A stretch of 64,000 nt of DNA, from assembly GCF_000383975.1 (NCBI RefSeq), contig NZ_KB913017.1, forward strand, positions 248,001-312,000, given 5' to 3'. Both the position numbers and the translations under genes were made by a program. The notes under the pieces are model-generated. The model saw only the letters and a program-made list of their open reading frames with translations, did not search any database and had not been told where the DNA came from. This DNA is from Natronorubrum tibetense GA33. GTDB lineage: Archaea; Halobacteriota; Halobacteria; Halobacteriales; Natrialbaceae. This document shows, piece after piece, positions 1 through 64,000 of this stretch; positions within the stretch are counted from its first letter, which is position 1; each line of letters opens with the position of its first letter.

Positions 1-730
1 GAACGGCCGCGGCCTCGAGATCGGCCTGCTCCGTGACGCCGGTACGGACGAGCACTGTCGTCATACCTGCCCGTTCACCCAGCGCGATATCGGTGTTCAG
101 GCGGTCGCCGACGACGAGTGTCCGTTCGGGATCGCTCTCGAGGCGGTTCATCGCCGTCGCGGCGGCGATCGACGAGGGCTTACCCAGAATCGAATCGGCC
201 TCGCGGTCGGCGACGGCTTCCATCGCGGCGATGATCGCGCCGGAACCGGGGATGAGTCCGCCGTCGATCGGAATCGTCGCGTCCGGATCGGTCCCGTAGA
301 ACGGCACGTCGCCCTCGAGCGCCCGCAGGGATTCCCAGAGCGTCCCGTAGGAGAACTCCTTGTCGAACGACCCCAGCACGACCTCGGCGGCGTCCGGATC
401 GTCGGTTACCTCGACGGCCGCGTCCTCGAGAATCGTCACGAGTCGGTCGCTGCCGACGAGGTAGACCCGTTCGTTCGGATGGGTCGTCGCGAGATACTCC
501 GCCGACACCGTTGCGGAGGTGAGGACGGCGTTCGGATCGACCTCGATTCCGTAGGGCTCGAGCGTCTCGCCGTAGTGGTCGCTCCCGCGCGTCGGATTGT
601 TCGAAAACAGGAGTCTGTCGATGCCTGCGTCCTCGAGCGCGTGCAGGCCGTCGGTCACGTTCGGCAGCAGTTCCTCGCCGCGGACGATCGTCCCGTCGAC
701 ATCCAGGATCGCCGCCTCGTAGTCGGTCAT
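1..730 (-). CDS. HAD-IIA (NagD/AraL-like) sugar-phosphate phosphatase, 3' end outside window
   Basis: The start is ATG at 730 and the reading frame is open to the window edge, so the C-terminus is missing. The protein begins with the HAD motif I DVDGTIVRG (residues 10-18), followed by LLFSNNPTRG, the HAD motif II region typical of the NagD/4-nitrophenylphosphatase branch. The late segment GKPSS...VGDRLNTDIALG carries the motif III lysine and the motif IV acidic pair. Family members are cytosolic Mg-dependent phosphatases acting on small phosphorylated sugars or nucleotides; the substrate cannot be read here. The family call is firm, the substrate unknown. Confidence 0.9.
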   Translation of the reverse strand, partial: MTDYEAAILDVDGTIVRGEELLPNVTDGLHALEDAGIDRLLFSNNPTRGSDHYGETLEPYGIEVDPNAVLTSATVSAEYLATTHPNERVYLVGSDRLVTILEDAAVEVTDDPDAAEVVLGSFDKEFSYGTLWESLRALEGDVPFYGTDPDATIPIDGGLIPGSGAIIAAMEAVADREADSILGKPSSIAAATAMNRLESDPERTLVVGDRLNTDIALGERAGMTTVLVRTGVTEQADLEAAAV

Positions 731-790
731 CGACCGTCTCTACGGTCGACCGGCGATTGAGTGTTGGGTTTGGGGAGGGTCTCGGTGAAC

Positions 791-874
791 TATCGTAGCA
801 ACTGAAAGACAATGCACACCCGACCGCAGAACGGCGTTGCGATCGATGTGCACACCGTTTCAGTTGTTACTATA
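791..874. repeat. MITE-like inverted repeat
   Basis: The left end TATCGTAGCAACTGAAA (791-807) and the reverse complement of the right end TATAGTAACAACTGAAA (858-874) match at 15 of 17 positions. The inner arms are also partly complementary around the shared GTGCA/TGCAC-type segments, so the 84-bp unit could form a long imperfect hairpin. It lies between two minus-strand genes and has no coding capacity. Short elements with conserved terminal inverted repeats are usually non-autonomous derivatives of insertion sequences; the parent transposase is not in this window. Seen: the inverted repeat. Inferred: mobility. Confidence 0.5.
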
Positions 875-970
875 CTCACAACGGTTGCGGTCAGCAGCGG
901 ACGAAGCAGTACCGACGCGAACCCTCGTTTCGCGTTCCCCGTTTGCGGACGGAGCCCTTCCTGGCGAATG

Positions 971-1360
971 CTACCGAGAACGCTCGAGTTCGAGTTCCTC
1001 CGTCTCGATCCCGGCGGCTTCGGCCTGTTCGTTCGAATCGATCAGTCGGTCCAGTTTCGTCTCGAACTCCTCGTCGGAGAGTTCGCCGGCGGCGTATCGT
1101 TCCTGGAGTTTCGTGACGGGGTCAGGTTCGGCTTCCGACTCGTCAACTGTGGCATCGTCCGAACGCATCTCTTCCGTCTCCGAGCGCTCCACGAGATACC
1201 AGATGAGAAACGACGTCGCGACGAACAGGAGCGTGATCGCGAGGGCGAACCACGGGCCGGCCAACAGCAAGACGGCGATGATCACGATGTCGGCGAGGAC
1301 GAACTTGATGGCGAAGATCTCCGTGAGACTGTAACTCCGACCATCGCTCTCACTGCCCAT
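971..1360 (-). CDS. Small two-helix membrane protein with C-terminal SHOCT domain
   Basis: The chosen start is ATG 1360 (MGSESDGRSYSL), giving 129 residues; an upstream in-frame ATG at 1507 would add an Arg-rich stretch that looks non-coding. Two adjacent hydrophobic helices (about residues 13-50) precede an acidic linker. The C-terminus holds a short SHOCT-type motif, LQERYAAGELSDEEFETKL, at about residues 85-105. SHOCT domains often sit at the C-terminus of small membrane proteins and are thought to mediate oligomerisation. No functional partner is evident next door. Confidence 0.85.
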   Translation of the reverse strand: MGSESDGRSYSLTEIFAIKFVLADIVIIAVLLLAGPWFALAITLLFVATSFLIWYLVERSETEEMRSDDATVDESEAEPDPVTKLQERYAAGELSDEEFETKLDRLIDSNEQAEAAGIETEELELERSR

Positions 1361-1528
1361 AGCCGACGTTCGGGGCGTCCGGAAATAATTGTAGGGATCG
1401 GTCACGACAAGTGACAGTATTGCCCCAAACCGCGATCGACGGGAGCAGCGATCGAGACGTTGCCGCCGACGACCGACAATCCGTGCGAGGTGGGAATTCT
1501 TTTGCACGCACCGTCCCTACGGTCGGCT

Positions 1529-1999
1529 ATGACACTCGAGGTCGAAGCCCCCGATCCGCCGGAACTGGACTTCGTCGATCCCAACGAGTACGAGGACGCC
1601 ACGATCAGTGCCGACGGCAACGAAGAGATCGACTACCGCCGCGAGGAACTTCAGGACTTCCTTGAGGAGGGCGCCTGGGAGGAAGCGATCGAGGAGTGGT
1701 TCGAGGACACCGATCTCGACGAGCGCGCGTACGGGATCGCTCGAGACCTCGATCTCTTCGCCGGCTTCGACTTCTTTTGGGACGATTTCGCCGACCGTGT
1801 CGGCTATCACGCTCCCGGGATTCCGGAGGACTGGCAGGAACGGGAGTACCATCCCGACCTCGATACGTGGGGCACTGTCTCGTCGATCAACGCCGAACTG
1901 ACGGAGTTCGGCCAGATCGTCTCGGTGATCCTCAAAGAGGAATACATCGACTGGGAAGCCGAGTACGAACCGCCGGAGGATCTGCCGGATTTCGACTGA
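1529..1999 (+). CDS. Conserved acidic haloarchaeal protein, function unknown
   Basis: Start ATG 1529 (MTLEVEAPDPPELDF) gives a 156-residue, very acidic soluble protein; upstream in-frame residues look like non-coding sequence. It is rich in Trp, Phe and Asp/Glu (for example LFAGFDFFWDDFADRVGY) and has no Cys, signal peptide or membrane segment. The composition and regular codon use are those of a genuine haloarchaeal gene. I do not recognise the family and propose no function. It stands alone between the SHOCT gene and a minus-strand zinc-ribbon gene. Confidence 0.75.
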   Translation: MTLEVEAPDPPELDFVDPNEYEDATISADGNEEIDYRREELQDFLEEGAWEEAIEEWFEDTDLDERAYGIARDLDLFAGFDFFWDDFADRVGYHAPGIPEDWQEREYHPDLDTWGTVSSINAELTEFGQIVSVILKEEYIDWEAEYEPPEDLPDFD

Positions 2000-2109
2000 C
2001 GAAGCGAGCGACAACGAGATAGAGACGCCAGCGATACCGCTCGAGCGCTACGATTCGAAAGTGGCGGTGAACTGTTGGGTGAGCTGTGGGCTGGTGTCGG
2101 TCGAGCGGA

Positions 2110-2244
2110 CTACTCGCGCCCAACCGCGATACTTTTCGTGGCACCGCCACAGTCCGGACAGAGCGAGTCGGTCGCTTCGCGGTAGCCACAGTCACAGCAC
2201 TCGTAGTACGATCGAGTCGGGGTGTACGGATCGGAGTAGATCAT
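2110..2244 (-). CDS. Tiny rubrerythrin-like zinc-ribbon protein
   Basis: ATG 2244 to TAG 2110 encodes 44 residues: a short N-terminus (MIYSDPYTPTRSYYE), then CCDCGYRE and, 11-13 residues later, CPDCGG, giving two CxxC knuckles of a zinc ribbon. Haloarchaeal genomes carry many such single-ribbon proteins, annotated as rubrerythrin-like domain proteins; they bind zinc, and their roles are mostly unknown. It is monocistronic. A second member lies at 4192-4320 with the same size and layout. Confidence 0.75.
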   Translation of the reverse strand: MIYSDPYTPTRSYYECCDCGYREATDSLCPDCGGATKSIAVGRE

Positions 2245-2454
2245 GTTGTGTTGAGATAACGCACCTCGAAAAAGCCTTCTCCTGATAGTCGTTCGAACAA
2301 CCAGATCGCGATAAATAACCTAGCATAGTGGACAAAACACAAAACTAGCCGACACTGGCGGACGACGTAGCGGTTGTCGGCCGTTCGATCGCTCGTCACC
2401 GACCGTTCAATCGTTCGGGTCGCGTTCACGCGGCCACCTCCCACGGCGGACCGC

Positions 2455-2637
2455 CTACCCGGACCACTCGCCGGCGAGGTCGCCGCCGACGTTCTTTCGC
2501 CAGTGGTCGAACTCGGTGTTACAGTCGGGGCTATCGTCGATGTGATCGACGAATCCGGCACCGGGCGATGCGAGTTTCTCCCCGCAGAACGGGCAGGCGA
2601 TGGGATCGGTCCAGTCCGTCGTGGTGTTTACTGCCAT
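2455..2637 (-). CDS. Small CPFC zinc-finger-like protein
   Basis: This 60-residue protein has CPFCGEKL near residue 15, a conserved GAGFVDHIDDSPDC segment and C-terminal NVGGDLAGEWSG. Two N-terminal Cys plus the His and Cys downstream could form a C2HC zinc site. I believe similar short proteins are widespread in haloarchaea, but no function is known to me. An AT-rich stretch with a TATA-like sequence (around 2662-2672) lies upstream in its direction. The rest of the 256 bp up to the MFS gene shows no other coding signal. Confidence 0.7.
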   Translation of the reverse strand: MAVNTTTDWTDPIACPFCGEKLASPGAGFVDHIDDSPDCNTEFDHWRKNVGGDLAGEWSG

Positions 2638-2893
2638 TGGTACCCGAATCTATCAGGATCGATCATATAGGTTTAGCCGGTTAAGATCTATTATAATTAA
2701 TGTGCCATATAACCACAATACTAGATCAATACTCGCCGCGTAAAATCCCCCGTTCGATACCACAGCGTCCCGCCGGACCGAGAGATCGCTCATCGTCCGT
2801 TGCACCGGTGCGACCTCGAACAGTGATCGAGCCTCGAGTCCGGAATCGGAGACTATTCCCCCGTCGCTTCACGTATCTTCCCTCGAGAACGAG

Positions 2894-4114
2894 ATGTCGG
2901 TTCGAGAGCGGGCCGGTCGGCTTACCCACTACGACGTCCTCGTAGTCACCGCAGCGATCTGGTTTCTCGCGAAATTCCTCCGATACGCCTTTCCCCCGCT
3001 GTTCGAGTCGTTTCAGCTGAGTTACGGCGTCTCGAACGCCGTACTCGGTGCCGCGTACACCGGATTCATGCTCGTCTACGCCGCGATGCAGTTCCCATCG
3101 GGCGTGCTCGCGGACCGGTTCGGATCGGTGGCCATCATCACGACAGGCGCAATCGTCGCGGCAGTCGCCGCACTCGTCCTCGTCGTCGACTCGCCGTTTC
3201 TCGTCCTCGTCGCCGCCATGCTCGTGATGGGTGCCGGCACGGGCGCGCACAAGACCGTCGCGGTTCGGCTGCTGTCACAGGCCTATCCCTCTCGAACGGG
3301 CCGAGCACTCGGGGTTCTCGATACGTTCGGCGCCTTCGGCGGCGTCGTCGCTCCGGCCGCCGTCGTCGCCGTTGCCGGCATGGGTTTCGCGCTGGGGGCG
3401 AGCTGGCGCCTGATCTTTCTGGTCGCCGGAGCCGTCGGGCTCGCGCTCGCCGTTGCCTTCTGGATTCGAGTGCCGAAACGGGTCCCGAGCGCCGCCGAGG
3501 GCGACGCCGCCACGAGCGCGCTCTCGGCTGCCGGGCTCTCCCAGTACGCGACGCTCTTTCGCGACTGGCGATTCTCGGTCTTCGCTCTCCTGACGGTGCT
3601 GTTTTCGTTCACGTACAACGGCTTCGTCGCGTTCGCGCCGCTGTATCTCACCCAGGAGGCCGGACTGGCCGATTCGACGGCGGGTTTGCTCTACAGCGCG
3701 CTCTTCCTCGCGAGTTTGAGCCAGCTCGCGACCGGCGACCTCAGCGACCGCGTCGGAAAGCTCCCGATCATCGTCTTGCTGCTCGGACTCGCCTCCGCCG
3801 CGCTGGTCGCGTTCATCTCCCTGACCGACACCGCCGGGCCGATCCTCCTCGGTGCCGCGTTGATCCTCGTCGGCGTCGGATCGCACGGCTTCCGCCCCGT
3901 CAGAGGAGCCTACCTGATGGCCGTGATCCCCGACGACGTCGCCGGCGGCGGACTCGGTGTCGTTCGGACACTACTGATGGCCGCCGGTGCGGTCGCCCCG
4001 GTGACCGTCGGGGCGCTCTCGGAGGTCGCCGGGTTCCAGCCAGCGTTCTGGCTTCTCGCGGCGTCGATCAGCTCCGCGACGGTGCTCGGCGCGTTGCTCT
4101 GGGTTTTTGACTAA
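2894..4114 (+). CDS. Major facilitator superfamily transporter
   Basis: A 406-residue polytopic membrane protein with about twelve predicted helices. The loop between helices 2 and 3 has the MFS signature region (PSGVLADRFGSVA, about residues 75-87), and a related GDLSDRVGK lies in the second half (about residues 280-288). The central cytoplasmic loop (RVPKRVPSAAEGD) separates two six-helix halves, as expected. The size is typical. The substrate cannot be assigned; the closest general type is a drug/anion or nitrate-type MFS permease. It is followed 78 bp downstream by a small zinc-ribbon gene on the same strand. Confidence 0.9.
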   Translation: MSVRERAGRLTHYDVLVVTAAIWFLAKFLRYAFPPLFESFQLSYGVSNAVLGAAYTGFMLVYAAMQFPSGVLADRFGSVAIITTGAIVAAVAALVLVVDSPFLVLVAAMLVMGAGTGAHKTVAVRLLSQAYPSRTGRALGVLDTFGAFGGVVAPAAVVAVAGMGFALGASWRLIFLVAGAVGLALAVAFWIRVPKRVPSAAEGDAATSALSAAGLSQYATLFRDWRFSVFALLTVLFSFTYNGFVAFAPLYLTQEAGLADSTAGLLYSALFLASLSQLATGDLSDRVGKLPIIVLLLGLASAALVAFISLTDTAGPILLGAALILVGVGSHGFRPVRGAYLMAVIPDDVAGGGLGVVRTLLMAAGAVAPVTVGALSEVAGFQPAFWLLAASISSATVLGALLWVFD

Positions 4115-4191
4115 TGACCCCCGGTTCGATCCGCGCCGAGCACCGATTTACCACGGAAAGAGTTAACACACCTCGTGACGTACTCGTTCGT

Positions 4192-4320
4192 ATGTCGCTC
4201 GCCGAATCACTCGAGTACGAGTGTCTGTCCTGTGACCACCGAGAGACGGTCACGGACGCAATCGTGAGCACCTGTCGGCGGTGTGGGGGCGAGATGCGCA
4301 ACGTGGATCGGGTTCGGTAG
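4192..4320 (+). CDS. Tiny rubrerythrin-like zinc-ribbon protein
   Basis: Start ATG 4192 (MSLAESLEYECLSC) yields 42 residues with two knuckles, CLSC and CRRC, spaced 15 residues apart and ending GGEMRN, a hallmark tail of haloarchaeal rubrerythrin-like mini zinc ribbons. A longer in-frame ORF reaches back to 4114, but those residues overlap the MFS stop region and look non-coding. The AGAGTTAACA stretch about 30 bp upstream could hold the promoter. Role unknown; zinc binding inferred from the four cysteines. Confidence 0.75.
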   Translation: MSLAESLEYECLSCDHRETVTDAIVSTCRRCGGEMRNVDRVR

Positions 4321-4504
4321 TCGGAGTCGCTGCACGGTCGAGTCGTCGCCACAGCGCGGATGTCCGTGAGCAGCGCCACCGATTTTTGCTGCCGTTCGTG
4401 ACCCCTCGAGAGACGATACTCAGCGGTCAACCGACGAGAACTCGGTGTTCGGTTCCAGAACGTGACTGATACGGTGACCGACTGCGATCACCGTCTCGAT
4501 CGCC

Positions 4505-7500
4505 CTACCGGCTGAGGGCGACTGCGGCCCCGAACAGCACGAATCCGAGCACGACCGCGACGGCACCGACGACGGCGTCGCCGGCGAAGAGAAGTGTCCC
4601 GCCGGCGACGAGTCCGGCACCGCCACCACCGGCGGCCACCGGGATGCCGAGTTGCTGGACGGTACTCGAGTCGGATCGGCTCTCGTTCTCCGGTTGAGAC
4701 TGCTGTTGATTCCGTACCTCGTCCAAATCCGCACGGAGGGCTTCGATATCAGCGTCCTGGGTCTCCAACTCCGTCCCGTCGACGGCCGACTCGAGGTCCT
4801 CGATCTCTGCTGCGAGCGTGTCGAGTCGAGCGTCGTGGCTCTCGAGGTCGGTCGCGTGGCTCTCGAGTCGGTCCCCGTACTCGCTCGTCCGATCGTCGAG
4901 CAGTTCGGTACGGGCAGCGACCTCGTCGACTCGATCTTCCGCGTCGTCGATCTCGTCCGCGAGGCCCTCGATGCGGTCGGGGGCGTCGTCGAGCGCAGCG
5001 GTCTCCTCCCGCGTCGAGGTGATTTCGCGCTCGAGAGTTTCGATCGTCTTCTCGAGCGCCGCAACATCGTCTTCGGAGACGGACGTCTCCTCGAGCCTCG
5101 TCACGCGTTCGTCGACCGTAGCGACACGCTCGCCAAGGTCATCGACCGTCGTGTCGAAATTCCCGACCGTGTCGTCGAGGTCCCCGAGTTCGGCCTCGAC
5201 CGTCTCGGTAGTCGTTTCGACGCTCTCGAGTCGGTGCTCGACATCGGTGGAACGGCTGTCGACGGTCTCGAGATGCGACTCAAACTGATCCGTTTCGGCC
5301 GCCAACTCCGTCCGGAGATCGGCGACGGCATCCTCGAGGTCGTCCTCGAGCGCGTCGACGCGGTCTGTCAGTGTCGTCTCGACGTCCCCGAGTCGCGTTT
5401 CCACTTCCTCCACATCGGTCTCGAGCGTCCCGAGATCGCCGCCCACAGAATCGATCTCGGCAGTGAGCGATTCGACCGTCTCTCGCGTGTCGGTGAGCGA
5501 GTCGGACAGTGCTTCGACTGCGTCGTCGCTGACGGTCCCGCCGTCGAGTCGGTCGACGGCCGTCTCGAGCGCCTCGAGATCGTCTGCGACCGCCGTAATA
5601 TCGTTCGCAACCGCCTCGGTCGCGTCGCCGAGTTCACCCTCCAGATCGGCCATCGTTTCCTCGAGGCGTGACTCAAGCGTCGCTTCGAACGCCTCGACTT
5701 CGTCCGTGAGCTCCCCGACATCGCCGTCGATCGCCTCGAAATCGGCTGCGAGATCGTCGACCGTCGACTCGAGCGCCGTTCGGCCCTCGAGTTCGGCCAC
5801 CGTCTCCGAGACGGCCGTTATCGAGTCCCCGAGTTCGACGAGTTCCGCCTCGAGCGACGCGATTTCAGCTTCCACGTCGTCGACGCGGTCGCCGTCGGCT
5901 GCCGTCGAATCGATCTCGTCGATCGTCTCCCGAGCGTCCTCGAGTCGGCTCTCGAGATCCTCGGTGCGATCGGATACTGACTGCCGAACGTCGGCCACGT
6001 CGGTTTCGACCGATTCGATGTCGCCTTCGACAGCTTCGACGGTACGGTCGACGCGCTCGACGTCATCTTCGACCGTCTCGACCCGTTCGTCCATCGACTC
6101 GAGATCGTCCGTGACGGTTTTGACCTGATCGGCCGTCGACTCGAGATCGGTTTCGACCGACCCGACGCGGTCGTCCGTTTCGGCCAAGCGCTCGTCGACG
6201 CGCTCGAGCGTCGTCGCGGTCGCGTCGATCGCGTCGTCGAGTTCGGTGAGGCGGCCGTCGACGTTCTCGATCCGTTCGTCGACGGTCTCGAGTTCGGCAT
6301 CGACGGCGTCTATCTCGTCCGCGATCGTCGTTTCGACGGCGTCGATGGCGTTTTCGAGTCGCTCGCGTTCGTCGGCCGACCGCTCCGTCGCCTCGTCGAG
6401 CCGATCCGAGACGCCGGTGATCTCGACCGACTGCTCTTCGAGCCGCCCGGCGAGCCCTTTGGCTCGAGTCTCGAGTCGGTCGACGTCCTCGTCGACGCGC
6501 TCGAGCGCGTCGTCGAGTTTCGAGACGGTCTCCGTGACCGTCTCGAGGTCGGCTTCGGAGGGAGTTTCGGCGTCCAGCGCCTCCAGTTCGGACTCGAGCG
6601 CGTCCAGGTCCGTTCGCCGGTTCTCGAGTCGGTCGTCGAGCCGCTCCGTTCGATCGGTAATCGCCTCGAGATCGCCGGCGAGATCACCGATGCGGTCGTC
6701 GAGGGCCGCTCGTTCGTCCGCGGTGATTTCCTCGACCGACTCGAGGGTCGCTTCGACCGACTCGAGATCGTTCGTGAGATCCGTTTCGACCGACTCGAGG
6801 TCGTCCGTCAGTCCCGCTTCGACCGACTCGATATCCTCCGTCAGTCCCGTTTCGAGGGCGTCGAGATCCCCGTCCAGCCCCGTCTCGAGTGCGTCGAGGT
6901 CTCCCGTGATGTCCGCCTCGAGCGACTCGATATCGTCGACGAGCGTTGATTCCACTCCCTCGATATCGTCCTCGAGCGCGTCGAAGGCCGCCGACAGCCC
7001 GTCGAGTTCGTCCCGCAGGTTGCTTTCGAGTTCGTCGACCGTTCCCTCGCTCGCGTGCGTCTCGCTTTCGGCTTCGAGGTCCCGCAGGTCGTCGGCGAAC
7101 GCCTCGAGTCGCTCGTCGAGGTCCGCGACGGTCTCGGCGTCGGCCGCCCGCTCCTCGACGTAGTCGAGTTCCTCGAACGCGGACTCGAGATCGGTGCGGA
7201 CCGACTGTATCTCCTCGTCGCGGGTTGCGAGTCGGTCGAACAGTTGATCGATGGCGTCGTTCGACCGGTCGCGATCCGTCTCGGCCCCACTGCCGACCGC
7301 GTCGTCGAACGCGAGAGTCGTTCGGCTGCCCGCGCCACTCGCCTCGGCCGTGTCTATCGCGGGCTCGTCTCCGTCGGAGCCACCGCCGTCGGAACCGTTC
7401 TCCGACCACGTAACGTCCTCGTAGGCGTCGACGTCGTCCTCGGCGGCTGCGAGTGCCCCTCTGGCCGCACTCGAGGCGGGATCGTCGGCCAGACGGACCC

Positions 7501-8392
7501 CGCGAACCGAGAACGGCAACGGTGCGGCGTCGAACCGGCCGCCGAGCAGGTACTCGAGCCCCTCGACGGTCCCCGGCCCGGCGACTGCGATCGGGACGGC
7601 TAACCCCTGTTGGACGTCGTTCTCGTCGGCTTCGGTCTCGAGCGCGTCGACGACGTCGCCGATCAGCGCGTCGAACGCCTGTGCGAGCGCGCTCTCGATA
7701 TCGCCGGACGCCGCGTCGGGATCGAGCGTAAACTCTTCGAGCACGCTCGCGACCCGTGCGGGCTCGTGGCCGGTATCGCCGGCCGCACGCTGGACGACCC
7801 ACTCGCTCCCGTTGCCCACTGAGAACGCAAGCGCGGGAACGCCGTAGTAGGCCAGCGAGATGCTCGTCGTCTGCGGGCCGATACAGATCCCCAATCCGGT
7901 GTAGTTGTCGCCTGCGAACTGATCGTAGACGACGGCGAAGCCCCTGCTGGTCGGCGTCGCGTCGACACCGAGATCCGTGAACACCGATTCGAGGGCATCG
8001 CGGTGTGCGTCCGTCGGTTCCGCCGCGTCGACGACGGTTCCCGGCGTCGTGTAACAGAGTCGGTCGTCGTCGGTCTCGATCTCGAGTACGTCGTCGACGA
8101 GCGCCTCGAGGGCCGGTTCGACGTACTCGTCGACGGTGAGAACGCCGTGCGAAAACAGCGACTCGGGGGTTTCACCCGTCGCGTCGGTGACGGCGAGGGC
8201 CGCCGCCCCGACCGCGTAGGTGGTCTCGTCGTGTTCGACCAGTAGCTCCTCGTCCACCCCGTTACCGACCGACTCGAGGGTCTCGTCGTCGGTCGAAACG
8301 ACGACCGGCGGTACCGATTCGATCGCCACCCCATCGGCCGCGTCGGTAGCCGCACGGAGTGCCCCAGGTCCGATATCGAGACCGTGTCCCAT
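4505..8392 (-). CDS. Giant actin/Hsp70-like ATPase fused to long coiled coil and C-terminal membrane anchor
   Basis: Start ATG 8392 (MGHGLDIGPGALRAA) gives 1,295 residues; the further upstream ORF is Arg/Ser-rich and overlaps the promoter of the divergent gene. Residues 1-345 look like an actin/Hsp70-fold ATPase: phosphate-1-like GLDIGPGALRAA (4-15), phosphate-2-like GICIGPQTTSISLA (about 177-190) and adenosine-motif-like AVAGPGTVEGLE (about 289-300). An acidic Gly/Ser linker follows. Residues about 430-1235 are almost unbroken coiled coil, including successive 11-residue repeats such as LDALETGLTED. The last 60 residues hold two hydrophobic segments. The layout fits a membrane-tethered filament or scaffold protein. 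The fold call rests on motifs only; the cellular role is inference. Confidence 0.85.
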   Translation of the reverse strand: MGHGLDIGPGALRAATDAADGVAIESVPPVVVSTDDETLESVGNGVDEELLVEHDETTYAVGAAALAVTDATGETPESLFSHGVLTVDEYVEPALEALVDDVLEIETDDDRLCYTTPGTVVDAAEPTDAHRDALESVFTDLGVDATPTSRGFAVVYDQFAGDNYTGLGICIGPQTTSISLAYYGVPALAFSVGNGSEWVVQRAAGDTGHEPARVASVLEEFTLDPDAASGDIESALAQAFDALIGDVVDALETEADENDVQQGLAVPIAVAGPGTVEGLEYLLGGRFDAAPLPFSVRGVRLADDPASSAARGALAAAEDDVDAYEDVTWSENGSDGGGSDGDEPAIDTAEASGAGSRTTLAFDDAVGSGAETDRDRSNDAIDQLFDRLATRDEEIQSVRTDLESAFEELDYVEERAADAETVADLDERLEAFADDLRDLEAESETHASEGTVDELESNLRDELDGLSAAFDALEDDIEGVESTLVDDIESLEADITGDLDALETGLDGDLDALETGLTEDIESVEAGLTDDLESVETDLTNDLESVEATLESVEEITADERAALDDRIGDLAGDLEAITDRTERLDDRLENRRTDLDALESELEALDAETPSEADLETVTETVSKLDDALERVDEDVDRLETRAKGLAGRLEEQSVEITGVSDRLDEATERSADERERLENAIDAVETTIADEIDAVDAELETVDERIENVDGRLTELDDAIDATATTLERVDERLAETDDRVGSVETDLESTADQVKTVTDDLESMDERVETVEDDVERVDRTVEAVEGDIESVETDVADVRQSVSDRTEDLESRLEDARETIDEIDSTAADGDRVDDVEAEIASLEAELVELGDSITAVSETVAELEGRTALESTVDDLAADFEAIDGDVGELTDEVEAFEATLESRLEETMADLEGELGDATEAVANDITAVADDLEALETAVDRLDGGTVSDDAVEALSDSLTDTRETVESLTAEIDSVGGDLGTLETDVEEVETRLGDVETTLTDRVDALEDDLEDAVADLRTELAAETDQFESHLETVDSRSTDVEHRLESVETTTETVEAELGDLDDTVGNFDTTVDDLGERVATVDERVTRLEETSVSEDDVAALEKTIETLEREITSTREETAALDDAPDRIEGLADEIDDAEDRVDEVAARTELLDDRTSEYGDRLESHATDLESHDARLDTLAAEIEDLESAVDGTELETQDADIEALRADLDEVRNQQQSQPENESRSDSSTVQQLGIPVAAGGGGAGLVAGGTLLFAGDAVVGAVAVVLGFVLFGAAVALSR

Positions 8393-8549
8393 GCCGTCGA
8401 TGAGTCGGAGCGACCTCTTTGAGCTTTGGTCTCGAATACCAGATGTGAAAATCAGCGCGGAGCGCCGACACAGTGCGCGGAGTCGGCGACCGGCTCCCGC
8501 GTTCACCTGCCGGCATCCCGTTTTTCGCCGTCGGTCACGACCGTCGACT

Positions 8550-8891
8550 ATGGAACACGAACGCCAACTCGAGGCCGACCTCGAGGCGGCGATTCTGGAC
8601 GTCCGGCGGGACGACGACGAACTCGAGATCGGGCAGGTCAGCGAGTACCTGCTCTCCGAGGACCGTATCAATCGCTATCTGATCGGGCTTCAAGACGAGT
8701 GTACGCGCGCCTCGTTCTACTGTACGGCGACCAGGTCGATCGCCTACAAACCGGTTACGGGTGAGTCGCCGTCGAAACTCGTCGATACGGTTCCGGGTCT
8801 CGCCAACCGAAAACAGCTACGCGACTGGATCGTCGATCAGGAGTGGTCGTGGATTCACCCGCGATATCGGTGGCTGATCGAGTCCGAGTGA
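8550..8891 (+). CDS. Conserved haloarchaeal protein of unknown function
   Basis: Start ATG 8550 (MEHERQLEADLEAAI) gives 113 residues. The sequence is a compact soluble alpha/beta type with a motif-like VSEYLLSEDRINRYLIGLQ and a Trp-rich end (WIVDQEWSWIHPRYRWL). It diverges from the giant actin-like coiled-coil gene with a 157-bp shared upstream region, so the two promoters are close, but nothing links their functions. No Cys pairs, signal peptide or membrane segments. I do not recognise the family. Confidence 0.7.
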   Translation: MEHERQLEADLEAAILDVRRDDDELEIGQVSEYLLSEDRINRYLIGLQDECTRASFYCTATRSIAYKPVTGESPSKLVDTVPGLANRKQLRDWIVDQEWSWIHPRYRWLIESE

Positions 8892-8926
8892 AGCGAGCGG
8901 ATCGAACGACGGCAGTTCGGTCGACA

Positions 8927-9763
8927 TCACTCGGCCGGACTCGGATCCACGGCGGTCTCGCCGACGCTGACCGGGTCGCCGACGGAGAGCGTCTCGCCCC
9001 ACGACGACTCGGGAACGTACGTGTTGACCATCAATCGGAAGTAGTGGTCGAACCACGCCTCGCTCGCCCACTCCGGAAGGGTCGCCTCTCGCTGTTCGAC
9101 GAACGTCTCGCGAAATCCCTCGGTCGACTCGCCAGTGTCTGGGTCGCGTATCGGGACGACACACCGCTGGCACGGGTTGACACCCTGCAGCGTGACCGAA
9201 CCGATATCGAAGGGAACGACCTGCCCGGGCGCGTCGTAGAGTCGATCCTCCCAGAACGCCGGCGCGTCGAGCACGAGGTTCGGACGCAGTCGTCGACACA
9301 TCTCGTCGGTATCGATGTCGTCGTACCACGAGGCGACCGCCTCGAGCGTGCCCGTACTGATGACCGTCGGTCCCGAGGCGTCCGTATCGTCTGGAAACCC
9401 GCCCTCGTCGTCGCGAACGACCTCGACCGGGTAGCCGAAGTAGTCCGACAGCCACGAGGCGAAACAGTCCCGATCGAGTTCGAGGTGGAACGTGACGGTT
9501 TCGTCGCTCCCGCGTTCGCCCACCGTGACCGTTTCGCGCTCGAGATCGTACGTCGCCTCGAGGTTGTGAATCAGTCGTTCGCGTTTGCCGTTGACGTACT
9601 GCCCGACCGAGTCGGTCGTCGAATCGGTCTCCGACGGCTGCTCGACGATCGCGTACCGTCGATCCCACGCGAGTCCACCGTTGTCGACGATCTCGCCCGC
9701 TCCGATCGACACCGCGTCGAGGGATTTGATCGGATGGACGCGAATGCGCTCGAGGCGTACCAT
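8927..9763 (-). CDS. MOSC domain protein (mARC/YcbX-like molybdenum cofactor carrier or reductase)
   Basis: Start ATG 9763 (MVRLERIRVHPIKSLD) gives 278 residues; the VHPIKSL segment is the N-terminal hallmark of the MOSC N-terminal beta-barrel domain. The C-terminal MOSC domain holds the invariant cysteine in NPCQRCVVP (about residues 193-201), the residue that binds sulfur or the molybdenum cofactor in this family, plus the LRPNLVLD strand. Related proteins reduce N-hydroxylated compounds or carry sulfur. No electron-transfer partner domain is fused here. The gene faces the 113-residue gene at 8550 tail-to-tail. Confidence 0.85.
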   Translation of the reverse strand: MVRLERIRVHPIKSLDAVSIGAGEIVDNGGLAWDRRYAIVEQPSETDSTTDSVGQYVNGKRERLIHNLEATYDLERETVTVGERGSDETVTFHLELDRDCFASWLSDYFGYPVEVVRDDEGGFPDDTDASGPTVISTGTLEAVASWYDDIDTDEMCRRLRPNLVLDAPAFWEDRLYDAPGQVVPFDIGSVTLQGVNPCQRCVVPIRDPDTGESTEGFRETFVEQREATLPEWASEAWFDHYFRLMVNTYVPESSWGETLSVGDPVSVGETAVDPSPAE

Positions 9764-9869
9764 TGGCCGTACCCTCAGTCCGGCGGCTCTTAGCTGTGTT
9801 CGTTTCACGCAACATCGAGTGATATTCGGCTCCGGCGAGTTCGGATACAGCTCGCCCGGAACGCCCCGG

Positions 9870-10127
9870 TTACGCCTTCGCTTTCGTCGGCGTCGCGTCA
9901 GGCGTCGGCTCCGACACGCGAATCTCACCGTCGCCGTCGACTTCAACGGTGTAGCCACAGTAGGTAAACGTCACGGACGCCTCCACTCCCGGCGTCGCGA
10001 GTAGCGACTCGAGCGCTTCCGTGTCGATCGCTTCGTGCAGCGAGGACTCTAGTTCGATGATGTCAACGCCTTCTCGTTCGGCGACGGCTTCGGTAATCTC
10101 GAGGACGAGTTCGTTGTCTCGGGCCAT
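9870..10127 (-). CDS. HalOD1-type output-domain protein
   Basis: Start ATG 10127 (MARDNELVLEITEAV) gives 85 residues. The pattern VAEREGVDIIELESSLHEAID...VTFTYCGYTVEVDGDGEIRV matches stand-alone haloarchaeal HalOD1 proteins: an N-terminal helix, an acidic Leu-rich segment and a final beta hairpin around the YxVxVxxxGxI pattern. HalOD1 is found as an output domain of haloarchaeal response regulators and as a solo protein; its molecular action is not established. The short C-terminal tail (TPDATPTKAKA) is low complexity. Monocistronic. Confidence 0.75.
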   Translation of the reverse strand: MARDNELVLEITEAVAEREGVDIIELESSLHEAIDTEALESLLATPGVEASVTFTYCGYTVEVDGDGEIRVSEPTPDATPTKAKA

Positions 10128-10287
10128 GTTCAGCGAGCCAATATCGTTCCATATAACAGTAGGGGATCGTATTCTGACGGGCGACAGACGCCCGTCAGAC
10201 GCTCGGGAGACGCGTGGAACGTATCGCCTCCATGCCGGTCCGCCGAGGCCATACTTTTTGCCGCTCGAAGCCGTCGGTTCGATCGAC

Positions 10288-10743
10288 ATGTCAGCCGCGA
10301 ACGCTCTCGCCGAGGCCGTCGACAACCTCGTCTACGAACCGGTACAGGTCCACGAGCACGGCGTCGATCTGACCGTCGGCGCGATCTACGAGGTCGCCGG
10401 TCCCGGCCGACTCGACTTCGGCGGCGACGAACTCGAGGACGCGGATCTCGAGCCGGTGCCCACCGAACTCCGAAACCCCGACGACGAGTACGGCTGGTGG
10501 GACCTCGAGGGCGGCCAGTACGTGATCCAGCACAACGAGTTTCTGACCGATCTCGAAGAGCCGGTCCAGCTCCAGCCGCGAAACGAACTCCTCGCTCGCG
10601 GCGGCTCGCATCCGTCGGTGCTGGTCGCGTCGCACCTGCCCTTGATGCCGCTAACCGTTTCGGAAGGCGGACTGCGGATCAAGGAGAACGCGCGGGTGTC
10701 GACGCTGATATCGACCGGGGGTCAGTCGCGCAACGCCGAGTAA
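10288..10743 (+). CDS. dCTP deaminase/dUTPase-family protein
   Basis: 151 residues starting at ATG 10288 (MSAANALAEAVDNLV). The all-beta pattern HGVDLTVGAIYEV..GRLDFGGDE (about residues 20-45), YVIQHNEFL and LQPRNELLARGG matches the trimeric dUTPase/dCTP deaminase fold, where G-D-L and the arginine-containing segment take part in nucleotide binding. Enzymes of this family keep dUTP low and supply dUMP. The classic five dUTPase motifs are only partly visible, so the exact reaction (dUTP diphosphatase versus dCTP deaminase) is uncertain. It precedes the alpha/beta hydrolase gene on the same strand by 128 bp. Confidence 0.75.
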   Translation: MSAANALAEAVDNLVYEPVQVHEHGVDLTVGAIYEVAGPGRLDFGGDELEDADLEPVPTELRNPDDEYGWWDLEGGQYVIQHNEFLTDLEEPVQLQPRNELLARGGSHPSVLVASHLPLMPLTVSEGGLRIKENARVSTLISTGGQSRNAE

Positions 10744-10871
10744 TTGATCGGCTCGGTTCGCTCCGATTCGCGCCACGAACGACCTTGGTCGGTCGGATTC
10801 TATTAGCCGATTCGGGCAACAATCCATCAGGATCGATAGTTTTGTACATTTCCCATCAAGTCACACAGTTG

Positions 10872-12650
10872 ATGGGGGAGCCCACAGCACAGAATCCGGG
10901 GAGAACCGATAGCCGGCGGCTGCTCGTGGCGATCGCCGTCGGCCTCGTACTCGTCGGCGGCGGCACGGTCCTGGCAACCTGGACGACCACCGGTGGTGGC
11001 GATGTCGACATCCAGGAGACGACGATCGAGACCGACTCCGGTCTCGAGCTCTCGGCGACGGTGTACGAACCCGAGGGTGTGAGCGCTGACGATCCCGCAC
11101 CCGCGGTCACGCTGATCCACGGTTACACCGGCGAGCGCGGGACGATGTCGTCGTTCGCCACCGAACTCGCGGATCGGGGGTACGTCGCCGTCACCGTCGA
11201 CCAGCCCGGCCACGGCCACTCCGATCCGCCGGCGTTCGAGGACGGCTGGGGCGGTCCGGCGACGCTCGAGTACACCCGTTCGCTCGAGACCGTCGACGAG
11301 GACCGTATCGCGATGGCGGGCCACTCGATGGGCGGCTTCGCCTCGCTGGCGGCCGCCGAGGAACACCCCGACGGCTACGAGTCGATCGTCCTGATCGGCT
11401 CGACGTGGGGCGATGGTGGCGAGTTCGATGACGTGCCCGCGGCCAACGAGACATTCCCTCGAAATATGGCGGTCGTCTTCTCGCCGTACGACGAGTTCAG
11501 CCCGGCGATGTGGAACGAGACGGTTCCGGGCGATATCAACGAGGGCGAGAAGCTGGCGAGCGCGTTCGGCACCGAGCCGCCGGTCGAGCCGGGTTCGGTC
11601 TACGGGAACGTCGAAGATGGCACCGCACGAACGTACACCGCGCCGCCGACGATCCACACCGGCATGCACCGCTCGACGACGGCGGTCGCGGAGACACTCG
11701 AGTGGATCGAACTGACGATCGGCGAACCGGACCAGTACGAGACCGTCTCGGCGGGCGGCCAGTCGTGGTACTGGGCGTCGATCGGCCACGCGATCGCGCT
11801 GGCTGGTGGGTTCGTCGTGGCCATCGGAACGACGGCACTCGCGCGGCGTCGACTCGACGGGCCCGCGGTTGTGTCGTCGACGACGCCCGGGACCGACACT
11901 GGACTCTCGAGACCGATGCTCCTCGGACTCTCGGTACTCCCGGCGCTGACGATCTATCCCCTGTACGCCATCGGCACAGTTGTCGTCCCGGTGACGCGGC
12001 TCACGCACCAGGATCTCACGCACGGCTACGTCGTCTGGGCGCTCGGCACCGTCGCGCTCGCCGCCGGCCTCGTCCGCTGGCGACACGGCGGCGTCGATCG
12101 GGCCTCGCTCGAGGGTCTTGTCCCGAACGCGGACGTCGCCGGCCGTGCGCTCGCCAGTGCGGTCGCCGGCGCGCTCGCACTTTACGTCCTCGTGACGCTC
12201 GCGAACCTCGTCCCCGGCGGCGCGTTCAACGCCTGGGTCGTCGGGTTCGCCACGCTACCCGGACTGCGGTGGTTCTCGGCCGTCGTCTACGTCGTTCCCG
12301 TTACCGTCGCTGCCGTCGGCCTCGCGAGCGGGCTGCATCGTGCCCTCGGCTCGAACGGGTCGCTGCCTCGAGCGCTCGGCACCGGCCTCGCCCTGACCTG
12401 CGGTGGACTGCTCGTCTTCCTCGCGGTCCAGTACATCCCGCTGTTCCTTGGCTACGGGATGCCGGTGCCGGATCTCGGGCCGCTGGCGATCACGACGATC
12501 AGCGCGACCGGCGTGCTGGCTGCGGCCACGGTCGTCGCGGTCGCCGTGAATCGGCTCACTGGCTCGCCGCTACCGAGCGGGCTGCTGACGGGACTGCTCG
12601 TGACGTGGGTGATCGTCGGTACCGGGCCGATTCCCGTGGTTCCGTTCTAG
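10872..12650 (+). CDS. Membrane-anchored alpha/beta hydrolase with polytopic C-terminal domain
   Basis: 592 residues from ATG 10872 (MGEPTAQNPGRTDSRR); the longer open frame overlaps the previous gene and was rejected. An N-terminal hydrophobic segment (about residues 16-36) is followed by an extracytoplasmic alpha/beta hydrolase domain: oxyanion region LIHGYTGERG, nucleophile elbow GHSMGG (about residues 152-157) and a probable catalytic His in IHTGMHRS. From about residue 290 the chain has a run of about seven hydrophobic helices. Secreted hydrolases tied to a polytopic domain may act on lipids or esters at the membrane; the substrate is unknown. Confidence 0.8.
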   Translation: MGEPTAQNPGRTDSRRLLVAIAVGLVLVGGGTVLATWTTTGGGDVDIQETTIETDSGLELSATVYEPEGVSADDPAPAVTLIHGYTGERGTMSSFATELADRGYVAVTVDQPGHGHSDPPAFEDGWGGPATLEYTRSLETVDEDRIAMAGHSMGGFASLAAAEEHPDGYESIVLIGSTWGDGGEFDDVPAANETFPRNMAVVFSPYDEFSPAMWNETVPGDINEGEKLASAFGTEPPVEPGSVYGNVEDGTARTYTAPPTIHTGMHRSTTAVAETLEWIELTIGEPDQYETVSAGGQSWYWASIGHAIALAGGFVVAIGTTALARRRLDGPAVVSSTTPGTDTGLSRPMLLGLSVLPALTIYPLYAIGTVVVPVTRLTHQDLTHGYVVWALGTVALAAGLVRWRHGGVDRASLEGLVPNADVAGRALASAVAGALALYVLVTLANLVPGGAFNAWVVGFATLPGLRWFSAVVYVVPVTVAAVGLASGLHRALGSNGSLPRALGTGLALTCGGLLVFLAVQYIPLFLGYGMPVPDLGPLAITTISATGVLAAATVVAVAVNRLTGSPLPSGLLTGLLVTWVIVGTGPIPVVPF

Positions 12651-13083
12651 CTCGCTGGTTGCATCGCTTTTGCTCGAGTCGCTTGATCTGCGTACGGTGG
12701 CGCGCGCCGTAACGCGGCCAATGTGATCGTCGGTGACGCCGACGGAGAAATTGAGGTCGCGGGTGAAGAAGCCCTCACCTGCAGGATGATTGGTTACGTT
12801 TTCCGCTTTCTCTTGATTGGAATTAAGTGTTTTGTATAGATTCTAATGGTGAGAGTTTGCTAAGAGATGGATACGATTCTCGAACTGACCGCTATTCGAG
12901 GTCGTAACCCCATCCCCAGAGCTGGTCCGTGCCGTCGTCAATCTGCTTGAGGGCAACAAGAAGTGCAACCTCCCGGATATCGGCCTTCTTGACGGTCTCT
13001 TCGAACTCGTCCTGAAGCGTCGCCTTCGCTTTGTGCTCTCGAGCGAGCGAGATCGGAAATCCCTACAGCGGATTATAATACCG
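12651..13083 (-). pseudogene. Intergenic stretch with decayed coding remnants
   Basis: No intact gene lies here. On the minus strand, 13066 to 12892 reads in one open frame ending KQIDDGTDQLWGWGYDLE and a stop, but it has no start codon and is preceded by a stop, so it looks like the 3' end of a lost gene. A second minus-strand open stretch (about 12840-12660) contains GEGFFTRDLNFSVGVTDDH, protein-like but without start or function. I recognise neither. The region between is AT-richer. The remnants suggest past insertion or deletion next to the enoyl-CoA hydratase gene. Confidence 0.35.
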
Positions 13084-13884
13084 CTACCGGCCTTCGAACT
13101 TCGGATCCCGATCCTCGAGGAACGCGTTGACGCCCTCCGCGTGGTCCTCCGTGTCGAAGACGATTCCCTGCGCGATCGCCTCGTCGGTCAGAGCCTGTCC
13201 GAGGGACTTCTCGAGCCCTTCGCCGACCAGCCGGTTGGCGTGGCGCAGCGCGATCGGCGGGCCGGAGACGATCTTCTCGACGAATTCGTCGACCTTCTCG
13301 TCGAACTCGTCGGCACCGTAGACGTGGTTGACCAGTCCAAGCTCCTTCGCGCGATCTGCGCCGAAGATGTCGCCCGTCAGGACGAGTTCCTTGGCGACGT
13401 TCTCGCCGACGATCCGCGGGAGGAGGTAGGAGGTTCCGGCGTCGACGCTCAGGCCGACCTGCCGGAAGACGAAGCCGAAGGCGGATCGATCGCTCGCCAG
13501 TTGAACGTCACAGCCGATCGCGAGGTTCGCGCCCGCGCCGACTGCGGGGCCGTCGATCGCCGCGATCGTCGGGATCGGGAACTCGACGAGCGTCGTCATC
13601 ATCTCTTTCGTCCGCTGCTCTAAGCTCCGCGCCCGGTCGTCGGCCGGGAGATCTTTCTCGAGTGCACCCGTCATTCGCTTCACGTCGCCGCCCGCGGAGA
13701 ACGCACCGCCTGCGCCCTCGATGACCACACAGCGGGCGTCGCTGCCCTCGATCTCTTCTAAGGCCGCGACGAACCCCTCGTGGATCTCAGTGGAGAAGGC
13801 GTTGCGCCGATCCGGCTGATTGAGCGTGATCGTCGCCGGGCCGTCGTCCTCGATCTCGAGGAGAACTGCATCGCCGAGCGCCAT
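13084..13884 (-). CDS. Enoyl-CoA hydratase/isomerase family protein
   Basis: 266 residues, crotonase fold. Visible hallmarks are the N-terminal strand ITLNQPDRRNAFS, the oxyanion-hole segment GAGGAFSAGGDVKRM (about residues 57-71), AAIDGPAVGAGANLAIGCD (about 107-125) and the C-terminal EGVNAFLEDRDPKF. Crotonases hydrate or isomerise acyl-CoA thioesters; the glutamates of classic enoyl-CoA hydratase cannot be assigned with certainty. Its ATG overlaps the stop codon of the upstream acyl-CoA ligase by one base (TAATG), so the two are translationally coupled and probably act in one fatty- or aromatic-acid degradation step series. Confidence 0.9.
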   Translation of the reverse strand: MALGDAVLLEIEDDGPATITLNQPDRRNAFSTEIHEGFVAALEEIEGSDARCVVIEGAGGAFSAGGDVKRMTGALEKDLPADDRARSLEQRTKEMMTTLVEFPIPTIAAIDGPAVGAGANLAIGCDVQLASDRSAFGFVFRQVGLSVDAGTSYLLPRIVGENVAKELVLTGDIFGADRAKELGLVNHVYGADEFDEKVDEFVEKIVSGPPIALRHANRLVGEGLEKSLGQALTDEAIAQGIVFDTEDHAEGVNAFLEDRDPKFEGR

Positions 13885-15449
13885 TATTCGGCCTCCTCCC
13901 CGCGGAGTTTGAACTTCTGGACCTTCCCGGTCGTGGTCCGCGGCAGTTCCTCGACGAACTCGACCTCCCGGGGGTGTTTGTACTCCGCGAGGTTGGTCAG
14001 GCAGTACTCCCTGATCTCGTCTGCGGTCACGTCTGCGTCAGGCGTGGGGACGATGAACGCCTTGATCGTCTCGCCGCGGCGTTCGTCGGGAATTCCGGCG
14101 ACGGCGGCGTCGGCGACGGCCTCATGCTCGAAGAGTAACTCTTCGACCTCGCGCGGGTAGACGTTGTAGCCGCCGGTGACGATCATGTGCTTCTCGCGGT
14201 CGACGACGTAGTAGAAGCCGTCCTCGTCGTGGTAGCCGATGTCGCCGGTGTGGAACCAGCGTCGGCCGCCCTCCTCGGTAAAGGCCTCCTCGTTGGCCTC
14301 CGGCAGGCCGTAGTAGCCTTTCATCACGTTCCGTCCGGCGACGACGATTTCGCCGGTGATCTCGCGGAGATCCGTGGTCTCCTCGTCGACCGGTCCCTCG
14401 TCGACCGGCGCGACTTCCTCGAACTCGTCGTCGACAACCTTCGAGTCGACGCCGGGGACCGTTTTGCCCGCGCTTCCGACGCGTCGCCCTTCGACCGGGC
14501 TGTTGAAGTGGGTGATCGGGCTCGTCTCGGTCAGGCCGTAGCCCTCGTAGACCTTCGGCTCGTACAGCTCTTCGAACTTGCGCAGGACTTCGACCGGAAT
14601 CCCGGAGCCACCGACGCCGCAGAGCCGCACCGAAGAGAAGTCGAACTCTTCGGCGTTTGGCTGGTTGATGACGTCGTTGTACATCGCGGGGACGCCGTGC
14701 ATCAGCGTCAGTTCCTCCTCTTCGATGAGCGAGACAGCCTCCTGTGCGTCCCACGATGGCAGCGGGTAGAACGCGCCGCCGTTGAACAGCGTCGAGTTCA
14801 TCACGACGGTCATCCCGTAGATGTGGAACAGCGGGAGAACGCCGAGCTGTTTGTCGTCCTCACGGATTCCGTCGGGGATCAGCTCCGAGGCGGCGTTCGC
14901 GTTCGATGCGAGATTGTCGTGGGTAAGCTGGACACCCTTGGGCTGGCCCGTCGTCCCCGACGTGTAGGGCTGGACCGCGACGTCGTCGTCGTCTCGGTCG
15001 ACGATGTCGGGATCGCCCGGCTCGAGGAACTCCGTCAGTTCCGTCGCGCCGTCGGCGTCGCCGCCGACGCTGACCACGTGTTCGACGCTCGTCTCGTCCT
15101 GGACCTCTTTGACGAACGGGACGAGATCGGCCAGCGCGACGACCACTTTGGCCTCGCTGTCGGAGAGCAGGTGGCCGATCTCTCGGGCTTTGTACTGCGG
15201 GTTCATCGGGACGACGGCCCCGCCGGCTCGAAGCGTCCCGTGGAAGGCGATCAGAAACGGCGGCACGTTCGGCAGATAGATCGCAACGCGATCGTCGGCC
15301 CCGACGCCGCGACTCTCGAGTGCGGTCGCGAAGGCGCCGGTTTGCCCCCAGAACTCCTCGTAGTTCGTTTCAGACCCCTGATAGCCGATTGCGGTGTTAT
15401 CGCCGTATTCCTCGACGGCTGCCGCGAGATTAGTGACAAGATTTGTCAT
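13884..15449 (-). CDS. Long-chain fatty-acid/acyl-CoA ligase (AMP-forming)
   Basis: 521 residues from ATG 15449 (MTNLVTNLAAAVEEYG); a 16-residue longer start is possible but lies in a poorly coding stretch. ANL-superfamily motifs are clear: P-loop YTSGTTGQPKG (about residues 160-170), YEGYGLTETSP (about 306), FHTGDIGYHDEDGFYYVVDR (about 398-417) and the C-terminal catalytic lysine in TTTGKVQKFKLR. The enzyme makes acyl-CoA from a carboxylic acid with ATP and CoA; chain specificity is not readable. It forms a coupled pair with the downstream enoyl-CoA hydratase. Confidence 0.9.
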   Translation of the reverse strand: MTNLVTNLAAAVEEYGDNTAIGYQGSETNYEEFWGQTGAFATALESRGVGADDRVAIYLPNVPPFLIAFHGTLRAGGAVVPMNPQYKAREIGHLLSDSEAKVVVALADLVPFVKEVQDETSVEHVVSVGGDADGATELTEFLEPGDPDIVDRDDDDVAVQPYTSGTTGQPKGVQLTHDNLASNANAASELIPDGIREDDKQLGVLPLFHIYGMTVVMNSTLFNGGAFYPLPSWDAQEAVSLIEEEELTLMHGVPAMYNDVINQPNAEEFDFSSVRLCGVGGSGIPVEVLRKFEELYEPKVYEGYGLTETSPITHFNSPVEGRRVGSAGKTVPGVDSKVVDDEFEEVAPVDEGPVDEETTDLREITGEIVVAGRNVMKGYYGLPEANEEAFTEEGGRRWFHTGDIGYHDEDGFYYVVDREKHMIVTGGYNVYPREVEELLFEHEAVADAAVAGIPDERRGETIKAFIVPTPDADVTADEIREYCLTNLAEYKHPREVEFVEELPRTTTGKVQKFKLRGEEAE

Positions 15450-15753
15450 GCTCCGTGCAGTACGTTTCCGTGTACCGTAAAAAAGATTGTTAAACAAGGG
15501 GACGGCTGCCCCTTCCTATGGAAACCGAACGTTCGAGCGATCGACACGATTCTCTCGCGCAATGGTCCCCGATTCAGTGTCGGTCCGGCCGCGGGAGAAA
15601 ACGCACGTTGCAATCCGCCTTCGTGTCCGTTAGCACGAACCGAGGGACTGAACCGATACTCGACGGTCGGATGGTCCTCGAGCGGAGCGACGCGATCGAG
15701 GTCGGAGCCCTGAACTCTCGAGAGCGACGGATCGATCGCGCCAACGAGGCGAG
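15450..15753. other. Intergenic region between acyl-CoA ligase and E2 genes
   Basis: These 304 bp hold no convincing gene. The AT-rich part at about 15478-15497 (AAAAAAGATTGTTAAACAA on the plus strand) lies just upstream of the ligase start in the minus direction and probably holds its promoter. The rest should contain the 3' untranslated end of the 2-oxoacid dehydrogenase operon. Open frames here are shadows with Arg/Ser-rich composition. Confidence 0.4.
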
Positions 15754-16512
15754 CTACGGGTCGGGAACGAATCGCTCGGCAGTCTCCGTATACTCCGCGA
15801 GCGATCCGAGGAATCGGGCCGCATCGGCTCCGTCGACGATTCGGTGGTCGAAGCTGAGATCGAAACCGATCCGCTTGCGGAACTCGATCCCGTCGTCGCC
15901 CCGTTGTGGCCGTTCTCGGATGCGATTGACGCCGAGAATCGCGATCTCCGGCGGGTTGATGATCGGCGTGAACGAATCGACACCGAGCGCGCCAAGGTTC
16001 GTGACGGTAAACGTGCCGCCGCGAAGATCGCTCATAGTATACTCCCCCGACTGCACCGCGTCCGTCAGTCGTCGCCGTTCCGTCGCCACCTCGCCGAGGG
16101 ACTTCGACCCGATATCGCGGAGTACGGGCGCGACGAGGCCCGCGTCGAGGTCGACGGCGACGCCGACGTTGTGCTCCTCGTACAGCCGATGCGTCTCGTC
16201 CTCGAACGTCGCGTTGAACGCCGGATGGTCGGCGAGCGTCGCCGAGACCGCACACAACAGGAGGTCGACGACGGAGACGTCCGCCTCGAGGCGATCGTCC
16301 GCGATCTCCGTCGCCCGCAGCAGTTCCTCCGCGTCAACGTCCCGGTTCGCGGTCACGTGAACCGCGCTCCGATAGCTCTCCTGCAGTCGGTTCGCGATGG
16401 TCGCTCGCATTCGAGAGAGCGAGTGTTCCTCGCGGACGGTACGTCCCGTCTCGTCTGCGTCCGCCGGCGACTCGTCGTCGTTCCGGTCGGACTCCGTATC
16501 GGTCGGTGGCAT
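15754..16512 (-). CDS. 2-oxoacid dehydrogenase E2, catalytic domain only
   Basis: 252 residues. After a short acidic N-terminus comes an acyltransferase catalytic domain: SLSRMRATIANRLQESYRSA (about residues 31-50), the FTVTNLGALGVDSFTPIINP strand region and the active-site motif DHRIVDGADAARFL near the end. It transfers the acyl group from lipoamide to CoA. Full-length E2 proteins normally have N-terminal lipoyl and peripheral-subunit-binding domains; neither is present here. The lipoyl domain is encoded separately 30 bp upstream. Last gene of the E1alpha-E1beta-lipoyl-E2 operon. Confidence 0.9.
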   Translation of the reverse strand: MPPTDTESDRNDDESPADADETGRTVREEHSLSRMRATIANRLQESYRSAVHVTANRDVDAEELLRATEIADDRLEADVSVVDLLLCAVSATLADHPAFNATFEDETHRLYEEHNVGVAVDLDAGLVAPVLRDIGSKSLGEVATERRRLTDAVQSGEYTMSDLRGGTFTVTNLGALGVDSFTPIINPPEIAILGVNRIRERPQRGDDGIEFRKRIGFDLSFDHRIVDGADAARFLGSLAEYTETAERFVPDP

Positions 16513-16542
16513 ACGATGTGTCGGTGGGACAGTCGGGGGCGA

Positions 16543-16806
16543 TCAGTCCGGGCGAATCCAGGCGAGGACGGCTCCCCGTTCGAACTCGTCGTTCTCCTCG
16601 AGGACGATCTCCTCGAGCGTCCCGGACACCGGTGCCGGAACGTCGACGCTCACCTTCTCGACCTGGAACTCACAGAGGTCCTCGCCGGCGTTGACGCGGC
16701 TCCCCTCGCGCAGGAACCAGTTGACGACGACACCTTCGTCCTCGTCCGTATCCTCGGGCCAGACGTCGCCCGTGTCGACGGCGACGCGGTCGTCGTCCGG
16801 GCTCAT
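16543..16806 (-). CDS. Free-standing lipoyl-domain protein of the 2-oxoacid dehydrogenase complex
   Basis: 87 residues, a single biotinyl/lipoyl-attachment domain. The motif CEFQVEKVSVDVPAPVSGTL places the lipoylated lysine in EKVSVDV (about residue 51), and GAVLAWIRPD is the usual last strand. In most organisms this domain is the N-terminus of E2; here it is a separate gene between E1beta and the E2 catalytic gene, and its start overlaps the E1beta stop by four bases. It presumably carries the acyl group between E1beta and E2 and the electrons to E3. Confidence 0.9.
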   Translation of the reverse strand: MSPDDDRVAVDTGDVWPEDTDEDEGVVVNWFLREGSRVNAGEDLCEFQVEKVSVDVPAPVSGTLEEIVLEENDEFERGAVLAWIRPD

Positions 16807-17855
16807 TCGCTGGCGTGAGCGTCGCGGATGGCGTTCGTGATATCCTCCGCGTCCGGGATGACCTCGTTCTCCATCGGCCGCGCGTACGGAATCGGGACGT
16901 CCGGCACGGCGACCCGCTCGACGGCTTCCAGATCGGCGAGTCCGTCCTCGGCCTCGACCACGCTCGCGACGATCTCACCGGTGACGCCGAACGAGCGGTA
17001 GTCCTCGTCGACGACGACCAGCCGGCCGGTCTTCGCGACGGAGTCGGCGATCGTCTCGGTGTCGAGCGGGACGAGCGTCCGGAGGTCGATCACCTCGACG
17101 TCGATTCCGTCGTCGGCGAGGGACTCTGCGGCGGAGAGCGCCCGGTGGACGTGAAGACCGAGCGTGACGACGGTCACGTCCGCCCCCTCGCGCTTGACGT
17201 CGGCGCTGCCGAACGGGATCGTGTACTCGTCTTCGGGAACGCCGGTCTTCGGGCCGTCCGGAGCCGGCATCCAGCCGATGCCCATCAGCCGCTTGTGGAA
17301 CAGGTAGACGACCGGGTCGTCGTTGCGGATGGCGTTGTGCATCAGCCCCTTCGCGTCGTAGGCGGTCGAGGGTACGACGACCTTCATCCCCGGCAGATGT
17401 GCGAAGGTCCCGTAGAGGGTCTGGGAGTGCTGGGAGGCGTCGTTATACGTCCCACCGACCGCGGCCGTAAGCACCATCGGAACGCTCACGGAGCCGCCGC
17501 TCATGTAGGTGTTCTTCGCCATCTGGTTGTAGATCTGGTCCATGCCGACGCCGAAGAAGTCGACGAACATGAGTTCGGCAATCGGGCGCATTCCGGCCTG
17601 TGCCGCGCCTACGGCCGCCCCGATGTAGGCCGTCTCGCTGATGGGGACGTCCATGATCCGGTCGTAGCCGAACTCCTCGAGCAATCCCTGCGTACTGTCG
17701 AAGATACCGCCGTAGTCCGCGACATCTTCGCCCATGTAGAAGACGTCGTCGTCCTCGCGCATCTCGTGGGCGATGGCCTCGACCATCGCTCGGCTCATGG
17801 TCAACGATCGGTCAGTTCGTCCGCCGCTCGCCGGCTCTTGCTCCTGTTGTGCCAT
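16803..17855 (-). CDS. 2-oxoacid dehydrogenase E1 component, beta subunit
   Basis: 350 residues with a transketolase-like pyrimidine-binding half and a C-terminal transketolase domain. Family motifs include VFYMGEDVADYGGIFDSTQG (about residues 40-58), ISETAYIGAAVGAAQAGMRP, the QHSQTLYGTFAHLPGMKVV region and the DEDYRSFGVTGEI segment. It pairs with E1alpha to decarboxylate a 2-oxoacid (pyruvate, branched-chain oxoacid or acetoin) using thiamine diphosphate. It overlaps E1alpha by one base and the lipoyl gene by four, showing tight coupling. The substrate cannot be fixed from sequence alone. Confidence 0.92.
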   Translation of the reverse strand: MAQQEQEPASGGRTDRSLTMSRAMVEAIAHEMREDDDVFYMGEDVADYGGIFDSTQGLLEEFGYDRIMDVPISETAYIGAAVGAAQAGMRPIAELMFVDFFGVGMDQIYNQMAKNTYMSGGSVSVPMVLTAAVGGTYNDASQHSQTLYGTFAHLPGMKVVVPSTAYDAKGLMHNAIRNDDPVVYLFHKRLMGIGWMPAPDGPKTGVPEDEYTIPFGSADVKREGADVTVVTLGLHVHRALSAAESLADDGIDVEVIDLRTLVPLDTETIADSVAKTGRLVVVDEDYRSFGVTGEIVASVVEAEDGLADLEAVERVAVPDVPIPYARPMENEVIPDAEDITNAIRDAHASE

Positions 17856-18895
17856 CAGTCGTCACCCCCAGTTTCCGCAACGGACGGCTCGCTATCGGTC
17901 ACGCCCGAGGGCGGGTTCACGAACACGTCGTCGTAGGCCGCTTCGGGCTCCGGTTTTGGTTGATCTTTCGCCCACTCGATGGCCTCCTCGACGCGTTCGT
18001 GAGCGCGGTCGCGGAGGTCGTCGATCGTCTCGTCGTCGATGCCGTGGGCCCGGAGGTCCGCCTCGAGTCGCTCGATCGAATCCCGTTCCATCGCGGCCTC
18101 CTCGTCCTCGGCGGGGCGGTACTCCTGTGGGTCGCCCATGAAGTGGCCCATGCGTCGGTGGACCTGCACCTCGAGCAGCGACGGCCCGTTCCTGTCTCGA
18201 GCGCGGCCGACGGCCTCCCTCGCCGCCTCGTAGACGGCGACGGCGTCGTCGGCGTCCACGCGAGCGCCCGGCAGACCGAATCCGTCGGCGCGATCGGCCC
18301 CATTTGCGACATCGGTGATGCGCTCTTTCGGCATGCTGATGGCCCAGTCGTTGTCCTCGACGACGAAGACGACAGGGAGGTTCTGGACGCTTGCCATGTT
18401 GAGCGACTCGAGAAATGCACCCTGATCGATCGCACCCTCGCCGAGGAACGCGACCGCGACGCTGTCGGTGTTTCGCTTCTTCGCGGCCAGTCCGGCCCCG
18501 ACGGCGGGCGGACAGCCCTCGGCGATGATCCCGCTACACGCGAAGTTGACGTCGGGATCGAAGAGATGCATGTGGCCGCCTTTCCCCTTACTCAAACCGG
18601 TCTCGCGGCCGAATATCTCGGCGGTCATCCGCTTCAGATCGACGCCCTTCGCGATGGCGATGTGGTGAGGGCGGTGGGGTGCCGTCACCGTATCGTCGTC
18701 CCGTAAGTGTTGACAGACGCCCGCGCCGGACGCCTCGTGGCCCGCGGCCAGATGCAGTTCACCCGGAATGGGGCCGGCGGAGATGTCGAACGCCGGCTGT
18801 TTGCCCTCGAGGTACTCCTCTTGCAGGCGCTCCTCGTAGTGACGCGCCGTCACCATGTTCTCGTACATTGATTGAAATTCGTTAACAGACACCAT
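17855..18895 (-). CDS. 2-oxoacid dehydrogenase E1 component, alpha subunit
   Basis: 346 residues from ATG 18895 (MVSVNEFQSMYENMV); an ATG four codons upstream is also possible. The thiamine-diphosphate-binding motif runs from GEGAIDQGAF to VVFVVEDNDW (about residues 156-184), and GKGGHMHLFDPDVNFACSG (about 108-126) matches the E1alpha family. First gene of the E1alpha-E1beta-lipoyl-E2 operon. Its upstream region (18896-18992) is shared with the divergent stress-protein gene. No dihydrolipoamide dehydrogenase (E3) lies in the operon or elsewhere in this window, so E3 must be supplied from another locus. Confidence 0.92.
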   Translation of the reverse strand: MVSVNEFQSMYENMVTARHYEERLQEEYLEGKQPAFDISAGPIPGELHLAAGHEASGAGVCQHLRDDDTVTAPHRPHHIAIAKGVDLKRMTAEIFGRETGLSKGKGGHMHLFDPDVNFACSGIIAEGCPPAVGAGLAAKKRNTDSVAVAFLGEGAIDQGAFLESLNMASVQNLPVVFVVEDNDWAISMPKERITDVANGADRADGFGLPGARVDADDAVAVYEAAREAVGRARDRNGPSLLEVQVHRRMGHFMGDPQEYRPAEDEEAAMERDSIERLEADLRAHGIDDETIDDLRDRAHERVEEAIEWAKDQPKPEPEAAYDDVFVNPPSGVTDSEPSVAETGGDD

Positions 18896-18992
18896 GGTCC
18901 GATGCAAATCACACCTCCAATGGACAAATAGCTATGTCCAGTGAGACGGGACTCGAGGCTATATACGTCCGACTCTCGAAGAAGCTACGCAG

Positions 18993-19616
18993 ATGTACGA
19001 CGACGTGCTCATTCCGACGGACGGAAGCGACGGAACGCGACAGTCGATCACCCACGGGGTGACGATCGCGACGCAGTTCGACGCGACGATTCACGCCCTG
19101 TCGATCGTTCCAGAAGGGCCGCTCGGGACGCTGCAGAGCGATGCGGCCGCGCCCGCCGCCCACCGGGCAGTCGAACGCGTCGCGGTCGACGCCGAACGAG
19201 CGGGCGTCGACGTCGAGACGGCGGTCGAACAGGGCGTTCCCCACGAGGAGATCCTCGCGTACGCCGACGAACACGATATCGACATGATCGTAATGGGGAC
19301 GCAGGGTCGCACCGGCCTCGACCGCGTGCTGGTCGGTAGCGTCACCGAACGGATCGTCCGCATGGCCGACGTCCCGGTCGTGACCGTTCGCTTCACGGAC
19401 GACATTCGAATCGAGGACGCCGAGGAGGCCGACCGAATCGCCCGAGAGGCCCTCGTGGCCGAATCGCCCGATGCCGACGCCGAGGCCATCACCTCACTCG
19501 AGGAGCCACATCGGACCAGCGCGTCCTGGATCGTCTCGCTCGAGACCGACAGCGAAACCGCCCACGTTCACGTCGACGCGTTGACTGGAGAGGCACGCGT
19601 CGCGAGACGCGAGTAG
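18993..19616 (+). CDS. Universal stress protein with C-terminal PepSY-like extension
   Basis: 207 residues. The first ~140 are a UspA domain: MYDDVLIPTDGSDGTRQS at the N-terminus and the ATP-binding G-2x-G-9x-G(S/T) pattern in MGTQGRTGLDRVLVGSVTER (about residues 98-117). Residues about 145-207 form an extra module, DRIAREALVAES...WIVSLETD...VHVDALTGEARVAR, which resembles a PepSY-type domain (helix, strand with Trp, then VDxxTGE). UspA domains bind ATP and respond to stress; the extension may sense or bind another molecule. The UspA call is firm, the PepSY resemblance moderate. Confidence 0.85.
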   Translation: MYDDVLIPTDGSDGTRQSITHGVTIATQFDATIHALSIVPEGPLGTLQSDAAAPAAHRAVERVAVDAERAGVDVETAVEQGVPHEEILAYADEHDIDMIVMGTQGRTGLDRVLVGSVTERIVRMADVPVVTVRFTDDIRIEDAEEADRIAREALVAESPDADAEAITSLEEPHRTSASWIVSLETDSETAHVHVDALTGEARVARRE

Positions 19617-19870
19617 CCAACCGAGTACACTTCTCGACTGACGACAGTGTCTCGGCCGACGACCGATCGGTTCGTCCGAACGGATCGCCGATCCCGGACC
19701 CGTCCGATTTCGACGCCGCTACCGTTGTTAACCGGAGACAACAGCAGGGTAACGTCATCCATCGAATATACGTTGGGAGCGACACGATCCAAATATCCGA
19801 TTAGTGCGCACAACGGTACTCCCCCTTTTTGCTGTGATTCCGGGTTGACGACCGGTAGGAGGTTAGACAC

Positions 19871-21232
19871 GTGAACAGACGAACGCTATTGAAAGGGGTT
19901 GCAGTAGGAAGTATCGTCCCGGCTACGAGTGTCGCTACGACACCGGCCGGTGCACAGGACGGCGGGACGCCGAGTAACGATTCGAACCCGGACGACGCCG
20001 AACCGGACGACACCGCTCCTGGACCGGACGGCGGTGATAACGGGCCCGTATCCGTTCGGATCGTCGAAATTCCGGAGGCAGTTACGGGTGGGGCATTGCT
20101 CGACTGGACCGTCGAGGTTGAGAACCCGACAGACGAGCCGATCCGACCGACGATCGAGTACACCGTCGACGGCGAGTCACTCGGGACGGTGACGCTGACG
20201 GTCGGCCCCGGCGAGACGACCCAGCCGACCGCCCCGAGCTACCAGACCGAGCCCGTCGCGACGGCGGACTCGGTGACGGTCCGGGTCGAGGCAAACGGCG
20301 ATGCGGACGAGCGAACCGTCCAGCTTCTCCCCGCCCAGGAACTAGATGAGGCGCTCCAGTTCCCTGCGCCCGAACTGACCGTCGAGCCGGAAACGACGGT
20401 TCACTTCGAAGTCGGAGCCGTCGATCCCGACGCGTCCCAGACGACCACGTGGTGGGTCGACGGCGAGCGAGTCGGCGACACGTTCGCCGATCCGTGGCAG
20501 GGCACCTACTTCTTCGAACAGGACGCCCACTACTGGCAGGAGATGTTCGAGGCCCAGGGCACGTCCGAAGTCGTCGCCGGCGTCGACGTCGACGGCGAGC
20601 AGTATCGGGCGGCCTGGACCGTCACCGTCGCACCGGGCGGCCTCTCGGATCCCGCTATCGAGGCCGCCCGTCCGGAGGCGGGCATCCTCGAGGTCGATCG
20701 CGAGGATCCGTCGCCGACAACGCTCGAGATCGACGTTGCCGATCCGGACGGCAACCTGGACCGGGTCGTCTGGTGGCTCACGCAGGCCGACACGATCCTC
20801 GGTGTAAGCGAGGTATCGGGTGCCAGCGACACGGCGACGCTCACCGTCGACGACGGTCTGTGTCACACCTGCGTCGTCGTTCCGTGGGTAATCACGGGCG
20901 ACGGGACGTTTGCGTCCGAGTTCCTCTGGGAGGTCGACGACGTCGATATCGATTTCGAGGAGCCGGACGACGATCCGACAGATCCGGACGATCCCAGAGC
21001 GGAACCCGACGATCCCGCTGATCCGGACGACCCCGACGAACCGGTGAAAGAGCCGGACAAACCTCGAGACGAACCGAAAGGACCTCGAGACAAACACGAC
21101 TTGGATCGCGCTGATCCCGAGAAACCAGACGACAGACACGACGAGTACGGATCCGACGGTGGAACGTCTCGAGACGATCACAAGAAGACGAAAGCGTCCG
21201 ACTCCACCCCGGACGGCGACTGCTCGACCTGA
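19871..21232 (+). CDS. Tat-exported multidomain protein with CHTC motif and acidic repeat tail
   Basis: Start GTG 19871; 453 residues. The N-terminus NRRTLLKGVAVGSIVPATS is a twin-arginine signal peptide ending near ATTPAGAQD. Then come a Pro/Asp linker, an Ig-like or CARDB-like beta domain (about 55-155) and a domain containing VVWWLTQADTILGV and VDDGLCHTCVVVPWVITGDG (about 296-345). The last 95 residues are a Pro/Asp/Lys-rich low-complexity tail. The CHTC domain is shared with the Tat protein at 41241-42932. Function unknown; location outside the membrane is predicted from the signal. Confidence 0.8.
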   Translation: MNRRTLLKGVAVGSIVPATSVATTPAGAQDGGTPSNDSNPDDAEPDDTAPGPDGGDNGPVSVRIVEIPEAVTGGALLDWTVEVENPTDEPIRPTIEYTVDGESLGTVTLTVGPGETTQPTAPSYQTEPVATADSVTVRVEANGDADERTVQLLPAQELDEALQFPAPELTVEPETTVHFEVGAVDPDASQTTTWWVDGERVGDTFADPWQGTYFFEQDAHYWQEMFEAQGTSEVVAGVDVDGEQYRAAWTVTVAPGGLSDPAIEAARPEAGILEVDREDPSPTTLEIDVADPDGNLDRVVWWLTQADTILGVSEVSGASDTATLTVDDGLCHTCVVVPWVITGDGTFASEFLWEVDDVDIDFEEPDDDPTDPDDPRAEPDDPADPDDPDEPVKEPDKPRDEPKGPRDKHDLDRADPEKPDDRHDEYGSDGGTSRDDHKKTKASDSTPDGDCST

Positions 21233-21623
21233 TCGCAGCCGCGAACGGTCGAGCGGATTTCCCGCGCATCGATCCCAGCGACAGCATTGAAGTCGTAGTC
21301 GGCGCCAGCCTCGGCGACCGTTCCGCTCGTTGTGGGAGGTGGTGTCGCGTCGCCGTCGGGTTCGGTATCGGTGTTCGCGTAGCCACCACCTACATAATTG
21401 GGAACCAGAGCTATCAATAGATCCGACGTTCATCGTAGTGACGAGGGGAGAACGCCAGTCGTTGCCACGAAGGGGGTTCGACTATGAGACATCGACCCTC
21501 GTCGACCGACTCGTTCCAACGTCGGCCTTCGTCGGCCGGCATTTCGGATACCATACCAAGTAGCGATCGCTGTACGTGCGGTCGAGTAGCACTCGAAACT
21601 GCCGCGTTTGCCGCCACCTCCCA
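21233..21623. other. Intergenic region without a supported gene
   Basis: These 391 bp lie between a Tat-exported protein gene and the ACR3-type carrier gene, which converge. A minus-strand open frame from 21417 (ending inside the previous gene) contains the protein-like SGTVAEAGADYDFNAVAGID, but it is short, Pro/Thr-rich and antisense to the preceding gene's tail, so it may be a remnant at most. No RNA gene or repeat was seen. Confidence 0.35.
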
Positions 21624-22619
21624 TCAGCTTCCGCCGCGCAGGGCAGCGACATCGAGCGGCCACCACTCTCGGTTTCTGATCGCGAGGTGAACCTGTGCGA
21701 TGATCCCCAGTAACGGCAGCTCTAACAGCGGCCCGATGACCAGCGCTAGCGGGATGAGGGGGTCGTTCGGAAACGCGACGACCGCGATTGCGAGGGCCGT
21801 CGGGGAGTTCCGCGAGAGGATCGTATTGTTGAAACAGACCATCTCGCGATAGGAGAACGATAGCAGTCGACCGACCCCGAAGCCGACGCCGAGGTTGATC
21901 GCGTAGAAGGCGATCACGGGAACGGCAAGGAGGGCGAGGAGTTCGGGATTCTCGAGGATCACCTCTCCCTGGGAGGCGAACATCGCCCCGATCGCGAGGC
22001 TCAGAAAGACGATCTGGACCGGGCTCAGTTTTGGGAGGAATCGCCGTGCGACCCATTCTCTCCCCTTCGTTCGGATCAGTCCCCAGCGAGCGAGCCCGCC
22101 GAGAACGAGCGGGACGACGAGGACGAGCACCACGCTCTCTACCAACACGCCCAGCGGCAGTTCGACCAGCGTTCCCGCGAACGCGTACAGATACACCGGT
22201 AGCAGTACGAGTTGGAGGACGAGGTTGTACGGCAGGATGGAAGTCGCCAGCGGAACGTCGCCGTCGGCGATATCGGTGAAGACGAGATACCAGTCCGTAC
22301 ACGGGGTGACCATGAGCATAATGAGCCCGACCCACAGCGCGGGGTGGTCCCGAAGGAAGACGGCACCGAGTCCGACGGCCAACAGCGGACTCCAGATGAA
22401 GTTTATCAGCAGACTCGAGCCGACAACGCGTCGATTCCCGAACGCGTCACGGAGCCGTGACAGCGGAATTCCGGCGAACGCGGCGAACAGCATGACCATC
22501 AGAAACGGCAGAATGAGGCGGTCCGCGACGGCGGGGACGCCCGAGACCTGACCGAGCGCGAGTCCGACGACGATGGCGACGAGAACGAACACCGTCTGAT
22601 ACTTCTCGACGACGTCCAT
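21624..22619 (-). CDS. ACR3-type arsenite / bile acid:sodium symporter family carrier
   Basis: 331 residues with about ten hydrophobic helices and a short charged C-terminus. The sequence MVTPCTDWYLVFTDIADGD (about residues 104-122) matches the ACR3 hallmark in which a membrane cysteine follows TP and precedes T-D-W. PLLELPLLGIIAQVHL is the typical end. ACR3 proteins export arsenite or antimonite in exchange for protons. No arsR, arsC or arsA gene is adjacent, so another anion substrate is possible. No repressor gene or regulatory site was recognised. Confidence 0.85.
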   Translation of the reverse strand: MDVVEKYQTVFVLVAIVVGLALGQVSGVPAVADRLILPFLMVMLFAAFAGIPLSRLRDAFGNRRVVGSSLLINFIWSPLLAVGLGAVFLRDHPALWVGLIMLMVTPCTDWYLVFTDIADGDVPLATSILPYNLVLQLVLLPVYLYAFAGTLVELPLGVLVESVVLVLVVPLVLGGLARWGLIRTKGREWVARRFLPKLSPVQIVFLSLAIGAMFASQGEVILENPELLALLAVPVIAFYAINLGVGFGVGRLLSFSYREMVCFNNTILSRNSPTALAIAVVAFPNDPLIPLALVIGPLLELPLLGIIAQVHLAIRNREWWPLDVAALRGGS

Positions 22620-22820
22620 CTGGGCAGTTCTTACGCGTGGAGCGTGCTAAGGCTGTGGTTTCGGTAAGGAGAGTGTCTCGAGAAGTCGGTATCGGCGGCC
22701 GGAGACAGTGGTCCCTGTTCCGGCGCTCGATTTCGGTCTGGGCGATCGACGGCTGTCGGAACGATCGACGGATGTTCGATCGCTCCGCCCTTTCAGTTTG
22801 CAGCGAAGATTCCGGTCGGG

Positions 22821-22888
22821 CGGGGATTTGAACCACGCCCGAGAACCTGCGCCTACGGCGCAGAACCTCGGTCTGATTCAAACCCCCG
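22821..22888. repeat. tRNA-adjacent palindromic hairpin element (copy 1)
   Basis: A 68-bp imperfect palindrome starting 40 bp beyond the tRNA-Thr 3' end. The outer arms CGGGGATTTGAA and TTCAAACCCCCG pair over 11 of 12 positions; then CCGAG/CTCGG, a symmetric AAC/AAC internal loop and a perfect CTGCGCC/GGCGCAG stem closed by TAC. The outer arm copies the T-arm end of the tRNA next to it. A second copy with the same core lies beside tRNA-Ser at 43184-43260. Seen directly: the structure and the second copy. Its role is unknown. The remaining 22620-22820 shows no gene. Confidence 0.6.
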
Positions 22889-22927
22889 CGCTCGTTGCTG
22901 ACGCTCACGAATGTGTTCGCGTCAGCA

Positions 22928-23001
22928 AGCCAGGGCGGGGATTTGAACCCCGGGAGTCTCGATTACAAGTCGAGTGCATGAACCACCCATGCTCCCCTGG
23001 C
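22928..23001 (-). tRNA. tRNA-Thr (anticodon TGT)
   Basis: A 74-nt cloverleaf on the minus strand: acceptor GCCAGGG pairs with CCCTGGC, a D-arm with GCAT/ATGC, anticodon stem CTCGA/TCGAG around loop CTTGTAA (anticodon TGT) and T-arm CGGGG-TTCAAAT-CCCCG. The discriminator base is T, as usual for archaeal tRNA-Thr. No intron is visible. CCA is not encoded. It lies just upstream, in its own direction, of the hairpin element at 22821-22888, and downstream of the GNAT gene start region on the same strand. Confidence 0.95.
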
Positions 23002-23012
23002 GCAACTGGCGA

Positions 23013-23537
23013 TTAGCGATCCTCCTTTGAATGTGTATCGTTTTCGGACCGGTCGTCGTCGTCGAGTTCTCGCTCCATCGCGACCCGGTACGTGTCGTAG
23101 CCGTGTCGGTCGTAGAACCGTCGTGCGTCGTCGTTAGCCGCCATCACCTCGAGGATAACCGTCTCGGCACCTTGCTCGGCGAGTTCGGCTTCGGCGGCCT
23201 CGAGCAGCGCCGTCCCGATTCCGAGATTCTGGTAGCCGGCATCGACGTAGATGTTCGAGAGGAGTCCGCGGGTCGTATCGAGGGCGAGCGAACCGCGCTC
23301 GAGGGTAAACGACGCGAAGCCGACGATCGCGCCACCGACGCGGGCGACGAGCAGGCCGTCGTTGACCTGGTGGGCCGCGAGGGTGTCCCGGATCATCTCG
23401 CGATTGGGGTCGGCGAGGACGGCGGAATCGTACCCGCGCTGATCGCGAGCGAGTCGCACCCAGAGGTCCGCGACCGACTCGACGTCGTCTTGGGCGGCGC
23501 GTTCAATCGTCGGCTGGCTGTCGTTGGGTGGGTCCAT
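23013..23537 (-). CDS. GNAT-family N-acetyltransferase
   Basis: 174 residues from ATG 23537 (MDPPNDSQPTIERAA). The GNAT core is clear: LLSNIYVDAGYQNLGIGTALLEAAE (about residues 95-118), where Y-Q-N-L-G-I-G is the acetyl-CoA pyrophosphate-binding motif A, then VILEVMAANDDARRFYDRHGYD (motif B with the Tyr). The acetyl acceptor is unknown. Its start lies inside the last 35 bases of the upstream pgk gene, so it is probably cotranscribed with pgk, although no functional link is obvious. Confidence 0.88.
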   Translation of the reverse strand: MDPPNDSQPTIERAAQDDVESVADLWVRLARDQRGYDSAVLADPNREMIRDTLAAHQVNDGLLVARVGGAIVGFASFTLERGSLALDTTRGLLSNIYVDAGYQNLGIGTALLEAAEAELAEQGAETVILEVMAANDDARRFYDRHGYDTYRVAMERELDDDDRSENDTHSKEDR

Positions 23538-24729
23538 TCTCGAGTGCCGTGACGGCGGGGAGCGGTTCCGCAGTGAGCATCCGCAGGGCGGCCCCGCCAC
23601 CGGTGCTGACGTGGGAGAAGCCCTCGACGCCGAGTCGGCGGAGCGCCGAAGCGGTGTCGCCGCCGCCGACGATGCTCGTCTCGACATCGGTCGCCGCCTC
23701 GTAGAGCTGTCGGGTTCCCTGTTCGAACGCCGCCTCCTCGAAGACGCCGGCGGGACCGTTGAGGATCACCGTGCCCGCGTCCTCGAGAATCCGTTCGTAG
23801 TAGGCGAGCGTCGAACTCCCGATATCCATCGCGGCTTCGTCGTTTTTCGGCGGCAACGCATTGACGCCGATCTCGTGTCGCTCGCCGTTGCGTTCGACGG
23901 CGACGTCTCGGGGGAGGGCGACGTGCTCGCCGTAGGCGTCGAGCAGGTCCGCGGCGCGGTCGATCTCGTCCCAGTAACCCTGGTCGTAGATGAAGTCCGA
24001 ACTGGCGTCACCGAGGTCGACGCCGTCGGCGATGAGGAAGACGTTGCCGACGACGCCCGCGGTGAGGACGTGATCCGCGAGCCCCTTCTCGAGGACGGAC
24101 CAGGCGACATCGATCGAGTCGTTGACTTTCGCCCCGCCGAGGACGTAGACGCGGGGTTCGGGCGTCTCCTCGATCGATCCCAGCACGTCGAGTTCGGACT
24201 CCATCACGCGACCCGCGTAGCCGGGTAACACGGTCGGGAAGCCGACCAGCGAGGGCTGCGAGCGGTGGGCCGCGGCGAAGGCGTCGTTGACGTAGGCGTC
24301 GAGCACCGGGGCCAACCCCTTCACGAGGTGGGTCTGTGCGGCGCGTTCGGGTTCGAACTCCATGTACTCCTCGCTGTAGAAGCGGGTGTTCTCGAGGACG
24401 ACGCAGTCGCCGTTTGTGAGGTCGCCGACGATCTCGCGAGCGGCGCTACTGAACGTCACGTCCACGTAGTCGACGGGCTGGCCGAGCAGTTCCGAGAGGC
24501 GGTCAGCGTGAGACTCGAGGGAGACGAAGTCGTCGCCGCCGGGCCGTCCCTGGTGGGCGAGGACGGCGACCCGGCCGCCGCGGTCGAGCAGTTCCGAGAG
24601 GGTATCGACGTGGGCACGCAGTCGGGCGTCGTCGGCGAGGGTACCGTCGTCGCTGATAGGACTGTTGATATCGACGCGGACGCCGACGGTGGTCCCTTCG
24701 ACGGCCAGATCGTCGAGGGTATCGGTCAT
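23503..24729 (-). CDS. pgk: Phosphoglycerate kinase
   Basis: 408 residues from ATG 24729 (MTDTLDDLAVEGTTVG). Hallmarks are VGVRVDINSPISDD (substrate-binding Arg and Asp near residue 19), VAVLAHQGRPGGDDFVSL, the hinge region YVLGGAKVNDSIDV, VILNGPAGVFEEAAFEQGT and the nucleotide-binding SIVGGGDTASAL near the C-terminus. It interconverts 1,3-bisphosphoglycerate and 3-phosphoglycerate with ADP/ATP in glycolysis and gluconeogenesis. The length is usual for archaeal PGK. It overlaps the GNAT gene downstream by 35 bases. Confidence 0.95.
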   Translation of the reverse strand: MTDTLDDLAVEGTTVGVRVDINSPISDDGTLADDARLRAHVDTLSELLDRGGRVAVLAHQGRPGGDDFVSLESHADRLSELLGQPVDYVDVTFSSAAREIVGDLTNGDCVVLENTRFYSEEYMEFEPERAAQTHLVKGLAPVLDAYVNDAFAAAHRSQPSLVGFPTVLPGYAGRVMESELDVLGSIEETPEPRVYVLGGAKVNDSIDVAWSVLEKGLADHVLTAGVVGNVFLIADGVDLGDASSDFIYDQGYWDEIDRAADLLDAYGEHVALPRDVAVERNGERHEIGVNALPPKNDEAAMDIGSSTLAYYERILEDAGTVILNGPAGVFEEAAFEQGTRQLYEAATDVETSIVGGGDTASALRRLGVEGFSHVSTGGGAALRMLTAEPLPAVTALENGPTQRQPADD

Positions 24730-24896
24730 TATCGACCAGTCCACCGCGGCACCCGAAAGGTCTTTCCATCGGAGAAATCGCTGACGGTGACCGTCTACAC
24801 GGGACGGAACTGTGTCCGCGGGTTTTGCTGGTAGCGGACGGTCGTCGAACCGATCGAAATCGGTGCCGACGGAGTCCGTTCGGGAGCCACGCCGAC

Positions 24897-25520
24897 TCAA
24901 ACAGTCCGACAGTCCGCACAGACCAACTGACCGTTCGAATCCCACAGCGCGTCCGCGAGCGATCCACAGGTCTCACAGACACCCTGTGTCGTGTACTCGT
25001 CGCCGCCGTTGGCGACCAGTCGCGTTTCGAGTTCCTCGCTCGCCGCGGCCGCCGACTGCGGGGCGCGTTCCTCGGGGACGGATCCCTGGTTTTGCTCGAG
25101 TGCAGCGTCGCCCGTGCGCACCGGCGTCATCGTCGCCTGGAACGAACCCGCAGCGGCGATGACGTCGCGCTGGGTGACCAGTCCCAGGACGCCATCCTCG
25201 TCCTCGACGACGATGTTACGGATGTTCTCGCGGGCCATCACGTCCGCGGCGTCGGTGAGCGACCGGTTCGGGTCGAACGTGATGACCGGCGAACTCATCA
25301 CGTCGCCGACGGTCGTCTCGTCCGGATCATGGTCGTCGTCGACGACGCCGAGAACGTCCCACTCGGTGACGATGCCGACCGGGTTCGCGCCGCGAACGAC
25401 GAGGACGCAACTCGCGCGCTCCTCGCGCATGAGTCCCACGACGCCGCGAACGGTGTCCGACTCGCTGACACCGACGTAATCGTTCGTCAGGACATCCCTG
25501 ACCGACAGTTCCGATTCCAT
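24897..25520 (-). CDS. CBS-pair protein with C-terminal zinc ribbon
   Basis: 207 residues. Two CBS motifs fill residues about 5-125: VRDVLTNDYVGVSESDTVRG...GIVTEWDVLG and VGDVMSSPVITFDPNRSLTD...GLVTQRDVIAA. A flexible Ala/Glu linker leads to a C-terminal zinc ribbon with CETCGS and CADCRT (about residues 183-205). CBS pairs bind adenosyl nucleotides and work as energy sensors; the zinc ribbon may bind nucleic acid or a partner. Neighbouring pgk is on the same strand 168 bp downstream. Target unknown. Confidence 0.85.
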   Translation of the reverse strand: MESELSVRDVLTNDYVGVSESDTVRGVVGLMREERASCVLVVRGANPVGIVTEWDVLGVVDDDHDPDETTVGDVMSSPVITFDPNRSLTDAADVMARENIRNIVVEDEDGVLGLVTQRDVIAAAGSFQATMTPVRTGDAALEQNQGSVPEERAPQSAAAASEELETRLVANGGDEYTTQGVCETCGSLADALWDSNGQLVCADCRTV

Positions 25521-25660
25521 GTGTGAACAATAACCACAGACGGGCTAAAAGCTACCCCCGCCACACTTAAGCAAATTCGCCTCGAAGATTCGTGATTCGG
25601 CGTACTGGGGCTTCTACCGTCCGAGTTCTAAAAGAGGTCTAGCGGCGGAGTTCGGGCCGG

Positions 25661-26422
25661 TTACCACTCGAGTTCGACTCTGGTTCCGTCCGCACGACAG
25701 GTCTCGAGGGCGTGTTTTGCGGCGAAGCCGGCATCGTGGGCGCTCTTGCCGCGGCCGACGCCGACCTGGAGTTCGACATCGACGGCCTCCTGGACGTGGT
25801 GGATGGCCTCTTCGTACTCGGCTTCGCCGAGATCCGGACAGACGACGATGATGTTGTCGCCGCCGACGAAAAACGAGAGGCTGTCGTGGGCGTAACGCAT
25901 GTGGCGCATGAGTTCGGCGTAGCCCTGCTCGATCTCGATGAAGGTGTCGAAGGCGTTGAGTTCGTCGGTGTAGTTGCCGGTCGCATCGACGACGTCGAAA
26001 TGAGCGATCTGGATATCGTCGTCGGCCCGGTGGCCGTCCTCGACGACGCGGCCCTCGAGACACTCGCGTCGATCCTTGTCCTGTGCGCTGCCGGCTTCCT
26101 GGACTCGTTCGGTCGCGTCCGCGAGCGCCTGTACGGGACTGGTGCCCGTCGCGACGCCGAGGCTGAGCGTCACGGGGTAGCGGTTGCCGACGGACTCCTG
26201 AAGGAGCGCGTGGTCCTCGAGGTCGAGACCGTTCGTGACGGCGACCATGTTGTCGAAGCGAGTGAAGAAGGTGTAGCCGTCTCGGTTGCCGACGAACTGG
26301 GAGATGTCGGCGTACAGCCGGGACTGGAGGGTCTGGAGGTCGGCCTCCCGTCGCGGTTCGGGAGTGACGGTCCACGGCCCGTAGTTGTCGATCTGAACGA
26401 GCGTCACCTGCGTATTAGTCAC
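25661..26422 (-). CDS. gch3: GTP cyclohydrolase III (archaeal GTP cyclohydrolase IIa)
   Basis: 253 residues, the usual size. Typical features are QVTLVQIDNYGPWTVTPEPR at the N-terminus, GNRDGYTFFTRFDNMVAVTNG (about residues 45-65), the aspartate pair segment SLSFFVGGDNIIVVCPD (about 177-193) and GVGRGKSAHDAGFAAKHALE near the end. The enzyme hydrolyses GTP to the formylamino-pyrimidine FAPy, the first step of archaeal riboflavin and F420 chromophore synthesis. It stands alone between the CBS gene and the DUF5785-like gene, all on the minus strand. No other riboflavin gene is in the window. Confidence 0.93.
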   Translation of the reverse strand: MTNTQVTLVQIDNYGPWTVTPEPRREADLQTLQSRLYADISQFVGNRDGYTFFTRFDNMVAVTNGLDLEDHALLQESVGNRYPVTLSLGVATGTSPVQALADATERVQEAGSAQDKDRRECLEGRVVEDGHRADDDIQIAHFDVVDATGNYTDELNAFDTFIEIEQGYAELMRHMRYAHDSLSFFVGGDNIIVVCPDLGEAEYEEAIHHVQEAVDVELQVGVGRGKSAHDAGFAAKHALETCRADGTRVELEW

Positions 26423-26598
26423 GGTGACGGATTCTTTCGAACGCCATCGTATAAGTGATACGTAATCCAGATTCGTGATGGGGCGAAAAACGGGAATCGG
26501 GGGACTCGAGTCGACTCATACGGTTTGCTGTACCGAGTTACCGGTGGGATCGCAGGACGGGTCGCGGTCCCACTGGGAACGACGTACAGCAGACTGTA

Positions 26599-26919
26599 TC
26601 AGGCCGGTTTCTTCTCTGGGTCCGCGCCCTTCGGGTGGTAGTCCCAGAAGTCGCCGGCACGCATCGCCGCACCGACCGCTTTGTGCATATCGAGGATTGT
26701 CTCGAACTCCTCGGGTTCGACGTGCTCGAAGATCTCCCGCATCGGAACGACTCGCTGGTAGTTGATCCGGATCGGATCGTCGCCGTGTTCCTCGACGAAC
26801 TCGTCCCGGTTCATCGGGAAGTCCTCCTCCTCGTCGACTTTGTCCGCGATGATTCGCATGTCGAACTTGCGCATCCCCTCGCTCCCCTGTTCACCGTCGG
26901 GATCGTGTGGCCAGTCCAT
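26599..26919 (-). CDS. DUF5785-like conserved haloarchaeal protein
   Basis: 106 residues from ATG 26919 (MDWPHDPDGEQGSEG); nine more upstream codons are open but match no usual start. The highly conserved core is FPMNRDEFVEEHGDDPIRIN (about residues 35-54) followed by VPMREIFEHVEPEEFETI and FWDYHPKG. It is a soluble acidic protein without Cys pairs or membrane segments. I recognise it as a conserved haloarchaeal family, probably DUF5785, with no known function. Its upstream region faces the promoter of the candidate RNA at 27098. Confidence 0.75.
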   Translation of the reverse strand: MDWPHDPDGEQGSEGMRKFDMRIIADKVDEEEDFPMNRDEFVEEHGDDPIRINYQRVVPMREIFEHVEPEEFETILDMHKAVGAAMRAGDFWDYHPKGADPEKKPA

Positions 26920-27065
26920 ACGTCGATGTGTGCGGGGACCCCGCAAAAGAGTTACTCTCTATCCCCGAGACGACGGCCGGAACGGACGCACTATTCGAGC
27001 CGGGCACGTCGACGCTACATCCGTCCTCGAGTGGCTCATCCGCTATTTTCCCCACAGTTCCGGCA

Positions 27066-27073
27066 GATATAAG
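27066..27073 (+). promoter_or_regulatory. TATA box for the candidate RNA
   Basis: GATATAAG lies about 28 bp upstream of position 27098, the first base of the 5' stem of the structured element. That spacing is what haloarchaeal promoters use between TATA centre and transcription start. The match is by eye; transcription has not been shown. Confidence 0.45.
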
Positions 27074-27097
27074 CCACTACAGGTCAACAATTAGACC

Positions 27098-27165
27098 GGA
27101 AGCCACACTCCACGAGGGGGTATCGAAATGCCCCGGGTGGTGATGACACCCGAGACGTGGCTTCC
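27098..27165 (+). ncRNA. Candidate structured small RNA (three-way junction)
   Basis: A perfect 9-bp outer stem, GGAAGCCAC with GTGGCTTCC, encloses two hairpins: GGGGTAT/ATGCCCC (with one G-T pair) closed by CGAA, and GGGTG/CACCC closed by GTGATGA. GTGATGA is a C-box/kink-loop-like sequence such as seen in archaeal guide RNAs, but no clear D box or ACA tail follows, so a class cannot be named. A TATA box sits at the right distance for initiation at 27097-27098. A second TATA-like GATATAAAC (27209-27217) follows and probably serves the next gene. No coding frame covers the element. Confidence 0.4.
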
Positions 27166-27283
27166 AACCCGCAAGGGTCAAAGCCATGATTGCATACATT
27201 CTGTCGGGATATAAACGTCCCGAACGGCAGCCGTACCGATATCGACCAGTAGCAGCGTCCACGACCCGGTGGTCGCCGTGGGG

Positions 27284-27445
27284 GTGAACAGCGATCTCGA
27301 GGAGGGCGACACCGGGTCCGGGTCGTTCCCCGAGTGTCCGCGCTGTGGCTCCGAAATCGTCGCGACCACCGTTATCGGACCGAGCGAGGGGACGGCCTCA
27401 CCGTGTGGTTGTCGGGTGATTCCGCCGGTGCTCGAGTTCGAGTAG
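27284..27445 (+). CDS. Small zinc-finger protein
   Basis: A 53-residue open frame with GTG start at 27284 (in-frame GTGs at 27269 and 27278 are alternatives). It contains CPRCGSEIVATT (about residues 18-29) and CGCRVIPPVLEFE at the C-terminus, giving four cysteines in two knuckles, the pattern of small haloarchaeal zinc-ribbon proteins. A TATA-like sequence at 27209-27217 lies upstream. Function unknown; nucleic-acid or protein binding would be usual for such ribbons. It precedes the McrB-like gene on the same strand by 196 bp. Confidence 0.6.
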   Translation: MNSDLEEGDTGSGSFPECPRCGSEIVATTVIGPSEGTASPCGCRVIPPVLEFE

Positions 27446-27610
27446 TACGGAATCGCCTCGAGTGAAGAACGAGGTCTCTGACCGATATTCTTGCTTTTCC
27501 GACCGGACGATCGAGATATGGAAATGGACGACCTGTGACTAAAGAACACTCGTCTACCAGTTCGTGGCTTCGTATGTCTCTCCCCCTAACCGGTCGCTCG
27601 TGCAACAGGA

Positions 27611-27616
27611 TTTATA
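27611..27616 (+). promoter_or_regulatory. TATA box of the mcrB-like operon
   Basis: TTTATA centred about 28 bp before ATG 27642 fits a leaderless haloarchaeal transcript. It decides the start: the further upstream ATG at 27564 would lie before the promoter. Confidence 0.6.
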
Positions 27617-27641
27617 CGACGGTACTGTCTCGAAGCAAGCA

Positions 27642-30341
27642 ATGACGTCTGGGGAACGCGGGTCGTCTGATGGTTCTATCGCTCCTGATCCGACCGTCTA
27701 TCAGGTGCCAGTGAAAGCGTCGGCTGACGAGCCGATTCGATCGAATTTCGAGCGGACCGTCATCGACGGCGTTCGTCGGAACCGACTCGACCAGTTCTGT
27801 GAGATTCCGGTCGACCACGAGTCGCTTCGGGTATGGGGGAACACCGAATCAACGCCAGCCGACACTGGTGATTACCTCCTGTTTGCGGATCGTGACGGAC
27901 GCCACGGAGGCGACTACACGCTGTTAGCTCGGGTCGCTCATGCGACGATTCTGGATTTGGAGACGGCAACTGCGTTCACGCAGACGATCGGGTGGGGAGA
28001 GGATCCGAACGATGCGTACCCTCACGTGATGTTCCTCGAACCAATCTACGAAGCCCGACTTGATCGCGAGACATTCTGGAACACGCTCGGGTTCAAAGGC
28101 TGGCCGAACGACACGTTCAGCGGTATCAACTTCGAGCGGCGTGGATCGACGTTCTTCTCGGAATACGACTCGATTCCGGACTTCATCGAGGAAATCCGCG
28201 GCGAGAGAATATACCCGGTTGAATCGAGCGACCCTGACGACCAAATCGACCCAGCGGACGAATACCAGACGCTCGAGGCCGCGATCACCGACGTTCGGGC
28301 CAGACTCGAAGCGTCCTCGAGGGACCCGGCGTGGCTCGAGCGTCGCCTCGGGGACGTGCTCGTCGCGGAGTGGTCGAGGGCCCTCGAGGGATTCAAACCG
28401 TCCGGGACCGTCTCGGCGAGCACCGCCGCAACGTTCGACCAGTTCCGGGAGATCTACGAATTCCTCGAACCCGAACTCGAGGAGGTCGCCGCGGATCTCG
28501 GCGTCGGATCGCACCTCTCGTTCTCACCGGCGAAGATGCTGTTTCTCTGTTGGGTGCGGATTCTTCAGGCCGAGATCGGTGACGTCGGCGCACCGTTGAG
28601 TCAACCTCGGCTGAACAGCATTCTTCGCGAGACGTACACGGTCGAAGACGAGACGGAAACAGCTGCACGACCAACGCACGTCGACCACCCAATTGTCTCT
28701 CACATTCGAGAGACGGAACCGACCGTCTACGCGTTCACCGCGCCGGCTGACTACTGGCTCACGACCGTCGAGTACAGAGCTGTCTCGTTCCACGATGAAC
28801 ACCGTGACCGCTGGGCGGGACTCTCGGATGGCGACGTTGTCGTACTCCACGCTCGAGCGGAACCCGGTGACGACGATCTCGCTTCTCAAGCGGGCGGTAT
28901 CATCGGCGTTGGAATCCTCGGTAAACGGTTCGAGAAGGACGAACCGTGGTGGCGTGACGAACACGAGCACGGTGAGATGCAGTCGCTGGTCGCGTCGTTC
29001 GACCGACTCTTTCTCACGGGGCCGGTCGACGAGATTGATACGTCCAATTCGATCACCGAGAAATTCACTGAGACGATCGACCGCGAAGCCGCCGCACTGA
29101 CGAGCGATTCCCTTCCGATTGCGCAGGCTGATGAGATTTGCGTCGAGGCGTCAGGAACCGGGTTCCCGACCCAATCGATGCACTCGACGTTTCGGACCGA
29201 CGACGGAGGCATCGATCGAGATCGGCCGCTCGCACTCGTCGCGGCGATGGCCGATGCGTTGATTGAGGTTTCGACGGTCAACGTTCACAAACCGTACCGG
29301 GGCACGATTTCGGTGGACACGCTCGAGGGGCTCTACTTTCCGGAGGATCAGGGAGAACGGATTCTCGAGGGGATCGAGACCGCGTTACGCTCCGGCAAAC
29401 ACGTTCTCCTGACGGGGCCACCAGGGACGGGGAAGACGGAGATCGCTGGGCGGATCTGTGCGGCGCTCGCAGACGACTATCCGTCCCTCTACTCGGGATA
29501 CGAGACGACAACGGCGACGGCCGACTGGTCGACGTTCGATACTGTCGGCGGCTACATGCCAAACGAATCGAGTGAAGGTGACGGTGACGACCTCGCGTTC
29601 ACGCCCGGCATCGTGCTCAACCGTCTCAAAGACTCTCGGACGGGTGCTCAGTCGAACGAGTTGATCGTCATCGACGAACTGAACCGCGCCGATATCGACA
29701 AGGCGTTCGGACAACTCTTCACGCTCCTCTCTGGTCAGTCCGTCCAGCTTCCCTACACCAAAGACGGACGTGAGGTCGAACTCACGACGACAGCCGACCA
29801 CTCGGGGTCTGCCGGTCCGGCCGATCATCAGTATCTCGTCCCCGATTCGTGGCGAATCTTCGCGACGATGAACACCTACGACAAGACGTCGCTATACGAG
29901 ATGAGCTACGCGTTCATGCGACGGTTCGCGTTCGTTCGGGTTCCGGCACCCGAACTTCCTGAGGGACAGACCAGGAACGCGGAACTTCGGTTGGAACGAC
30001 TCGTCCACGAGTACGCGGACGCGTGGGAACTGGACCTCGATCGGGACGTAGCGATGGCCGTCGGTCGCGTCTGGCGGAAGACGAACCACGCCGTCGACGA
30101 GCGATCGATCGGCCCGGCGATCATCGAGGACCTTCTCCGGTACGTGACCCAACATCCCGAATCGGAACTCGAGTACCACCTCACACAGGCGGTCGTCAGC
30201 TACGTGTTCCCGCAACTCGAGGGCGTCCCGAAACGCCGGAAGATCGTCCGCGAGATCGCTGCTGTCGAGGAAATCGACGACGCGCTACTCGAGCGAGCGG
30301 CCGGAGAAATGCTGCACGTGACGCTGGCGGAGAGCGAGTAG
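27642..30341 (+). CDS. McrB-like AAA+ protein with two EVE/PUA-like reader domains
   Basis: 899 residues; the TATA box at 27611 supports ATG 27642. Residues about 60-165 (VWGNTES...GDYLLFADRDG...YPHVMFLEPIYEA...NTLGFKG) and about 360-460 (TVYAFTAPADYWLTTVEYRA...DGDVVVLHA...GVGILGKRFEKDEPWW) look like EVE/PUA-fold modules that read modified bases. The C-terminal AAA+ domain is McrB type: Walker A GPPGTGKTE (592-600), Walker B LIVIDELNRADIDKAFGQLF (674-693), sensor ATMNTYDKTSLYEMSYAFMR with MNTxD (741-760) and Arg finger RRF. It should power a nuclease partner, encoded by the next gene one base downstream. Likely modification-dependent defence. Confidence 0.88.
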   Translation: MTSGERGSSDGSIAPDPTVYQVPVKASADEPIRSNFERTVIDGVRRNRLDQFCEIPVDHESLRVWGNTESTPADTGDYLLFADRDGRHGGDYTLLARVAHATILDLETATAFTQTIGWGEDPNDAYPHVMFLEPIYEARLDRETFWNTLGFKGWPNDTFSGINFERRGSTFFSEYDSIPDFIEEIRGERIYPVESSDPDDQIDPADEYQTLEAAITDVRARLEASSRDPAWLERRLGDVLVAEWSRALEGFKPSGTVSASTAATFDQFREIYEFLEPELEEVAADLGVGSHLSFSPAKMLFLCWVRILQAEIGDVGAPLSQPRLNSILRETYTVEDETETAARPTHVDHPIVSHIRETEPTVYAFTAPADYWLTTVEYRAVSFHDEHRDRWAGLSDGDVVVLHARAEPGDDDLASQAGGIIGVGILGKRFEKDEPWWRDEHEHGEMQSLVASFDRLFLTGPVDEIDTSNSITEKFTETIDREAAALTSDSLPIAQADEICVEASGTGFPTQSMHSTFRTDDGGIDRDRPLALVAAMADALIEVSTVNVHKPYRGTISVDTLEGLYFPEDQGERILEGIETALRSGKHVLLTGPPGTGKTEIAGRICAALADDYPSLYSGYETTTATADWSTFDTVGGYMPNESSEGDGDDLAFTPGIVLNRLKDSRTGAQSNELIVIDELNRADIDKAFGQLFTLLSGQSVQLPYTKDGREVELTTTADHSGSAGPADHQYLVPDSWRIFATMNTYDKTSLYEMSYAFMRRFAFVRVPAPELPEGQTRNAELRLERLVHEYADAWELDLDRDVAMAVGRVWRKTNHAVDERSIGPAIIEDLLRYVTQHPESELEYHLTQAVVSYVFPQLEGVPKRRKIVREIAAVEEIDDALLERAAGEMLHVTLAESE

Positions 30342-30342
30342 G

Positions 30343-31689
30343 ATGAACAGGGACGATCTCCTCGAGCAAGTGACCGAAGACATCCTCGCACACGTGATGA
30401 ACGGCTCGTTTCCCGAGCGGGAACTGGCGCAGTCGATCAAACCCGAGCAACTGGACGAGCGGTTCGAGGAGTACGAACTCCTCTTCGATCTGCACTTCAT
30501 CCTCAAATCCGACGTGGTCGACTTCGTTCGAGACCTCTCGACGCATTTGCGGAGTCTCCGAACCGAAACGCGAACGACCTCGCGGACGCGACGCGGGGCA
30601 GTCGACGGCCGCATCGACTGGAACGAGACGATCAAGAAGCGGTATTCCGAGCACCCTCGAGACAGATCGATCTTCGTCTGTAATAATCGAACGGTGGACT
30701 ACGACATCCCGGAGAACATCGTCCTCAAGCGCCTGGTTTCGATCATCCACACGACGATCCGAGAGGCGGAAGAGTATCTCCGCGGCGAGTACGATTGGGT
30801 CCGCGAGACCTGGAAGGGCAGCACGGATCTGATCGACGAACTCCAGCGCATCGTCGAGCGGAACGTCCACATCCGTCGGATTCGCGATCCGGACGCCTAC
30901 GAGCCGACCGAACGAATGCTCACGACTGCCGCCGACTCGCGTCACGCAGTCTATCGAGAAGCTGCGTCGCTGCTCAAAACTCGAGAGCGACTGTTCGACG
31001 GCGACGCCGACGCGATCCGCGACCTCCTCGAAGAGACGGCGATCGCACCCGACGATCAGGACTCACTGTTCGAACTGTTCGTCCTCTTCCGGTTCGTCGC
31101 GACCCTCGAGCGAATGCGCGAGACGCAACCGCAGTACAAGACTATCGCGACGGGCCGACAGGAGGTGGCCCGCTTCGAGGACGAGAAAGAGATCGTCCTC
31201 TACCACGACAACTCCGCGGGCGACCGCGAGCTATCGTTCGTCGCCGTCCCGGACGAGGGCGCGGAGAACCACTCACGGACGGACAAGGTGCAACTCGAGG
31301 CCCAGTCGATCGCCGGCGACTACTTCGATCGGGAGTTCAGAAACCACACGGGTCGACCGGACGTTATCGTCCTCGAGGTCGTCTCCGAAGACGACTCTCA
31401 ACACGAGTACCTGATCACGGAGGTCAAGAACAGCACCAACGTGGACACTATTCGGCGCGGTATCAAGGAGACACTCGAGTACCTCGCCTTCCTCCGGGTC
31501 AACGAGGAGTTCGTCTTTGGTCCTGACGAGGACGAGTACTTCGGCTCGGGGTGGAACGGACTGCTGGTCACGCAGGATCTCGAGGACGAGACGGCATCGC
31601 TCGAGGACCAGTCCGAAAATCCGGTGACAATCCTTCAGGCATCGGAGCTCGAACAGCAATTGGAAGTCGTGTTACGCGAAATTCTGTAG
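30343..31689 (+). CDS. McrC-like nuclease partner with PD-(D/E)XK motif
   Basis: 448 residues, starting one base after the McrB-like stop (TAGG-ATG). A central segment, VDGRIDWNETIKKRYSEHP and VDYDIPENIVLKRLVSIIH (about residues 87-140), resembles McrC/DUF2357-type proteins, in which this region contacts the AAA+ ring. Near the C-terminus RPDVIVLEV and LITEVKNSTNVD (about residues 341-369) supply the D...ExK spacing of a PD-(D/E)XK nuclease. With the upstream gene it forms a two-gene type-IV-like restriction system. Similarity to classic E. coli McrC is weak, so this is a divergent branch. Confidence 0.8.
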   Translation: MNRDDLLEQVTEDILAHVMNGSFPERELAQSIKPEQLDERFEEYELLFDLHFILKSDVVDFVRDLSTHLRSLRTETRTTSRTRRGAVDGRIDWNETIKKRYSEHPRDRSIFVCNNRTVDYDIPENIVLKRLVSIIHTTIREAEEYLRGEYDWVRETWKGSTDLIDELQRIVERNVHIRRIRDPDAYEPTERMLTTAADSRHAVYREAASLLKTRERLFDGDADAIRDLLEETAIAPDDQDSLFELFVLFRFVATLERMRETQPQYKTIATGRQEVARFEDEKEIVLYHDNSAGDRELSFVAVPDEGAENHSRTDKVQLEAQSIAGDYFDREFRNHTGRPDVIVLEVVSEDDSQHEYLITEVKNSTNVDTIRRGIKETLEYLAFLRVNEEFVFGPDEDEYFGSGWNGLLVTQDLEDETASLEDQSENPVTILQASELEQQLEVVLREIL

Positions 31690-31776
31690 GCTCTTCGTGG
31701 CCAGGATCTCGCGGTTAGCGTTTGGTAGACGAGGATGATCAAAATACGACGACAACCAAAAGTCACTTCACTAACT

Positions 31777-31812
31777 GGATACTATTGTTATCCATGGATA
31801 GCACGAGTATCC
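31777..31812. promoter_or_regulatory. Two tandem 17-bp palindromes at the MNT gene start (putative operator)
   Basis: GGATA-N7-TATCC occurs twice with perfect arms, at 31777-31793 and 31796-31812, offset by 19 bp; the ATG of the antitoxin-like gene (31794) sits between them. Twin palindromes at the start of a toxin-antitoxin operon, next to a gene encoding a winged-helix domain, suggest an autoregulatory operator blocking the leaderless start. The repeats are seen; the binding protein is inferred. Confidence 0.5.
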
Positions 31813-32471
31813 AATCAGGCACCTCGGTCCGGGTCTCGATTCCGGTCCCGGACGACGTCTTCCGTCACTCCGCGTGCGGGCCAGTGCTTTCGCTCCTCGC
31901 AGACACTCCCCACGCGGCGTTCGGAATTCGAGACATCGGTCGCGCCATCGAGCGTCCGCACCGATCCGTTTCGCTCGCCGTCGACGACCTCGAGGCGCTG
32001 GGTCTCGTGACCACCAGGACCGAAGGCGGCAAGAAGCTCGTTCAGATCGATCGGGGCCGACTCGAGACACCTACCGATCCGATCATCCGAATCCCGCAGG
32101 TCGAATTCCACGACCCCGTCCGTCGACTTCGCTCCGAACTGCTGGATCGGCTCGAGAACGTCACGGGAATCCTGTTGTTCGGAAGCGTCGCCCGTGGAGA
32201 GGCGGATCGGAAGAGCGACATCGATTGTTTCGTGCTCGTCGGAGCGAACCGCGCGACGAACCAGAAGCACGCACACGAGCTCGTACAGGAACTGAACGAC
32301 GAGCGATTCGATGGAGACCGATACGATTTCCAGGTACTGGTCGAATCGACCGAGTCCGCGAGTCGTCAGCGGGATCAGCTGCGGGAAATCGTCGTTGACG
32401 GGATCACGCTGTACGAAACACAGGAACTGATCGAGCTCAAAGCCGAGGTGATCTCCGATGGACGGGAGTGA
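31794..32471 (+). CDS. Winged-helix/MNT nucleotidyltransferase, antitoxin of an MNT/HEPN pair
   Basis: 225 residues from ATG 31794 (MDSTSIQSGTSVRVS). The N-terminal ~95 residues form a winged helix (FGIRDIGRAIERPHRSVSLAVDDLEALGLV). The C-terminal domain is a minimal nucleotidyltransferase: LLFGSVARGEADRKSDIDCFVL (about residues 125-146), with GS and the D-x-D pair of the catalytic motif, plus a later DFQVLV strand. In MNT/HEPN modules the MNT protein neutralises the HEPN RNase, in studied cases by AMPylating it. The 3' end overlaps the HEPN reading frame by 14 bases. Operator-like palindromes overlap its start. Confidence 0.85.
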   Translation: MDSTSIQSGTSVRVSIPVPDDVFRHSACGPVLSLLADTPHAAFGIRDIGRAIERPHRSVSLAVDDLEALGLVTTRTEGGKKLVQIDRGRLETPTDPIIRIPQVEFHDPVRRLRSELLDRLENVTGILLFGSVARGEADRKSDIDCFVLVGANRATNQKHAHELVQELNDERFDGDRYDFQVLVESTESASRQRDQLREIVVDGITLYETQELIELKAEVISDGRE

Positions 32472-32955
32472 CGTCGAAGACGCACTCGAGATCACCGAGG
32501 CGATGTTTGAGGATACTCGCGGCCAGTCTCCGGAGGTCGGACTCGACGTCGAGGACGAAGCGCTCGTCCAACTTCGAAAGGCGTGTCGTTTGCTCGAGAC
32601 TGCCACGACGCTTCGCGAGCGAAATGGACACTATACTGTAGTTATCGAAACATCGTTCGTCGCCATCGAGCGCAGTATCCAGTTCTATTTGATCCACCGG
32701 AATGCCGCGAGCGGGTCGGACCTTCGTCACGACCACGCGGCGGTCTACGAACGGGTGGCCGAAATGAATCTCTTCAGTCCATCTTTCGGCGACTGATTGC
32801 TCGACCTGTCGAAAACCAACCGGGCTGCAGTGTACTATTGGGAAGCAGCCGCGACCGCTGAACAGGCTGATGCGATACTCGAACTCGCGATGGCGGTTCA
32901 CACGTACGTACTCGAGTTTTCCTCCATCGGCCACAGCTGTATCTGCGATCGATAA
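32458..32955 (+). pseudogene. HEPN-domain toxin gene interrupted by an in-frame TGA
   Basis: Translation from ATG 32458 stops at TGA 32794-32796 after 112 residues, but the same frame continues 52 codons to TAA 32953 with an obviously related helical sequence (LLDLSKTNRAAVYYWEAAAT, then EQADAILELAMAV). The full ~165 residues match a HEPN helical bundle: VVIETSFVAIERSIQFYLIH and SDLRHDHAAVYERVAE supply the central helices and a basic/His cluster. TGA could derive from CGA by one transition. The toxin is therefore probably truncated and dead, unless the stop is read through. The pairing partner lies immediately upstream. Confidence 0.7.
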
Positions 32956-32978
32956 CCACGTTTGCCACCAGACGAGAG

Positions 32979-34154
32979 TCAGTCGTCGGCAGCCGTCTCC
33001 GCCTCTTTCTCGCCCAGAATCTCCTCGCGATGCTCGTCCAGCAGCGGCGCACGGCCACGCGGCTGTGGCATCGTCTCGCTCATCTTGATCGGGTTGCCCG
33101 CAACCTCGACGTCGCGGTCGGCACCGGGCTGTTCGACGGGCACGAGCATGTCTCGAATCCGGACGTGCTCGTCCTCGAAAATCTCCTTCGTAGTCTGGAC
33201 GGGTGCAGCGGGCACGCGGCCCTCGAGTTGCCCCACCAGTTCGTCGTTGGTCTGCTCGAGCGCCCAGTCGGCGATCACCTCGCGAAGCGAGTCGCGATTC
33301 CGGAGGCGTTTGGGCGTCGTTGGGTACTCCTCAGCCAGGTCCTCGCGATCCATGATCTCACAGAGCTGTGCCCAGTGGTTGTTGTTGAACGCGGCGATGA
33401 CGGCGTAGCCGTCGTCGGTCTCGAAGGCGTTGTAGGGGAATAGCGTCGGGTGGGAGTTGCCCCGACGGGTGGGTGCCTCGCCCGTGTAGGACTGCTGGTA
33501 GACGGCGCGCTCGGTGAAGCTGAGCATCGAGTCGTACATCGCGGTGTCGACGTACTGGCCTTCGCCGGTCTGTTCGCGGTGGTTGACCGCAGCCAAAATG
33601 CCGATGCAGTTCAGCGTGGCGGTAAAAAGGTCGCCAACGCCGGGACCGGTTTTCGTCGGCGGCCCGTCTGGCTGCCCCGTTGTTTCCATCACGCCGCCCA
33701 GCGCCTGGGCGATGAGGTCGAAGGAGGGCTGGCCCTGTCGGTCAGTTGCTCCCGTGCGCGGGTCGCCAAAGCCCCGAATCGAGGAGTAGATGAGATCCTC
33801 GTTGTATTCGGTGAGCGTCTCGTAGCCCAGATCGTACTTCTCCATCGTCCCTGCACGGTAGTTCTCGACGACGATGTCGACTTCCTCGACGAGCGAGAGG
33901 AAGTCCGCGCGGTCTTCGTCGTCGCCTAAGTTCAGTTCGATGCTCTTCTTGCCGCGGTTGACGCTCTGGAAGTAGCCGCCGTAGGCTTCCGCCTCGGGGT
34001 CGTCGACGAACGGGGGGTTCGAGCGAATCATATCGCCGCCCGGACGCTCGATTTTGACCACGTCAGCGCCCATATCCGCGAGTAACATCGTGCAGTACGG
34101 CCCGGCGAGGACCTGGGTCAGATCGAGCACGCGTAGATTCGAAAGTGCTCCCAT
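32979..34154 (-). CDS. mct: Succinyl-CoA:mesaconate CoA-transferase (family III CoA transferase)
   Basis: 391 residues from ATG 34154 (MGALSNLRVLDLTQVL). Class III CoA-transferase hallmarks are LRVLDLTQVLAGPYCTMLLA (about 7-26), ADVVKIERPGGDMIR (about 30-44), the catalytic Asp region GQYVDTAMYDSMLSF and GNSHPTLFPYNAF. Located head-to-head with the glutamate mutase/methylaspartate genes, it almost certainly activates mesaconate to mesaconyl-CoA in the methylaspartate cycle. CoA-transferases of this family otherwise act on many acids, so the exact donor (succinyl-CoA) is inferred from context and known haloarchaeal clusters. Confidence 0.88.
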   Translation of the reverse strand: MGALSNLRVLDLTQVLAGPYCTMLLADMGADVVKIERPGGDMIRSNPPFVDDPEAEAYGGYFQSVNRGKKSIELNLGDDEDRADFLSLVEEVDIVVENYRAGTMEKYDLGYETLTEYNEDLIYSSIRGFGDPRTGATDRQGQPSFDLIAQALGGVMETTGQPDGPPTKTGPGVGDLFTATLNCIGILAAVNHREQTGEGQYVDTAMYDSMLSFTERAVYQQSYTGEAPTRRGNSHPTLFPYNAFETDDGYAVIAAFNNNHWAQLCEIMDREDLAEEYPTTPKRLRNRDSLREVIADWALEQTNDELVGQLEGRVPAAPVQTTKEIFEDEHVRIRDMLVPVEQPGADRDVEVAGNPIKMSETMPQPRGRAPLLDEHREEILGEKEAETAADD

Positions 34155-34307
34155 GTACGCTCTCTTTCCCAGACCACGACCAAAATCCTTACCATCGATA
34201 ATGTACATTGTGACATCGTCCCATAGGGAGCCTGCTAGGATGTTTAAGGAGTATTATCATGGAAGATCATTAGGTTTATAGGCACGTTCCTCATGGTTCC
34301 GCATACG
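34155..34307. promoter_or_regulatory. Divergent control region of the methylaspartate-cycle cluster
   Basis: This 153-bp stretch separates mct from mamA. TTTATA at 34275-34280 lies about 30 bp before the mamA ATG, consistent with a leaderless start. A perfect 10-bp palindrome, AATGTACATT (34200-34209), lies near the mct side and may be a regulator site controlling both directions. No regulator gene is adjacent. Confidence 0.45.
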
Positions 34308-34748
34308 ATGTCCCAAACGGTCGTCCTCGGCGTGATCGGCTCCGACGCCCACGTCGTTGGAATCACAATCTTAGAGCAGGCCTTCAGTGCAGCGGGCTTC
34401 GACGTCATCAACCTCGGTGTTCAGACCTCCCAGGAGGAGTTCGCCGAGGCCGCGGTAGACCACGACGCCGAGGCTGTACTGGTCTCCTCGCTCTACGGTC
34501 ACGCCGAGCAGGACTGTCAGGGATTCCATGAGGTCCTCGAGACGGCAGAGGTCGACGCAGTCACCTACATCGGTGGCAACCTCGCCGTCGGTCAGGACGA
34601 ATTCGAGCAGACCCGGCGCACGTTCCGGGAGCTCGGCTTCGACCGCGTCTTCGATTCCGAAACCGATCCCGAAGACGCGATCGAGGCGCTCCGACAGGAT
34701 CTGCAGATTACACCGACCGAGTCGGAACGCGCTACTATCAGTTCCTAG
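34308..34748 (+). CDS. mamA: Glutamate mutase, B12-binding small subunit
   Basis: 146 residues from ATG 34308 (MSQTVVLGVIGSDAH). The cobalamin-binding signature GSDAHVVGITIL (D-x-H-x-x-G, about residues 11-22), a following SSLYGHA segment and TYIGGNLAVGQ (about 90-100) match the small (sigma/GlmS-type) subunit. Together with the large subunit it rearranges L-glutamate to threo-3-methylaspartate through an adenosylcobalamin radical. First gene of a tightly packed operon; its stop is immediately followed by the ATG of mamB. Confidence 0.92.
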   Translation: MSQTVVLGVIGSDAHVVGITILEQAFSAAGFDVINLGVQTSQEEFAEAAVDHDAEAVLVSSLYGHAEQDCQGFHEVLETAEVDAVTYIGGNLAVGQDEFEQTRRTFRELGFDRVFDSETDPEDAIEALRQDLQITPTESERATISS

Positions 34749-36188
34749 ATGATACGAGACGAACGTATTCCCGCCGACGAGCTACGGCGTATCGACGAAG
34801 AGATTCGGTCCGACTGGCACACTGGAGACGAAGTCGACTTCGAGGAGGCCATCGAGTACCACGAGTCGCTGCCCGCACACAAGCGATTCGCAGACGTTCT
34901 CGAGTCGGCTGACAAGCCGCTTCTCCAGCCCCGAGCCGGCGTTCCCCGGCTCGACGACCAGATCGAACTCCTCCAGTACCTTCTCGAGGAGGGCCAAGCC
35001 GACCTCCTTCCCACCACTATCGACTCGTACACGCGCGACAACGAGTACGAGAAGGCCCAGCAAGGCCTCGAGAAGGCCCGCGAGACGGGCGACGACACAC
35101 TCAACGGCTTCCCGGCCGTCAACCACGGCATCGACGGCTGCCGAAGACTGATCGACGAGGTCGACGCCCCGATCGAAGTCCGCCACGGCACGCCGGACGC
35201 CCGGCTGCTCGCCGCGATCACGTTCGCGGGCGGCTTCCAGAGCTTCGAGGGCGGTCCAATCTCTTACAACATCCCCTACACGAAACGCCACGGGCTCGAA
35301 GAGACCATCGAGAAGTGGCAGTTCGTCGACCGGCTGGCGGGGGCTTACACCGAACGCGGTATCCGGATCAACCGCGAGCCGTTCGGCCCGCTCACCGGAA
35401 CGCTGGTCCCGCCCTCGATCGCGATCGCGGTGATGTTGGTCGAGGGGAAACTCGCCGCCACGCAGGGCGTGCGCTCGATCACCCTCGGCTACGGACAGGT
35501 CGGTAACGTCGTCCAGGACGTCGCCGCCTTACACGCCCTCAAGAAACTGGGCAACGAGTATCTGCCGGACGAGGTCGTCGTCACGACGGTCTTCCACGAG
35601 TGGATGGGTGGCTTCCCGCCGGACGAAGCTCGCGCCAACGGCGTGATCAGCTTCGGCGGCATGACCGCAGCCATCGCGCAACCGGACAAGGTCATCACCA
35701 AGTCCCCACAGGAGTTCCAGGGCGTGCCGACGATGGAAGCGAACTCCGCCGGCCTGCGGACGACGCGACAGGTCATCGATATGGCCATCGAGCAGGATAT
35801 CCAGATCGACGGCATCGAAGAGGAGCAAGATCTCATCGAACGCGAGACCCGGTGTCTGATGGACACCATCTTCGAGCACGGCGACGGCGACGTCGTCCAG
35901 GGAACGCTCAAGGCGTTCGACTCGGGTGCCCTCGACGTTCCGTTCGCACCCAGCGACAGCGCGGCGGGTGCGGTGCTTCCCGCTCGAGACGACGACGGTC
36001 GCGTCCGCATCTTCGAGTGGGCCGACCTCGAGATGGACGACGATATCAAGGAGATTCACAAGGCCCGACTCTCTCAGCGGGCCGCGACCGAGGGCCGCGA
36101 ACAATCGTTCCGCATGGTGGCGGACGACGTCGACGCGATCAGCGACGGCAAACTCATCGGCCGACCACAGGGTGACGTCAAGATATGA
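34749..36188 (+). CDS. mamB: Glutamate mutase, large (epsilon/GlmE-type) subunit
   Basis: 479 residues, the usual length. The TIM-barrel catalytic subunit shows PLLQPRAGVPRLDDQIELLQ (about residues 56-75), NGFPAVNHGIDGCRRLIDEVD, FEGGPISYNIPYTKRH and FGPLTGTLVPPSIAIAVMLVEG. It binds glutamate and the adenosyl group of B12 held by the small subunit. Product methylaspartate is used by the next gene (mal), whose start overlaps this stop by four bases. Part of the mamA-mamB-mal-mch-mcl operon. Confidence 0.93.
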   Translation: MIRDERIPADELRRIDEEIRSDWHTGDEVDFEEAIEYHESLPAHKRFADVLESADKPLLQPRAGVPRLDDQIELLQYLLEEGQADLLPTTIDSYTRDNEYEKAQQGLEKARETGDDTLNGFPAVNHGIDGCRRLIDEVDAPIEVRHGTPDARLLAAITFAGGFQSFEGGPISYNIPYTKRHGLEETIEKWQFVDRLAGAYTERGIRINREPFGPLTGTLVPPSIAIAVMLVEGKLAATQGVRSITLGYGQVGNVVQDVAALHALKKLGNEYLPDEVVVTTVFHEWMGGFPPDEARANGVISFGGMTAAIAQPDKVITKSPQEFQGVPTMEANSAGLRTTRQVIDMAIEQDIQIDGIEEEQDLIERETRCLMDTIFEHGDGDVVQGTLKAFDSGALDVPFAPSDSAAGAVLPARDDDGRVRIFEWADLEMDDDIKEIHKARLSQRAATEGREQSFRMVADDVDAISDGKLIGRPQGDVKI

Positions 36189-37474
36189 TGATTACAGGAC
36201 TATACGCCACGCCCGGCTACTCCGGGTTCTTTTTCGACGACCAGCGCGCGATCAAGCAGGGTGCCGAACACGACGGCTTCACCTACGAGGGCGAGCCCGT
36301 CACGGACGGCTTCGACGAGATTCGCCAGGCGGGCGAGTCGATCATCGTCGACATCGAACTCGCGGACGGCACCGTCGTCCGCGGCGACTGCGCCGCGGTC
36401 CAGTACTCCGGTGCCGGCGGGCGCGACCCGCTGTTCCAGGCCGAGGAGTACGCGCCCGTCATCGAAGGCCCCGTTGCCGACGAACTCGTCGGTCGCGAGG
36501 CGACGGACTTCCTCGAGAACGCACAACTGCTCGAGGAGCTACAGGTAGACGGCGACCGACTCCACACGGCGATCCGATACGGCGTCTCCCAGGCGTTGCT
36601 CGCCGCAGCAGCCGAAGCCGGAAACACCACGAAGACGGACGTGATGGCCGACGCCTTAGGCACCGAACCCGCAACGGAGCCGGTGCCCGTCTTCGGCCAG
36701 TCCGGCGACGACCGGTACAACAACACGGAGAAAATGTTCGTCAAGGGCGTCCCCGTCCTACCCCACGCGCTCATCAACAGCGTGGAGAAGATCGGCGAGA
36801 ACGGCGAGACGCTGCTCGAGTACGTCGAGTGGCTCACCGAGCGCTCGCAGGAACTCGGCCCCGACGGCTACGAGCCCCGGTTCCACATCGACGTCTACGG
36901 CATGATCGGCGAGATCTTCGGGGCCCCCTACGACCGCGATGAGGTCGTCGACTACTTCGCGGACCTCGAGGCGGCCGCCGCGCCGTACCCGATCCAGATC
37001 GAGGGGCCGATGGACGTCGGCAACCGCGAGAAACAGATCGAGGCGATGGTCGAACTTCGCGAGGGGCTGGCCGATGCGGCCGTCTCGGTCGACATCGTCG
37101 CCGACGAGTGGTGTAACACGTTCGAGGACGTGCGGGCCTTCGTCGACGCCGAAGCCGCGGACCTCGTCCAGATCAAGACCCCCGACCTGGGCGGCATCCA
37201 CCGCAGCGGACAGGCGGTTCGCTACTGTGAAGGGACCGACACCCGCGCCTACCTGGGCGGGACTTGCAACGAGACGGAAACCTCCGCGCGTGCCTGCGCC
37301 CACGTCGCCCTCGCGACGAACGCGGCGCAGGTGCTCGCAAAGCCCGGCATGGGCTTCGACGAGGGGTACATGATCGTCGAGAACGAGATGCGGAGAACGA
37401 TCGCCCGCCGCGAGCGGGACCGGCAGGCCGAAACTGACGAGACCGAAACCGACGAAATTACCGCCGATGACTGA
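36185..37474 (+). CDS. mal: Methylaspartate ammonia-lyase
   Basis: 429 residues, enolase superfamily. Features are the N-terminal ITGLYATPGYSGFFFDDQRA, VPVLPHALINSVEKIGENGE, the metal/base region PIQIEGPMDVGN (about residues 271-282), VDIVADEWCNTFEDV and LVQIKTPDLGGIH with the conserved lysine, then CNETETSARACAHVALAT. The enzyme deaminates threo-3-methylaspartate to mesaconate with Mg. It overlaps mamB by four bases and mch by eight. A Glu/Thr-rich tail follows the conserved domain. Confidence 0.94.
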   Translation: MMITGLYATPGYSGFFFDDQRAIKQGAEHDGFTYEGEPVTDGFDEIRQAGESIIVDIELADGTVVRGDCAAVQYSGAGGRDPLFQAEEYAPVIEGPVADELVGREATDFLENAQLLEELQVDGDRLHTAIRYGVSQALLAAAAEAGNTTKTDVMADALGTEPATEPVPVFGQSGDDRYNNTEKMFVKGVPVLPHALINSVEKIGENGETLLEYVEWLTERSQELGPDGYEPRFHIDVYGMIGEIFGAPYDRDEVVDYFADLEAAAAPYPIQIEGPMDVGNREKQIEAMVELREGLADAAVSVDIVADEWCNTFEDVRAFVDAEAADLVQIKTPDLGGIHRSGQAVRYCEGTDTRAYLGGTCNETETSARACAHVALATNAAQVLAKPGMGFDEGYMIVENEMRRTIARRERDRQAETDETETDEITADD

Positions 37475-38534
37475 CTGGACAGATCCCGAGACGTTCGCAC
37501 AGGCACTCGAACAGGTCGAGACCAAAGAGAAGGGCAACTGCTTCGAGGACTTCGAGGAAGGGGACGTCATCGAACACGACCCGGGCCTCACCCTCACGCA
37601 GTTCGGCAACGAGTCCTGGATGAGCCAGACGCTCAACCACGACCCCACCTACTGGCGGGCCGATGCCGCGGAGGAACGAGGGTTCGAGGAACCGCCGGTC
37701 CACCCTGACTACCTCACTGCCGCGACGCTCGGCATCACCGTCGAGGACCTCAGTGAGAAGGGCGGCTACTTCCTCGGCCGCACCGACGTCCGATTCCCCG
37801 AAGCCCCAGTCTACACTGGAACCGAACTCCACGTCGAGAGCGAAGTCGTCAACCGGGCGACCTCGAGTTCCCGGCCCGAGTACGGCATCGTCTCCTGGCG
37901 CACCCGCGGGAAAGACGCCGAGACGGGTGACGTGCTCTGCTCCTACGAGCGTACGAACATGATTCCACGTCGCGAACCGGTCGCGACGGACGGCAGTGGG
38001 ACGACGGCTGCCGAAGACGACGAGAACGACGGCCCAGACCTTCCCGAGACGTTCGTCGCCCCCGAGGGCGGCTACTTCGAGGACTTCGTCGAGGCCCTCG
38101 AGACGGCTGCCGACGAGCACGCGGCCGTCGCCTACCGCCACGAGCGCGGCCGCACGCAAGACGACGTGACCGTCGCCTCCCTGCCGCTGTCGACGCTCAA
38201 CACGGCCAAACAGCATCACAACGTCGACGTGATGAGTGACTCGCCGTCCGGCGATATCGTCACCTACGGCGACGTGACCCGATCTACTGCGCTGGGCCAC
38301 GCCCGCTCGGACGAGGAGACCTGGCGCGAGGTCGGCTTCGACGACGAGTCGTTCCACACGTTCGTCGCGGTGGGCGACACCGTCTACGCCTTCACGCGCG
38401 TGCTCGAGGCCGACGAAGCGGCCTCGAGCGACGAGGCGGGAACGGTAACGTTCCAGCACATCGCGTTCAACCAGGACGACGAACCCGTCTACTCGGGCAC
38501 ACGCACGGCCGAAATTCGAAAGCGTTCTAACTAA
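37467..38534 (+). CDS. mch: Mesaconyl-CoA hydratase (two MaoC-like hot-dog domains)
   Basis: 355 residues, with an N-terminal MaoC-like domain containing FEDFEEGDVIEHDPGLTLTQ (about residues 24-43) and the hot-dog region GRTDVRFPEAPVYTGTELHV, and a C-terminal half with VDVMSDSPSGDIVTYGDVTR and TVTFQHIAFNQDDEP. It hydrates mesaconyl-CoA to beta-methylmalyl-CoA in the methylaspartate cycle. The family of double MaoC proteins is wider, but position between mal and mcl makes this assignment strong. Confidence 0.92.
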   Translation: MTDWTDPETFAQALEQVETKEKGNCFEDFEEGDVIEHDPGLTLTQFGNESWMSQTLNHDPTYWRADAAEERGFEEPPVHPDYLTAATLGITVEDLSEKGGYFLGRTDVRFPEAPVYTGTELHVESEVVNRATSSSRPEYGIVSWRTRGKDAETGDVLCSYERTNMIPRREPVATDGSGTTAAEDDENDGPDLPETFVAPEGGYFEDFVEALETAADEHAAVAYRHERGRTQDDVTVASLPLSTLNTAKQHHNVDVMSDSPSGDIVTYGDVTRSTALGHARSDEETWREVGFDDESFHTFVAVGDTVYAFTRVLEADEAASSDEAGTVTFQHIAFNQDDEPVYSGTRTAEIRKRSN

Positions 38535-38600
38535 CACGAACGAACGTTATAAACGACTGCTGATACCAGCGACTTCGAACTCAGACTCAGATTCATACAC

Positions 38601-39644
38601 ATGACCGACGACATCCGACTCTGCCGAACCTTCCAGACTGCACCGGCCGCCGTTCCGAAAGACGACTCGGCGAAATACCTCCGCTCCGGTCTCACCGCCG
38701 AGGGCTTCCAGGCCCCTGACTGGCTCGTCCCCGACATGGAAGACGGCACCGCGCCGAATATGAAAGACGAAGGGCTCGAGAACACGATCGACCTCGTCCC
38801 CGAACACGAGTTCGCGGGCGAGATCTGGCCCCGCATCGAGTGGAGCTACGAGGACGCCTCGTTCCGCGACCGCGGTCGTGAACAGATCGACCAGCTCGTC
38901 GCCGAGATCGGCGACGAGATCGAAGGCGTCGTCGTCCCGAAGGTTGGCCGCGTCGAGGACGTCGAGCGCGCCGCCGACGTTGTCGCCGAGGCCGAGGCCG
39001 AGCACGGCTACGACGAGGGTTCGATCAAGCTCTCGATCATCGTCGAAACCGGTCGCGCCCGCTCGGACCTGCGCGAGATCTCGAAGTTCGGTGCCGACTC
39101 CCGGCTCACCGCGCTCGTCTTCGGCCCCGTCGACTACGCGGCCGAACTCGGTGCCCGAGACCTCGGCGACGGCCGCCCGCGCTGGGACGGCCTGCTCGAG
39201 GCCCTCTCGAACGAGGCCAGCGCCGGGAACCTGCTCTGTATCGGCGGCCCGTTCGACGACCTGTTCAAAGAACGCGCCGGCCTGACTTACTACAACGCCG
39301 ACGCCTACGCGGACCAGGTCGAACACGAGGCCCACCTCGGACTCGACGGCTCCTGGTCGCTCTATCCGAAACAGACGATTCAGGCGAACACGATCCACAT
39401 GCCGAACGAGGACGAACTCGAGCGCGACGTGAGCAAGATCGAGCGGTTCAACGAGGCCAAAGCGGAGGGGACCGGCGCGGTCACCTTAGACGGTCAGATG
39501 GTCGACGAAGCCACGTTCAAGGTCTTCCGCAACACGGTCCAGCAGGTTCGCTCGATCGACGACACCCGTCCCGAACAGACCGAGGAGTACTACGATGAGA
39601 GCCTTCTCGAGCGCGCTCGAGAGCTCGACCTCTCCTACCAATGA
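38601..39644 (+). CDS. mcl: Beta-methylmalyl-CoA lyase (HpcH/HpaI/CitE family)
   Basis: 347 residues. CitE-family features are TAEGFQAPDWLVPDMEDGTA (about 30-49, Mg-binding D and E), GVVVPKVGRVEDVERAADV, LSIIVETGRARSDLREIS (about 149-166) and TALVFGPVDYAAELGA. It cleaves beta-methylmalyl-CoA to glyoxylate and propionyl-CoA, completing acetyl-CoA assimilation to C3/C4 intermediates. A 66-bp gap after mch may hold its own promoter signals. A transposon end begins immediately after the stop codon; the C-terminus (RARELDLSYQ) looks intact. Confidence 0.92.
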   Translation: MTDDIRLCRTFQTAPAAVPKDDSAKYLRSGLTAEGFQAPDWLVPDMEDGTAPNMKDEGLENTIDLVPEHEFAGEIWPRIEWSYEDASFRDRGREQIDQLVAEIGDEIEGVVVPKVGRVEDVERAADVVAEAEAEHGYDEGSIKLSIIVETGRARSDLREISKFGADSRLTALVFGPVDYAAELGARDLGDGRPRWDGLLEALSNEASAGNLLCIGGPFDDLFKERAGLTYYNADAYADQVEHEAHLGLDGSWSLYPKQTIQANTIHMPNEDELERDVSKIERFNEAKAEGTGAVTLDGQMVDEATFKVFRNTVQQVRSIDDTRPEQTEEYYDESLLERARELDLSYQ

Positions 39645-39650
39645 CATCCT

Positions 39651-39670
39651 CCTCGCCGTGAACGGCGAGG
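39651..39670 (-). repeat. Right-end hairpin of the tnpB element (probable reRNA/omegaRNA part)
   Basis: CCTCGCCG-TGAA-CGGCGAGG forms a perfect 8-bp stem 24 bases past the tnpB stop. In IS200/IS605 elements the transcript covering the tnpB 3' end and right end makes the guide RNA of TnpB, with target-matching sequence outside the element, here the mcl gene end. Confidence 0.55.
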
Positions 39671-39693
39671 TTTCCTCTCGCTGGGGGTATCGT

Positions 39694-40971
39694 TTACCGG
39701 CCCACGGAGGCAACTTGCGGGTTCGTATGCTCCTCGTTGAGAACTGAGCGTGGTGACTCTGACGATGAATGGTCGTCCCACTTGAGGCATACAGGCCGTG
39801 CCATCGACCGTGTTACCGTCGTCTGCCGTCTCAAGAACGTCTCCGACGCTGTGAGGTCAGCGTGACCCTCGAACCCACACGGACACGTCAGCGTGTCGCG
39901 GTGGCGCGTCGTGTCCTCTGTCGAACCACAGTTAGGACACTCCTGACTTGTCCACGCTTCCGACCGACCCTCAACCGAGATACCGTATTCTTCGGCGGTA
40001 CACGCCAGCCGATTCACGAACGCTCTGAACGCCCAGAAGTTGTGCGTCTTCGCGTTCGTCTCAACCGACCAGTGTGTATCGAGTACGTCAGTTAACGCCC
40101 CGACGTACACCGTCCCGACGCCTTCATCGTAGAGGCGTTCGATGAGGTCACGGACGAGTGCGTCTTGGGCGTGGTCGCGCCGTTTCGTGCGCCGGTCGTA
40201 CAAGCGTCGGATGCGGTGACTACTGTATCGACCGTCCTCCAAGAGCGATTGGAGCCGGGCGATTTCTTGCGTCGTTTCACGGAATCGTTTGAACAGGTCG
40301 CGCCCTTCGTACAGGAGTTGCTGGCCGGTCGTGGTTGTGCAGGCGACGAGATTGTTCGCACCGATGTCCAGAGCGGCTTCTTCCGAAGCCAGTGGTTGTG
40401 CCAGCCGAGAATTACCGATAGTGACTGACTGAAAGGCCCTGAACGTCTGTGCTTGCTCGTCGTAGAACAACTCTAACCGACCCTGCTTCTCGTACTCCTT
40501 CCAGTTGGGGTTGCCTCGAACTTCGAGTCGGAGACGTTCGCGGTGTCCAAGCCCGTACTCGTCTTTCAGGTCTTTACCAACGAGGATTTCGAGTCGGGAG
40601 TATTCGCCCCACTCGACCGAGTACGATGTGTTTCGGATATACGTGCGGAGTTCTCGCCCCTCATCTGCGTTACCCCAGAATCCGGGTTTGCCGTTGGCTT
40701 CTCCTTTCTTCTTGAGGCTGAAGAACGATTTCCACGCTTCGCGGTTCTTTCGTTCGAGTTGCTGAACCGTGGATGCGCCGAGTGTTCCGCCGTAGCGACC
40801 ACGATACTCGCTGGTGTCCCACACGTCGCCGTCTGGGTCAGCGTAGTTCTCGCGGCGTTCGTAGTTGATTTCGTTCCAGAGAGCGGCAGAAGCGTCCAAC
40901 AGGCGTCGAAGCAACTCCTCGTCCTCGTCGGACTGGGGAATCACTTCGAATGTGTTGGCTCGCTTCATCAA
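39694..40971 (-). CDS. tnpB: TnpB (RNA-guided nuclease family), possibly degenerate RuvC site
   Basis: 425 residues (a second Met follows the first). The C-terminal half has a RuvC-like fold: [20 protein letters not shown] with the motif I Asp, [24 protein letters not shown] forming the zinc ribbon, and [11 protein letters not shown] with the last catalytic Asp. At motif II, where many TnpB proteins have a Glu in a VExL context, this one reads [14 protein letters not shown], so the acid seems missing. TnpB uses an RNA made from the element end to cut target DNA and aid transposon retention. Nuclease activity is therefore doubtful here. Confidence 0.9.
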
Positions 40972-41021
40972 CTACGGGTTGCATCGGAACACACATAAAG
41001 ATGCGTTTTATGTGTTACTGT

Positions 41022-41159
41022 ATGGTCGAAGTCCGTATCGAGTTCGATGACGATGAACAGTACGAGCGGTTGAAGGAACTGAAGAAGCATCGTGGATTGA
41101 CGTGGAAGGGGTTGCTTCTCGAAGGCGAGAAGAAAGTTAGGGAGGATACCCCAGAGTGA
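41022..41159 (+). CDS. Small element-encoded protein, ribbon-helix-helix-like
   Basis: 45 residues from ATG 41022 (MVEVRIEFDDDEQYERLK), divergent from tnpB with a 50-bp space and inside the element ends. The pattern, one N-terminal strand (VEVRIEF), a helix rich in charged residues (QYERLKELKKHRG) and a second helix after a turn (TWKGLLLEGEKKVRED), fits a ribbon-helix-helix or similar mini regulator. I believe such genes recur beside haloarchaeal IS1341-type tnpB genes. A DNA-binding or antitoxin-like control of tnpB is inference. Confidence 0.65.
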   Translation: MVEVRIEFDDDEQYERLKELKKHRGLTWKGLLLEGEKKVREDTPE

Positions 41160-41199
41160 GCGTCGAGCGTGGTCTGTGAAGTAGAGTGTCGGATTCACG

Positions 41200-41217
41200 C
41201 CCGCCCTAAAGGGCGGG
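41200..41217. repeat. Left-end hairpin of the tnpB element
   Basis: CCCGCCC-TAAA-GGGCGGG is a perfect stem near the element's left end, followed by a short pyrimidine-rich segment before the neighbouring gene. IS200/IS605 elements use subterminal hairpins instead of inverted repeats for single-strand excision. Confidence 0.6.
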
Positions 41218-41240
41218 ACTCTCTCCTTGATTCAGGTAGG

Positions 41241-42932
41241 TTACTGCTCGACGACGACCATGACAGCGGCTGAATCCGCGCCGGTGTCGACCTCGACCGG
41301 GAACTCCTCGATCTCGCCCGCGGGGTGTCCGGCCTGGAACGTCAGCGTGAGCGAGGCCGATTCGCCGGCCTCGAGTGTCAGCATCTGGCTGTCCTCGACC
41401 GCCGGGTCGTGCCCGACGATGAGCACGACGTCGGTGGTCCCGGTTTCGTCGCCGACGTTTTCGATCGTGGTATCGACCTCGAGCGTCTCCCCGCCGCCAA
41501 CGGGCGAGTTGGTGTTAATACTCGCCACGTTGAACGTCGCCGGTGTCGGTTCGGCTTCGGATTCGACGACGACCATCTCCGACGCCGTATCCGCGCCGGT
41601 GTCGACGACCACCGGGAACTCCTCGGTGTCACCCGCCGGCTGTCCCGTCTGGAACGTGAGCGTGAGGTCGGCGGATTCGCCGGCCTCGAGCGTCAGCATC
41701 TCGCTATCCTCGACGACTGGATCGTGACCGACGAGGAGTTCGATATCGGTGGTCCCCGTTTCGTCGCCGACGTTTTCGATCGTGGTATCGACCTCGAGCG
41801 TCTCCCCGCCACCGACCGGCGAGTTCGTCGCCATCTCCGCGACTTCGAACGTCGCCGGTGTCGTTCCGTCGGACTCGACGGCAACCGTCTCGGAGGCCGT
41901 ATCCGCGCCGGTGTCGACCATCACGGGGAACTCCTCGACCTCGCCTGCGGGTTCGCCGGCTTCGAACAGCAGCGTGATCTCGGTCGATTCGCCGGGATCG
42001 AGCGTCAGTAGCTGGCCGTCTTCGATCTCGGGGTCGTGGCCGACGACGAGGTCCACGTCGGTCGTCCCGGTTTCGTCACCGATATTGTGAATCGTCGCGG
42101 TGACCTCGAGGGTCTCCCCGCCACCGATCGGGGAGTTCGTCGCCATCTCCGCAACCTGGAACGTGGCCGGAACGTCCGCTGCCTCGTGGTCGAGCACCCA
42201 CGAGTCCGGTCGCAACAGCAGGTTGTCCTCGGTGATCACCCAGCAGGTGATCGCGCAGGTGTGACAGCCCGCGCCGTCGTCCACCGACAGCGTCGCCGTT
42301 CCGGAGCCGTCCGGATCGCCGAACTCGAGGACGACGTCCGCCTGACTGAGCCACCAGACGGTCCGCGCGGGATCGCTGTCTGGCGAGGAGACATCGACAT
42401 CGATCTCGAAGGGCTCGTTCCGACCGACCGTAAGCGTCTCGCCGGGTTCCGGATCCGCGCTTGCGACGGACGGCGGCGCCGCGCCGTCGGACGTGACATG
42501 AACGGTCCACCGTATTTCGTCCGCCCCCTCGTACTCCGGATCGTCCCGGTTCCCCGTTTCGGGGTCGTAGAAGACGAAAGCGATGACCTCGTAGGTGCCA
42601 CTCGAGTCGAACGTTTCGGTGAAGTACGCCGCGCCGTACTGCTCGACGTACTGTAGGTAGTCCTGGGTTCGCATGTCGTAGTGCGCGTCGTACCGGGCAC
42701 GCTCGCCGTCGATCTGCCACTCCACGTCCCAGTTCGCATCCGGATTCTCGATGTCGGCTTCGAACAGGAGTTCTGCTCCCGATTGTACGGTGCGTTCGCG
42801 ATCGACGTCCTGTACCCTGCCACGAGGCGTGCGACCACCTACGGCACTCGCACCCAGGACGCCACTGCCGACGGCACCGCCTGCTGCGACTCCCTTGAGA
42901 AGCGTTCGCCGTTTCATCTGGTCCCCACTCAT
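41241..42932 (-). CDS. Tat-exported protein with CHTC domain and three CARDB-like repeats
   Basis: 563 residues from ATG 42932 (MSGDQMKRRTLLKG). KRRTLLKGVAAGGAVGSGVL is a twin-arginine signal. Residues about 45-265 form a beta-rich region ending in TVWWLSQADVVLEF and VDDGAGCHTCAITCWVITED (about 205-240), the domain shared with the protein at 19871-21232. Three repeats of roughly 95-100 residues follow, each beginning near PATFxVA and containing NSPxGGGETLEV, IxNxGDETGTTD and VDTGADxAS; they look like CARDB-type adhesion modules. Probably exposed at the cell surface or secreted; ligand unknown. Confidence 0.8.
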   Translation of the reverse strand: MSGDQMKRRTLLKGVAAGGAVGSGVLGASAVGGRTPRGRVQDVDRERTVQSGAELLFEADIENPDANWDVEWQIDGERARYDAHYDMRTQDYLQYVEQYGAAYFTETFDSSGTYEVIAFVFYDPETGNRDDPEYEGADEIRWTVHVTSDGAAPPSVASADPEPGETLTVGRNEPFEIDVDVSSPDSDPARTVWWLSQADVVLEFGDPDGSGTATLSVDDGAGCHTCAITCWVITEDNLLLRPDSWVLDHEAADVPATFQVAEMATNSPIGGGETLEVTATIHNIGDETGTTDVDLVVGHDPEIEDGQLLTLDPGESTEITLLFEAGEPAGEVEEFPVMVDTGADTASETVAVESDGTTPATFEVAEMATNSPVGGGETLEVDTTIENVGDETGTTDIELLVGHDPVVEDSEMLTLEAGESADLTLTFQTGQPAGDTEEFPVVVDTGADTASEMVVVESEAEPTPATFNVASINTNSPVGGGETLEVDTTIENVGDETGTTDVVLIVGHDPAVEDSQMLTLEAGESASLTLTFQAGHPAGEIEEFPVEVDTGADSAAVMVVVEQ

Positions 42933-43183
42933 ACGTGAACCTGCGTCGGCCAGTTTGAGAAAGGCGGAGATTCTTACAGCCGACAATCTATGGTTTCTGC
43001 AGAAAACCAGTGCTGAGCGGAGAGTCAGCGACACGTAGTCGCTCCCGCTGCCGTCGGATCGCGAAATCCCCAATCAGACCAGTTTCTCCAGCCGTTGTGA
43101 CCGTTCTCACTCGAGTGAGAACCGGTCTCCAGCGGTGGGACCGGGCTTGGAGTGGACGTTCGCTCGTGGACACGACGGAAACG

Positions 43184-43260
43184 CGGTGGGGATGGGGTTG
43201 TGAACTACGCCCGAGAACCTGCGCAAAGCGCAGAACCTCAGTCTAGTTCAACTCCCACCG
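43184..43260. repeat. tRNA-adjacent palindromic hairpin element (copy 2)
   Basis: Same core as the element at 22821-22888: CTACGCCCGAGAACCTGCGC, a three-base loop (AAA here), then GCGCAGAACCTC and a T-arm-like right flank TTCAACTCCCACCG. Its left flank CGGTGGGGATGGG copies the 3' end of the neighbouring tRNA-Ser. It starts 57 bp beyond that tRNA's 3' end. The remaining part of the 385-bp space 42933-43317 has a perfect TTTCTGCAGAAA palindrome (42994-43005) upstream of the Tat gene and no gene. Confidence 0.6.
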
Positions 43261-43317
43261 TTTCGTTTTCCACTCGAGAGACTTCTCACTTCGTTCGTCG
43301 TACTCTCTCGCGAAAAA

Positions 43318-43401
43318 CGGTGGGGATGGGATTTGAACCCATGAGGCTTGTAGGCCATCTGCTCTCAAGGCAGGCGCGTTAGGCCGCTCTGCCACCCCAC
43401 C
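43318..43401 (-). tRNA. tRNA-Ser (anticodon TGA)
   Basis: An 84-nt class II tRNA on the minus strand: acceptor GGTGGGG pairs with CCCCACC, discriminator G; anticodon stem around CTTGAGA (anticodon TGA); a long variable arm (GGCCTACAAGCC) and T-arm ATGGG-TTCAAAT-CCCAT. The long variable arm and G73 are serine identity features. No intron; CCA not encoded. The closing pair of the anticodon stem is weak, which leaves a small uncertainty. Confidence 0.93.
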
Positions 43402-43441
43402 TCACTTCGATCTTTTCCGTCCGTTCAAAAAGGGTTGTCGG

Positions 43442-44206
43442 TTACGCCCGCTCGAGTGACTCGTCCGCCCCGACCTCGAGCCCCAGTTCGTCCACGACGG
43501 CAGCCGTCGCCTCGGCACCCGGCTTCTCGGCGATTCGCTGTGCCTCGAGCAACGCGACCGTCGACCGAAGTCCCGCCGGGGTCGCGACGGTCGGACGCAT
43601 CGGCGCGAAACCGACACCGAGTCCGGCCTCGCGGGCGCGTTCGGTCAGCGTCGCCACCTCGGGCGCGGCGTACGCGTCGCCGAAATCGATCGGCTCGCCG
43701 AAGGCCGCGAGATAGGTTCGCCCCTCCGAGGACGGTCCGAGGACAACGTCGTGGCGACGGGTCGACATCGCGGCGCCGTCGATGTGCGTGCGGCCGACGA
43801 GGGGTACCGTCGGCTCGAGGACGCCGACGCTCCCGGCCTCCTCGCGCTCTAACAGATGCGTGACGGTGTTGCCGACTCTGGCCGTTCGACTCGAGCCGAC
43901 CTGCCGTTCGAATCGGATCTCCCCATCCGTACCGTCTGTGTCCTCGGAAAACTCCCCCAGTGCGGCGGCGGTCAGCCCGCGGACCTCGTTCTCTGGATCG
44001 CCGCCGTCGTACTCGTCGGGGAGCGTCTCCGAGTCGCGGTAGTTGACCAGTAGTTCGCCCCCGCTCGAGGCAACCGCCCGGAGCACGTCGACGACGGCGG
44101 CCTCGTAGAGGCCGCACGCCTCGGCGTCCGAGAGCGGCGTTCGATCGACGAGCGACGACAGGACGAGCCCTTCTCGGGGCGGATCGACCGGGACGACGAC
44201 CTTCAT
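43442..44206 (-). CDS. GT-A/nucleotidyltransferase-fold protein (DUF2064 or CofC-like)
   Basis: 254 residues from ATG 44206 (MKVVVPVDPPREGLV). VVVPVDPPREGLVLSSLVDR followed by LYEAAVVDVLRAVASSGG and the strand ELLVNYRDSETLP resembles the N-terminal Rossmann-like part of CofC/DUF2064 glycosyltransferase-fold proteins. A later STRRHDVVLGPSSEGRTYLA (about residues 145-164) corresponds to the D-VxxGPxxDGG motif of these families. It could transfer a nucleotide or sugar; the CofC activity (2-phospholactate guanylyl transfer) is not supported by the weak similarity. The tRNA-Ser gene is immediately downstream. Confidence 0.7.
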   Translation of the reverse strand: MKVVVPVDPPREGLVLSSLVDRTPLSDAEACGLYEAAVVDVLRAVASSGGELLVNYRDSETLPDEYDGGDPENEVRGLTAAALGEFSEDTDGTDGEIRFERQVGSSRTARVGNTVTHLLEREEAGSVGVLEPTVPLVGRTHIDGAAMSTRRHDVVLGPSSEGRTYLAAFGEPIDFGDAYAAPEVATLTERAREAGLGVGFAPMRPTVATPAGLRSTVALLEAQRIAEKPGAEATAAVVDELGLEVGADESLERA

Positions 44207-44352
44207 ACCCGGGTCTCGGTGACCGTCGGTCTTGAACGCGGCGCTTCCGGCGGCGGTCTCGCCGTCGTATACGCCTATCGAATGGGGAAATCGCTGCCAC
44301 TCACCGGTCCGATGTCGCACGAATTATACTGATGGACCGTCAGGAGTTCGGT

Positions 44353-44589
44353 ATGAACGATCAAACCGTAACCCGATCGATTCCGCGCTCGGTCGGACTG
44401 CTCGGAACGCTCTCTATCGCCGCGCTCGTCGCGCTCGGACTCTGGGGATTCGCGGACAGCTATCTGATCGAGTCCGGCGACTACTTCGCGCCGACAGTCG
44501 CCGTCTTCGTCGTGACCGTCGTCTTCATCGGCGCGCTAGTCATGCTCGGCGCACGATCTAAAGAGTGGCTCGACGGCCCATACTGGTAG
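44353..44589 (+). CDS. Small two-helix membrane protein
   Basis: 78 residues from ATG 44353 (MNDQTVTRSIPRSVG). Two hydrophobic helices (about residues 14-35 and 45-66) are joined by SYLIESGDYFAPT, and the end is SKEWLDGPYW. Similar small double-helix proteins are common in haloarchaea, with no known role. It diverges from the GT-A-like gene and converges with the UDG-like gene. Confidence 0.75.
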   Translation: MNDQTVTRSIPRSVGLLGTLSIAALVALGLWGFADSYLIESGDYFAPTVAVFVVTVVFIGALVMLGARSKEWLDGPYW

Positions 44590-44600
44590 CGTCGCTTCGA

Positions 44601-45272
44601 TCACCGATCCCGTTGTCCCTTCGTCTGGCGGTAGTCCGACGCCATCAGGTCGACGAACGTCTCGAGCCACGCCTGGGTCTGTGCGTCGGACTGGTCGCGT
44701 GGCTCCACCATGGGGACGAGTTCGAACCCGCGGCCCCGAATTCGCGTGGCGTGATCCGCCGGCAGCGAGAGTTCGTCGGCCGGCGTCGTCGTGTACTCGA
44801 CGCCGATTTCCATCAGGGCTCGCTCGCCGACGGGAATGAGGATCTCGGGGTTGATCATCCGAATCTCGGCCGTGAGGTAGGGGTCGCAGTTGCCGATCTC
44901 CTCGTCGGTCGGCGGTCGCTCCGGATCGCGACACCGCGTCAGGTTCGTCAGGAAGACGTTTTCGAGGACGGGTTCGTCCACCGGCGAAGTCGAATCGCAG
45001 AGCCCGAGTCGCTCGAGGAGCCGACGGAGGCTGGTTCCCGATTCCGATTCCGCGTCCGGGCCGTCGTCGGTCGCCGAGGGCTCGGGGCTCGCAAAGGGCA
45101 CGCCACGTTCGTCGGCGCTCGCGGTCGGTCGCTCGCCGACGAACAGGAAGTCCGCCGCGACGTCGCCGTAGCCGTGGACCACTTGCGTCCGCGTCTCACA
45201 GAGCGCCGGACAGTTTCGACACTCCTCGTCCATCCCGTACGGGTTCGCTCGAGACCGTTGATTCGCGTCCAC
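44601..45272 (-). CDS. Family-4-like uracil-DNA glycosylase superfamily protein
   Basis: GTG 45272 gives 223 residues (ATG 45233 gives 210); the longer form keeps the NPYGMDEECRNCP lead that I expect in haloarchaeal relatives. Four cysteines (CRNC near residue 18, TRC, GNC) match the Fe-S ligands of family 4 enzymes. FLFVGERPTASADERGVPF is motif A-like, and NVFLTNLTRCRDPERPP follows. Motif B normally reads HPS/HPA near the end; here it is LVPMVEPRDQSD, without His. It may be a variant glycosylase or a related Fe-S protein. Confidence 0.75.
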   Translation of the reverse strand: MDANQRSRANPYGMDEECRNCPALCETRTQVVHGYGDVAADFLFVGERPTASADERGVPFASPEPSATDDGPDAESESGTSLRRLLERLGLCDSTSPVDEPVLENVFLTNLTRCRDPERPPTDEEIGNCDPYLTAEIRMINPEILIPVGERALMEIGVEYTTTPADELSLPADHATRIRGRGFELVPMVEPRDQSDAQTQAWLETFVDLMASDYRQTKGQRDR

Positions 45273-45439
45273 ACTCGCGTTTCGAAGGGGGAAACTAAAA
45301 GCGACGCGCCTGTGGAGTGCGTGACCCGCGTCGATCGAAGGCGAAGGGTGACTCTCTCGAGAGTCAGAACAGGCCGAAAACACGCGACGAAAATCGAACT
45401 GCGACTGGGACCGCGTTATCGGCAACCGCTCGAGACCGA

Positions 45440-46447
45440 TTACGACTGGGACTGTGCGGCCTGAATCCAGTCGGTCGCACGAACTTGCGAGATCTCTGCG
45501 GCCTCCGCGACGGTGTTCGCCTGTGACCGAGAGAGATCCGCGAGGGTCTCAATGCCCGCTTCGGCGAGACGGTCGGCGTACGTCTGCCCGACGCCCTCGA
45601 GCGTCTGCAGGTTCTGGACCGCAGCGTCGGCGCTCCGTTTGGTCGCGGTCTCGATCGCGTCCGTCGTCTCGACGGCGAGCTCTTCGGTCGCGTCGGCGGC
45701 TTCGTCGACGACCTCTTGAGTGCTCTCCTGGGTCGTCTCGGCGACCGATTCGGCCTGCTGCTGGGTCGTCTGCATAGTCGCTTCGGTCCCCTGCTGGATG
45801 GTGTCTGCAACCTCCTCGGTTTGCTGCTGGACGCTCTCGGCGGTCTCCTCGGCTCGTCGAACGCCGTCGACGGCCTGCTGTTCGGTCTCCTGGTGGGCCT
45901 CGAGGAGCGATTCGATCGATTCCGACAGCACCTGCTGTTGCTGGTCGGTGAGCTCCGCCACTGCGTCGACGAACTCCATCTCGAACTCGTCCCAGACCTC
46001 GTCCTGGCGCTGTTCGAACTCCTCGAACTGCCGGTCGACGGTCGACCGAACGTCGGAGCCGTTTTCGTCGAACGCCGACTCCATCGCGTCGAACTGTGCG
46101 TGGAGCAACTGCTGGAACAGGTCGGCGCTTTGCTCGAACCCGTCGTTTAGCAGCCGTTGGGTCTGTTTCGTTCCCTCCTCGAACTGTCGATCGATCGTCG
46201 AGCGAACGTCGCCTCCGCTCTCGTTGAGGGACGACTCGAGGGCGTCGAACTGTGCGTCGAAGAGCTGACGGACGAGTTCGGTGCCCTGCCGCTGGGCGCT
46301 TCGCTGGGCAGCGAAGCCGTTTCGCAGGAACGATTCGGCGGCGTTCTCCTGGAACTTGAGTCCCTGCTGGACGAACTGCTGGCTCTGTTTGATCGACTGG
46401 CGCTGTAGTTCGAACGTGGCTTCGATTGGTGTGGTTGCGTTGGTCAT
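45440..46447 (-). CDS. Phasin-like coiled-coil protein with C-terminal helix-hairpin-helix
   Basis: 335 residues from ATG 46447 (MTNATTPIEATFELQRQS). The N-terminal IKQSQQFVQQGLKFQENA resembles phasin-type helices. Long Gln/Glu-rich amphipathic stretches include two related segments, QFDALESSLNESGGDVRST and QFDAMESAFDENGSDVRST (about residues 67 and 117), an internal duplication. The last 55 residues form a helix-hairpin-helix, LQTLEGVGQTYADRLAEAG. Phasins coat polyhydroxyalkanoate granules; HhH domains bind DNA or proteins, so this may bridge granule and DNA. No PHA synthase gene is nearby. The 299-bp upstream region (46448-46746) holds no gene. Confidence 0.7.
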   Translation of the reverse strand: MTNATTPIEATFELQRQSIKQSQQFVQQGLKFQENAAESFLRNGFAAQRSAQRQGTELVRQLFDAQFDALESSLNESGGDVRSTIDRQFEEGTKQTQRLLNDGFEQSADLFQQLLHAQFDAMESAFDENGSDVRSTVDRQFEEFEQRQDEVWDEFEMEFVDAVAELTDQQQQVLSESIESLLEAHQETEQQAVDGVRRAEETAESVQQQTEEVADTIQQGTEATMQTTQQQAESVAETTQESTQEVVDEAADATEELAVETTDAIETATKRSADAAVQNLQTLEGVGQTYADRLAEAGIETLADLSRSQANTVAEAAEISQVRATDWIQAAQSQS

Positions 46448-46746
46448 AGTTGGTGGCGGGACGAGCAACGAGGCACGAATGCTTCGCCCCTACTTCCTAA
46501 CTAACCGAAGGGGCCAGAGACGGATAACGGCTGCCCCTGAAAGGTTTTAGAGACCATTTGATACCACAAAATGGTGTAGAATTTCGACTCATCGCAGGAT
46601 GCCGGTTTCAGTCTCGACTGTCAATCCGTCGTAAAATCGACCGCGTAGACCGAAGCCGACGTCGGAGCACCGTCTGAGACGACTTCACCTGACGGTCGCT
46701 GAGGCTGCTGGGCAGATTCAGCGGACAGGCTGCGTAATCCTCCCGT

Positions 46747-47022
46747 TCAGCGCTCGAGGCCGCCGCGTTCGGTGACCTCGAGGATGAACTTGACGTTGCG
46801 GACGATCTCTTCGGGCGTCGTCTCCTCGTCCGCGTCGTAGAGGTCGCTCGTCCGGTAGAGGATGTTCGCGAGCTGTTTGCTCTCGCTGGAGTCGCTGCGA
46901 ATCTCGTCGGCGACCTCACGGAGGAACGCGACCCGTTCGGGATCTGGGTCGAACGCCGTCTCCGTGTCGGGATCGCTCCCGTCGTTTCCGCCAGCTCTCC
47001 CGTCTTCGCCGTCGGCAGTCAT
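46747..47022 (-). CDS. Conserved haloarchaeal protein downstream of Mrp ATPase
   Basis: 91 residues. After an acidic Gly/Asp-rich N-terminus comes a helical core, PERVAFLREVADEIRSDSSE and LANILYRTSDLYDADEET, ending VKFILEVTERGGLER. Its start overlaps the stop of the upstream Mrp gene by four bases (ATGA), so both are in one operon. I do not recognise a function; coupling with an Fe-S carrier suggests an accessory role, which is inference. Confidence 0.75.
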   Translation of the reverse strand: MTADGEDGRAGGNDGSDPDTETAFDPDPERVAFLREVADEIRSDSSESKQLANILYRTSDLYDADEETTPEEIVRNVKFILEVTERGGLER

Positions 47023-48095
47023 CGGTCCGGAGAGGCGGCTTCGCTTCGTCTGGTCTGGGAGACGCCGCGTCGGTGGACGATCCCGGTGTTGTTCGCGACG
47101 TTCTCGGTGATCGTTCGGAACGAGTCGCCGGTGGCCGACTCGTCGGAGAGGACGGTCGGCTTACCTCCGTCGCCACTCTCGCGGACGGCGGAATCGAGCG
47201 GGATCGAGCCCAGGAACGGCATCTCGTGTTCGTCGGCGAACTCCCGGCCGCCGCCGGAGCCGAAGATGTCGTGTTCGCCGCCGCAGTCGGGGCAGGCAAA
47301 CGTCGACATGTTCTCGGCGATGCCCAGCACGACAGTGTCGTGTTTGGCAAACATCTCGAGGCCCTTGCGCGCGTCGTCGAGCGCGACGTCTTGCGGGGTC
47401 GTGACGATGACAGCACCCGTGACGGGCATCGTCTGGAGCATCGTCAGCTGGGTGTCGCCGGTCCCCGGCGGGAGGTCGACGACGAGATAATCGAGGTGGC
47501 CCCACTCGACGTCCTCCGTCAGCTGGGTGATGACCTTGTGGACCATCGGACCGCGCCAGATGACCGGATCGTCCTCGCCCGTGAGGAAGGCCATGCTCAT
47601 CAGCTTCACGCCGTACTTTTCGGGCGGCACGAGCGTCTCCTCCTCGGTCGCCATCGGCGGCTCGTCGGCGTCGACCATCCGGGGCACGTTCGGGCCGTAG
47701 ACGTCGGCGTCGAAGAGGCCGACTTGCGCCCCTAGTTGCGAGAGCCCGGCGGCGAGGTTGACCGCGACCGTCGATTTGCCGACGCCACCCTTCCCGGAGG
47801 AGACGGCGATAACGTTCTTGACGTTCGGCAGGACCTGTTCCTCGGTGACGAAATCGTCGCGATCGGGAATGCTTGCCGAGAGGTCTGGCTCGAGACCGTC
47901 GTGAAGAAGGAGTTCGCGGATCTCGGCGGCCATACCGCTCTCGGTCGGCGAGTACGGTGCACCCAGTGCGAGGTCGATCTCGACCTGATCCCCGTCGACG
48001 CTGATGTCGTTGACGAGTCCGAGCGAGACGATATCGTCGCCGAGTTCCGGATCCTCGACCGTCCGGAGGCGGTCGCGAACGGCGTCTTCGTCCAT
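47019..48095 (-). CDS. Mrp/NBP35-family iron-sulfur carrier ATPase (ApbC)
   Basis: 358 residues from ATG 48095 (MDEDAVRDRLRTVED). The N-terminal MIP18/DUF59 domain (VEDPELGDDIVSLGLVNDIS, about 13-32) is followed by the P-loop SSGKGGVGKSTVAVNLAAGL (about 98-117), DADVYGPNVPRM, DLPPGTGDTQLT and CPDCGGEHDIFGSGGG with a CxxC pair that may hold the bridging Fe-S cluster. The family transfers assembled Fe-S clusters to target enzymes. The extra upstream open frame is low complexity and was rejected. It overlaps the 91-residue gene. Confidence 0.92.
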   Translation of the reverse strand: MDEDAVRDRLRTVEDPELGDDIVSLGLVNDISVDGDQVEIDLALGAPYSPTESGMAAEIRELLLHDGLEPDLSASIPDRDDFVTEEQVLPNVKNVIAVSSGKGGVGKSTVAVNLAAGLSQLGAQVGLFDADVYGPNVPRMVDADEPPMATEEETLVPPEKYGVKLMSMAFLTGEDDPVIWRGPMVHKVITQLTEDVEWGHLDYLVVDLPPGTGDTQLTMLQTMPVTGAVIVTTPQDVALDDARKGLEMFAKHDTVVLGIAENMSTFACPDCGGEHDIFGSGGGREFADEHEMPFLGSIPLDSAVRESGDGGKPTVLSDESATGDSFRTITENVANNTGIVHRRGVSQTRRSEAASPDR

Positions 48096-48258
48096 GTCCG
48101 AAGGTAGCACCGGCCGTCGAAAAGGGTTGTGTTCCCACCTTTTTTCTTCGGGCCCTCCCTCGCTACGCTCGGTCGAACCGCTCGAAAAAATCTGGACCAA
48201 AAAAGCCGCTCGCTCCCGTCGGTCGCTCGCGGGTGCGACGCTCCCGATTACAGCCTCC

Positions 48259-48582
48259 TTACGCGTTGAAGTCGAACCGAGGTCCCCCGTAGGTCGGCGG
48301 GTCGGGATCGAGTTCGACCCCCTGCTGGAATCGCACGAAATTAAGGTAAAAGGGCCGTCCGCAGCCCTCGACCGATTCGCCCTCGAGGTCGGTAACCGGA
48401 CCGTCCTCGCCGCAGAGAAACTCGATCCCGTCGGCGGTTTCGCGGTCCGGATCGTCGGGATCCGCGTACTCCCAGCCCGGCTGTCGAACTTTCGTGACCG
48501 ACCGATCCGCGAGATCCGGCGGTCGCTCGAGGCTCACGACCGCGTTGCAGTGGGGACAGGTGTAGCGAACGGTGACTGACAT
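48259..48582 (-). CDS. Zinc-ribbon-containing haloarchaeal protein
   Basis: 107 residues beginning MSVTVRYTCPHCNAVVSLER, with a CPHC knuckle at residues 9-12 and two more cysteines in IEFLCGEDG and VEGCGRPFYLNFVRF that complete a possible zinc site. The C-terminal FYLNFVRFQQGVELDP is likely a beta strand followed by a tail. No function recognised. The space between it and mrp (48096-48258) holds GC-rich direct and inverted repeats (CCTCGCTACGCTCGG type) and no gene. Confidence 0.7.
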   Translation of the reverse strand: MSVTVRYTCPHCNAVVSLERPPDLADRSVTKVRQPGWEYADPDDPDRETADGIEFLCGEDGPVTDLEGESVEGCGRPFYLNFVRFQQGVELDPDPPTYGGPRFDFNA

Positions 48583-48679
48583 TGCGGTCTCTAAGCGGCT
48601 CGAGCACGTAAGCCTGCGGCCGAACCGTCGGAAGTCCGCAGTCCGAACCGTTTACTCGTTCGGGGAGTCACGAACTGAC

Positions 48680-49003
48680 ATGACCGAGTTCGACCCCGAG
48701 AAGTTCGAGGAAAAGTACGTCTACTACTTCGAGGAACTCGAGGAGGCCTACTCGAACGCCTACAACCAGCTTCACGGCCGGTACGACTCGCAGGTCCTCA
48801 AAGCGATCGACCGGAAGGTGCTGAGCGAGAGCGAGCCGTTCTATGAGGGAGACGGTGAATTCCGTGTGGAAATACCGGACGACGTTCGAGAACGCGTCGG
48901 TGCGGTCGCCGACCACGAGCAGTTCGACATCGTCCTCGAGGAACTCGTCGAGCGAATCGAGCGGGAGTTGCGGAGGGTTTTCGGTTTTGGCCCCCGCAAG
49001 TGA
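48680..49003 (+). CDS. DUF5783-like conserved haloarchaeal protein
   Basis: 107 residues from ATG 48680 (MTEFDPEKFEEKYVYYF). Strongly helical and acidic: EEKYVYYFEELEEAYSNAYN, LKAIDRKVLSESEPFYEG and a Glu-rich C-terminal helix ending RRVFGFGPRK. I recognise it as a conserved haloarchaeal family, probably DUF5783, without known function. It diverges from the zinc-ribbon gene; a 97-bp gap separates their starts. Confidence 0.75.
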   Translation: MTEFDPEKFEEKYVYYFEELEEAYSNAYNQLHGRYDSQVLKAIDRKVLSESEPFYEGDGEFRVEIPDDVRERVGAVADHEQFDIVLEELVERIERELRRVFGFGPRK

Positions 49004-49080
49004 CTGCGATACGTACCGGTGCCGTTTCAACCAAAATAGCGTACATTAAAAACACCGTGAACAATAGTTAATCCGAAGCG

Positions 49081-50694
49081 ATGCGTGTCTCCTACCAGAA
49101 CGCGAACCTCCACGGGGGGAACGAGTCGACACTACTGCGGTTTACTGAGGACGGGACACGTGTCTGTATTCTCGTCGACGCCGGCGACGGCGTCGACCTC
49201 GACGAACTCCTCGAGCCTGACGAGTACCTGAACGCAATTTTGCTCACCCACGCCCACATCGACCACTACCGGAGTCTTGGGGCGAATCTCCGACACAACG
49301 CGCCGATCTACGTCTCGCCCGCGACCGCGGCAGTGCTCGAGCAGTCGCTGCCCGAAGCGCGGAAGGACAACGATCTCGGCGATGTCAACGCGGTTCTCGA
49401 GGCACTCGAGCCGATCGAAGAGTGGACCGCGATTCTCGACGATCTCGCGGTTCGGCCGGTTCCCGCCGGCCACGCTCCCGGCGCGGCAGGTTTTCTGATC
49501 CGGTTTCGCGATCGGACTGACCCAACGGGCGTCGATCTCCCGACGGCCGACAACCACATCCTCGTTACGGGCGATTTCACGGTGCGTCCCTGCGCCGGGT
49601 TTCTGCCGATTCCGAGCGCGTATCCGTTCGATATCGACGCCGTCTTCCTCAACGCGTCGACGAACGAATCCGTCACCGAGACGCTCACCGACTCGATCGA
49701 AACCATCCTCGAACGGGCGTACGGCGGTTCCCGCGTCGTCGTCGCCTCGAGTTCGCTCACCGGCGTCCACTACGCCGTCCTGCTTGGACGGGTCGCGGCG
49801 ATCCTCGAGCGACCGCTACCGCTGACGCTCGTCGGACAGACGGCCCGAGTCTACGAGGCGCTCGGACTCGACGTCCCCGGTGTCGAGACGCGCGAAGTGT
49901 TCGACGATCCGGCAACGGTCGTCGAACAGGGGCGGGTTGCCGTTGCGGGACCCGACTCACCGACGCGAGGAAGCGCGAAACGACTGTTGCTCGAACTCCA
50001 CGACGATCCGGCCGCCGTCTTCGTCCAACTCGCGACCGGCAGCGCGGACATCGTGTCCAACGTACGTTGTACGACTCACTACTACGAGGCGCAAAATCAT
50101 CCGCCGCAGGCGGCAATCGACGAGTTCGTTCGGGGGCTTGCACCGACACAGGTCGTCGTCAAACACGCCCGCGGATACGCGCTCAACCAGTTCCAGTGCC
50201 GATACGACAGCTGTTTCACGTGGGGAACCGACGACGAGAAGGTCCACCGCCTCTACGACGACGAGTGGGTTGCACCGGGCTGGCTCGGCGATGCGACCGT
50301 CAAGAAGATTCGGCAGAAACAGTGGGAAGCAAATCGAGATCGAGCGCTCGATCCGACGGTCTCGTTACGTCTCGAGCGACAGTCTCTGGAGCCCGCTGCG
50401 GAGGGTGTCGATATCGAGGCGCTCGAAGCGACGTTTTTGGCGTCCGTCTCGAACCCCTACGCCGTGGATTCGACGGGATCCGCCGTCACAGAACAGAGCG
50501 AGTCGAGGACAGAGAGTGACGACGGCGATACCGCCGTCGCCGAATCGTCGCCACTCGACGATTCCTCGACGGTTCGGGCCCGCGTGTTCGGTGACGGCGG
50601 CGGAAAAACGCTGTTACAACTCCTTGAGCGAACGGAGCTATCGCCGGGCGAACTGGTCGACGTTTCGATCTCACGACCGGACGACGACGAATGA
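49081..50694 (+). CDS. Metallo-beta-lactamase/beta-CASP-like hydrolase
   Basis: 537 residues. The metal-binding motif THAHIDHY (about residues 58-65), a GHAPGAAGF (about 130-138) and LVTGDFTV (about 161-168) are motifs 2-4 of the metallo-beta-lactamase fold. The later VVVKHARGYALNQFQCRY (about 358-375) corresponds to a beta-CASP-type His region as in CPSF/RNase J. Nuclease action on RNA or DNA is likely but not certain. The C-terminal ~110 residues are an acidic, less ordered extension with a final short domain. An AT-rich promoter (TACATTAAAAAC, 49043-49054) lies upstream. Confidence 0.8.
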   Translation: MRVSYQNANLHGGNESTLLRFTEDGTRVCILVDAGDGVDLDELLEPDEYLNAILLTHAHIDHYRSLGANLRHNAPIYVSPATAAVLEQSLPEARKDNDLGDVNAVLEALEPIEEWTAILDDLAVRPVPAGHAPGAAGFLIRFRDRTDPTGVDLPTADNHILVTGDFTVRPCAGFLPIPSAYPFDIDAVFLNASTNESVTETLTDSIETILERAYGGSRVVVASSSLTGVHYAVLLGRVAAILERPLPLTLVGQTARVYEALGLDVPGVETREVFDDPATVVEQGRVAVAGPDSPTRGSAKRLLLELHDDPAAVFVQLATGSADIVSNVRCTTHYYEAQNHPPQAAIDEFVRGLAPTQVVVKHARGYALNQFQCRYDSCFTWGTDDEKVHRLYDDEWVAPGWLGDATVKKIRQKQWEANRDRALDPTVSLRLERQSLEPAAEGVDIEALEATFLASVSNPYAVDSTGSAVTEQSESRTESDDGDTAVAESSPLDDSSTVRARVFGDGGGKTLLQLLERTELSPGELVDVSISRPDDDE

Positions 50695-50775
50695 GCCGCC
50701 GCCGTCGAACCGGCGCGTTCCCTCGGTAGATGACTACCCGGAACACCTTTGCCGCTGACGGGAATCTGTGCAGGT

Positions 50776-51627
50776 ATGATCGACGAGACAGTCGAGGAGA
50801 TCCAGGAGATGCAGAGTCACAGCTCCTCGGTGGTTGCCGTGCGCGCGACACGGGCTCTCGAGGAGCTGCTCGAGCGGGAGTTCGCCACCGTCGAGGAGTA
50901 TATTCGCTCGCTCGAGCGCAACGGCTCGGTGCTCCGGCGAGCCAACCACTCTCACGCCTCGCTGCAGAACGCGGTTCGGGCCGTTGTCGACGACGTTACC
51001 GACGCCGATCCTGGGAGCGTCGAGGAGGCGAAGCGACTCACCCAGGAGCGGATCGACGCGGTCGTCTCGCGAGTCGAATCCGGCAAACGGCTGGCGGCCG
51101 AAAACGCCGCCGAGATCCTCGACGACGGCGCGACGCTGCTTACGCACGACTACTCCTCGACGGTGCTCGAGGCCCTCGAGCAGGCGACCGAGGCGGGCAA
51201 GCGCTTCGACGTCTACATCACGGAGGCGCGGCCCCGCTACATCGGCCGCAAGACGGCCCGGACGCTCGCCGAGATGGACGGCGTCGACGCCACGCTGATC
51301 ACGGACAGCGCACACGGCGTCTACCTCGAGGACTGCGACCGCGTCGTCGTCGGCATGGACTGTATCGTCGACGAGACGCTGTACAACCGCGTGGGGACGT
51401 TCCCGATCGCCGCCACGGCCGCCCAACTCGACGTGCCGGTGACCGTGCTGGGATCGGCGTCGAAGATCGTCAGCGAGGGATTCGTCTTCGAAAACGAGTT
51501 CCGGACCGGCAGCGAGGTCATGCCGGAACCCGCCGAGGGCTTCGCCGTCGAGAACCCGAACTACGACGCGACGCCGATCGAACTGCTCGAGAGCGTCGTC
51601 ACGGACGAGGGTCGGCGGGAGTTCTGA
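50776..51627 (+). CDS. eIF2B/ribose-1,5-bisphosphate isomerase-family protein
   Basis: 283 residues from ATG 50776 (MIDETVEEIQEMQSHSS). The Rossmann-like C-terminal half shows LLTHDYSSTVLEALEQA (about residues 117-133), FDVYITEARPRYIGRKTART, MDCIVDETLYNRVGTFPIAA and KIVSEGFVFE. Members are eIF2B regulatory subunits or R15P isomerases of the archaeal AMP-degradation pathway. R15P isomerases have a catalytic Cys after THxN; here the position reads THDYSS (Asp), so isomerase activity is doubtful. It may be a substrate-binding or regulatory paralogue. Confidence 0.75.
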   Translation: MIDETVEEIQEMQSHSSSVVAVRATRALEELLEREFATVEEYIRSLERNGSVLRRANHSHASLQNAVRAVVDDVTDADPGSVEEAKRLTQERIDAVVSRVESGKRLAAENAAEILDDGATLLTHDYSSTVLEALEQATEAGKRFDVYITEARPRYIGRKTARTLAEMDGVDATLITDSAHGVYLEDCDRVVVGMDCIVDETLYNRVGTFPIAATAAQLDVPVTVLGSASKIVSEGFVFENEFRTGSEVMPEPAEGFAVENPNYDATPIELLESVVTDEGRREF

Positions 51628-51681
51628 CGCCCGTTTTTCCGATCGTCACCCGTTGAATCCTCGGTGGGAACAGGTCGTTGA

Positions 51682-51816
51682 GCACTGACAACGAGAGCGG
51701 TTCGATCAGTACTGACGTCGGGTGCTGTCTATTCGGTACTGACAACGGGTGCTGTCTATTCGATACTGACGCCGGATGTAGTCCGCCAAGTACCGGCTGA
51801 AACTGATCCGTTCAGC
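51682..51816. repeat. Five degenerate 27-bp tandem repeats
   Basis: Units at 51682, 51709, 51736, 51763 and 51790 start with a (G/A)(C/T)ACTGAC-type sequence. The second and third differ at only three positions (GTACTGACGT versus GTACTGACAA cores), while the others are more diverged. The array fills the 259-bp space between the eIF2B-like gene and the DUF389 gene, ending about 70 bp before the latter. The period of 27 is a multiple of three, but all frames here contain stops or poor coding composition. Confidence 0.55.
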
Positions 51817-51886
51817 ACCGTCACGGGGACCTGACAGTCGCTCCCCTGTGGCGACAGCCTATCCCTGTTTCCGTCGTATCACTCGT

Positions 51887-53173
51887 ATGCGTCTCGTTCA
51901 GGTGTTCGTTCCACGCGGCGATCTGGATCTCGTCCTCGAGACAGCGGAAGCGACTGGCGTCGATTACGCCGTCTCCGAACAGACGTGTCGTGGCGAGTTC
52001 GAGGCACTCGTTTCGGTTCCCGTTCCGCCAGCCGCGGTCGAACCGTTCCTCTCGGAGCTTCGCGCTTCCGGTCTTGACGAAGGGTCGTACACGGTCGTTA
52101 CAGCTGCTGAAACGGTCGTCTCGGATCGAGCGGACGAACTGCACGGCGAGTTCGCCGGAACCAGAATTTCCCGGGAGGAGCTCCAATCGCGGGCCGCTGA
52201 CCTCGCACCCGCCGCGTCGACCTATTTCATCCTGCTCGTGGTGAGCACCGCCATCGCGACTGCCGGCCTGTTGCTCGACTCCGCGGCGACTATCATCGGA
52301 GCGATGGTCGTCGCGCCGCTGATGGGACCGGCGCTCTCCGCGAGCGTCGGCGTCGTCGTCGACGACGATATGCTCGCAAGGCGCGGCGTGGTCCTGCAGG
52401 TCACCGGAATTTGCGTCGCCGTCGCGACGGCGGCAGCGATCGGGTGGCTCCTGCGAGGAACGGTGTTGCTCCCGCCTGGGTTCGACATTACGACCGTTCC
52501 CGAAGTCAGAGAGCGGACCACACCGAGCGTCCTCGCGCTGTTTCTCGCGCTTGGCTCGGGCGTCGCCGGCGTCGTCAGCCTCGTTCGTAACGTCGGTTCA
52601 GTGCTCGTCGGTGTCGCCATCGCCGTTGCACTCGTGCCGCCGGCTGCCACCGCCGGACTTGGCATCGCCTGGGGACACCCCACCGTCGTCGTCACTGCCG
52701 GCACGCTCGTGCTCATCAACCTGCTCTCGATCAATTTGACCGCGTTGATCCTGTTGTGGCTCTCCGGCTACCGCCCGCATCGAACGGACCGGATCGATCA
52801 CGCCTACGGTCAGTTGCGCTCACGAGTCGTCATGCTCGTCGTCGCGATCGCCATCCTCTCGCTCGTCCTCGGCGGCGTCACCTACGGGAGCTATCAGACC
52901 GCCGCGGTCGAACACGATATCCAGACGGAGCTCGAGGCGATGACCGACGACCCGACCTTCGACGAGTTCGCCTTCCACGAGCGCACCGTCGACTACGAAC
53001 TCGTCGACGTCTACACCGGTGGACAGCCGTCAGTAACCGTACTCGTCGAACGACCGCCCGGCGACCAGGAGCCTCCCGATTTCGCCGACATCGTACGGGA
53101 ACGGCTGGAAACGGCGACCGGAACTGACCTCGAGGTCGCCGTCGAACTGGTCGACACCCAGCGAAGCGGGTGA
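51887..53173 (+). CDS. DUF389 (TIGR00341-type) membrane protein
   Basis: 428 residues from ATG 51887 (MRLVQVFVPRGDLDL). The N-terminal ~110 residues form a cytosolic alpha/beta domain. Then come the DUF389 transmembrane core, TYFILLVVSTAIATAGLLLD, GAMVVAPLMGPALSASVG, LVRNVGSVLVGVAIAVALVP and GTLVLINLLSINLTALILLW, and a C-terminal acidic domain. The Pro/Gly-rich LMGPALS and VPPAATAG patterns are typical. A transport or channel role has been suggested for this family; the solute is unknown. The tandem repeats lie upstream. Confidence 0.88.
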   Translation: MRLVQVFVPRGDLDLVLETAEATGVDYAVSEQTCRGEFEALVSVPVPPAAVEPFLSELRASGLDEGSYTVVTAAETVVSDRADELHGEFAGTRISREELQSRAADLAPAASTYFILLVVSTAIATAGLLLDSAATIIGAMVVAPLMGPALSASVGVVVDDDMLARRGVVLQVTGICVAVATAAAIGWLLRGTVLLPPGFDITTVPEVRERTTPSVLALFLALGSGVAGVVSLVRNVGSVLVGVAIAVALVPPAATAGLGIAWGHPTVVVTAGTLVLINLLSINLTALILLWLSGYRPHRTDRIDHAYGQLRSRVVMLVVAIAILSLVLGGVTYGSYQTAAVEHDIQTELEAMTDDPTFDEFAFHERTVDYELVDVYTGGQPSVTVLVERPPGDQEPPDFADIVRERLETATGTDLEVAVELVDTQRSG

Positions 53174-53201
53174 CCGTCGCGTACCGGAGCCGTCGGTCGA
53201 T

Positions 53202-53918
53202 TCAGTCCCGTTCGCCGAAGGTCCGCGGCGCGCCCTCCGTCGGTGTTGCCCACTCGACGGCGTTACGGAGCACCCGCCGTACGTCGCTGTTCTCGTAGAT
53301 CGGGTACGTCTCGTGGCCCGGTCGGAAGTAGAAAATTCGGCCGTTCCCGCGGCGGTAACAGCAGCCGCTGCGAAACACCTCGCCGCCTTCGAACCAGCTG
53401 TTGAACACCAGTCGATCCGGTTCGGGAACGTCGAACGGTTCGCCGTACATCTCGGTTCGGGGCAGTTCGATGCACTCGCCGAGTCCGTCGGCGATCGGGT
53501 GGCCGGGGTCGACGACCCAGAGCCGCTCCTTCGCGCCGTCCTCGCGGTACTGCAGGCTACACGTGGTCCCCATGAGCCGCTTGAACGGCTTCGAGTAGTG
53601 GCCGGAGTGGAGGACGATCAGTCCCATTCCCTCGAGCACCCGTTCCTGGACGCGCTGGGCGACCGCATCCGAGACTTCGTCGTGAGCCTCGTGGCCCCAC
53701 CACAGCAGGACATCCGTGCGCTCGAGCACACCCTCGGTGAGTCCGTGTTCGGGTTCGTCAAGCGTCGCGGTGCGGACATCGTGTCCGGACTCACCGCCGC
53801 GCTCGTGATCGGTGAGTCCGTCGGCAATCGTCTCGTGCATGCCGTCCGGATAGACGGCTGCGACCTCGTCGTCCTCGCGTTCGTGTCGGAACTCGTTCCA
53901 GATCGTAACTGCAACCAT
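53202..53918 (-). CDS. ThuA-domain protein (trehalose-utilisation type)
   Basis: 238 residues. [20 protein letters not shown] at the N-terminus, the [16 protein letters not shown] segment (about residues 69-84), [21 protein letters not shown] (about 97-117) and [20 protein letters not shown] (about 196-215) match ThuA, a glutamine amidotransferase-like fold that modifies or binds sugars in disaccharide catabolism. It diverges from the Gfo/Idh/MocA oxidoreductase gene at 54199, a pairing often seen in sugar-utilisation loci. Probably regulated with it from the shared AT-rich region. Confidence 0.9.
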
Positions 53919-53989
53919 CGACTAGTCCTCAGCGGCTAGCCGCTTAGCGTGGCTGATACGAAAGCGCGACAGTCACACAAAATTATAAA

Positions 53990-54029
53990 AGTATTACTGC
54001 CATTTCCAAAACATACTTTCAGTAATATT
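53990..54029. promoter_or_regulatory. Inverted repeat in the ThuA-Gfo/Idh divergent region (putative operator)
   Basis: AGTATTACTG (53990-53999) and CAGTAATATT (54020-54029) are complementary at nine of ten positions with a 20-bp spacer. The surrounding 280-bp region is AT-rich with several TATA-like stretches (for example ATTATAAA) that may serve both genes. No regulator gene is next to it. The site is suggestive, not proven. Confidence 0.35.
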
Positions 54030-54198
54030 GTAATTATCGAGGAATTATAAATATACTGTACAGATTAATCGGTCACAACCCTTATTTTGATCGCTACCTC
54101 CTTTTCCCTATGGACTGGAATCGCACACAAACGAGATCGAAATGGGTTGTTTCTCAGCGTACCTGCGTCCCAACGGTTCAACAATCGAGGGTTTCGCG

Positions 54199-55314
54199 AT
54201 GAACGGCGCCGGAATCGGTGTCGGGATCGTCGGTCTCGGCGGAATGGGCCACCTCCACGCGCGAAGTATCACCGAACTCGGTGCCGATGTCGTCGCCGGT
54301 GCCGACCTCGTCGAAGCACAGCGCCAGCGCTTCGCCACGGAGTTCGACGCGGCGACGTACGAAACCCACGAGGGGCTGGTCGAAGACGATGTCGTCGACG
54401 CCGTCATCGTGACCACCCCTAACCGATTCCACGAACCGATTACCGTCGACGCCCTCGAGGCCGGCTGTCACGTCCTCGTCGAGAAACCGCTCGCACACAC
54501 CTTAGAGAGTGCAGAGCGGGTCGCACGGGCGGCGGCGAAAGCGGACGGTATCTGTATGGTGGGCTTTCACAACCGTCACGCTGCGTCGATGGCCATGTTC
54601 AGCGAGCACCACGCTCGCGGCCGCTTCGGCGATCTCACCCACGTCGAGGCGAACTACGTCCGGCGACGGGGCGTTCCCGGACCCGGCTCCTGGTTTACCG
54701 ACTCCGAACTCGCCGGCGGCGGTGCTCTGCTCGATATCGGCGTCCACGCGGTCGATCTTGCCCTCTACGCGCTCGACTTCCCGGAGATTACGGAGGTCTC
54801 GGGCGTCACCAGAACGACGTTCGGAACGACCGAAGAGTACGCGGATCCCGACGGCTTCGGCGACAACTGGGACGCCGAGAGCGAGACCTACGAGGTCGAC
54901 GACTCCGTCAGCGCCTTCATCCGCTGTGCGAGCGGCGAAACCATCTCGCTCGAGGCCGCGTGGGCGACCAACCGCGAGGAGAGCATGGACTTCCGCGTGC
55001 GCGGCACGGACGCCGGCGCGCAGTTCGAGATCGGTGACACGAGCCTCGACATCCTCGAGACGGGAACCGCCGGTGGCGATCACTACGCCGACGTGGCGCT
55101 CACGGGCGACTCGTCGCTAACCGGCTACACGAAACAGGACGAACAGTTCCTCGCGGCCGTCGCCGCCGGCACCCCGCCCGAGACGAACACCGTCGAGGAG
55201 GCTCTCACCGTCCAGCGCGTGATCGAGGCGATCTACCGCTCGAGCGAGACCGGACGTGCGACGCAACTGACGGAGCCGGAACTCGAGGCCGATCAGCGCG
55301 CACGGCTCAACTGA
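54199..55314 (+). CDS. Gfo/Idh/MocA-family oxidoreductase
   Basis: 371 residues from ATG 54199 (MNGAGIGVGIVGLGGMG). The Rossmann motif GVGIVGLGGMGHLHARSI (about 7-24), the VTTPNRFHEPITVDALEAG region and the signature EKPLAHTLESAE (about 96-107) are clear. The C-terminal substrate domain includes GGGALLDIGVHAVDLALYAL (about 173-192), with the catalytic Asp/His. It is an NAD(P)-dependent sugar or inositol dehydrogenase; the substrate is unknown. Divergent from ThuA, suggesting a joint role in sugar oxidation. Confidence 0.92.
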   Translation: MNGAGIGVGIVGLGGMGHLHARSITELGADVVAGADLVEAQRQRFATEFDAATYETHEGLVEDDVVDAVIVTTPNRFHEPITVDALEAGCHVLVEKPLAHTLESAERVARAAAKADGICMVGFHNRHAASMAMFSEHHARGRFGDLTHVEANYVRRRGVPGPGSWFTDSELAGGGALLDIGVHAVDLALYALDFPEITEVSGVTRTTFGTTEEYADPDGFGDNWDAESETYEVDDSVSAFIRCASGETISLEAAWATNREESMDFRVRGTDAGAQFEIGDTSLDILETGTAGGDHYADVALTGDSSLTGYTKQDEQFLAAVAAGTPPETNTVEEALTVQRVIEAIYRSSETGRATQLTEPELEADQRARLN

Positions 55315-55478
55315 CGGTTTTCGGAGCGTCCAGTCGTCGGTGGATTTGCTGTGTTCGATCGGCGGTCGACTGTCCCAACCGATTCTGAGCAACAGCGACT
55401 GACGATCAAAGAGTGTGAAGTCGTCGCTGTCGAATCGAACGGGTCGAAAAAACGGAATCGATCGTGGCGGGAGCCGCC

Positions 55479-56210
55479 TTAGATGACTTCTTCGAAGTCG
55501 TGGTGTCCGTGGATGTCGACGCCCTCGTCGGTGATCTCACAGAGGAAGACACCGTTACCGGAGCCGGTGTCGCGTTCGGCGGCGGACTTGATACTGCGTG
55601 CGGCGATGGTCTTCGCCTCGTCGTTCGAGAGGCCGTCCTCGTAGGCCTGCTCTAAGTGACCGTAGGCGAGTTGCATCCCGGAACCGGTGACGGTGTAGTC
55701 GTCTTTCATGACGCCGCCGGCAGGGTCGATGCTGTAGACGTGGGAGCCCTCGTCGTCGACGCCGCCCAGGATCGGGTGGATGGCGAAGAACGGACCGCCA
55801 CGGGCGAAGTTGCCCGCGAGCGTGGCGAGGGCGTCGATGCTCATGTCCTCGCCGCGTCGGGCCTCGTAGAGGTTGACTTCGGCGCGGAGACTCGAGATGA
55901 ACGACTGTGCGCCGCCGACGCTGCCGACGAGGGTCAACGCGCCGGTCGGGTGAATCTGTTCGACCTTCTGGACGTTCTTGTTCGAGACGAAGCGGCCGCC
56001 GAGGCTGGCGCGCATGTCCGTCGCGATGACGACGCCGTCGGTCGTCGTGATTCCGATCGTCGTTGTACCGGTCTTGTTGACGTTGTCGAGATCGGCACGC
56101 GAGAGGTCGTTCTGAGGCGTCGAACCGATCTCCGGCCCGTAGGGGTCCGGGTCGTCGGCCAGTTGGTCGACGGTGCGGGAGAAGTCCGAGTTATGTTGGG
56201 GCGCTCGCAT
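55479..56210 (-). CDS. psmB: 20S proteasome beta subunit
   Basis: 243 residues from ATG 56210 (MRAPQHNSDFSRTVD). An N-terminal propeptide of about 48 residues ends at NKTG, and the mature chain starts with Thr in TTTIGITTTDGVVIATDMRA, the Ntn nucleophile; the Lys corresponding to K33 lies in RFVSNKNVQKVEQI. DDYTVTGSGMQLAYGHLE near the end is also typical. It forms the inner proteolytic rings of the archaeal proteasome; the alpha subunit is not in this window. Promoter with palindrome at 56232-56266. Confidence 0.95.
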   Translation of the reverse strand: MRAPQHNSDFSRTVDQLADDPDPYGPEIGSTPQNDLSRADLDNVNKTGTTTIGITTTDGVVIATDMRASLGGRFVSNKNVQKVEQIHPTGALTLVGSVGGAQSFISSLRAEVNLYEARRGEDMSIDALATLAGNFARGGPFFAIHPILGGVDDEGSHVYSIDPAGGVMKDDYTVTGSGMQLAYGHLEQAYEDGLSNDEAKTIAARSIKSAAERDTGSGNGVFLCEITDEGVDIHGHHDFEEVI

Positions 56211-56233
56211 TGACCGAAGGGTACGGCTGGCAC

Positions 56234-56266
56234 GATATAAAACCCCGGCGGTCACCGCCGGGGTTT
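56234..56266 (-). promoter_or_regulatory. psmB promoter with overlapping 27-bp palindrome
   Basis: On the minus strand a TTTTATATC TATA box lies about 25-30 bp before the psmB ATG. Directly upstream, and overlapping its first bases, is a perfect inverted repeat with arms AAACCCCGGCGGT and ACCGCCGGGGTTT around one C (56240-56266). It covers the BRE position, so it could be a repressor operator, or a terminator-type hairpin for incoming transcription. Confidence 0.5.
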
Positions 56267-56441
56267 CCGGTTTTATCCTCCCCAATGAACGTCGATGCAG
56301 ACTCCATCTACGGCGGCCGTACGTCGGCGTGTGAATCGTTTCAGCGGGGACGACTGCAAAAGCGGCTCTCGAGTCGATTTGCGAGAGAAACAGTGGTTGG
56401 GGACGGGTCAGTCAGGGACGACTCTGTCGGGGACGGGTCAA

Positions 56442-56621
56442 TCAGGCGTCAGTGGGTTGCGTGGTTTCGTAAACTGCCTCGACGGTTTCGAGCATGCGGT
56501 GGATCGGGATGGTAACTCCAGCCTGGCGGGCGGCCATTGCGAGTGGCATCGCGGCGATACCGATCACAATGCACAGCTGGTACAGTGCGAACAGCGTCGC
56601 GCGGAAGACGCGGGATATCAT
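56442..56621 (-). CDS. Small one-helix membrane protein
   Basis: 59 residues from ATG 56621 (MISRVFRATLFALYQLC), too short for many gene callers. The first ~30 residues form a hydrophobic helix (LFALYQLCIVIGIAAMPLAM), and the end is VEAVYETTQPTDA. TATATAAGC at 56651 reads in both directions and is placed about 30 bp upstream of the start. A GGGGACGGGTCA direct repeat (56399 and 56429) overlaps its 3' end. Function unknown. Confidence 0.6.
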   Translation of the reverse strand: MISRVFRATLFALYQLCIVIGIAAMPLAMAARQAGVTIPIHRMLETVEAVYETTQPTDA

Positions 56622-56952
56622 CGGCGTTCAACCGGGCACAGTTCAGGGGTGTATATAAGCTTTCCTGACGAGCGCAATTCGTAACGATCGTTAGTTGTTC
56701 AGGAGGTCGACGCAGTGTTGCGATTCAACTCAGCTTTCAGTCGGAGCAACTCGAGGAGAACTCGAGGCGATGTACAGCTAAGCGGGCGGCAATCGATCCG
56801 GACAATTCTCGTAACTTATGAGGATTATCCGGCTCACGTGCGCACCTCGAGCGCGCGGATGACAGGCGGTATCGTCTCTCACTCGCTGGAACAACCCGCG
56901 TCTGCCGGCGACGAACCGCAAGACAGGAAACCCCCCGGAACGACCACGACGT
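56622..56952. other. Intergenic region before the DUF555 gene
   Basis: 331 bp with a TATATAAG box at 56651 serving the minus-strand small gene and an AT-richer stretch around 56690-56720. No open frame with haloarchaeal codon composition was seen on either strand, and no RNA gene or repeat. The DUF555 promoter probably lies in the last 60 bp. Confidence 0.35.
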
Positions 56953-57306
56953 ATGGCCAACTATCTCGTCGCGATGGAAGCCGCGTGGCTCGTTCGTGAC
57001 GTCCAAGAGATCGACGACGCCATCGGCGTCGCCGTCAGCGAAGCGGGGAAACGACTCAACAGCGAAAACATGGACTACGTCGAGGTCGAGGTCGGCGCGA
57101 CGGGCTGTCCCGCCTGCGGCGAACCCTTCGACTCCGCGTTCATCGCAGCCGAAACCGCACTCGTCGGACTCGGACTCGAGATGGAGGTGTTCAACGCCGA
57201 GGGCGAGGAACACGCCTCCCGGATCGCAAAGAGCGAGGTCGGCGGTGCACTGCGAGACGTGCCCCTCTCCGTCGTCGAAATCTTCGAAACGGAAGAAGAC
57301 GAGTAG
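56953..57306 (+). CDS. DUF555 (UPF0212) family protein
   Basis: 117 residues. NYLVAMEAAWLVRDVQEIDD at the start, YVEVEVGATGCPACGEPFDS with a CPAC pair (about residues 44-63), LVGLGLEMEVFNAEGEEHAS and VPLSVVEIFETEEDE at the end match this archaeal family. The cysteines suggest a metal site. The family is widely conserved in archaea; its function is not known. It stands in front of the XRE-CBS gene on the same strand with an 84-bp gap that has its own TATA-like CTATAAC. Confidence 0.88.
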   Translation: MANYLVAMEAAWLVRDVQEIDDAIGVAVSEAGKRLNSENMDYVEVEVGATGCPACGEPFDSAFIAAETALVGLGLEMEVFNAEGEEHASRIAKSEVGGALRDVPLSVVEIFETEEDE

Positions 57307-57390
57307 GTTCCGCCGAGACCGAAGCGGACCTGTCACCGCGGCAGTAACTCAACCCGAAACATTTTCTATAACCCGCAGTTATTGTGGCGT

Positions 57391-57930
57391 ATGGAACTTC
57401 CGACGCCCGCGGACTTGCGCCAGCGCCGAACCGAACTCGGGCTGACCCAGAGCGAACTCGCGGATACGGCCGACGTTTCCCAGCCGCTGATCGCCCGAAT
57501 CGAGGGCGGTGACGTCGATCCCCGACTGTCGACGCTGCGACGGATCGTCAACGCCCTCGAGAAAGCGGAGGGCGACGTCGTCCGCGCGAAGGACCTGATG
57601 AACGAGGCCGTCGTCAACGTCGCGCCGGACGACGCAGTCAAGGCGGCCGCCCGAAAGATGGAGGAGGAGGCCTACTCCCAGTTAGCGGTCATTCAGGACG
57701 GCATCCCCGTCGGCTCGATCAGCCAGAGCGACCTCGTCCACCTCGACTCCGAGGCGCGGGACGAACCCGTCGAGGAACACATGAGCGAGAGTTTCCCCAC
57801 GGTGTCGAAAGACGCCACGCTGGACGAGATTAGCAACCTGCTCGAGCACTACAAGGCCGTGATGATCACCGAAGCCGGCGAGACGGTCGGGATCATCACC
57901 GAGGCGGACATCGCCTCGCGGTTCTCCTAA
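57391..57930 (+). CDS. XRE-family HTH regulator with CBS pair
   Basis: 179 residues from ATG 57391 (MELPTPADLRQRRTE). The N-terminal helix-turn-helix is RRTELGLTQSELADTADVSQ (about residues 12-31), followed by PLIARIEGGDVDPRLSTLRR. Two CBS motifs follow: VRAKDLMNEAVVNVAPDDAV...IPVGSISQSDLV and VEEHMSESFPTVSKDATLDE...VGIITEADIAS. CBS pairs bind adenine nucleotides, so it may couple energy state to transcription. Archaeal HTH-CBS proteins are a known group; targets unknown. Confidence 0.9.
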   Translation: MELPTPADLRQRRTELGLTQSELADTADVSQPLIARIEGGDVDPRLSTLRRIVNALEKAEGDVVRAKDLMNEAVVNVAPDDAVKAAARKMEEEAYSQLAVIQDGIPVGSISQSDLVHLDSEARDEPVEEHMSESFPTVSKDATLDEISNLLEHYKAVMITEAGETVGIITEADIASRFS

Positions 57931-58020
57931 GTCGACTCGACGACCGTCGACTCCTCCTGCCCAGACGGTACCTCGAAAGCGGTAGATTGAGGGGCCCAAA
58001 CTGCGAACGTCGCGGTATAC

Positions 58021-58179
58021 ATGATGGATACACTACTGCACGCCGGAACGGAACACCCCAGTCTGCTGTGGGTACTCATCCCCAGCCTCCTCACGTTCTT
58101 CGCGGGACTGGGTATCGGAACGTTCTCCGAGCGGGTCCGAAACTGGATTCACGCACAGACCGAGCCATCGCCCGAATAG
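58021..58179 (+). CDS. Small one-helix membrane protein
   Basis: 52 residues from ATG 58021 (MMDTLLHAGTEHPSLLW). One hydrophobic helix (LLWVLIPSLLTFFAGLGIGT, about residues 15-34) is followed by a basic amphipathic stretch, FSERVRNWIHAQTEPSPE. The stop is ten bases before the stop of the convergent wHTH gene. Codon use is normal. Function unknown. Confidence 0.65.
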   Translation: MMDTLLHAGTEHPSLLWVLIPSLLTFFAGLGIGTFSERVRNWIHAQTEPSPE

Positions 58180-58189
58180 GTCGCTCGAA

Positions 58190-58609
58190 TTACTTGCGTT
58201 CGGCGTCGGGTCGCGGCGCGTTCTCGTATTTGACCATCTTCTCGGGTTTATCGGAAATCGTCTCGTAGATCCGCCGGAGCGTCTCCTCGGCCGCGAGCAC
58301 GTCGTGTGTTTCGAGGAACGCCCGGCCCTCGTCGGTGAGGCCGTAGAACTTCCAGGGGTAGCCCTGCCGTCGCTCTCCGTCGGGGAGGGCGACCTCGCGG
58401 ACGACGCCGGCGTCGATCAATTTCTGGACGTGCTTGTAGACCGTCGCCTCGCTTACGCTCGGGTTCAGTTCCTCGAGTTCGTACATCGAGGGCAGTTGCT
58501 CGGGGTGTTGCAGAATGTTGGTGAGCAAGGCGAACCGGGTCTCCTGGGTGACAAAATGGAGGAGTTCGCGCGTCTCCGTTCCCGCCACCGGCCCCACGTC
58601 GGTACTCAT
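58190..58609 (-). CDS. Winged-helix transcription regulator (haloarchaeal PadR/ArsR-like)
   Basis: 139 residues from ATG 58609 (MSTDVGPVAGTETREL). The HTH pattern TNILQHPEQLPSMYELEELN and VSEATVYKHVQKLIDAGVVR (about residues 30-70) is clear, and the wing segment WKFYGLTDEGRAFLETH follows. It should bind DNA and probably controls itself: the start is directly followed upstream by four 15-bp tandem repeats. The upstream extension of the frame translates those repeats and is not coding. Target genes unknown; the divergent gene at 58766 is a candidate. Confidence 0.85.
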   Translation of the reverse strand: MSTDVGPVAGTETRELLHFVTQETRFALLTNILQHPEQLPSMYELEELNPSVSEATVYKHVQKLIDAGVVREVALPDGERRQGYPWKFYGLTDEGRAFLETHDVLAAEETLRRIYETISDKPEKMVKYENAPRPDAERK

Positions 58610-58637
58610 GCGGCCATCTACGCGGTCATTCACCAAG

Positions 58638-58697
58638 TAGTTTACTCTGGGGTGATGTACCCTGGAGTAATTCACCTCAAAGTAACCCACTGGCGGT
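58638..58697. repeat. Four 15-bp tandem repeats upstream of the wHTH gene (iteron-like)
   Basis: Units of 15 bp at 58638, 58653, 58668 and 58683 share a T(A/G)A(T/C)(T/G)(C/T)AC-type core (for example TGATGTACCCTGGAG and TAATTCACCTCAAAG). They lie 30-90 bp upstream of the regulator start and between it and the divergent gene at 58766. Tandem sites like these suit co-operative binding by the wHTH protein. Confidence 0.4.
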
Positions 58698-58765
58698 AGC
58701 GAATCACTTTCGGAAACGGAAACGGGGTAGTAAATCCTATTGTCGTCTCCTGTGAAACGTCGGGT

Positions 58766-59320
58766 ATGACCGACGAGTCGCCGCCAGTCCCCGACGAGGT
58801 GCTCACGAGCGCGACGGAGCGACTCGAGGCCGACGACCTCACGCTCGCGGAGAACGAGGACCTCCTCCGCGCGCTGAGCGAGCTGACGCCGATCTACGAG
58901 CGCGACCGGTCGTACTTCGTTCTCGGGAACTACGATCCGGCACCGCTGGGCCGGCTCGAGTGCGTCGTCGACCGATTGAATCGGCGGGAGGACGCCTACG
59001 CCTTCCGTATGAGCGATGTTCGCGGCGGCTGGGAGAACGGCATCCAGAAGTTCTGCCTGATCGCGGATCTCGTCACGCACATCGTCGGCGTTGCCGAGCG
59101 GGAGCCGAGTGGCTTCCTCGTCGAGCAGGGCCTGCTCGTCGGCAGCGAGGAGTACTTCGAGAAGAGCTACGTGCTCAAGCGGACGTACCCCGATGCCGAC
59201 GAAGACCACCCCTACGGCTGGATGGAAGACGGCGTCTTCGAGTTACTCGAGGACGAGGGACGGCTCCACGAGTGGCGGACGGACGAGGAGTTGCTCGAAT
59301 CAGTGGCGGACCTCCCGTGA
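58766..59320 (+). CDS. Conserved haloarchaeal protein divergent from the wHTH regulator
   Basis: 184 residues. Acidic soluble protein with VPDEVLTSATERLEADDLTL at the N-terminus, LTPIYERDRSYFVLGNYDPA, then ENGIQKFCLIADLVTHIVGV and HPYGWMEDGVFELLEDEGRL. No Cys pairs, signal or membrane segments. I do not recognise the family. It diverges from the regulator gene across the repeat-bearing 156-bp space and may be its target. Confidence 0.7.
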   Translation: MTDESPPVPDEVLTSATERLEADDLTLAENEDLLRALSELTPIYERDRSYFVLGNYDPAPLGRLECVVDRLNRREDAYAFRMSDVRGGWENGIQKFCLIADLVTHIVGVAEREPSGFLVEQGLLVGSEEYFEKSYVLKRTYPDADEDHPYGWMEDGVFELLEDEGRLHEWRTDEELLESVADLP

Positions 59321-59353
59321 GCCACGCTGGGGTGACGACCAGCCGACGACGGG

Positions 59354-60349
59354 TCAGTTCGGCTCGACAGAGCCGTCTCCGGCCTGGAGTTCGAGCAACT
59401 CCTGGTATCTGTTTCGGATCGTGACCTTACTGATATCGGTTGCCGCCGAGACGTCGTCCTGGGTCAGTCCGGCGTCGGTGAGTCGGTTGGCCGCGTAGAT
59501 CGCGGCTGCGGCGAGGCCGACCGGGTGTTTGCCGCTGTGAAGCCCGGCGTCGATACCGTCCTCGAGTAGGCTGTGAGCCTGCCGTTCGGTTTCGTTTGAT
59601 ATCTCGAGCAGCGAGGCGTACCGTGGGAGGTACTCGAGGGGATCCGGCGGGGCCATCGGGAGGTCGAGTTCCCTGACGAGGTACCGATAGCTGCGGGCGA
59701 CCTCGAGGTACGGAACGCGGCTGACGGTTGCGAGTTCGTCGATCGACCGCGGCAGTCCGGCCTGTCGGACGGCAGCGTAGAGCGCGGCCGTAGCCATCCC
59801 TTCGATAGAACGACCCGGGAGGAGATCCTCCTCGAGGGCGCGACGGTAGATCACGCTGGCGGTCTCACGGACGTTCTCCGGGAGGCCCAGTGCGCTGGCC
59901 ATCCGATCGATCTCGCCGAGGGCTTGCTTGAGATTCCGATCGGTCGCGTCTCGCGTCCGAAACCGCTCGTTCCACGTGCGCAAACGCTGGATCTGCTGGC
60001 GCTTCCGACTCGAGAGGGCTCGGCCGTAGGCGTCCTTGTTCTGCCAACCGATGTTGGTCGAGAGCCCCCGGTCGTGCATGGTATTCGTCGTCGGGGCACC
60101 GACGCGAGATTTTTCGTCCTTTTCGGCGGCGTCGAACGCTCGCCATTCCGGACCGTGGTCGATGCGCCCCTCCTCGAGGACGAGACCGCAGTCCTCGCAG
60201 TGGACTTGTGCGGCCCGCGTGACCAGATTACCGTCGCACTCGGGGCAGATCGTCTCTCCCTCCGGCTTTGTCGCCGAGACCTGGTCGTCAGTCGTGCGGT
60301 CGTCGGCTCGCTCGCTCGTCGTTCGCGTGTCGGTTTGTGTCGGTGGCAT
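59354..60349 (-). CDS. tfb: Transcription initiation factor TFB
   Basis: 331 residues. N-terminal zinc ribbon with CPEC and CEDC (about 37-55), the B-finger/linker region EWRAFDAAEKDEKSRVGAPT and HDRGLSTNIGWQNKD, then two cyclin-like repeats: NVRETASVIYRRALEEDLLP with GMATAALYAAVRQ, and a second with ERQAHSLLEDGIDAGL and GLAAAAIYAANRL, ending in the recognition helix region DDVSAATDISKVTIRNRYQE. TFB binds TBP-TATA and BRE and recruits RNA polymerase. Haloarchaea carry several TFBs; which one this is cannot be told. Upstream AT-rich region 60380-60500 holds its promoter. Confidence 0.95.
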   Translation of the reverse strand: MPPTQTDTRTTSERADDRTTDDQVSATKPEGETICPECDGNLVTRAAQVHCEDCGLVLEEGRIDHGPEWRAFDAAEKDEKSRVGAPTTNTMHDRGLSTNIGWQNKDAYGRALSSRKRQQIQRLRTWNERFRTRDATDRNLKQALGEIDRMASALGLPENVRETASVIYRRALEEDLLPGRSIEGMATAALYAAVRQAGLPRSIDELATVSRVPYLEVARSYRYLVRELDLPMAPPDPLEYLPRYASLLEISNETERQAHSLLEDGIDAGLHSGKHPVGLAAAAIYAANRLTDAGLTQDDVSAATDISKVTIRNRYQELLELQAGDGSVEPN

Positions 60350-60526
60350 GCTGATGGCTGTCCGGTGACCGGCCGGTCGCGCCGGTCGCAGTCAACACAG
60401 TACGGTTTCAACCACTCCTACTTACTACTTCCCCAAATAGAGTTTTCATGTAACCACTATCGGTTTACTTCTGACAAAATTTGACCAAGTCCGCTCACCT
60501 TCCGAACTGCCGACGCCGGCGAGTGG

Positions 60527-61504
60527 TTACTCGTGACCGGAGACGGGAACCGGCTCGTACGGCTCCTCGAGGTACGCCATATCCGACTCCGACAACGAAA
60601 TCTCGAGGGCCTCGACGGCCTGCTCTAAATGTTCGACGCTGGTTGTGCCGATGATCGGTGTGTCGACCCACGCTTTGTGCAACAGCCACGCGAGCGAGAT
60701 CTGGGCCATCGTGACGCCCTTTTCGGCGGCAACCTCCGCCACGCGCTCGTTGATCTCCTGCCCGCCACCCTCCCGGTAGGGGTGTTCGTACATGTGCTCC
60801 TCCGTCTCCCCGCGTTTCGTGGCGTCGATTTCCTCGTGCGGACGCGTGAGGTAGCCGCGAGCCAGCGGGGACCACGGCATCACGCCGACGCCCTCCTTCC
60901 CACAGAGGGGCAGCATCTCCCGTTCCTCCTCACGGTAGACGAGGTTGTAGTGGTTCTGCATCGTCTGGAATCGCTCGAGTCCCAGCCTATCGCTCGCGTG
61001 CAACGCGTCGGCGAACTGGTGGGCCCACATCGAGGAGGCCCCGATGTAGCGGACGTGACCGCGACGGACGGCGTCGTCGAGCGCTCGCAGTGTCTGGTCG
61101 ATAGGTGTCTTGGAATCCCAGCGGTGTGGCTGGTAGAGATCGATCGTCTCCACCCCGAGTCGCTCGCGGCTGGCCGCGAGCTCCTGTTCGATCGCCTTTC
61201 GAGAGAGCCCGCCCGAGTTCGGGTCGTCCTCGCGCATCCGAAAGAATCCCTTCGTCGCGACGACCTGTGCGTCCCGGTCGTAGCCCTCGAGCGCCTCCCC
61301 CAGCACGCGTTCAGACTCGCCTCGCGAGTACATGTTCGCCGTATCGAAGAAGTTGATCCCGAGGTCGATCGCGCGCTCGATGATCTCCTCGCTCTCCTCC
61401 TCGTCGAGCACCCACTCGCGCCAGTCGCTCGAGCCGAAACTCATACAGCCCAGACAGAGGCGGCTGACTTTCATGCCGGTTGAACCGAGTGTCGTGTACT
61501 CCAT
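60527..61504 (-). CDS. Aldo/keto reductase
   Basis: 325 residues from ATG 61504 (MEYTTLGSTGMKVSRLC). The (beta/alpha)8 AKR pattern is clear: GINFFDTANMYSRGESERVLG (catalytic Asp and Tyr, about residues 48-68), the Lys in VVATKGFFRM, IDLYQPHRWDSKTPIDQTL with the His, and WSPLARGYLTRP. The NADP-binding end is VDTPIIGTTSVEHLEQAVEA. It reduces aldehydes or ketones with NADPH; the substrate is unknown. Monocistronic. Confidence 0.92.
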   Translation of the reverse strand: MEYTTLGSTGMKVSRLCLGCMSFGSSDWREWVLDEEESEEIIERAIDLGINFFDTANMYSRGESERVLGEALEGYDRDAQVVATKGFFRMREDDPNSGGLSRKAIEQELAASRERLGVETIDLYQPHRWDSKTPIDQTLRALDDAVRRGHVRYIGASSMWAHQFADALHASDRLGLERFQTMQNHYNLVYREEEREMLPLCGKEGVGVMPWSPLARGYLTRPHEEIDATKRGETEEHMYEHPYREGGGQEINERVAEVAAEKGVTMAQISLAWLLHKAWVDTPIIGTTSVEHLEQAVEALEISLSESDMAYLEEPYEPVPVSGHE

Positions 61505-61648
61505 ACCCTCGAGACGCTCCCCGAACAAAAAACAGTACGTGGTACGGCAACGTGGAACGTGGCTGTCCTCCATGACGGCCCGCGAACCGACTGATCGTCT
61601 CAAAACCCGTTATTTTTAGTTATTTCAACCAAAACCCTCGGTCGAGGT

Positions 61649-61741
61649 ATGACGGAAGAAACGAACGACCGAGACGCGAATCGCAACGACGACGGTGGGA
61701 TCGTCTCGCGAATCAAAGGCGTGTTCAGTCGCGACGACTGA
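61649..61741 (+). CDS. Candidate 30-residue microprotein
   Basis: An open frame of 30 residues from ATG 61649 (MTEETNDRDANRNDDGG) ending with IVSRIKGVFSRDD. Acidic hydrophilic start, then a short amphipathic helix. An AT-rich TTATTTTTAGTTATTT (61609-61624) lies about 30 bp upstream and may be a TATA region. Coding composition is good, but at this length chance cannot be excluded. No function can be proposed. Confidence 0.4.
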   Translation: MTEETNDRDANRNDDGGIVSRIKGVFSRDD

Positions 61742-61866
61742 AGACGGCCGCGCTCGGCCGTCGCCGTCCGTCACCGCCGTTTTTTCACGCGCAAACGAAC
61801 AGTCACGTCTCCGCCGATCGATTGGCGACCCCGTCGACTCCGTCGGCAACTGGTGGCCCCGTCGAT

Positions 61867-62322
61867 TCAGACGATCCCTCTGACCAACGACCCGAGTACG
61901 GGCAACCCGAACGCGCTCGCGACGACGAGATAGACGACCGGCGTCGTCTCGAGGACGGTCCACGCCGATCCCCCGAGCGCGAGCGCGAAGACGACGAGGA
62001 CGAGGAGTCCGAAGCCGACCGCGCCGACGACGCCCCGTCGCAGAGACGGCGAGACGAACGCCACGAACGCCCCGCCGAGGACGAGACCGAACCAGTGGAG
62101 CCACGACGCCAGCAGTCCGAGGACGACCGCGACGACGACGGCGACGGCGTGTGTCCGCGGCTCGGTTCTGGCCCGCTCGAGGACGGCCCGGCTGCGCTCG
62201 AGGACAGTCCCGTCGTGTTCGACGGTCCCGTTTTCGGAACCGTCGTCCTCGAGCGGCCCGTCGGCGGCCTCCGTCTCGGTCGCCTCGTTCGTCCCGTTCT
62301 CGTCCGATCCGCTCGTGCTCAC
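61867..62322 (-). CDS. Membrane protein with acidic N-terminus, partner of the penicillin-acylase gene
   Basis: 151 residues. The first ~55 residues are acidic and Ser/Thr/Glu-rich; then come three to four hydrophobic helices (AVAVVVAVVLGLLASWLHWF, FGLLVLVVFALALG and VVYLVVASAFGLPVLGSLV). No catalytic motif. Its start overlaps the stop of the upstream acylase by four bases, so it is cotranscribed and may be a membrane factor for it. Role unknown. Confidence 0.75.
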   Translation of the reverse strand: MSTSGSDENGTNEATETEAADGPLEDDGSENGTVEHDGTVLERSRAVLERARTEPRTHAVAVVVAVVLGLLASWLHWFGLVLGGAFVAFVSPSLRRGVVGAVGFGLLVLVVFALALGGSAWTVLETTPVVYLVVASAFGLPVLGSLVRGIV

Positions 62323-64000
62323 GACGATCCCTCCGTGAACGAGACGGTGACGTCGGCTTCAGTCGTCAGCGCCATCGGTTTCTGGTCGTTGTCGATCCAG
62401 CGCTCGAACTGGTCACCGTAGTGGGCGGAGAAGTAGTCGCCCGAGTTTCCGCCGGGGAGAATCGCCGTCGCCTCGCCGCCGGGTTCGACGACCATCCGCC
62501 AACTCGAGCCGACGGCGCTCCCGACGCGGTAGTTGTCGACCGTCGCGCGCGAGCCGTCGAGCGGCCGTTCGTCGTAGTTGAGAAACGCGGCCTCAACGCC
62601 GAAGGGATGTTCGATCGCCCGCGTCGTGTTCCAGTCGCCGTAGCGCTCCCACCCCTCGTCGTCGATCTCGTCCAGCGCGGCGTCGAGTGCCTCGAACATC
62701 GTCTCCTCGCGCGACCGGCCCGCGTAGAGGTCGCTGTCGGCCGAGAGCGTTGCGACCACCCAGTCGTTCGGATAGTACGAGTCGTCGAGATCTGCCTCCT
62801 CGAACTGAGGCTCGACCGTCAGTCGCCGGAAGTAATCCATCCATCGGGCGAACAGGAGTGCGCCCTCCTCGCCGCGGTCCATTCGCCGGTTCCAATCCTC
62901 GAGCGTCGCTGCGGCGTCCGCGAGTCGGTCGGCGGGGTCCCGATCCTCGACGACCTCGAGCAGTTCGGGAAGGAGTTGATCCGCTCGACCGTCGCGGGTG
63001 TCGGACTGGAGGTCGCGGTGGAACTCGAGATCCGTCCCCTCACCGTTCTCGACCGCCTCGTCCAGTCGGTCGTAGATGCGAGCGCCGCGATAGGGCGAGG
63101 CGTAGGCCACGCCGATGTAGTGTTCGGGGTCGTCGACGACGCGCTGGTTGGCCGTCGCGAGTACGTCGGGATCAATCGCGTGGGGCTTCTCTTCGAAGGG
63201 GACGAAGCCGTCCCACGAAGACTCGCCGAACGGGGTGAATCCCTCCCACTCGCCCTCGCCCACGGAGCCGTCGAAGAGCCGGTTGCCGGCTACCTCCTCC
63301 CCGTCGATCGTTCGGATCGGGAGCTGTCCCGTCGCGTAGTACAGCGTCCGCCCGTCGACATCCGCGTAGACGAGGTTTTGCGTCGGGAGGTCGAACTTGC
63401 GGGTCGACTCGAGCAACTCTTCGAGCCCGTCGCTACGGCCGAACTCGTCGATCGCCTCGGTCGTCCGCGTGGCGGTGTGGCCGGTCCAGGCGATGCCGAC
63501 GGTCCGTTCCTCGCGCTCGAGCACCGGTCCGTGGACGGTCTTTCTGATCGTGATCGTCCAGTTCTCCGAACCGGCGACGGCGAGTTCGCGCTCCTCGCGG
63601 TCGAACTCCCGCCACTCGTCGTCGTATAGATACCGTTCACCAGCTTCGTCGAGATCGTACCGATAACAGTCGAGGACATCCGCGCCGACGTTGGTAAACG
63701 ACCACGTCCCCGAGTCGTTGGCGCCCGCAATAACGAACGGCACGCCCGGGAACGTCGCGCCCCGAACCGATCGCTCGGGCGTCTCGACGCGCTGTTCGTA
63801 CCACAGCGGCGGCGTCATCAGGGTGAGGTGGGGATCGTAGGCGACGATCGGTCGGCCGCTCTCCGTGTGCATTCCCGAGACGACCCAGCTGTTCGAACCC
63901 ACGCCGGTCGGCGACTCGTATCTCGAGAGCCAGTTCGTCAGACCGTCGCCTACGGCACCGGCCGTCTCGGATCCGTCATCGTCACCATCGCCATCGCTGC
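62319..64000 (-). CDS. Penicillin-acylase-family (Ntn) hydrolase, 5' end outside window
   Basis: The frame is open to the window edge, so the N-terminal part (signal and alpha chain) is missing; at least 560 residues are visible. GVGSNSWVVSGMHTESGRPI marks the start of the beta chain, whose first Ser is the nucleophile of this family. Further family features are YDPHLTLMTPPLWYE, FTNVGADVLDCYRYD, GPVLEREERTVGIAWTGHTA and SGDYFSAHYGDQFERW near the C-terminus. Enzymes of this family cleave amides such as penicillins or acyl-homoserine lactones; the natural substrate here is unknown. Coupled to the membrane protein gene downstream. Confidence 0.9.
   Translation of the reverse strand, partial: SDGDGDDDGSETAGAVGDGLTNWLSRYESPTGVGSNSWVVSGMHTESGRPIVAYDPHLTLMTPPLWYEQRVETPERSVRGATFPGVPFVIAGANDSGTWSFTNVGADVLDCYRYDLDEAGERYLYDDEWREFDREERELAVAGSENWTITIRKTVHGPVLEREERTVGIAWTGHTATRTTEAIDEFGRSDGLEELLESTRKFDLPTQNLVYADVDGRTLYYATGQLPIRTIDGEEVAGNRLFDGSVGEGEWEGFTPFGESSWDGFVPFEEKPHAIDPDVLATANQRVVDDPEHYIGVAYASPYRGARIYDRLDEAVENGEGTDLEFHRDLQSDTRDGRADQLLPELLEVVEDRDPADRLADAAATLEDWNRRMDRGEEGALLFARWMDYFRRLTVEPQFEEADLDDSYYPNDWVVATLSADSDLYAGRSREETMFEALDAALDEIDDEGWERYGDWNTTRAIEHPFGVEAAFLNYDERPLDGSRATVDNYRVGSAVGSSWRMVVEPGGEATAILPGGNSGDYFSAHYGDQFERWIDNDQKPMALTTEADVTVSFTEGSS

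Follow-up and report, generated by a model that had tools for sequence, protein, structure and literature searches.

A haloarchaeal volactin-domain protein with a coiled-coil rod, a membrane tail and probably no active ATPase: a candidate tether for actin filaments

The locus described here raises the question of what is encoded by an archaeal gene that seems to connect, within a single chain, an actin-like domain to a membrane tail by way of a very long coiled coil, and whether such a protein still works as an ATPase. It lies in the window analysed, a stretch of 64,000 nucleotides from Natronorubrum tibetense GA33. The original prediction, made from the sequence of the window, proposed an actin/Hsp70-like ATPase with a built-in scaffold and anchor, in a form that it took to be unfamiliar.

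Domain organization of the fusion protein

The reading frame begins with an ATG at position 8392 and comprises 1295 codons and a stop (Table 1), with the start M-x-x-GLDIG being kept in orthologues. The predicted arrangement, in which a single chain starts with an actin-family domain, continues as a long coiled coil and ends in a membrane tail, was borne out by the match to the Pfam family PF25216 (Volactin), by the periodicity and by the hydropathy, and it recurs in many genomes. Among 87 distinct fusions the length ranges from 575 to 1313 aa (median 1024), and the rods, taken as the length minus head, linker and tail, span ~140 to 920 residues.

Table 1. Features of the fusion gene, with positions in the window and residues of the encoded protein.
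Feature	Residues	Position	Strand	Basis
Whole gene (volactin head, coiled-coil rod, membrane tail)	1295 aa	4505..8392	-	open reading frame, Pfam match, orthologues
Volactin-type actin domain (head)	1-317	7442..8392	-	full-length PF25216 match, residue counts, MamK alignment
Acidic Gly/Ser-rich linker	318-390	7223..7441	-	varies among orthologues; alignment, composition, periodicity
Coiled-coil rod	~391-1215	4748..7222	-	periodicity above shuffles; heptad-length indels
Linker from rod to membrane tail	1216-1249	4646..4747	-	low AF2 confidence; coil helix stops upstream
Gly-rich segment AAGGGGAGLVAGG, possible first membrane segment	1250-1269	4586..4645	-	invariant Gly columns; borderline hydropathy
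C-terminal transmembrane helix	1270-1294	4511..4585	-	Kyte-Doolittle 2.65; AF2 helix

The head matches PF25216 over the whole profile (1-321 of 321) with 410.8 bits and E=6e-123, far above the curated cut-off of 35 bits, and thus belongs to this family across its domain, with a trace of an ALP_N match alongside. Its match to the MamK model is weaker (E=9e-4), which puts the head nearer to volactin than to MamK and salactin. As a single sequence it matched none of the solved structures, while a profile built from 27 relatives reached the MamK structure 5ljw by sequence alone (E=8e-4), including the region around E143 and D161, and matched an FtsA in part (E=2e-3). The AF2 model of the head, calculated from an alignment of seven sequences only, has a pLDDT of 49, and with this model the best Foldseek match was the archaeal actin Ta0583 at E=0.066, with nothing below E=0.001. 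The model thus gives no confirmation of the actin fold, which the homology to volactin supports and which is presumably retained in three dimensions. Subdomain IIA and the C-terminal IA strand of the fusion heads stay near canonical volactin, with the same consensus residue in 56-67% of the columns. Three heads (L052, L053 and L058) lack most of the region equivalent to MreB subdomain IB (residues 35-73 of the window's protein), with the subdomain limits of MreB. A fourth member, L108, may also lack this region, its start being uncertain.

Residues 376-1235 contain 0.3% Pro and 34% Asp plus Glu. In all 84-residue windows tested between residues 391 and 1194, the hydrophobic period (3.37-3.64) stands out above the 95% level of shuffled sequences. 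Indels in the rod between close orthologues are a multiple of seven in 25 of 59 cases, against about eight expected if the heptad were ignored; lengths of 11, 22, 44 and 66 are also seen. Judged from these alignments, the rod varies in length while the register of the coil is respected. The coil would presumably dimerise. Within the heptad rod, residues ~487-550 (window 6743-6934, minus strand) form near-perfect 11-residue repeats, hendecads of the type DLDALETGLDG. The many coiled-coil and SMC profile matches on the rod were not taken as homology, since they are expected of any long coiled coil.

Of the two membrane segments originally proposed, the C-terminal one is clear, with a strongly hydrophobic stretch at ~1273-1291 (Kyte-Doolittle 2.65) that AF2 models within a helix of pLDDT ~80, and the second is only probable, as the preceding Gly-rich segment has a borderline hydropathy of 1.2-1.5 and the AF2 model of the tail shows a single transmembrane helix without deciding for or against another. 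The block AGGGGAG upstream of the C-terminal helix is conserved, with invariant Gly columns. In 74 of the 87 members a Lys or Arg is found within the last four residues, and by the positive-inside rule this basic end would be compatible with a hairpin whose C-terminal end lies on the inner side. The head would lie in the cytoplasm. No other protein was found to carry the tail motif at E<=4e-4, the weak matches lying at E 0.002-0.09.

Changes at the nucleotide site

MamK is reported to lose its ATPase activity when E143 or D161 is mutated (PMC5059902). In the alignment with MamK the counterpart of E143 is residue 150, an Arg in the window's protein. The Glu is present in all single-domain volactins (30/30 haloarchaeal and 16/16 others, i.e. 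46/46), whereas it occurs in none of the 87 fusions, in which position 150 is Lys (31), Arg (25), Thr (19), Ser (5), Gln (4), Pro (2) or Ala (1). The designation of the protein as an ATPase is left unsupported by this loss. At the position of D161 (residue 170 in the window's protein) Asp is found in one of the 87 fusions. Canonical volactin itself has Ser at this position (30/30 haloarchaeal, 16/16 others), and despite this Ser its filaments are dynamic in vivo (PMC10869688).

The phosphate-1, phosphate-2 and adenosine motifs that had been read from the sequence stand in part. Retention in the fusions was measured for residues that are nearly invariant across the 46 single-domain volactins: in phosphate-1, D6 (97%) and G8 (83%) are kept, with T9 at 26% and M10 and N11 at 0%; in phosphate-2, T176 (97%) survives in an otherwise degenerate loop (S170 1%, G174 8%, N177 6%); and in the adenosine loop G272 and G278 are retained at 100%, with G273 at 1%. 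A preferential loss of the nucleotide-motif columns was not seen in the fusions (p=0.25; p=0.49 among deep invariants, with a mean retention of 0.48 in both classes). As the motif columns are lost no more often than other deep invariants, general divergence could explain the erosion, and the argument for a loss of hydrolysis rests on the specific Glu and the loop residues. From these residues, the head may still bind nucleotide, while hydrolysis of ATP by it is unlikely, and with the Glu absent throughout the fusions it is unlikely that ATP turnover of its own would power a scaffold. The fusion is best described as a PF25216 Volactin-domain protein by model match, which is not an orthologue of volactin and is probably not an active actin ATPase.

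Origin, distribution and constraint

The fusion is encoded in 86 of 125 Natrialbaceae genomes, in one copy each and always with the rod attached, and is missing from the other 39. Close relatives (L031-L036) come from Natronorubrum, Haloterrigena, Natronoglomus, Halovivax and Natrialba, and divergent fusions occur in two further haloarchaeal families, f7 (G058, G171, G263) and f10 (G060, G281). The original prediction would have been refuted by homologues without the N-terminal domain in nearly all genomes. Such a pattern was not seen: all 86 Natrialbaceae members, which were found by the head, have no stop within the head match and open frames of at least 649 aa, and the tail motif turned up on no other protein at E<=4e-4. 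In 393 genomes sampled from the phylum beyond haloarchaea, matches to the Volactin model are limited to proteins of ~326-375 aa with a single domain, fragments and weak matches, and the scan of viral contigs found no relatives of the fusion.

Canonical single-domain volactin is encoded at a separate locus in 124 of the 125 Natrialbaceae genomes, and since it is near-universal its co-occurrence with the fusion carries no statistical power. The window's genome encodes a canonical volactin of 343 aa (L063 4741-5772; G000:C1:67740-68768), which shows 100% identity to its counterpart in G005 and 92-98% to the canonical volactins of other Natrialbaceae genomes. Searches of this genome with the MreB and MamK models found no actin-like gene besides DnaK and volactin, so that volactin is the sole known filament partner there. 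MamK-like second actins (E~1e-9, perhaps salactin) occur in families f5 and f12 (G075, G106, G114, G056) and not in the four Natrialbaceae genomes tested. In one genus of f4, genomes (G142, G237, G290) have two full canonical volactins each, and G142 has in addition a split third copy.

A tree was built from 33 fusions and 16 canonical volactins of haloarchaea and rooted on 16 volactins of other classes in the phylum, presumed to be from methanogens. It places all fusions in one clade (99/98 support, 100% of 200 bootstrap trees) that adjoins haloarchaeal volactin; the fusions do not group with the single-domain haloarchaeal volactins and hence are not volactin proper. Long branches among the fusions, flagged by the program, make the placing of the f7 and f10 members unsure, and long-branch attraction is possible. 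The simplest history compatible with this tree would be a single old duplication in an early haloarchaeon, with gain of rod and tail and later losses. Taken jointly, the architecture, the paralogy and the loss of the Glu can be held with high confidence.

Between Natrialbaceae genomes canonical volactin is 92-98% identical, as compared with 54-73% for the fusion heads, indicating that the two copies are under different constraint. For 14 close pairs dN/dS was 0.14-0.50 in the head and 0.26-0.43 in the rod, values that point to purifying selection on the fusion gene. About 20 of the loci examined share some neighbours, namely an MFS transporter and a Zn-ribbon-like ORF downstream and a MOSC gene upstream, and none of the neighbours is linked to the cytoskeleton. 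In G007, a genome of the same genus, the fusion is cleanly missing and the Zn-ribbon ORF and the MOSC gene lie 72 bp apart (L164 8449-8521, G007:C43). A divergently transcribed ORF of 113 aa upstream of the fusion (8550-8891, plus strand) was rejected as a partner, as it is present at only five other loci (75-96% identity), and it has no Pfam match.

A candidate tether for volactin filaments

Volactin filaments of H. volcanii are dynamic and contact the membrane by their tips, and the factors that bind them are unknown (PMC10869688). A copy of volactin that probably does not hydrolyse ATP, on a membrane-anchored spacer, is what a tip tether would be expected to look like. The protein is a duplicated volactin that has gained the long rod and the C-terminal anchor, and its head has probably lost ATP hydrolysis. 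In the scheme that we tentatively favour, at somewhat less than an even chance, the head would still recognise volactin and join or cap the end of a canonical filament, and rod and tail would hold this end at the membrane, with the length of the rod fixing the distance. MreB subdomain IB is normally part of the longitudinal contact, and a head that had lost this contact surface could join only one end of a filament, in keeping with a role as cap. More tentative still is the general form of this proposal, a “pseudo-actin tether,” in which a dynamic archaeal actin filament would be anchored to the membrane by a copy of its subunit that no longer hydrolyses ATP, with subunit, cap, variable-length spacer and transmembrane anchor in one chain. 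Since volactin is the only identified actin of H. volcanii (PMC7617734), whose filaments are anchored by their tips all the same, the fusion would serve certain lineages as an additional device rather than as the general anchor.

The same protein could be accounted for in other ways. Rather unlikely, in our judgement, is that the head serves as an adaptor for another cytoplasmic partner, comparable to the heads of FtsA or PilM, with rod and tail as a membrane spacer or an intermediate-filament-like element and without any link to volactin; the divergence of the head, the variation in rod length, the lack of a conserved neighbour and the loss of many canonical-invariant positions speak for such an adaptor; against it stand the closeness of IIA and the C-terminal IA strand to canonical volactin and the descent of the fusion from a duplicated volactin in genomes where volactin itself is retained. 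Self-polymerisation of the head apart from volactin, giving stable membrane-bound filaments that the coils bundle and space into a static cortical scaffold for shape or division, is likewise unlikely: most of the IB-matching region is missing from three or four members, and the heads diverge fast, unlike the filament-forming canonical volactin, even though every member has an actin-type head, coiled coils commonly bundle and a loss of hydrolysis would fit stable filaments.

That the protein is the active ATPase of the original prediction, in spite of the Glu missing from 87/87 fusions and the near-complete loss of Gly174, N11 and G273, appears very improbable, although D6, G8, T176, G272 and G278 are mostly kept. 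Least credible is a decaying or functionless duplicate, to which the 39 genomes without the fusion, the clean absence in G007 and the rapid divergence might point; it was rejected on the strength of dN/dS values below 0.51 for head and rod in all 14 pairs and of the intact frames, and the heptad-phase indels and the conserved Gly-rich tail also oppose it. A role in cell shape or the envelope, as first suggested, is possible.

FtsA has an actin fold and uses its C-terminus to attach a cytoskeletal filament to the membrane. It does so with an amphipathic helix and has no long coiled coil, whereas in the fusion a transmembrane helix follows the rod. MamK and MreB are single-domain ATPases, and although similarity between the profiles of MamK and the fusion head is detectable, nearly all fusions lack the E143 and D161 residues at the aligned positions. 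Closest is volactin (VolA, HVO_2015; PF25216; PMC10869688), whose model is spanned entirely by the fusion head and which forms the nearest clade in the tree; by contrast, volactin is a highly conserved single-domain protein of ~325-375 aa with the E143-matching Glu and without rod or tail, encoded by a separate gene in the same genome. Salactin, a haloarchaeal actin homologue with dynamic pole-anchored filaments and MamK as its closest relative (PMC10746226), belongs to a different actin branch from the fusion, and the window's genome gives no strong match to the MamK model beyond volactin. In Desulfovibrio magneticus, MamK and Mad28, an actin paralogue with a role distinct from that of MamK, work with long coiled-coil Mad proteins; these are separate chains, the late-stage ones without transmembrane segments (PMC12748827), whereas the fusion combines everything in one chain with its own anchor.

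The papers on volactin and salactin do not mention the fusion form in their main texts, and the other openly accessible articles found do not describe it either, so that a mention elsewhere is possible. The head is less isolated than supposed, being a paralogue of a described actin: it is already covered by Pfam, and the features that seem to be new are the conserved architecture of the fusion and the loss of the catalytic Glu. For the attachment of archaeal actin filaments to the membrane, the fusion offers a lineage-restricted candidate tether, for which G007 of the same genus is a natural null, and the variation in rod length provides a natural series that bears on whether the length of the spacer matters. 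If the proposal is true, Archaea would have built an actin-binding tether from a duplicate of actin itself whose ATPase was disabled, instead of enlisting an adaptor of unrelated origin.

Follow-up and report, generated by a model that had tools for sequence, protein, structure and literature searches.

Why should a palindrome next to a tRNA gene copy part of that tRNA, and why should the same palindrome core appear behind a second tRNA with arms that copy the second tRNA instead? The window, by which we mean the whole 64-kb stretch of DNA that was analysed (C1:248001-312000 of the 4.93-Mb genome, here G000), contains two tRNA genes, Thr-TGT and Ser-TGA, and each has the reported palindrome on its 3′ side in the tRNA sense. 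The features are as follows.

22928..23001, minus strand: tRNA-Thr(TGT), the anchor gene (ARAGORN; Rfam RF00005).
22895..22927, minus strand: H1 hairpin of the Thr unit, a stem with a tandem G-A motif (GCGAACA..TCGTGAGC) (inverted repeat, fold, motif).
22875..22889, minus strand: inverted arm of the Thr H2, GCGGGGGTTTGAATC, complementary to the T-loop and the 3′ strand of the T-stem of tRNA-Thr.
22839..22871, minus strand: core of the Thr H2, class a (CCGAGGTTCTGCGC..GCGCAGGTTCTCGG in the tRNA sense).
22818..22834, minus strand: direct copy of the tRNA-Thr 3′ tail (GGTTCAAATCCCCGCCC) (direct repeat).
43318..43401, minus strand: tRNA-Ser(TGA), the anchor gene of the second unit (ARAGORN).
43264..43317, minus strand: H1 region of the Ser unit.
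43245..43260, minus strand: H2 inverted arm of the Ser unit.
43211..43241, minus strand: H2 core of the Ser unit, class a.
43184..43205, minus strand: direct copy of the tRNA-Ser 3′ tail (GTTCACAACCCCATCCCCACCG, loop with one extra base).

The palindrome beside tRNA-Thr, and its likeness to that tRNA, are real: positions 22818-22837 and 22933-22952 (the end of tRNA-Thr) form a 20-nt direct repeat of 95% identity, and the RNA folding energy of 22815-22930 is -75.2 kcal/mol against -42.0 +/- 3.8 kcal/mol for shuffled sequences (z = -8.8), with 0 of 200 shuffles reaching the native stability. Read in the tRNA sense, the inverted arm (22889-22875) is followed by the core (22871-22839) and then by the tail copy (22834-22818). 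The initial annotation had described the outer stem as an inverted copy of the T-arm and acceptor end together; the T-loop and T-stem are indeed inverted, but the acceptor end is present in the direct copy alone. Its second claim, that the same core stands behind tRNA-Ser with an arm copying tRNA-Ser, is borne out by the Ser element (43184-43260), which gave an exact core match in a window scan allowing up to 3 mismatches (chance expectation 0.00) and has its own inverted arm and tail copy. The literal core pattern, with three bases in the middle, fits only the Ser copy; the Thr core has 5 bases between its GCGC arms. The H1 hairpin (22895-22927), which sits between the Thr palindrome and tRNA-Thr, is part of the same unit.

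In the whole genome the class-a core is present in five copies, all on the 3′ side of tRNA genes (Thr-TGT, Ser-TGA, Val-TAC, Ser-CGA and Val-GAC), with the inner stem starting 64-106 nt behind the tRNA. The core pattern is found in 35 of 149 genomes of relatives and in 65 of the 391 genomes of a class-wide sample, the control pattern scoring 0 throughout. Genomes of named species yielded 73 stretches, nearly all from Halobacteria, and 69 of the 72 haloarchaeal matches (69 of 77 overall) lie within 600 nt behind a tRNA on the same strand, at a median distance of 65 nt and at 25 tRNA species, which ties the core to tRNA genes as had been proposed. Among the matches outside this group, five have no T-arm arms (a viral contig, a Streptococcaceae MAG, a Bifidobacterium and two Methylopila records) and three are haloarchaeal and do have such arms, two of these three being close to the edge of a locus. 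At the loci from the whole-genome search, 54 of 58 distinct core matches are tRNA-linked; the remaining four all carry T-arm arms, two of them separated from the tRNA by 12.6 kb and 20.3 kb and a third with no tRNA in the 19.9 kb of DNA obtained around it.

The Thr and Ser core is one class, class a, of several in a larger family that has a shared plan: the tRNA is followed by the H1 hairpin and then by H2, which comprises the inverted T-arm, the core and the direct copy of the tRNA 3′ tail. This H1-H2 order and the short spacing are kept at many tRNAs. When an own-tail copy is defined as 17 nt with at most 3 mismatches, 30-330 nt downstream of the tRNA, 23 of 44 filtered tRNAs of G000 (46 tRNA matches in total) have a copy downstream and 1 has one upstream, with about 2.5 expected from the tails of other tRNAs. 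The corresponding downstream counts are 23 of 35 tRNAs for the congener G001, 28 of 39 for G029 of the same family, and 7 of 30 and 1 of 13 for G110 and G106, which belong to other families. These four genomes hold 43, 46, 42 and 71 tRNA matches, respectively, so the samples do not cover every tRNA, least of all in G106; upstream copies number 0-1 in each of the five genomes. The 71 matches of G106 are well above the 42-46 of the other genomes.

A sample of 255 tRNA 3′ flanks, enriched for class a, gave 238 units, up to six of them in tandem. After duplicates and short pieces were dropped, 227 units remained, from 38 tRNA species; their median period is 127 nt and their length 82-191 nt (5th-95th percentile); by our regular expressions for core classes, 88 of the 227 fall in 'other'. 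The stems of the H2 core are conserved and asymmetrically interrupted. The tandem G-A motif of H1 is strand-specific (in the sense orientation in 106 of 227 units, on the opposite strand in 5) and shows a paired change from AC/GT to GC/GC, and it would suit a DNA-binding interpretation and an RNA one alike. An inner H1 hairpin like CGAGCACCGCGTAGCGTGTGCTCG is common to Ser, Gly and Asp units (L022, L024, L026, L078, L123 and L130), and the tRNA-Asn of G001 (L177) is followed by tandem units of a different, unclassified type about 211 nt long.

That the arms follow the neighbouring tRNA can be put in numbers. We compared 90 class-a H2 in ungapped register, leaving out gapped ones including those with a GTTCACA loop, with 500 label shuffles. 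The inverted pairing of arm and tail exceeds all 500 shuffles at tRNA positions 57, 59, 62, 63 and 64, so that the arms covary with the adjacent tRNA, as anticipated; there is no excess at position 65 (0.46; shuffle maximum 0.48) nor in the acceptor stem. At base 57 the arm agrees with the tRNA in 153 of 172 units (Fisher p = 7e-20). Read instead as the 5′ side, the arm agrees with the tRNA beyond the shuffles over positions 52-49 (at 49 only just), and a single excess stands apart at 45; an arm that copies the T-arm's 5′ side and one that complements its 3′ side cannot be told apart in this way. The inverted arm spans the T-loop and T-stem only, and tracking that stops at the T-stem boundary on both sides fits a site with a limited footprint, not free copying. 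In the units at Ser-TGA and Lys-TTT a 31-nt stretch of H1 is identical and the cores are almost alike, but the arm in each is that of its own tRNA.

With the core linked to tRNAs and the arms tracking them, the suggestion that the element arises or evolves with each tRNA is right in outline. Clustering of units by tRNA species was also considered: the nearest core from another genus is at the same tRNA species at a frequency of 0.125 vs 0.064 with shuffled labels (n = 16 units), which is weak, and for H1 the value of 0.312 vs 0.066 (shuffle maximum 0.333; n = 16) is suggestive. The best pairs of whole units from different tRNAs are about 89% identical, and none of the units cut out recurs in identical form at a different tRNA.

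Comparison of congeners shows how the units come and go. They vary in number, class and presence, and gain and loss take place in whole blocks delimited by tRNA 3′-tail copies. At tRNA-Leu-CAA, G000 has an empty site where G001 has one class-a unit, the flank after the last tail copy being the same in both. At five other tRNAs (Arg-CCT, His, Val-TAC, Met-CAT and Gly-GCC) what the congeners share is displaced outward from the tRNA in the unit-richer genome, which implies growth at the tRNA end, and in the informative pairs the extra unit adjoins the tRNA. The insertions duplicate the tRNA 3′ end and leave the tRNA intact. At Val-TAC and Met-CAT an H1 common to the congeners is followed by an H2 of a different class, and H2 can thus be exchanged independently.

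Full-size elements use the same place. In two cases such an element was seen between the tRNA and a displaced array, of 20.3 kb at tRNA-Arg and of 12.6 kb at tRNA-Phe, and a third is apparently present, where an integrative element has a tRNA-Val-type tail and the tRNA would lie beyond the stretch that was fetched (loci L266/L267, L268 and L269 for the three). Each of the three has a gene for a tyrosine integrase (Pfam Phage_integrase) at its array-side end, and the large elements duplicate the tRNA from about G53/GTTC on, as the units do. The ends that were inspected (three right, one left) contain neither H1 nor H2.

Whether selection acts on these hairpins as RNA can be judged from isolated mismatches in their stems. 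Acceptor stems of tRNAs in the same genomes have 26 G.T vs 0 A.C, compared with 18 G.T vs 17 A.C in H1 stems (Fisher p = 9e-6 against acceptor stems), 7 G.T vs 24 A.C in non-class-a cores with the arms excluded, and 29 G.T vs 39 A.C in the outer T-stem pairs. All H2 taken together have 100 G.T vs 65 A.C, a count that includes the fixed class-a GTT/GTT and the T opposite G53; a stricter first count on a small sample gave 6 G.T vs 4 A.C. The A.C excess in the non-class-a cores may come from fixed class motifs, and we do not take it as a sign that the bottom strand folds. The lack of a sense-strand G-U excess speaks against a sense RNA whose fold is under selection, and on the strength of the H1 and core counts we rejected the view of the units as ordinary structured RNAs. 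In an Rfam cmscan of five units only tRNA was above the cut-off, and RF00391 was absent up to E = 5. A mimic for tRNA-processing enzymes, as the initial annotation had offered, finds no support in these results: the T-loop is base-paired away in H2, there is no G-U excess, and the units vary between congeners.

A similar arrangement is found in a bacterium. The 178-bp repeat at tyrT/tyrV of E. coli, annotated in K-12 as the small RNA RttR, resembles the haloarchaeal units in that it stands behind a tRNA, carries a direct 19-nt copy of the tRNA-Tyr end (AATCCTTCCCCCACCACCA), and has an inverted T-stem arm, GGGGAAGGAT, preceding a hairpin core. Strain SK1144 has the exact empty site, where the first tRNA-Tyr is directly followed by TCTCAAGCATTACCT; in K-12, TCTCAAGCATTACCT stands after the inserted unit and a second copy of the tRNA-Tyr tail. 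The E. coli unit is present in 4680 of 5426 E. coli genomes, at 1-9 places per genome. The haloarchaeal units share this anatomy of tail-copy bounds, an inverted T-stem arm and exact insertion at the tRNA. The E. coli repeats differ in being seen in this analysis at tRNA-Tyr only, in near-identical tandem copies, and in having no H1 of the haloarchaeal type. The RtT RNA model (RF00391) found nothing in 21 haloarchaeal genomes, with a positive E. coli control, and the likeness is thus one of architecture and not of sequence.

The explanation that we favor, tentatively and with somewhat less than even confidence, is that the units are gene-less cassettes inserted at the tRNA T-loop by site-specific recombination, with H2 as a folded attC-like site. 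A unit, consisting of tail copy, H1 and H2, would enter at the T-loop from G53/T54 onward, and the tRNA would be kept intact by each insertion restoring a matching 3′ tail. H2 pairs the local T-loop and T-stem sequence around its core stems; the arms would match the tRNA because they are the recombination half-site, and H2 would recombine with the T-arm, which would take the role of attI. The geometry of insertion and the matching of the arms are shown by the data; the enzyme involved, the step through a folded strand and the origin of new units we infer. The candidate recombinase would act in trans, most likely being of the tyrosine type as on haloarchaeal tRNA-targeting elements, and would recognise the folded H2 DNA hairpin by analogy with IntI and folded attC; units of about 100 nt are too short to encode an integrase. 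In favor of insertion are the own-tail copies downstream of tRNAs, the same core at 25 tRNA species with little same-species clustering, the filled and empty sites, growth on the tRNA side, the integrase-bearing full-size elements that share the duplication, the limit of the arm, the absence of a wobble signature and the tyrT parallel. Against it are the inspected ends of large elements and the viral scans, in which neither H1/H2 nor a unit, respectively, was found, the lack of an identical unit at two tRNAs, and the variation of H2 behind a common H1, which plain cassettes do not predict. A double-stranded circle of 100-150 bp would be hard to form, which also counts against cassettes. Spread across tRNA species with the tRNA left intact is what insertion explains least, since a conservative exchange would swap the tRNA tail for that of the element and does not simply account for it.

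Alternatively, the units could have arisen in place by replication slippage and template switching at quasi-palindromes, with local duplication of the tail, correction of the arms by fold-back, and spread of the cores by gene conversion. We consider this unlikely, although near-identical tandem units at Lys-TTT, Leu-TAG and Gly-GCC, the differing H2 behind a common H1, and the Ser and Lys units that share the H1 stretch with arms matched to their own tRNAs all speak for it. It does not account for one conserved core class at 25 tRNA species and in many genera, for internal mismatches (GTT/GTT, GA/GCG) that are conserved and left uncorrected, or for the arm match ending at the T-stem when the tail copy continues through the acceptor. 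Quite improbable, in our view, is that the units are attachment ends left behind by larger integrative elements, since lost, that used the tRNA as attB. Partial tRNA copies from the integration of large elements are documented (PMC9897764; PMC3119063), and integrase-bearing elements do use this site and push arrays outward; against scars stand the constant order of H1 and H2 and their close spacing at many tRNAs, and the lack of both hairpins in the large-element ends that were inspected. Least of all do we credit the reading of H1 and H2 as trailer hairpins of the tRNA transcript (a processing mimic, a terminator or, as in the RttR annotation, an sRNA), to which the K-12 annotation, the strand-specific G-A motif with its paired change and the tRNA sense of the counted core matches near tRNAs (same-strand tRNAs being those counted) lend some weight, as the mismatch ratios and the variable presence, number and class of units between congeners speak against it.

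Insertion as we favor it has relatives among known systems. The attC sites of integrons are palindromic, with AAC/GTT outer boxes and unpaired spacers, and their cassettes, which normally carry a gene, are added polarly at an anchor site. The haloarchaeal units likewise insert polarly at one anchor and have in H2 a palindrome of this build; unlike integron cassettes they have hardly any cargo genes, are anchored at a tRNA gene and carry outer arms that track it. MITE, PATE and small mobile repeats are dispersed in the genome, as are REP elements, which are likewise short and gene-less, many with palindromes. The haloarchaeal units, unlike these, occur only in the 3′ flanks of tRNAs and match the tRNA beside them. 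The MITEs, PATEs and small mobile repeats of Haloquadratum resemble the units in being short and gene-less, many with palindromes (PMC3119063). With the tRNA-integrating elements that have tyrosine integrases, which are kilobases long and carry their own integrase (PMC8371274), the units share the target, the duplicated tRNA 3′ end and insertion beside the tRNA, and they differ in being gene-less and without an integrase of their own. We found no description of the haloarchaeal units in the open PMC literature, outside which most subscription papers lie.

We speculate further, and hold it rather doubtful, that there is a hitherto unrecognised class of mobile DNA common to both domains, in which the T-arms of archaeal and bacterial tRNAs act as attI-like anchor points for polar arrays of hairpins that resemble attC, mostly lack cargo and occasionally carry genes, and of which the E. 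coli RtT repeat would be one case. If insertion at the T-loop is true, tRNA genes would carry an ordered running record of tiny insertions, beyond serving as landing pads for large elements, and a textbook repeat of E. coli would gain an explanation. Given the pairs of filled and empty sites and the arms matched to the tRNA, the mechanism can be put directly to the test in genetically tractable haloarchaea and in E. coli K-12. For annotation, we point out that the partial tRNA copies described here do not mark large islands.

Candidate carriers of units were also sought and set aside. Two scans of viral contigs gave one core without T-arm arms, which we take to be chance; the best plasmid match lies on a Natronorubrum replicon of 827 kb that carries genes for ribosomal proteins, and phage records gave weak, non-haloarchaeal matches only.

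The 238 units cut out are essentially gene-less, and there is one possible gene-bearing case. In Natrinema zhouii (NZ_CP059154; L109, ~6090-7325) a second Ser-TGA unit has about 1.2 kb between its inverted arm and its tail copy, and the insert contains a zinc-finger-like ORF and a frame like a cold-shock protein, both named by eye. It is possible that this second unit is a gene-bearing cassette.
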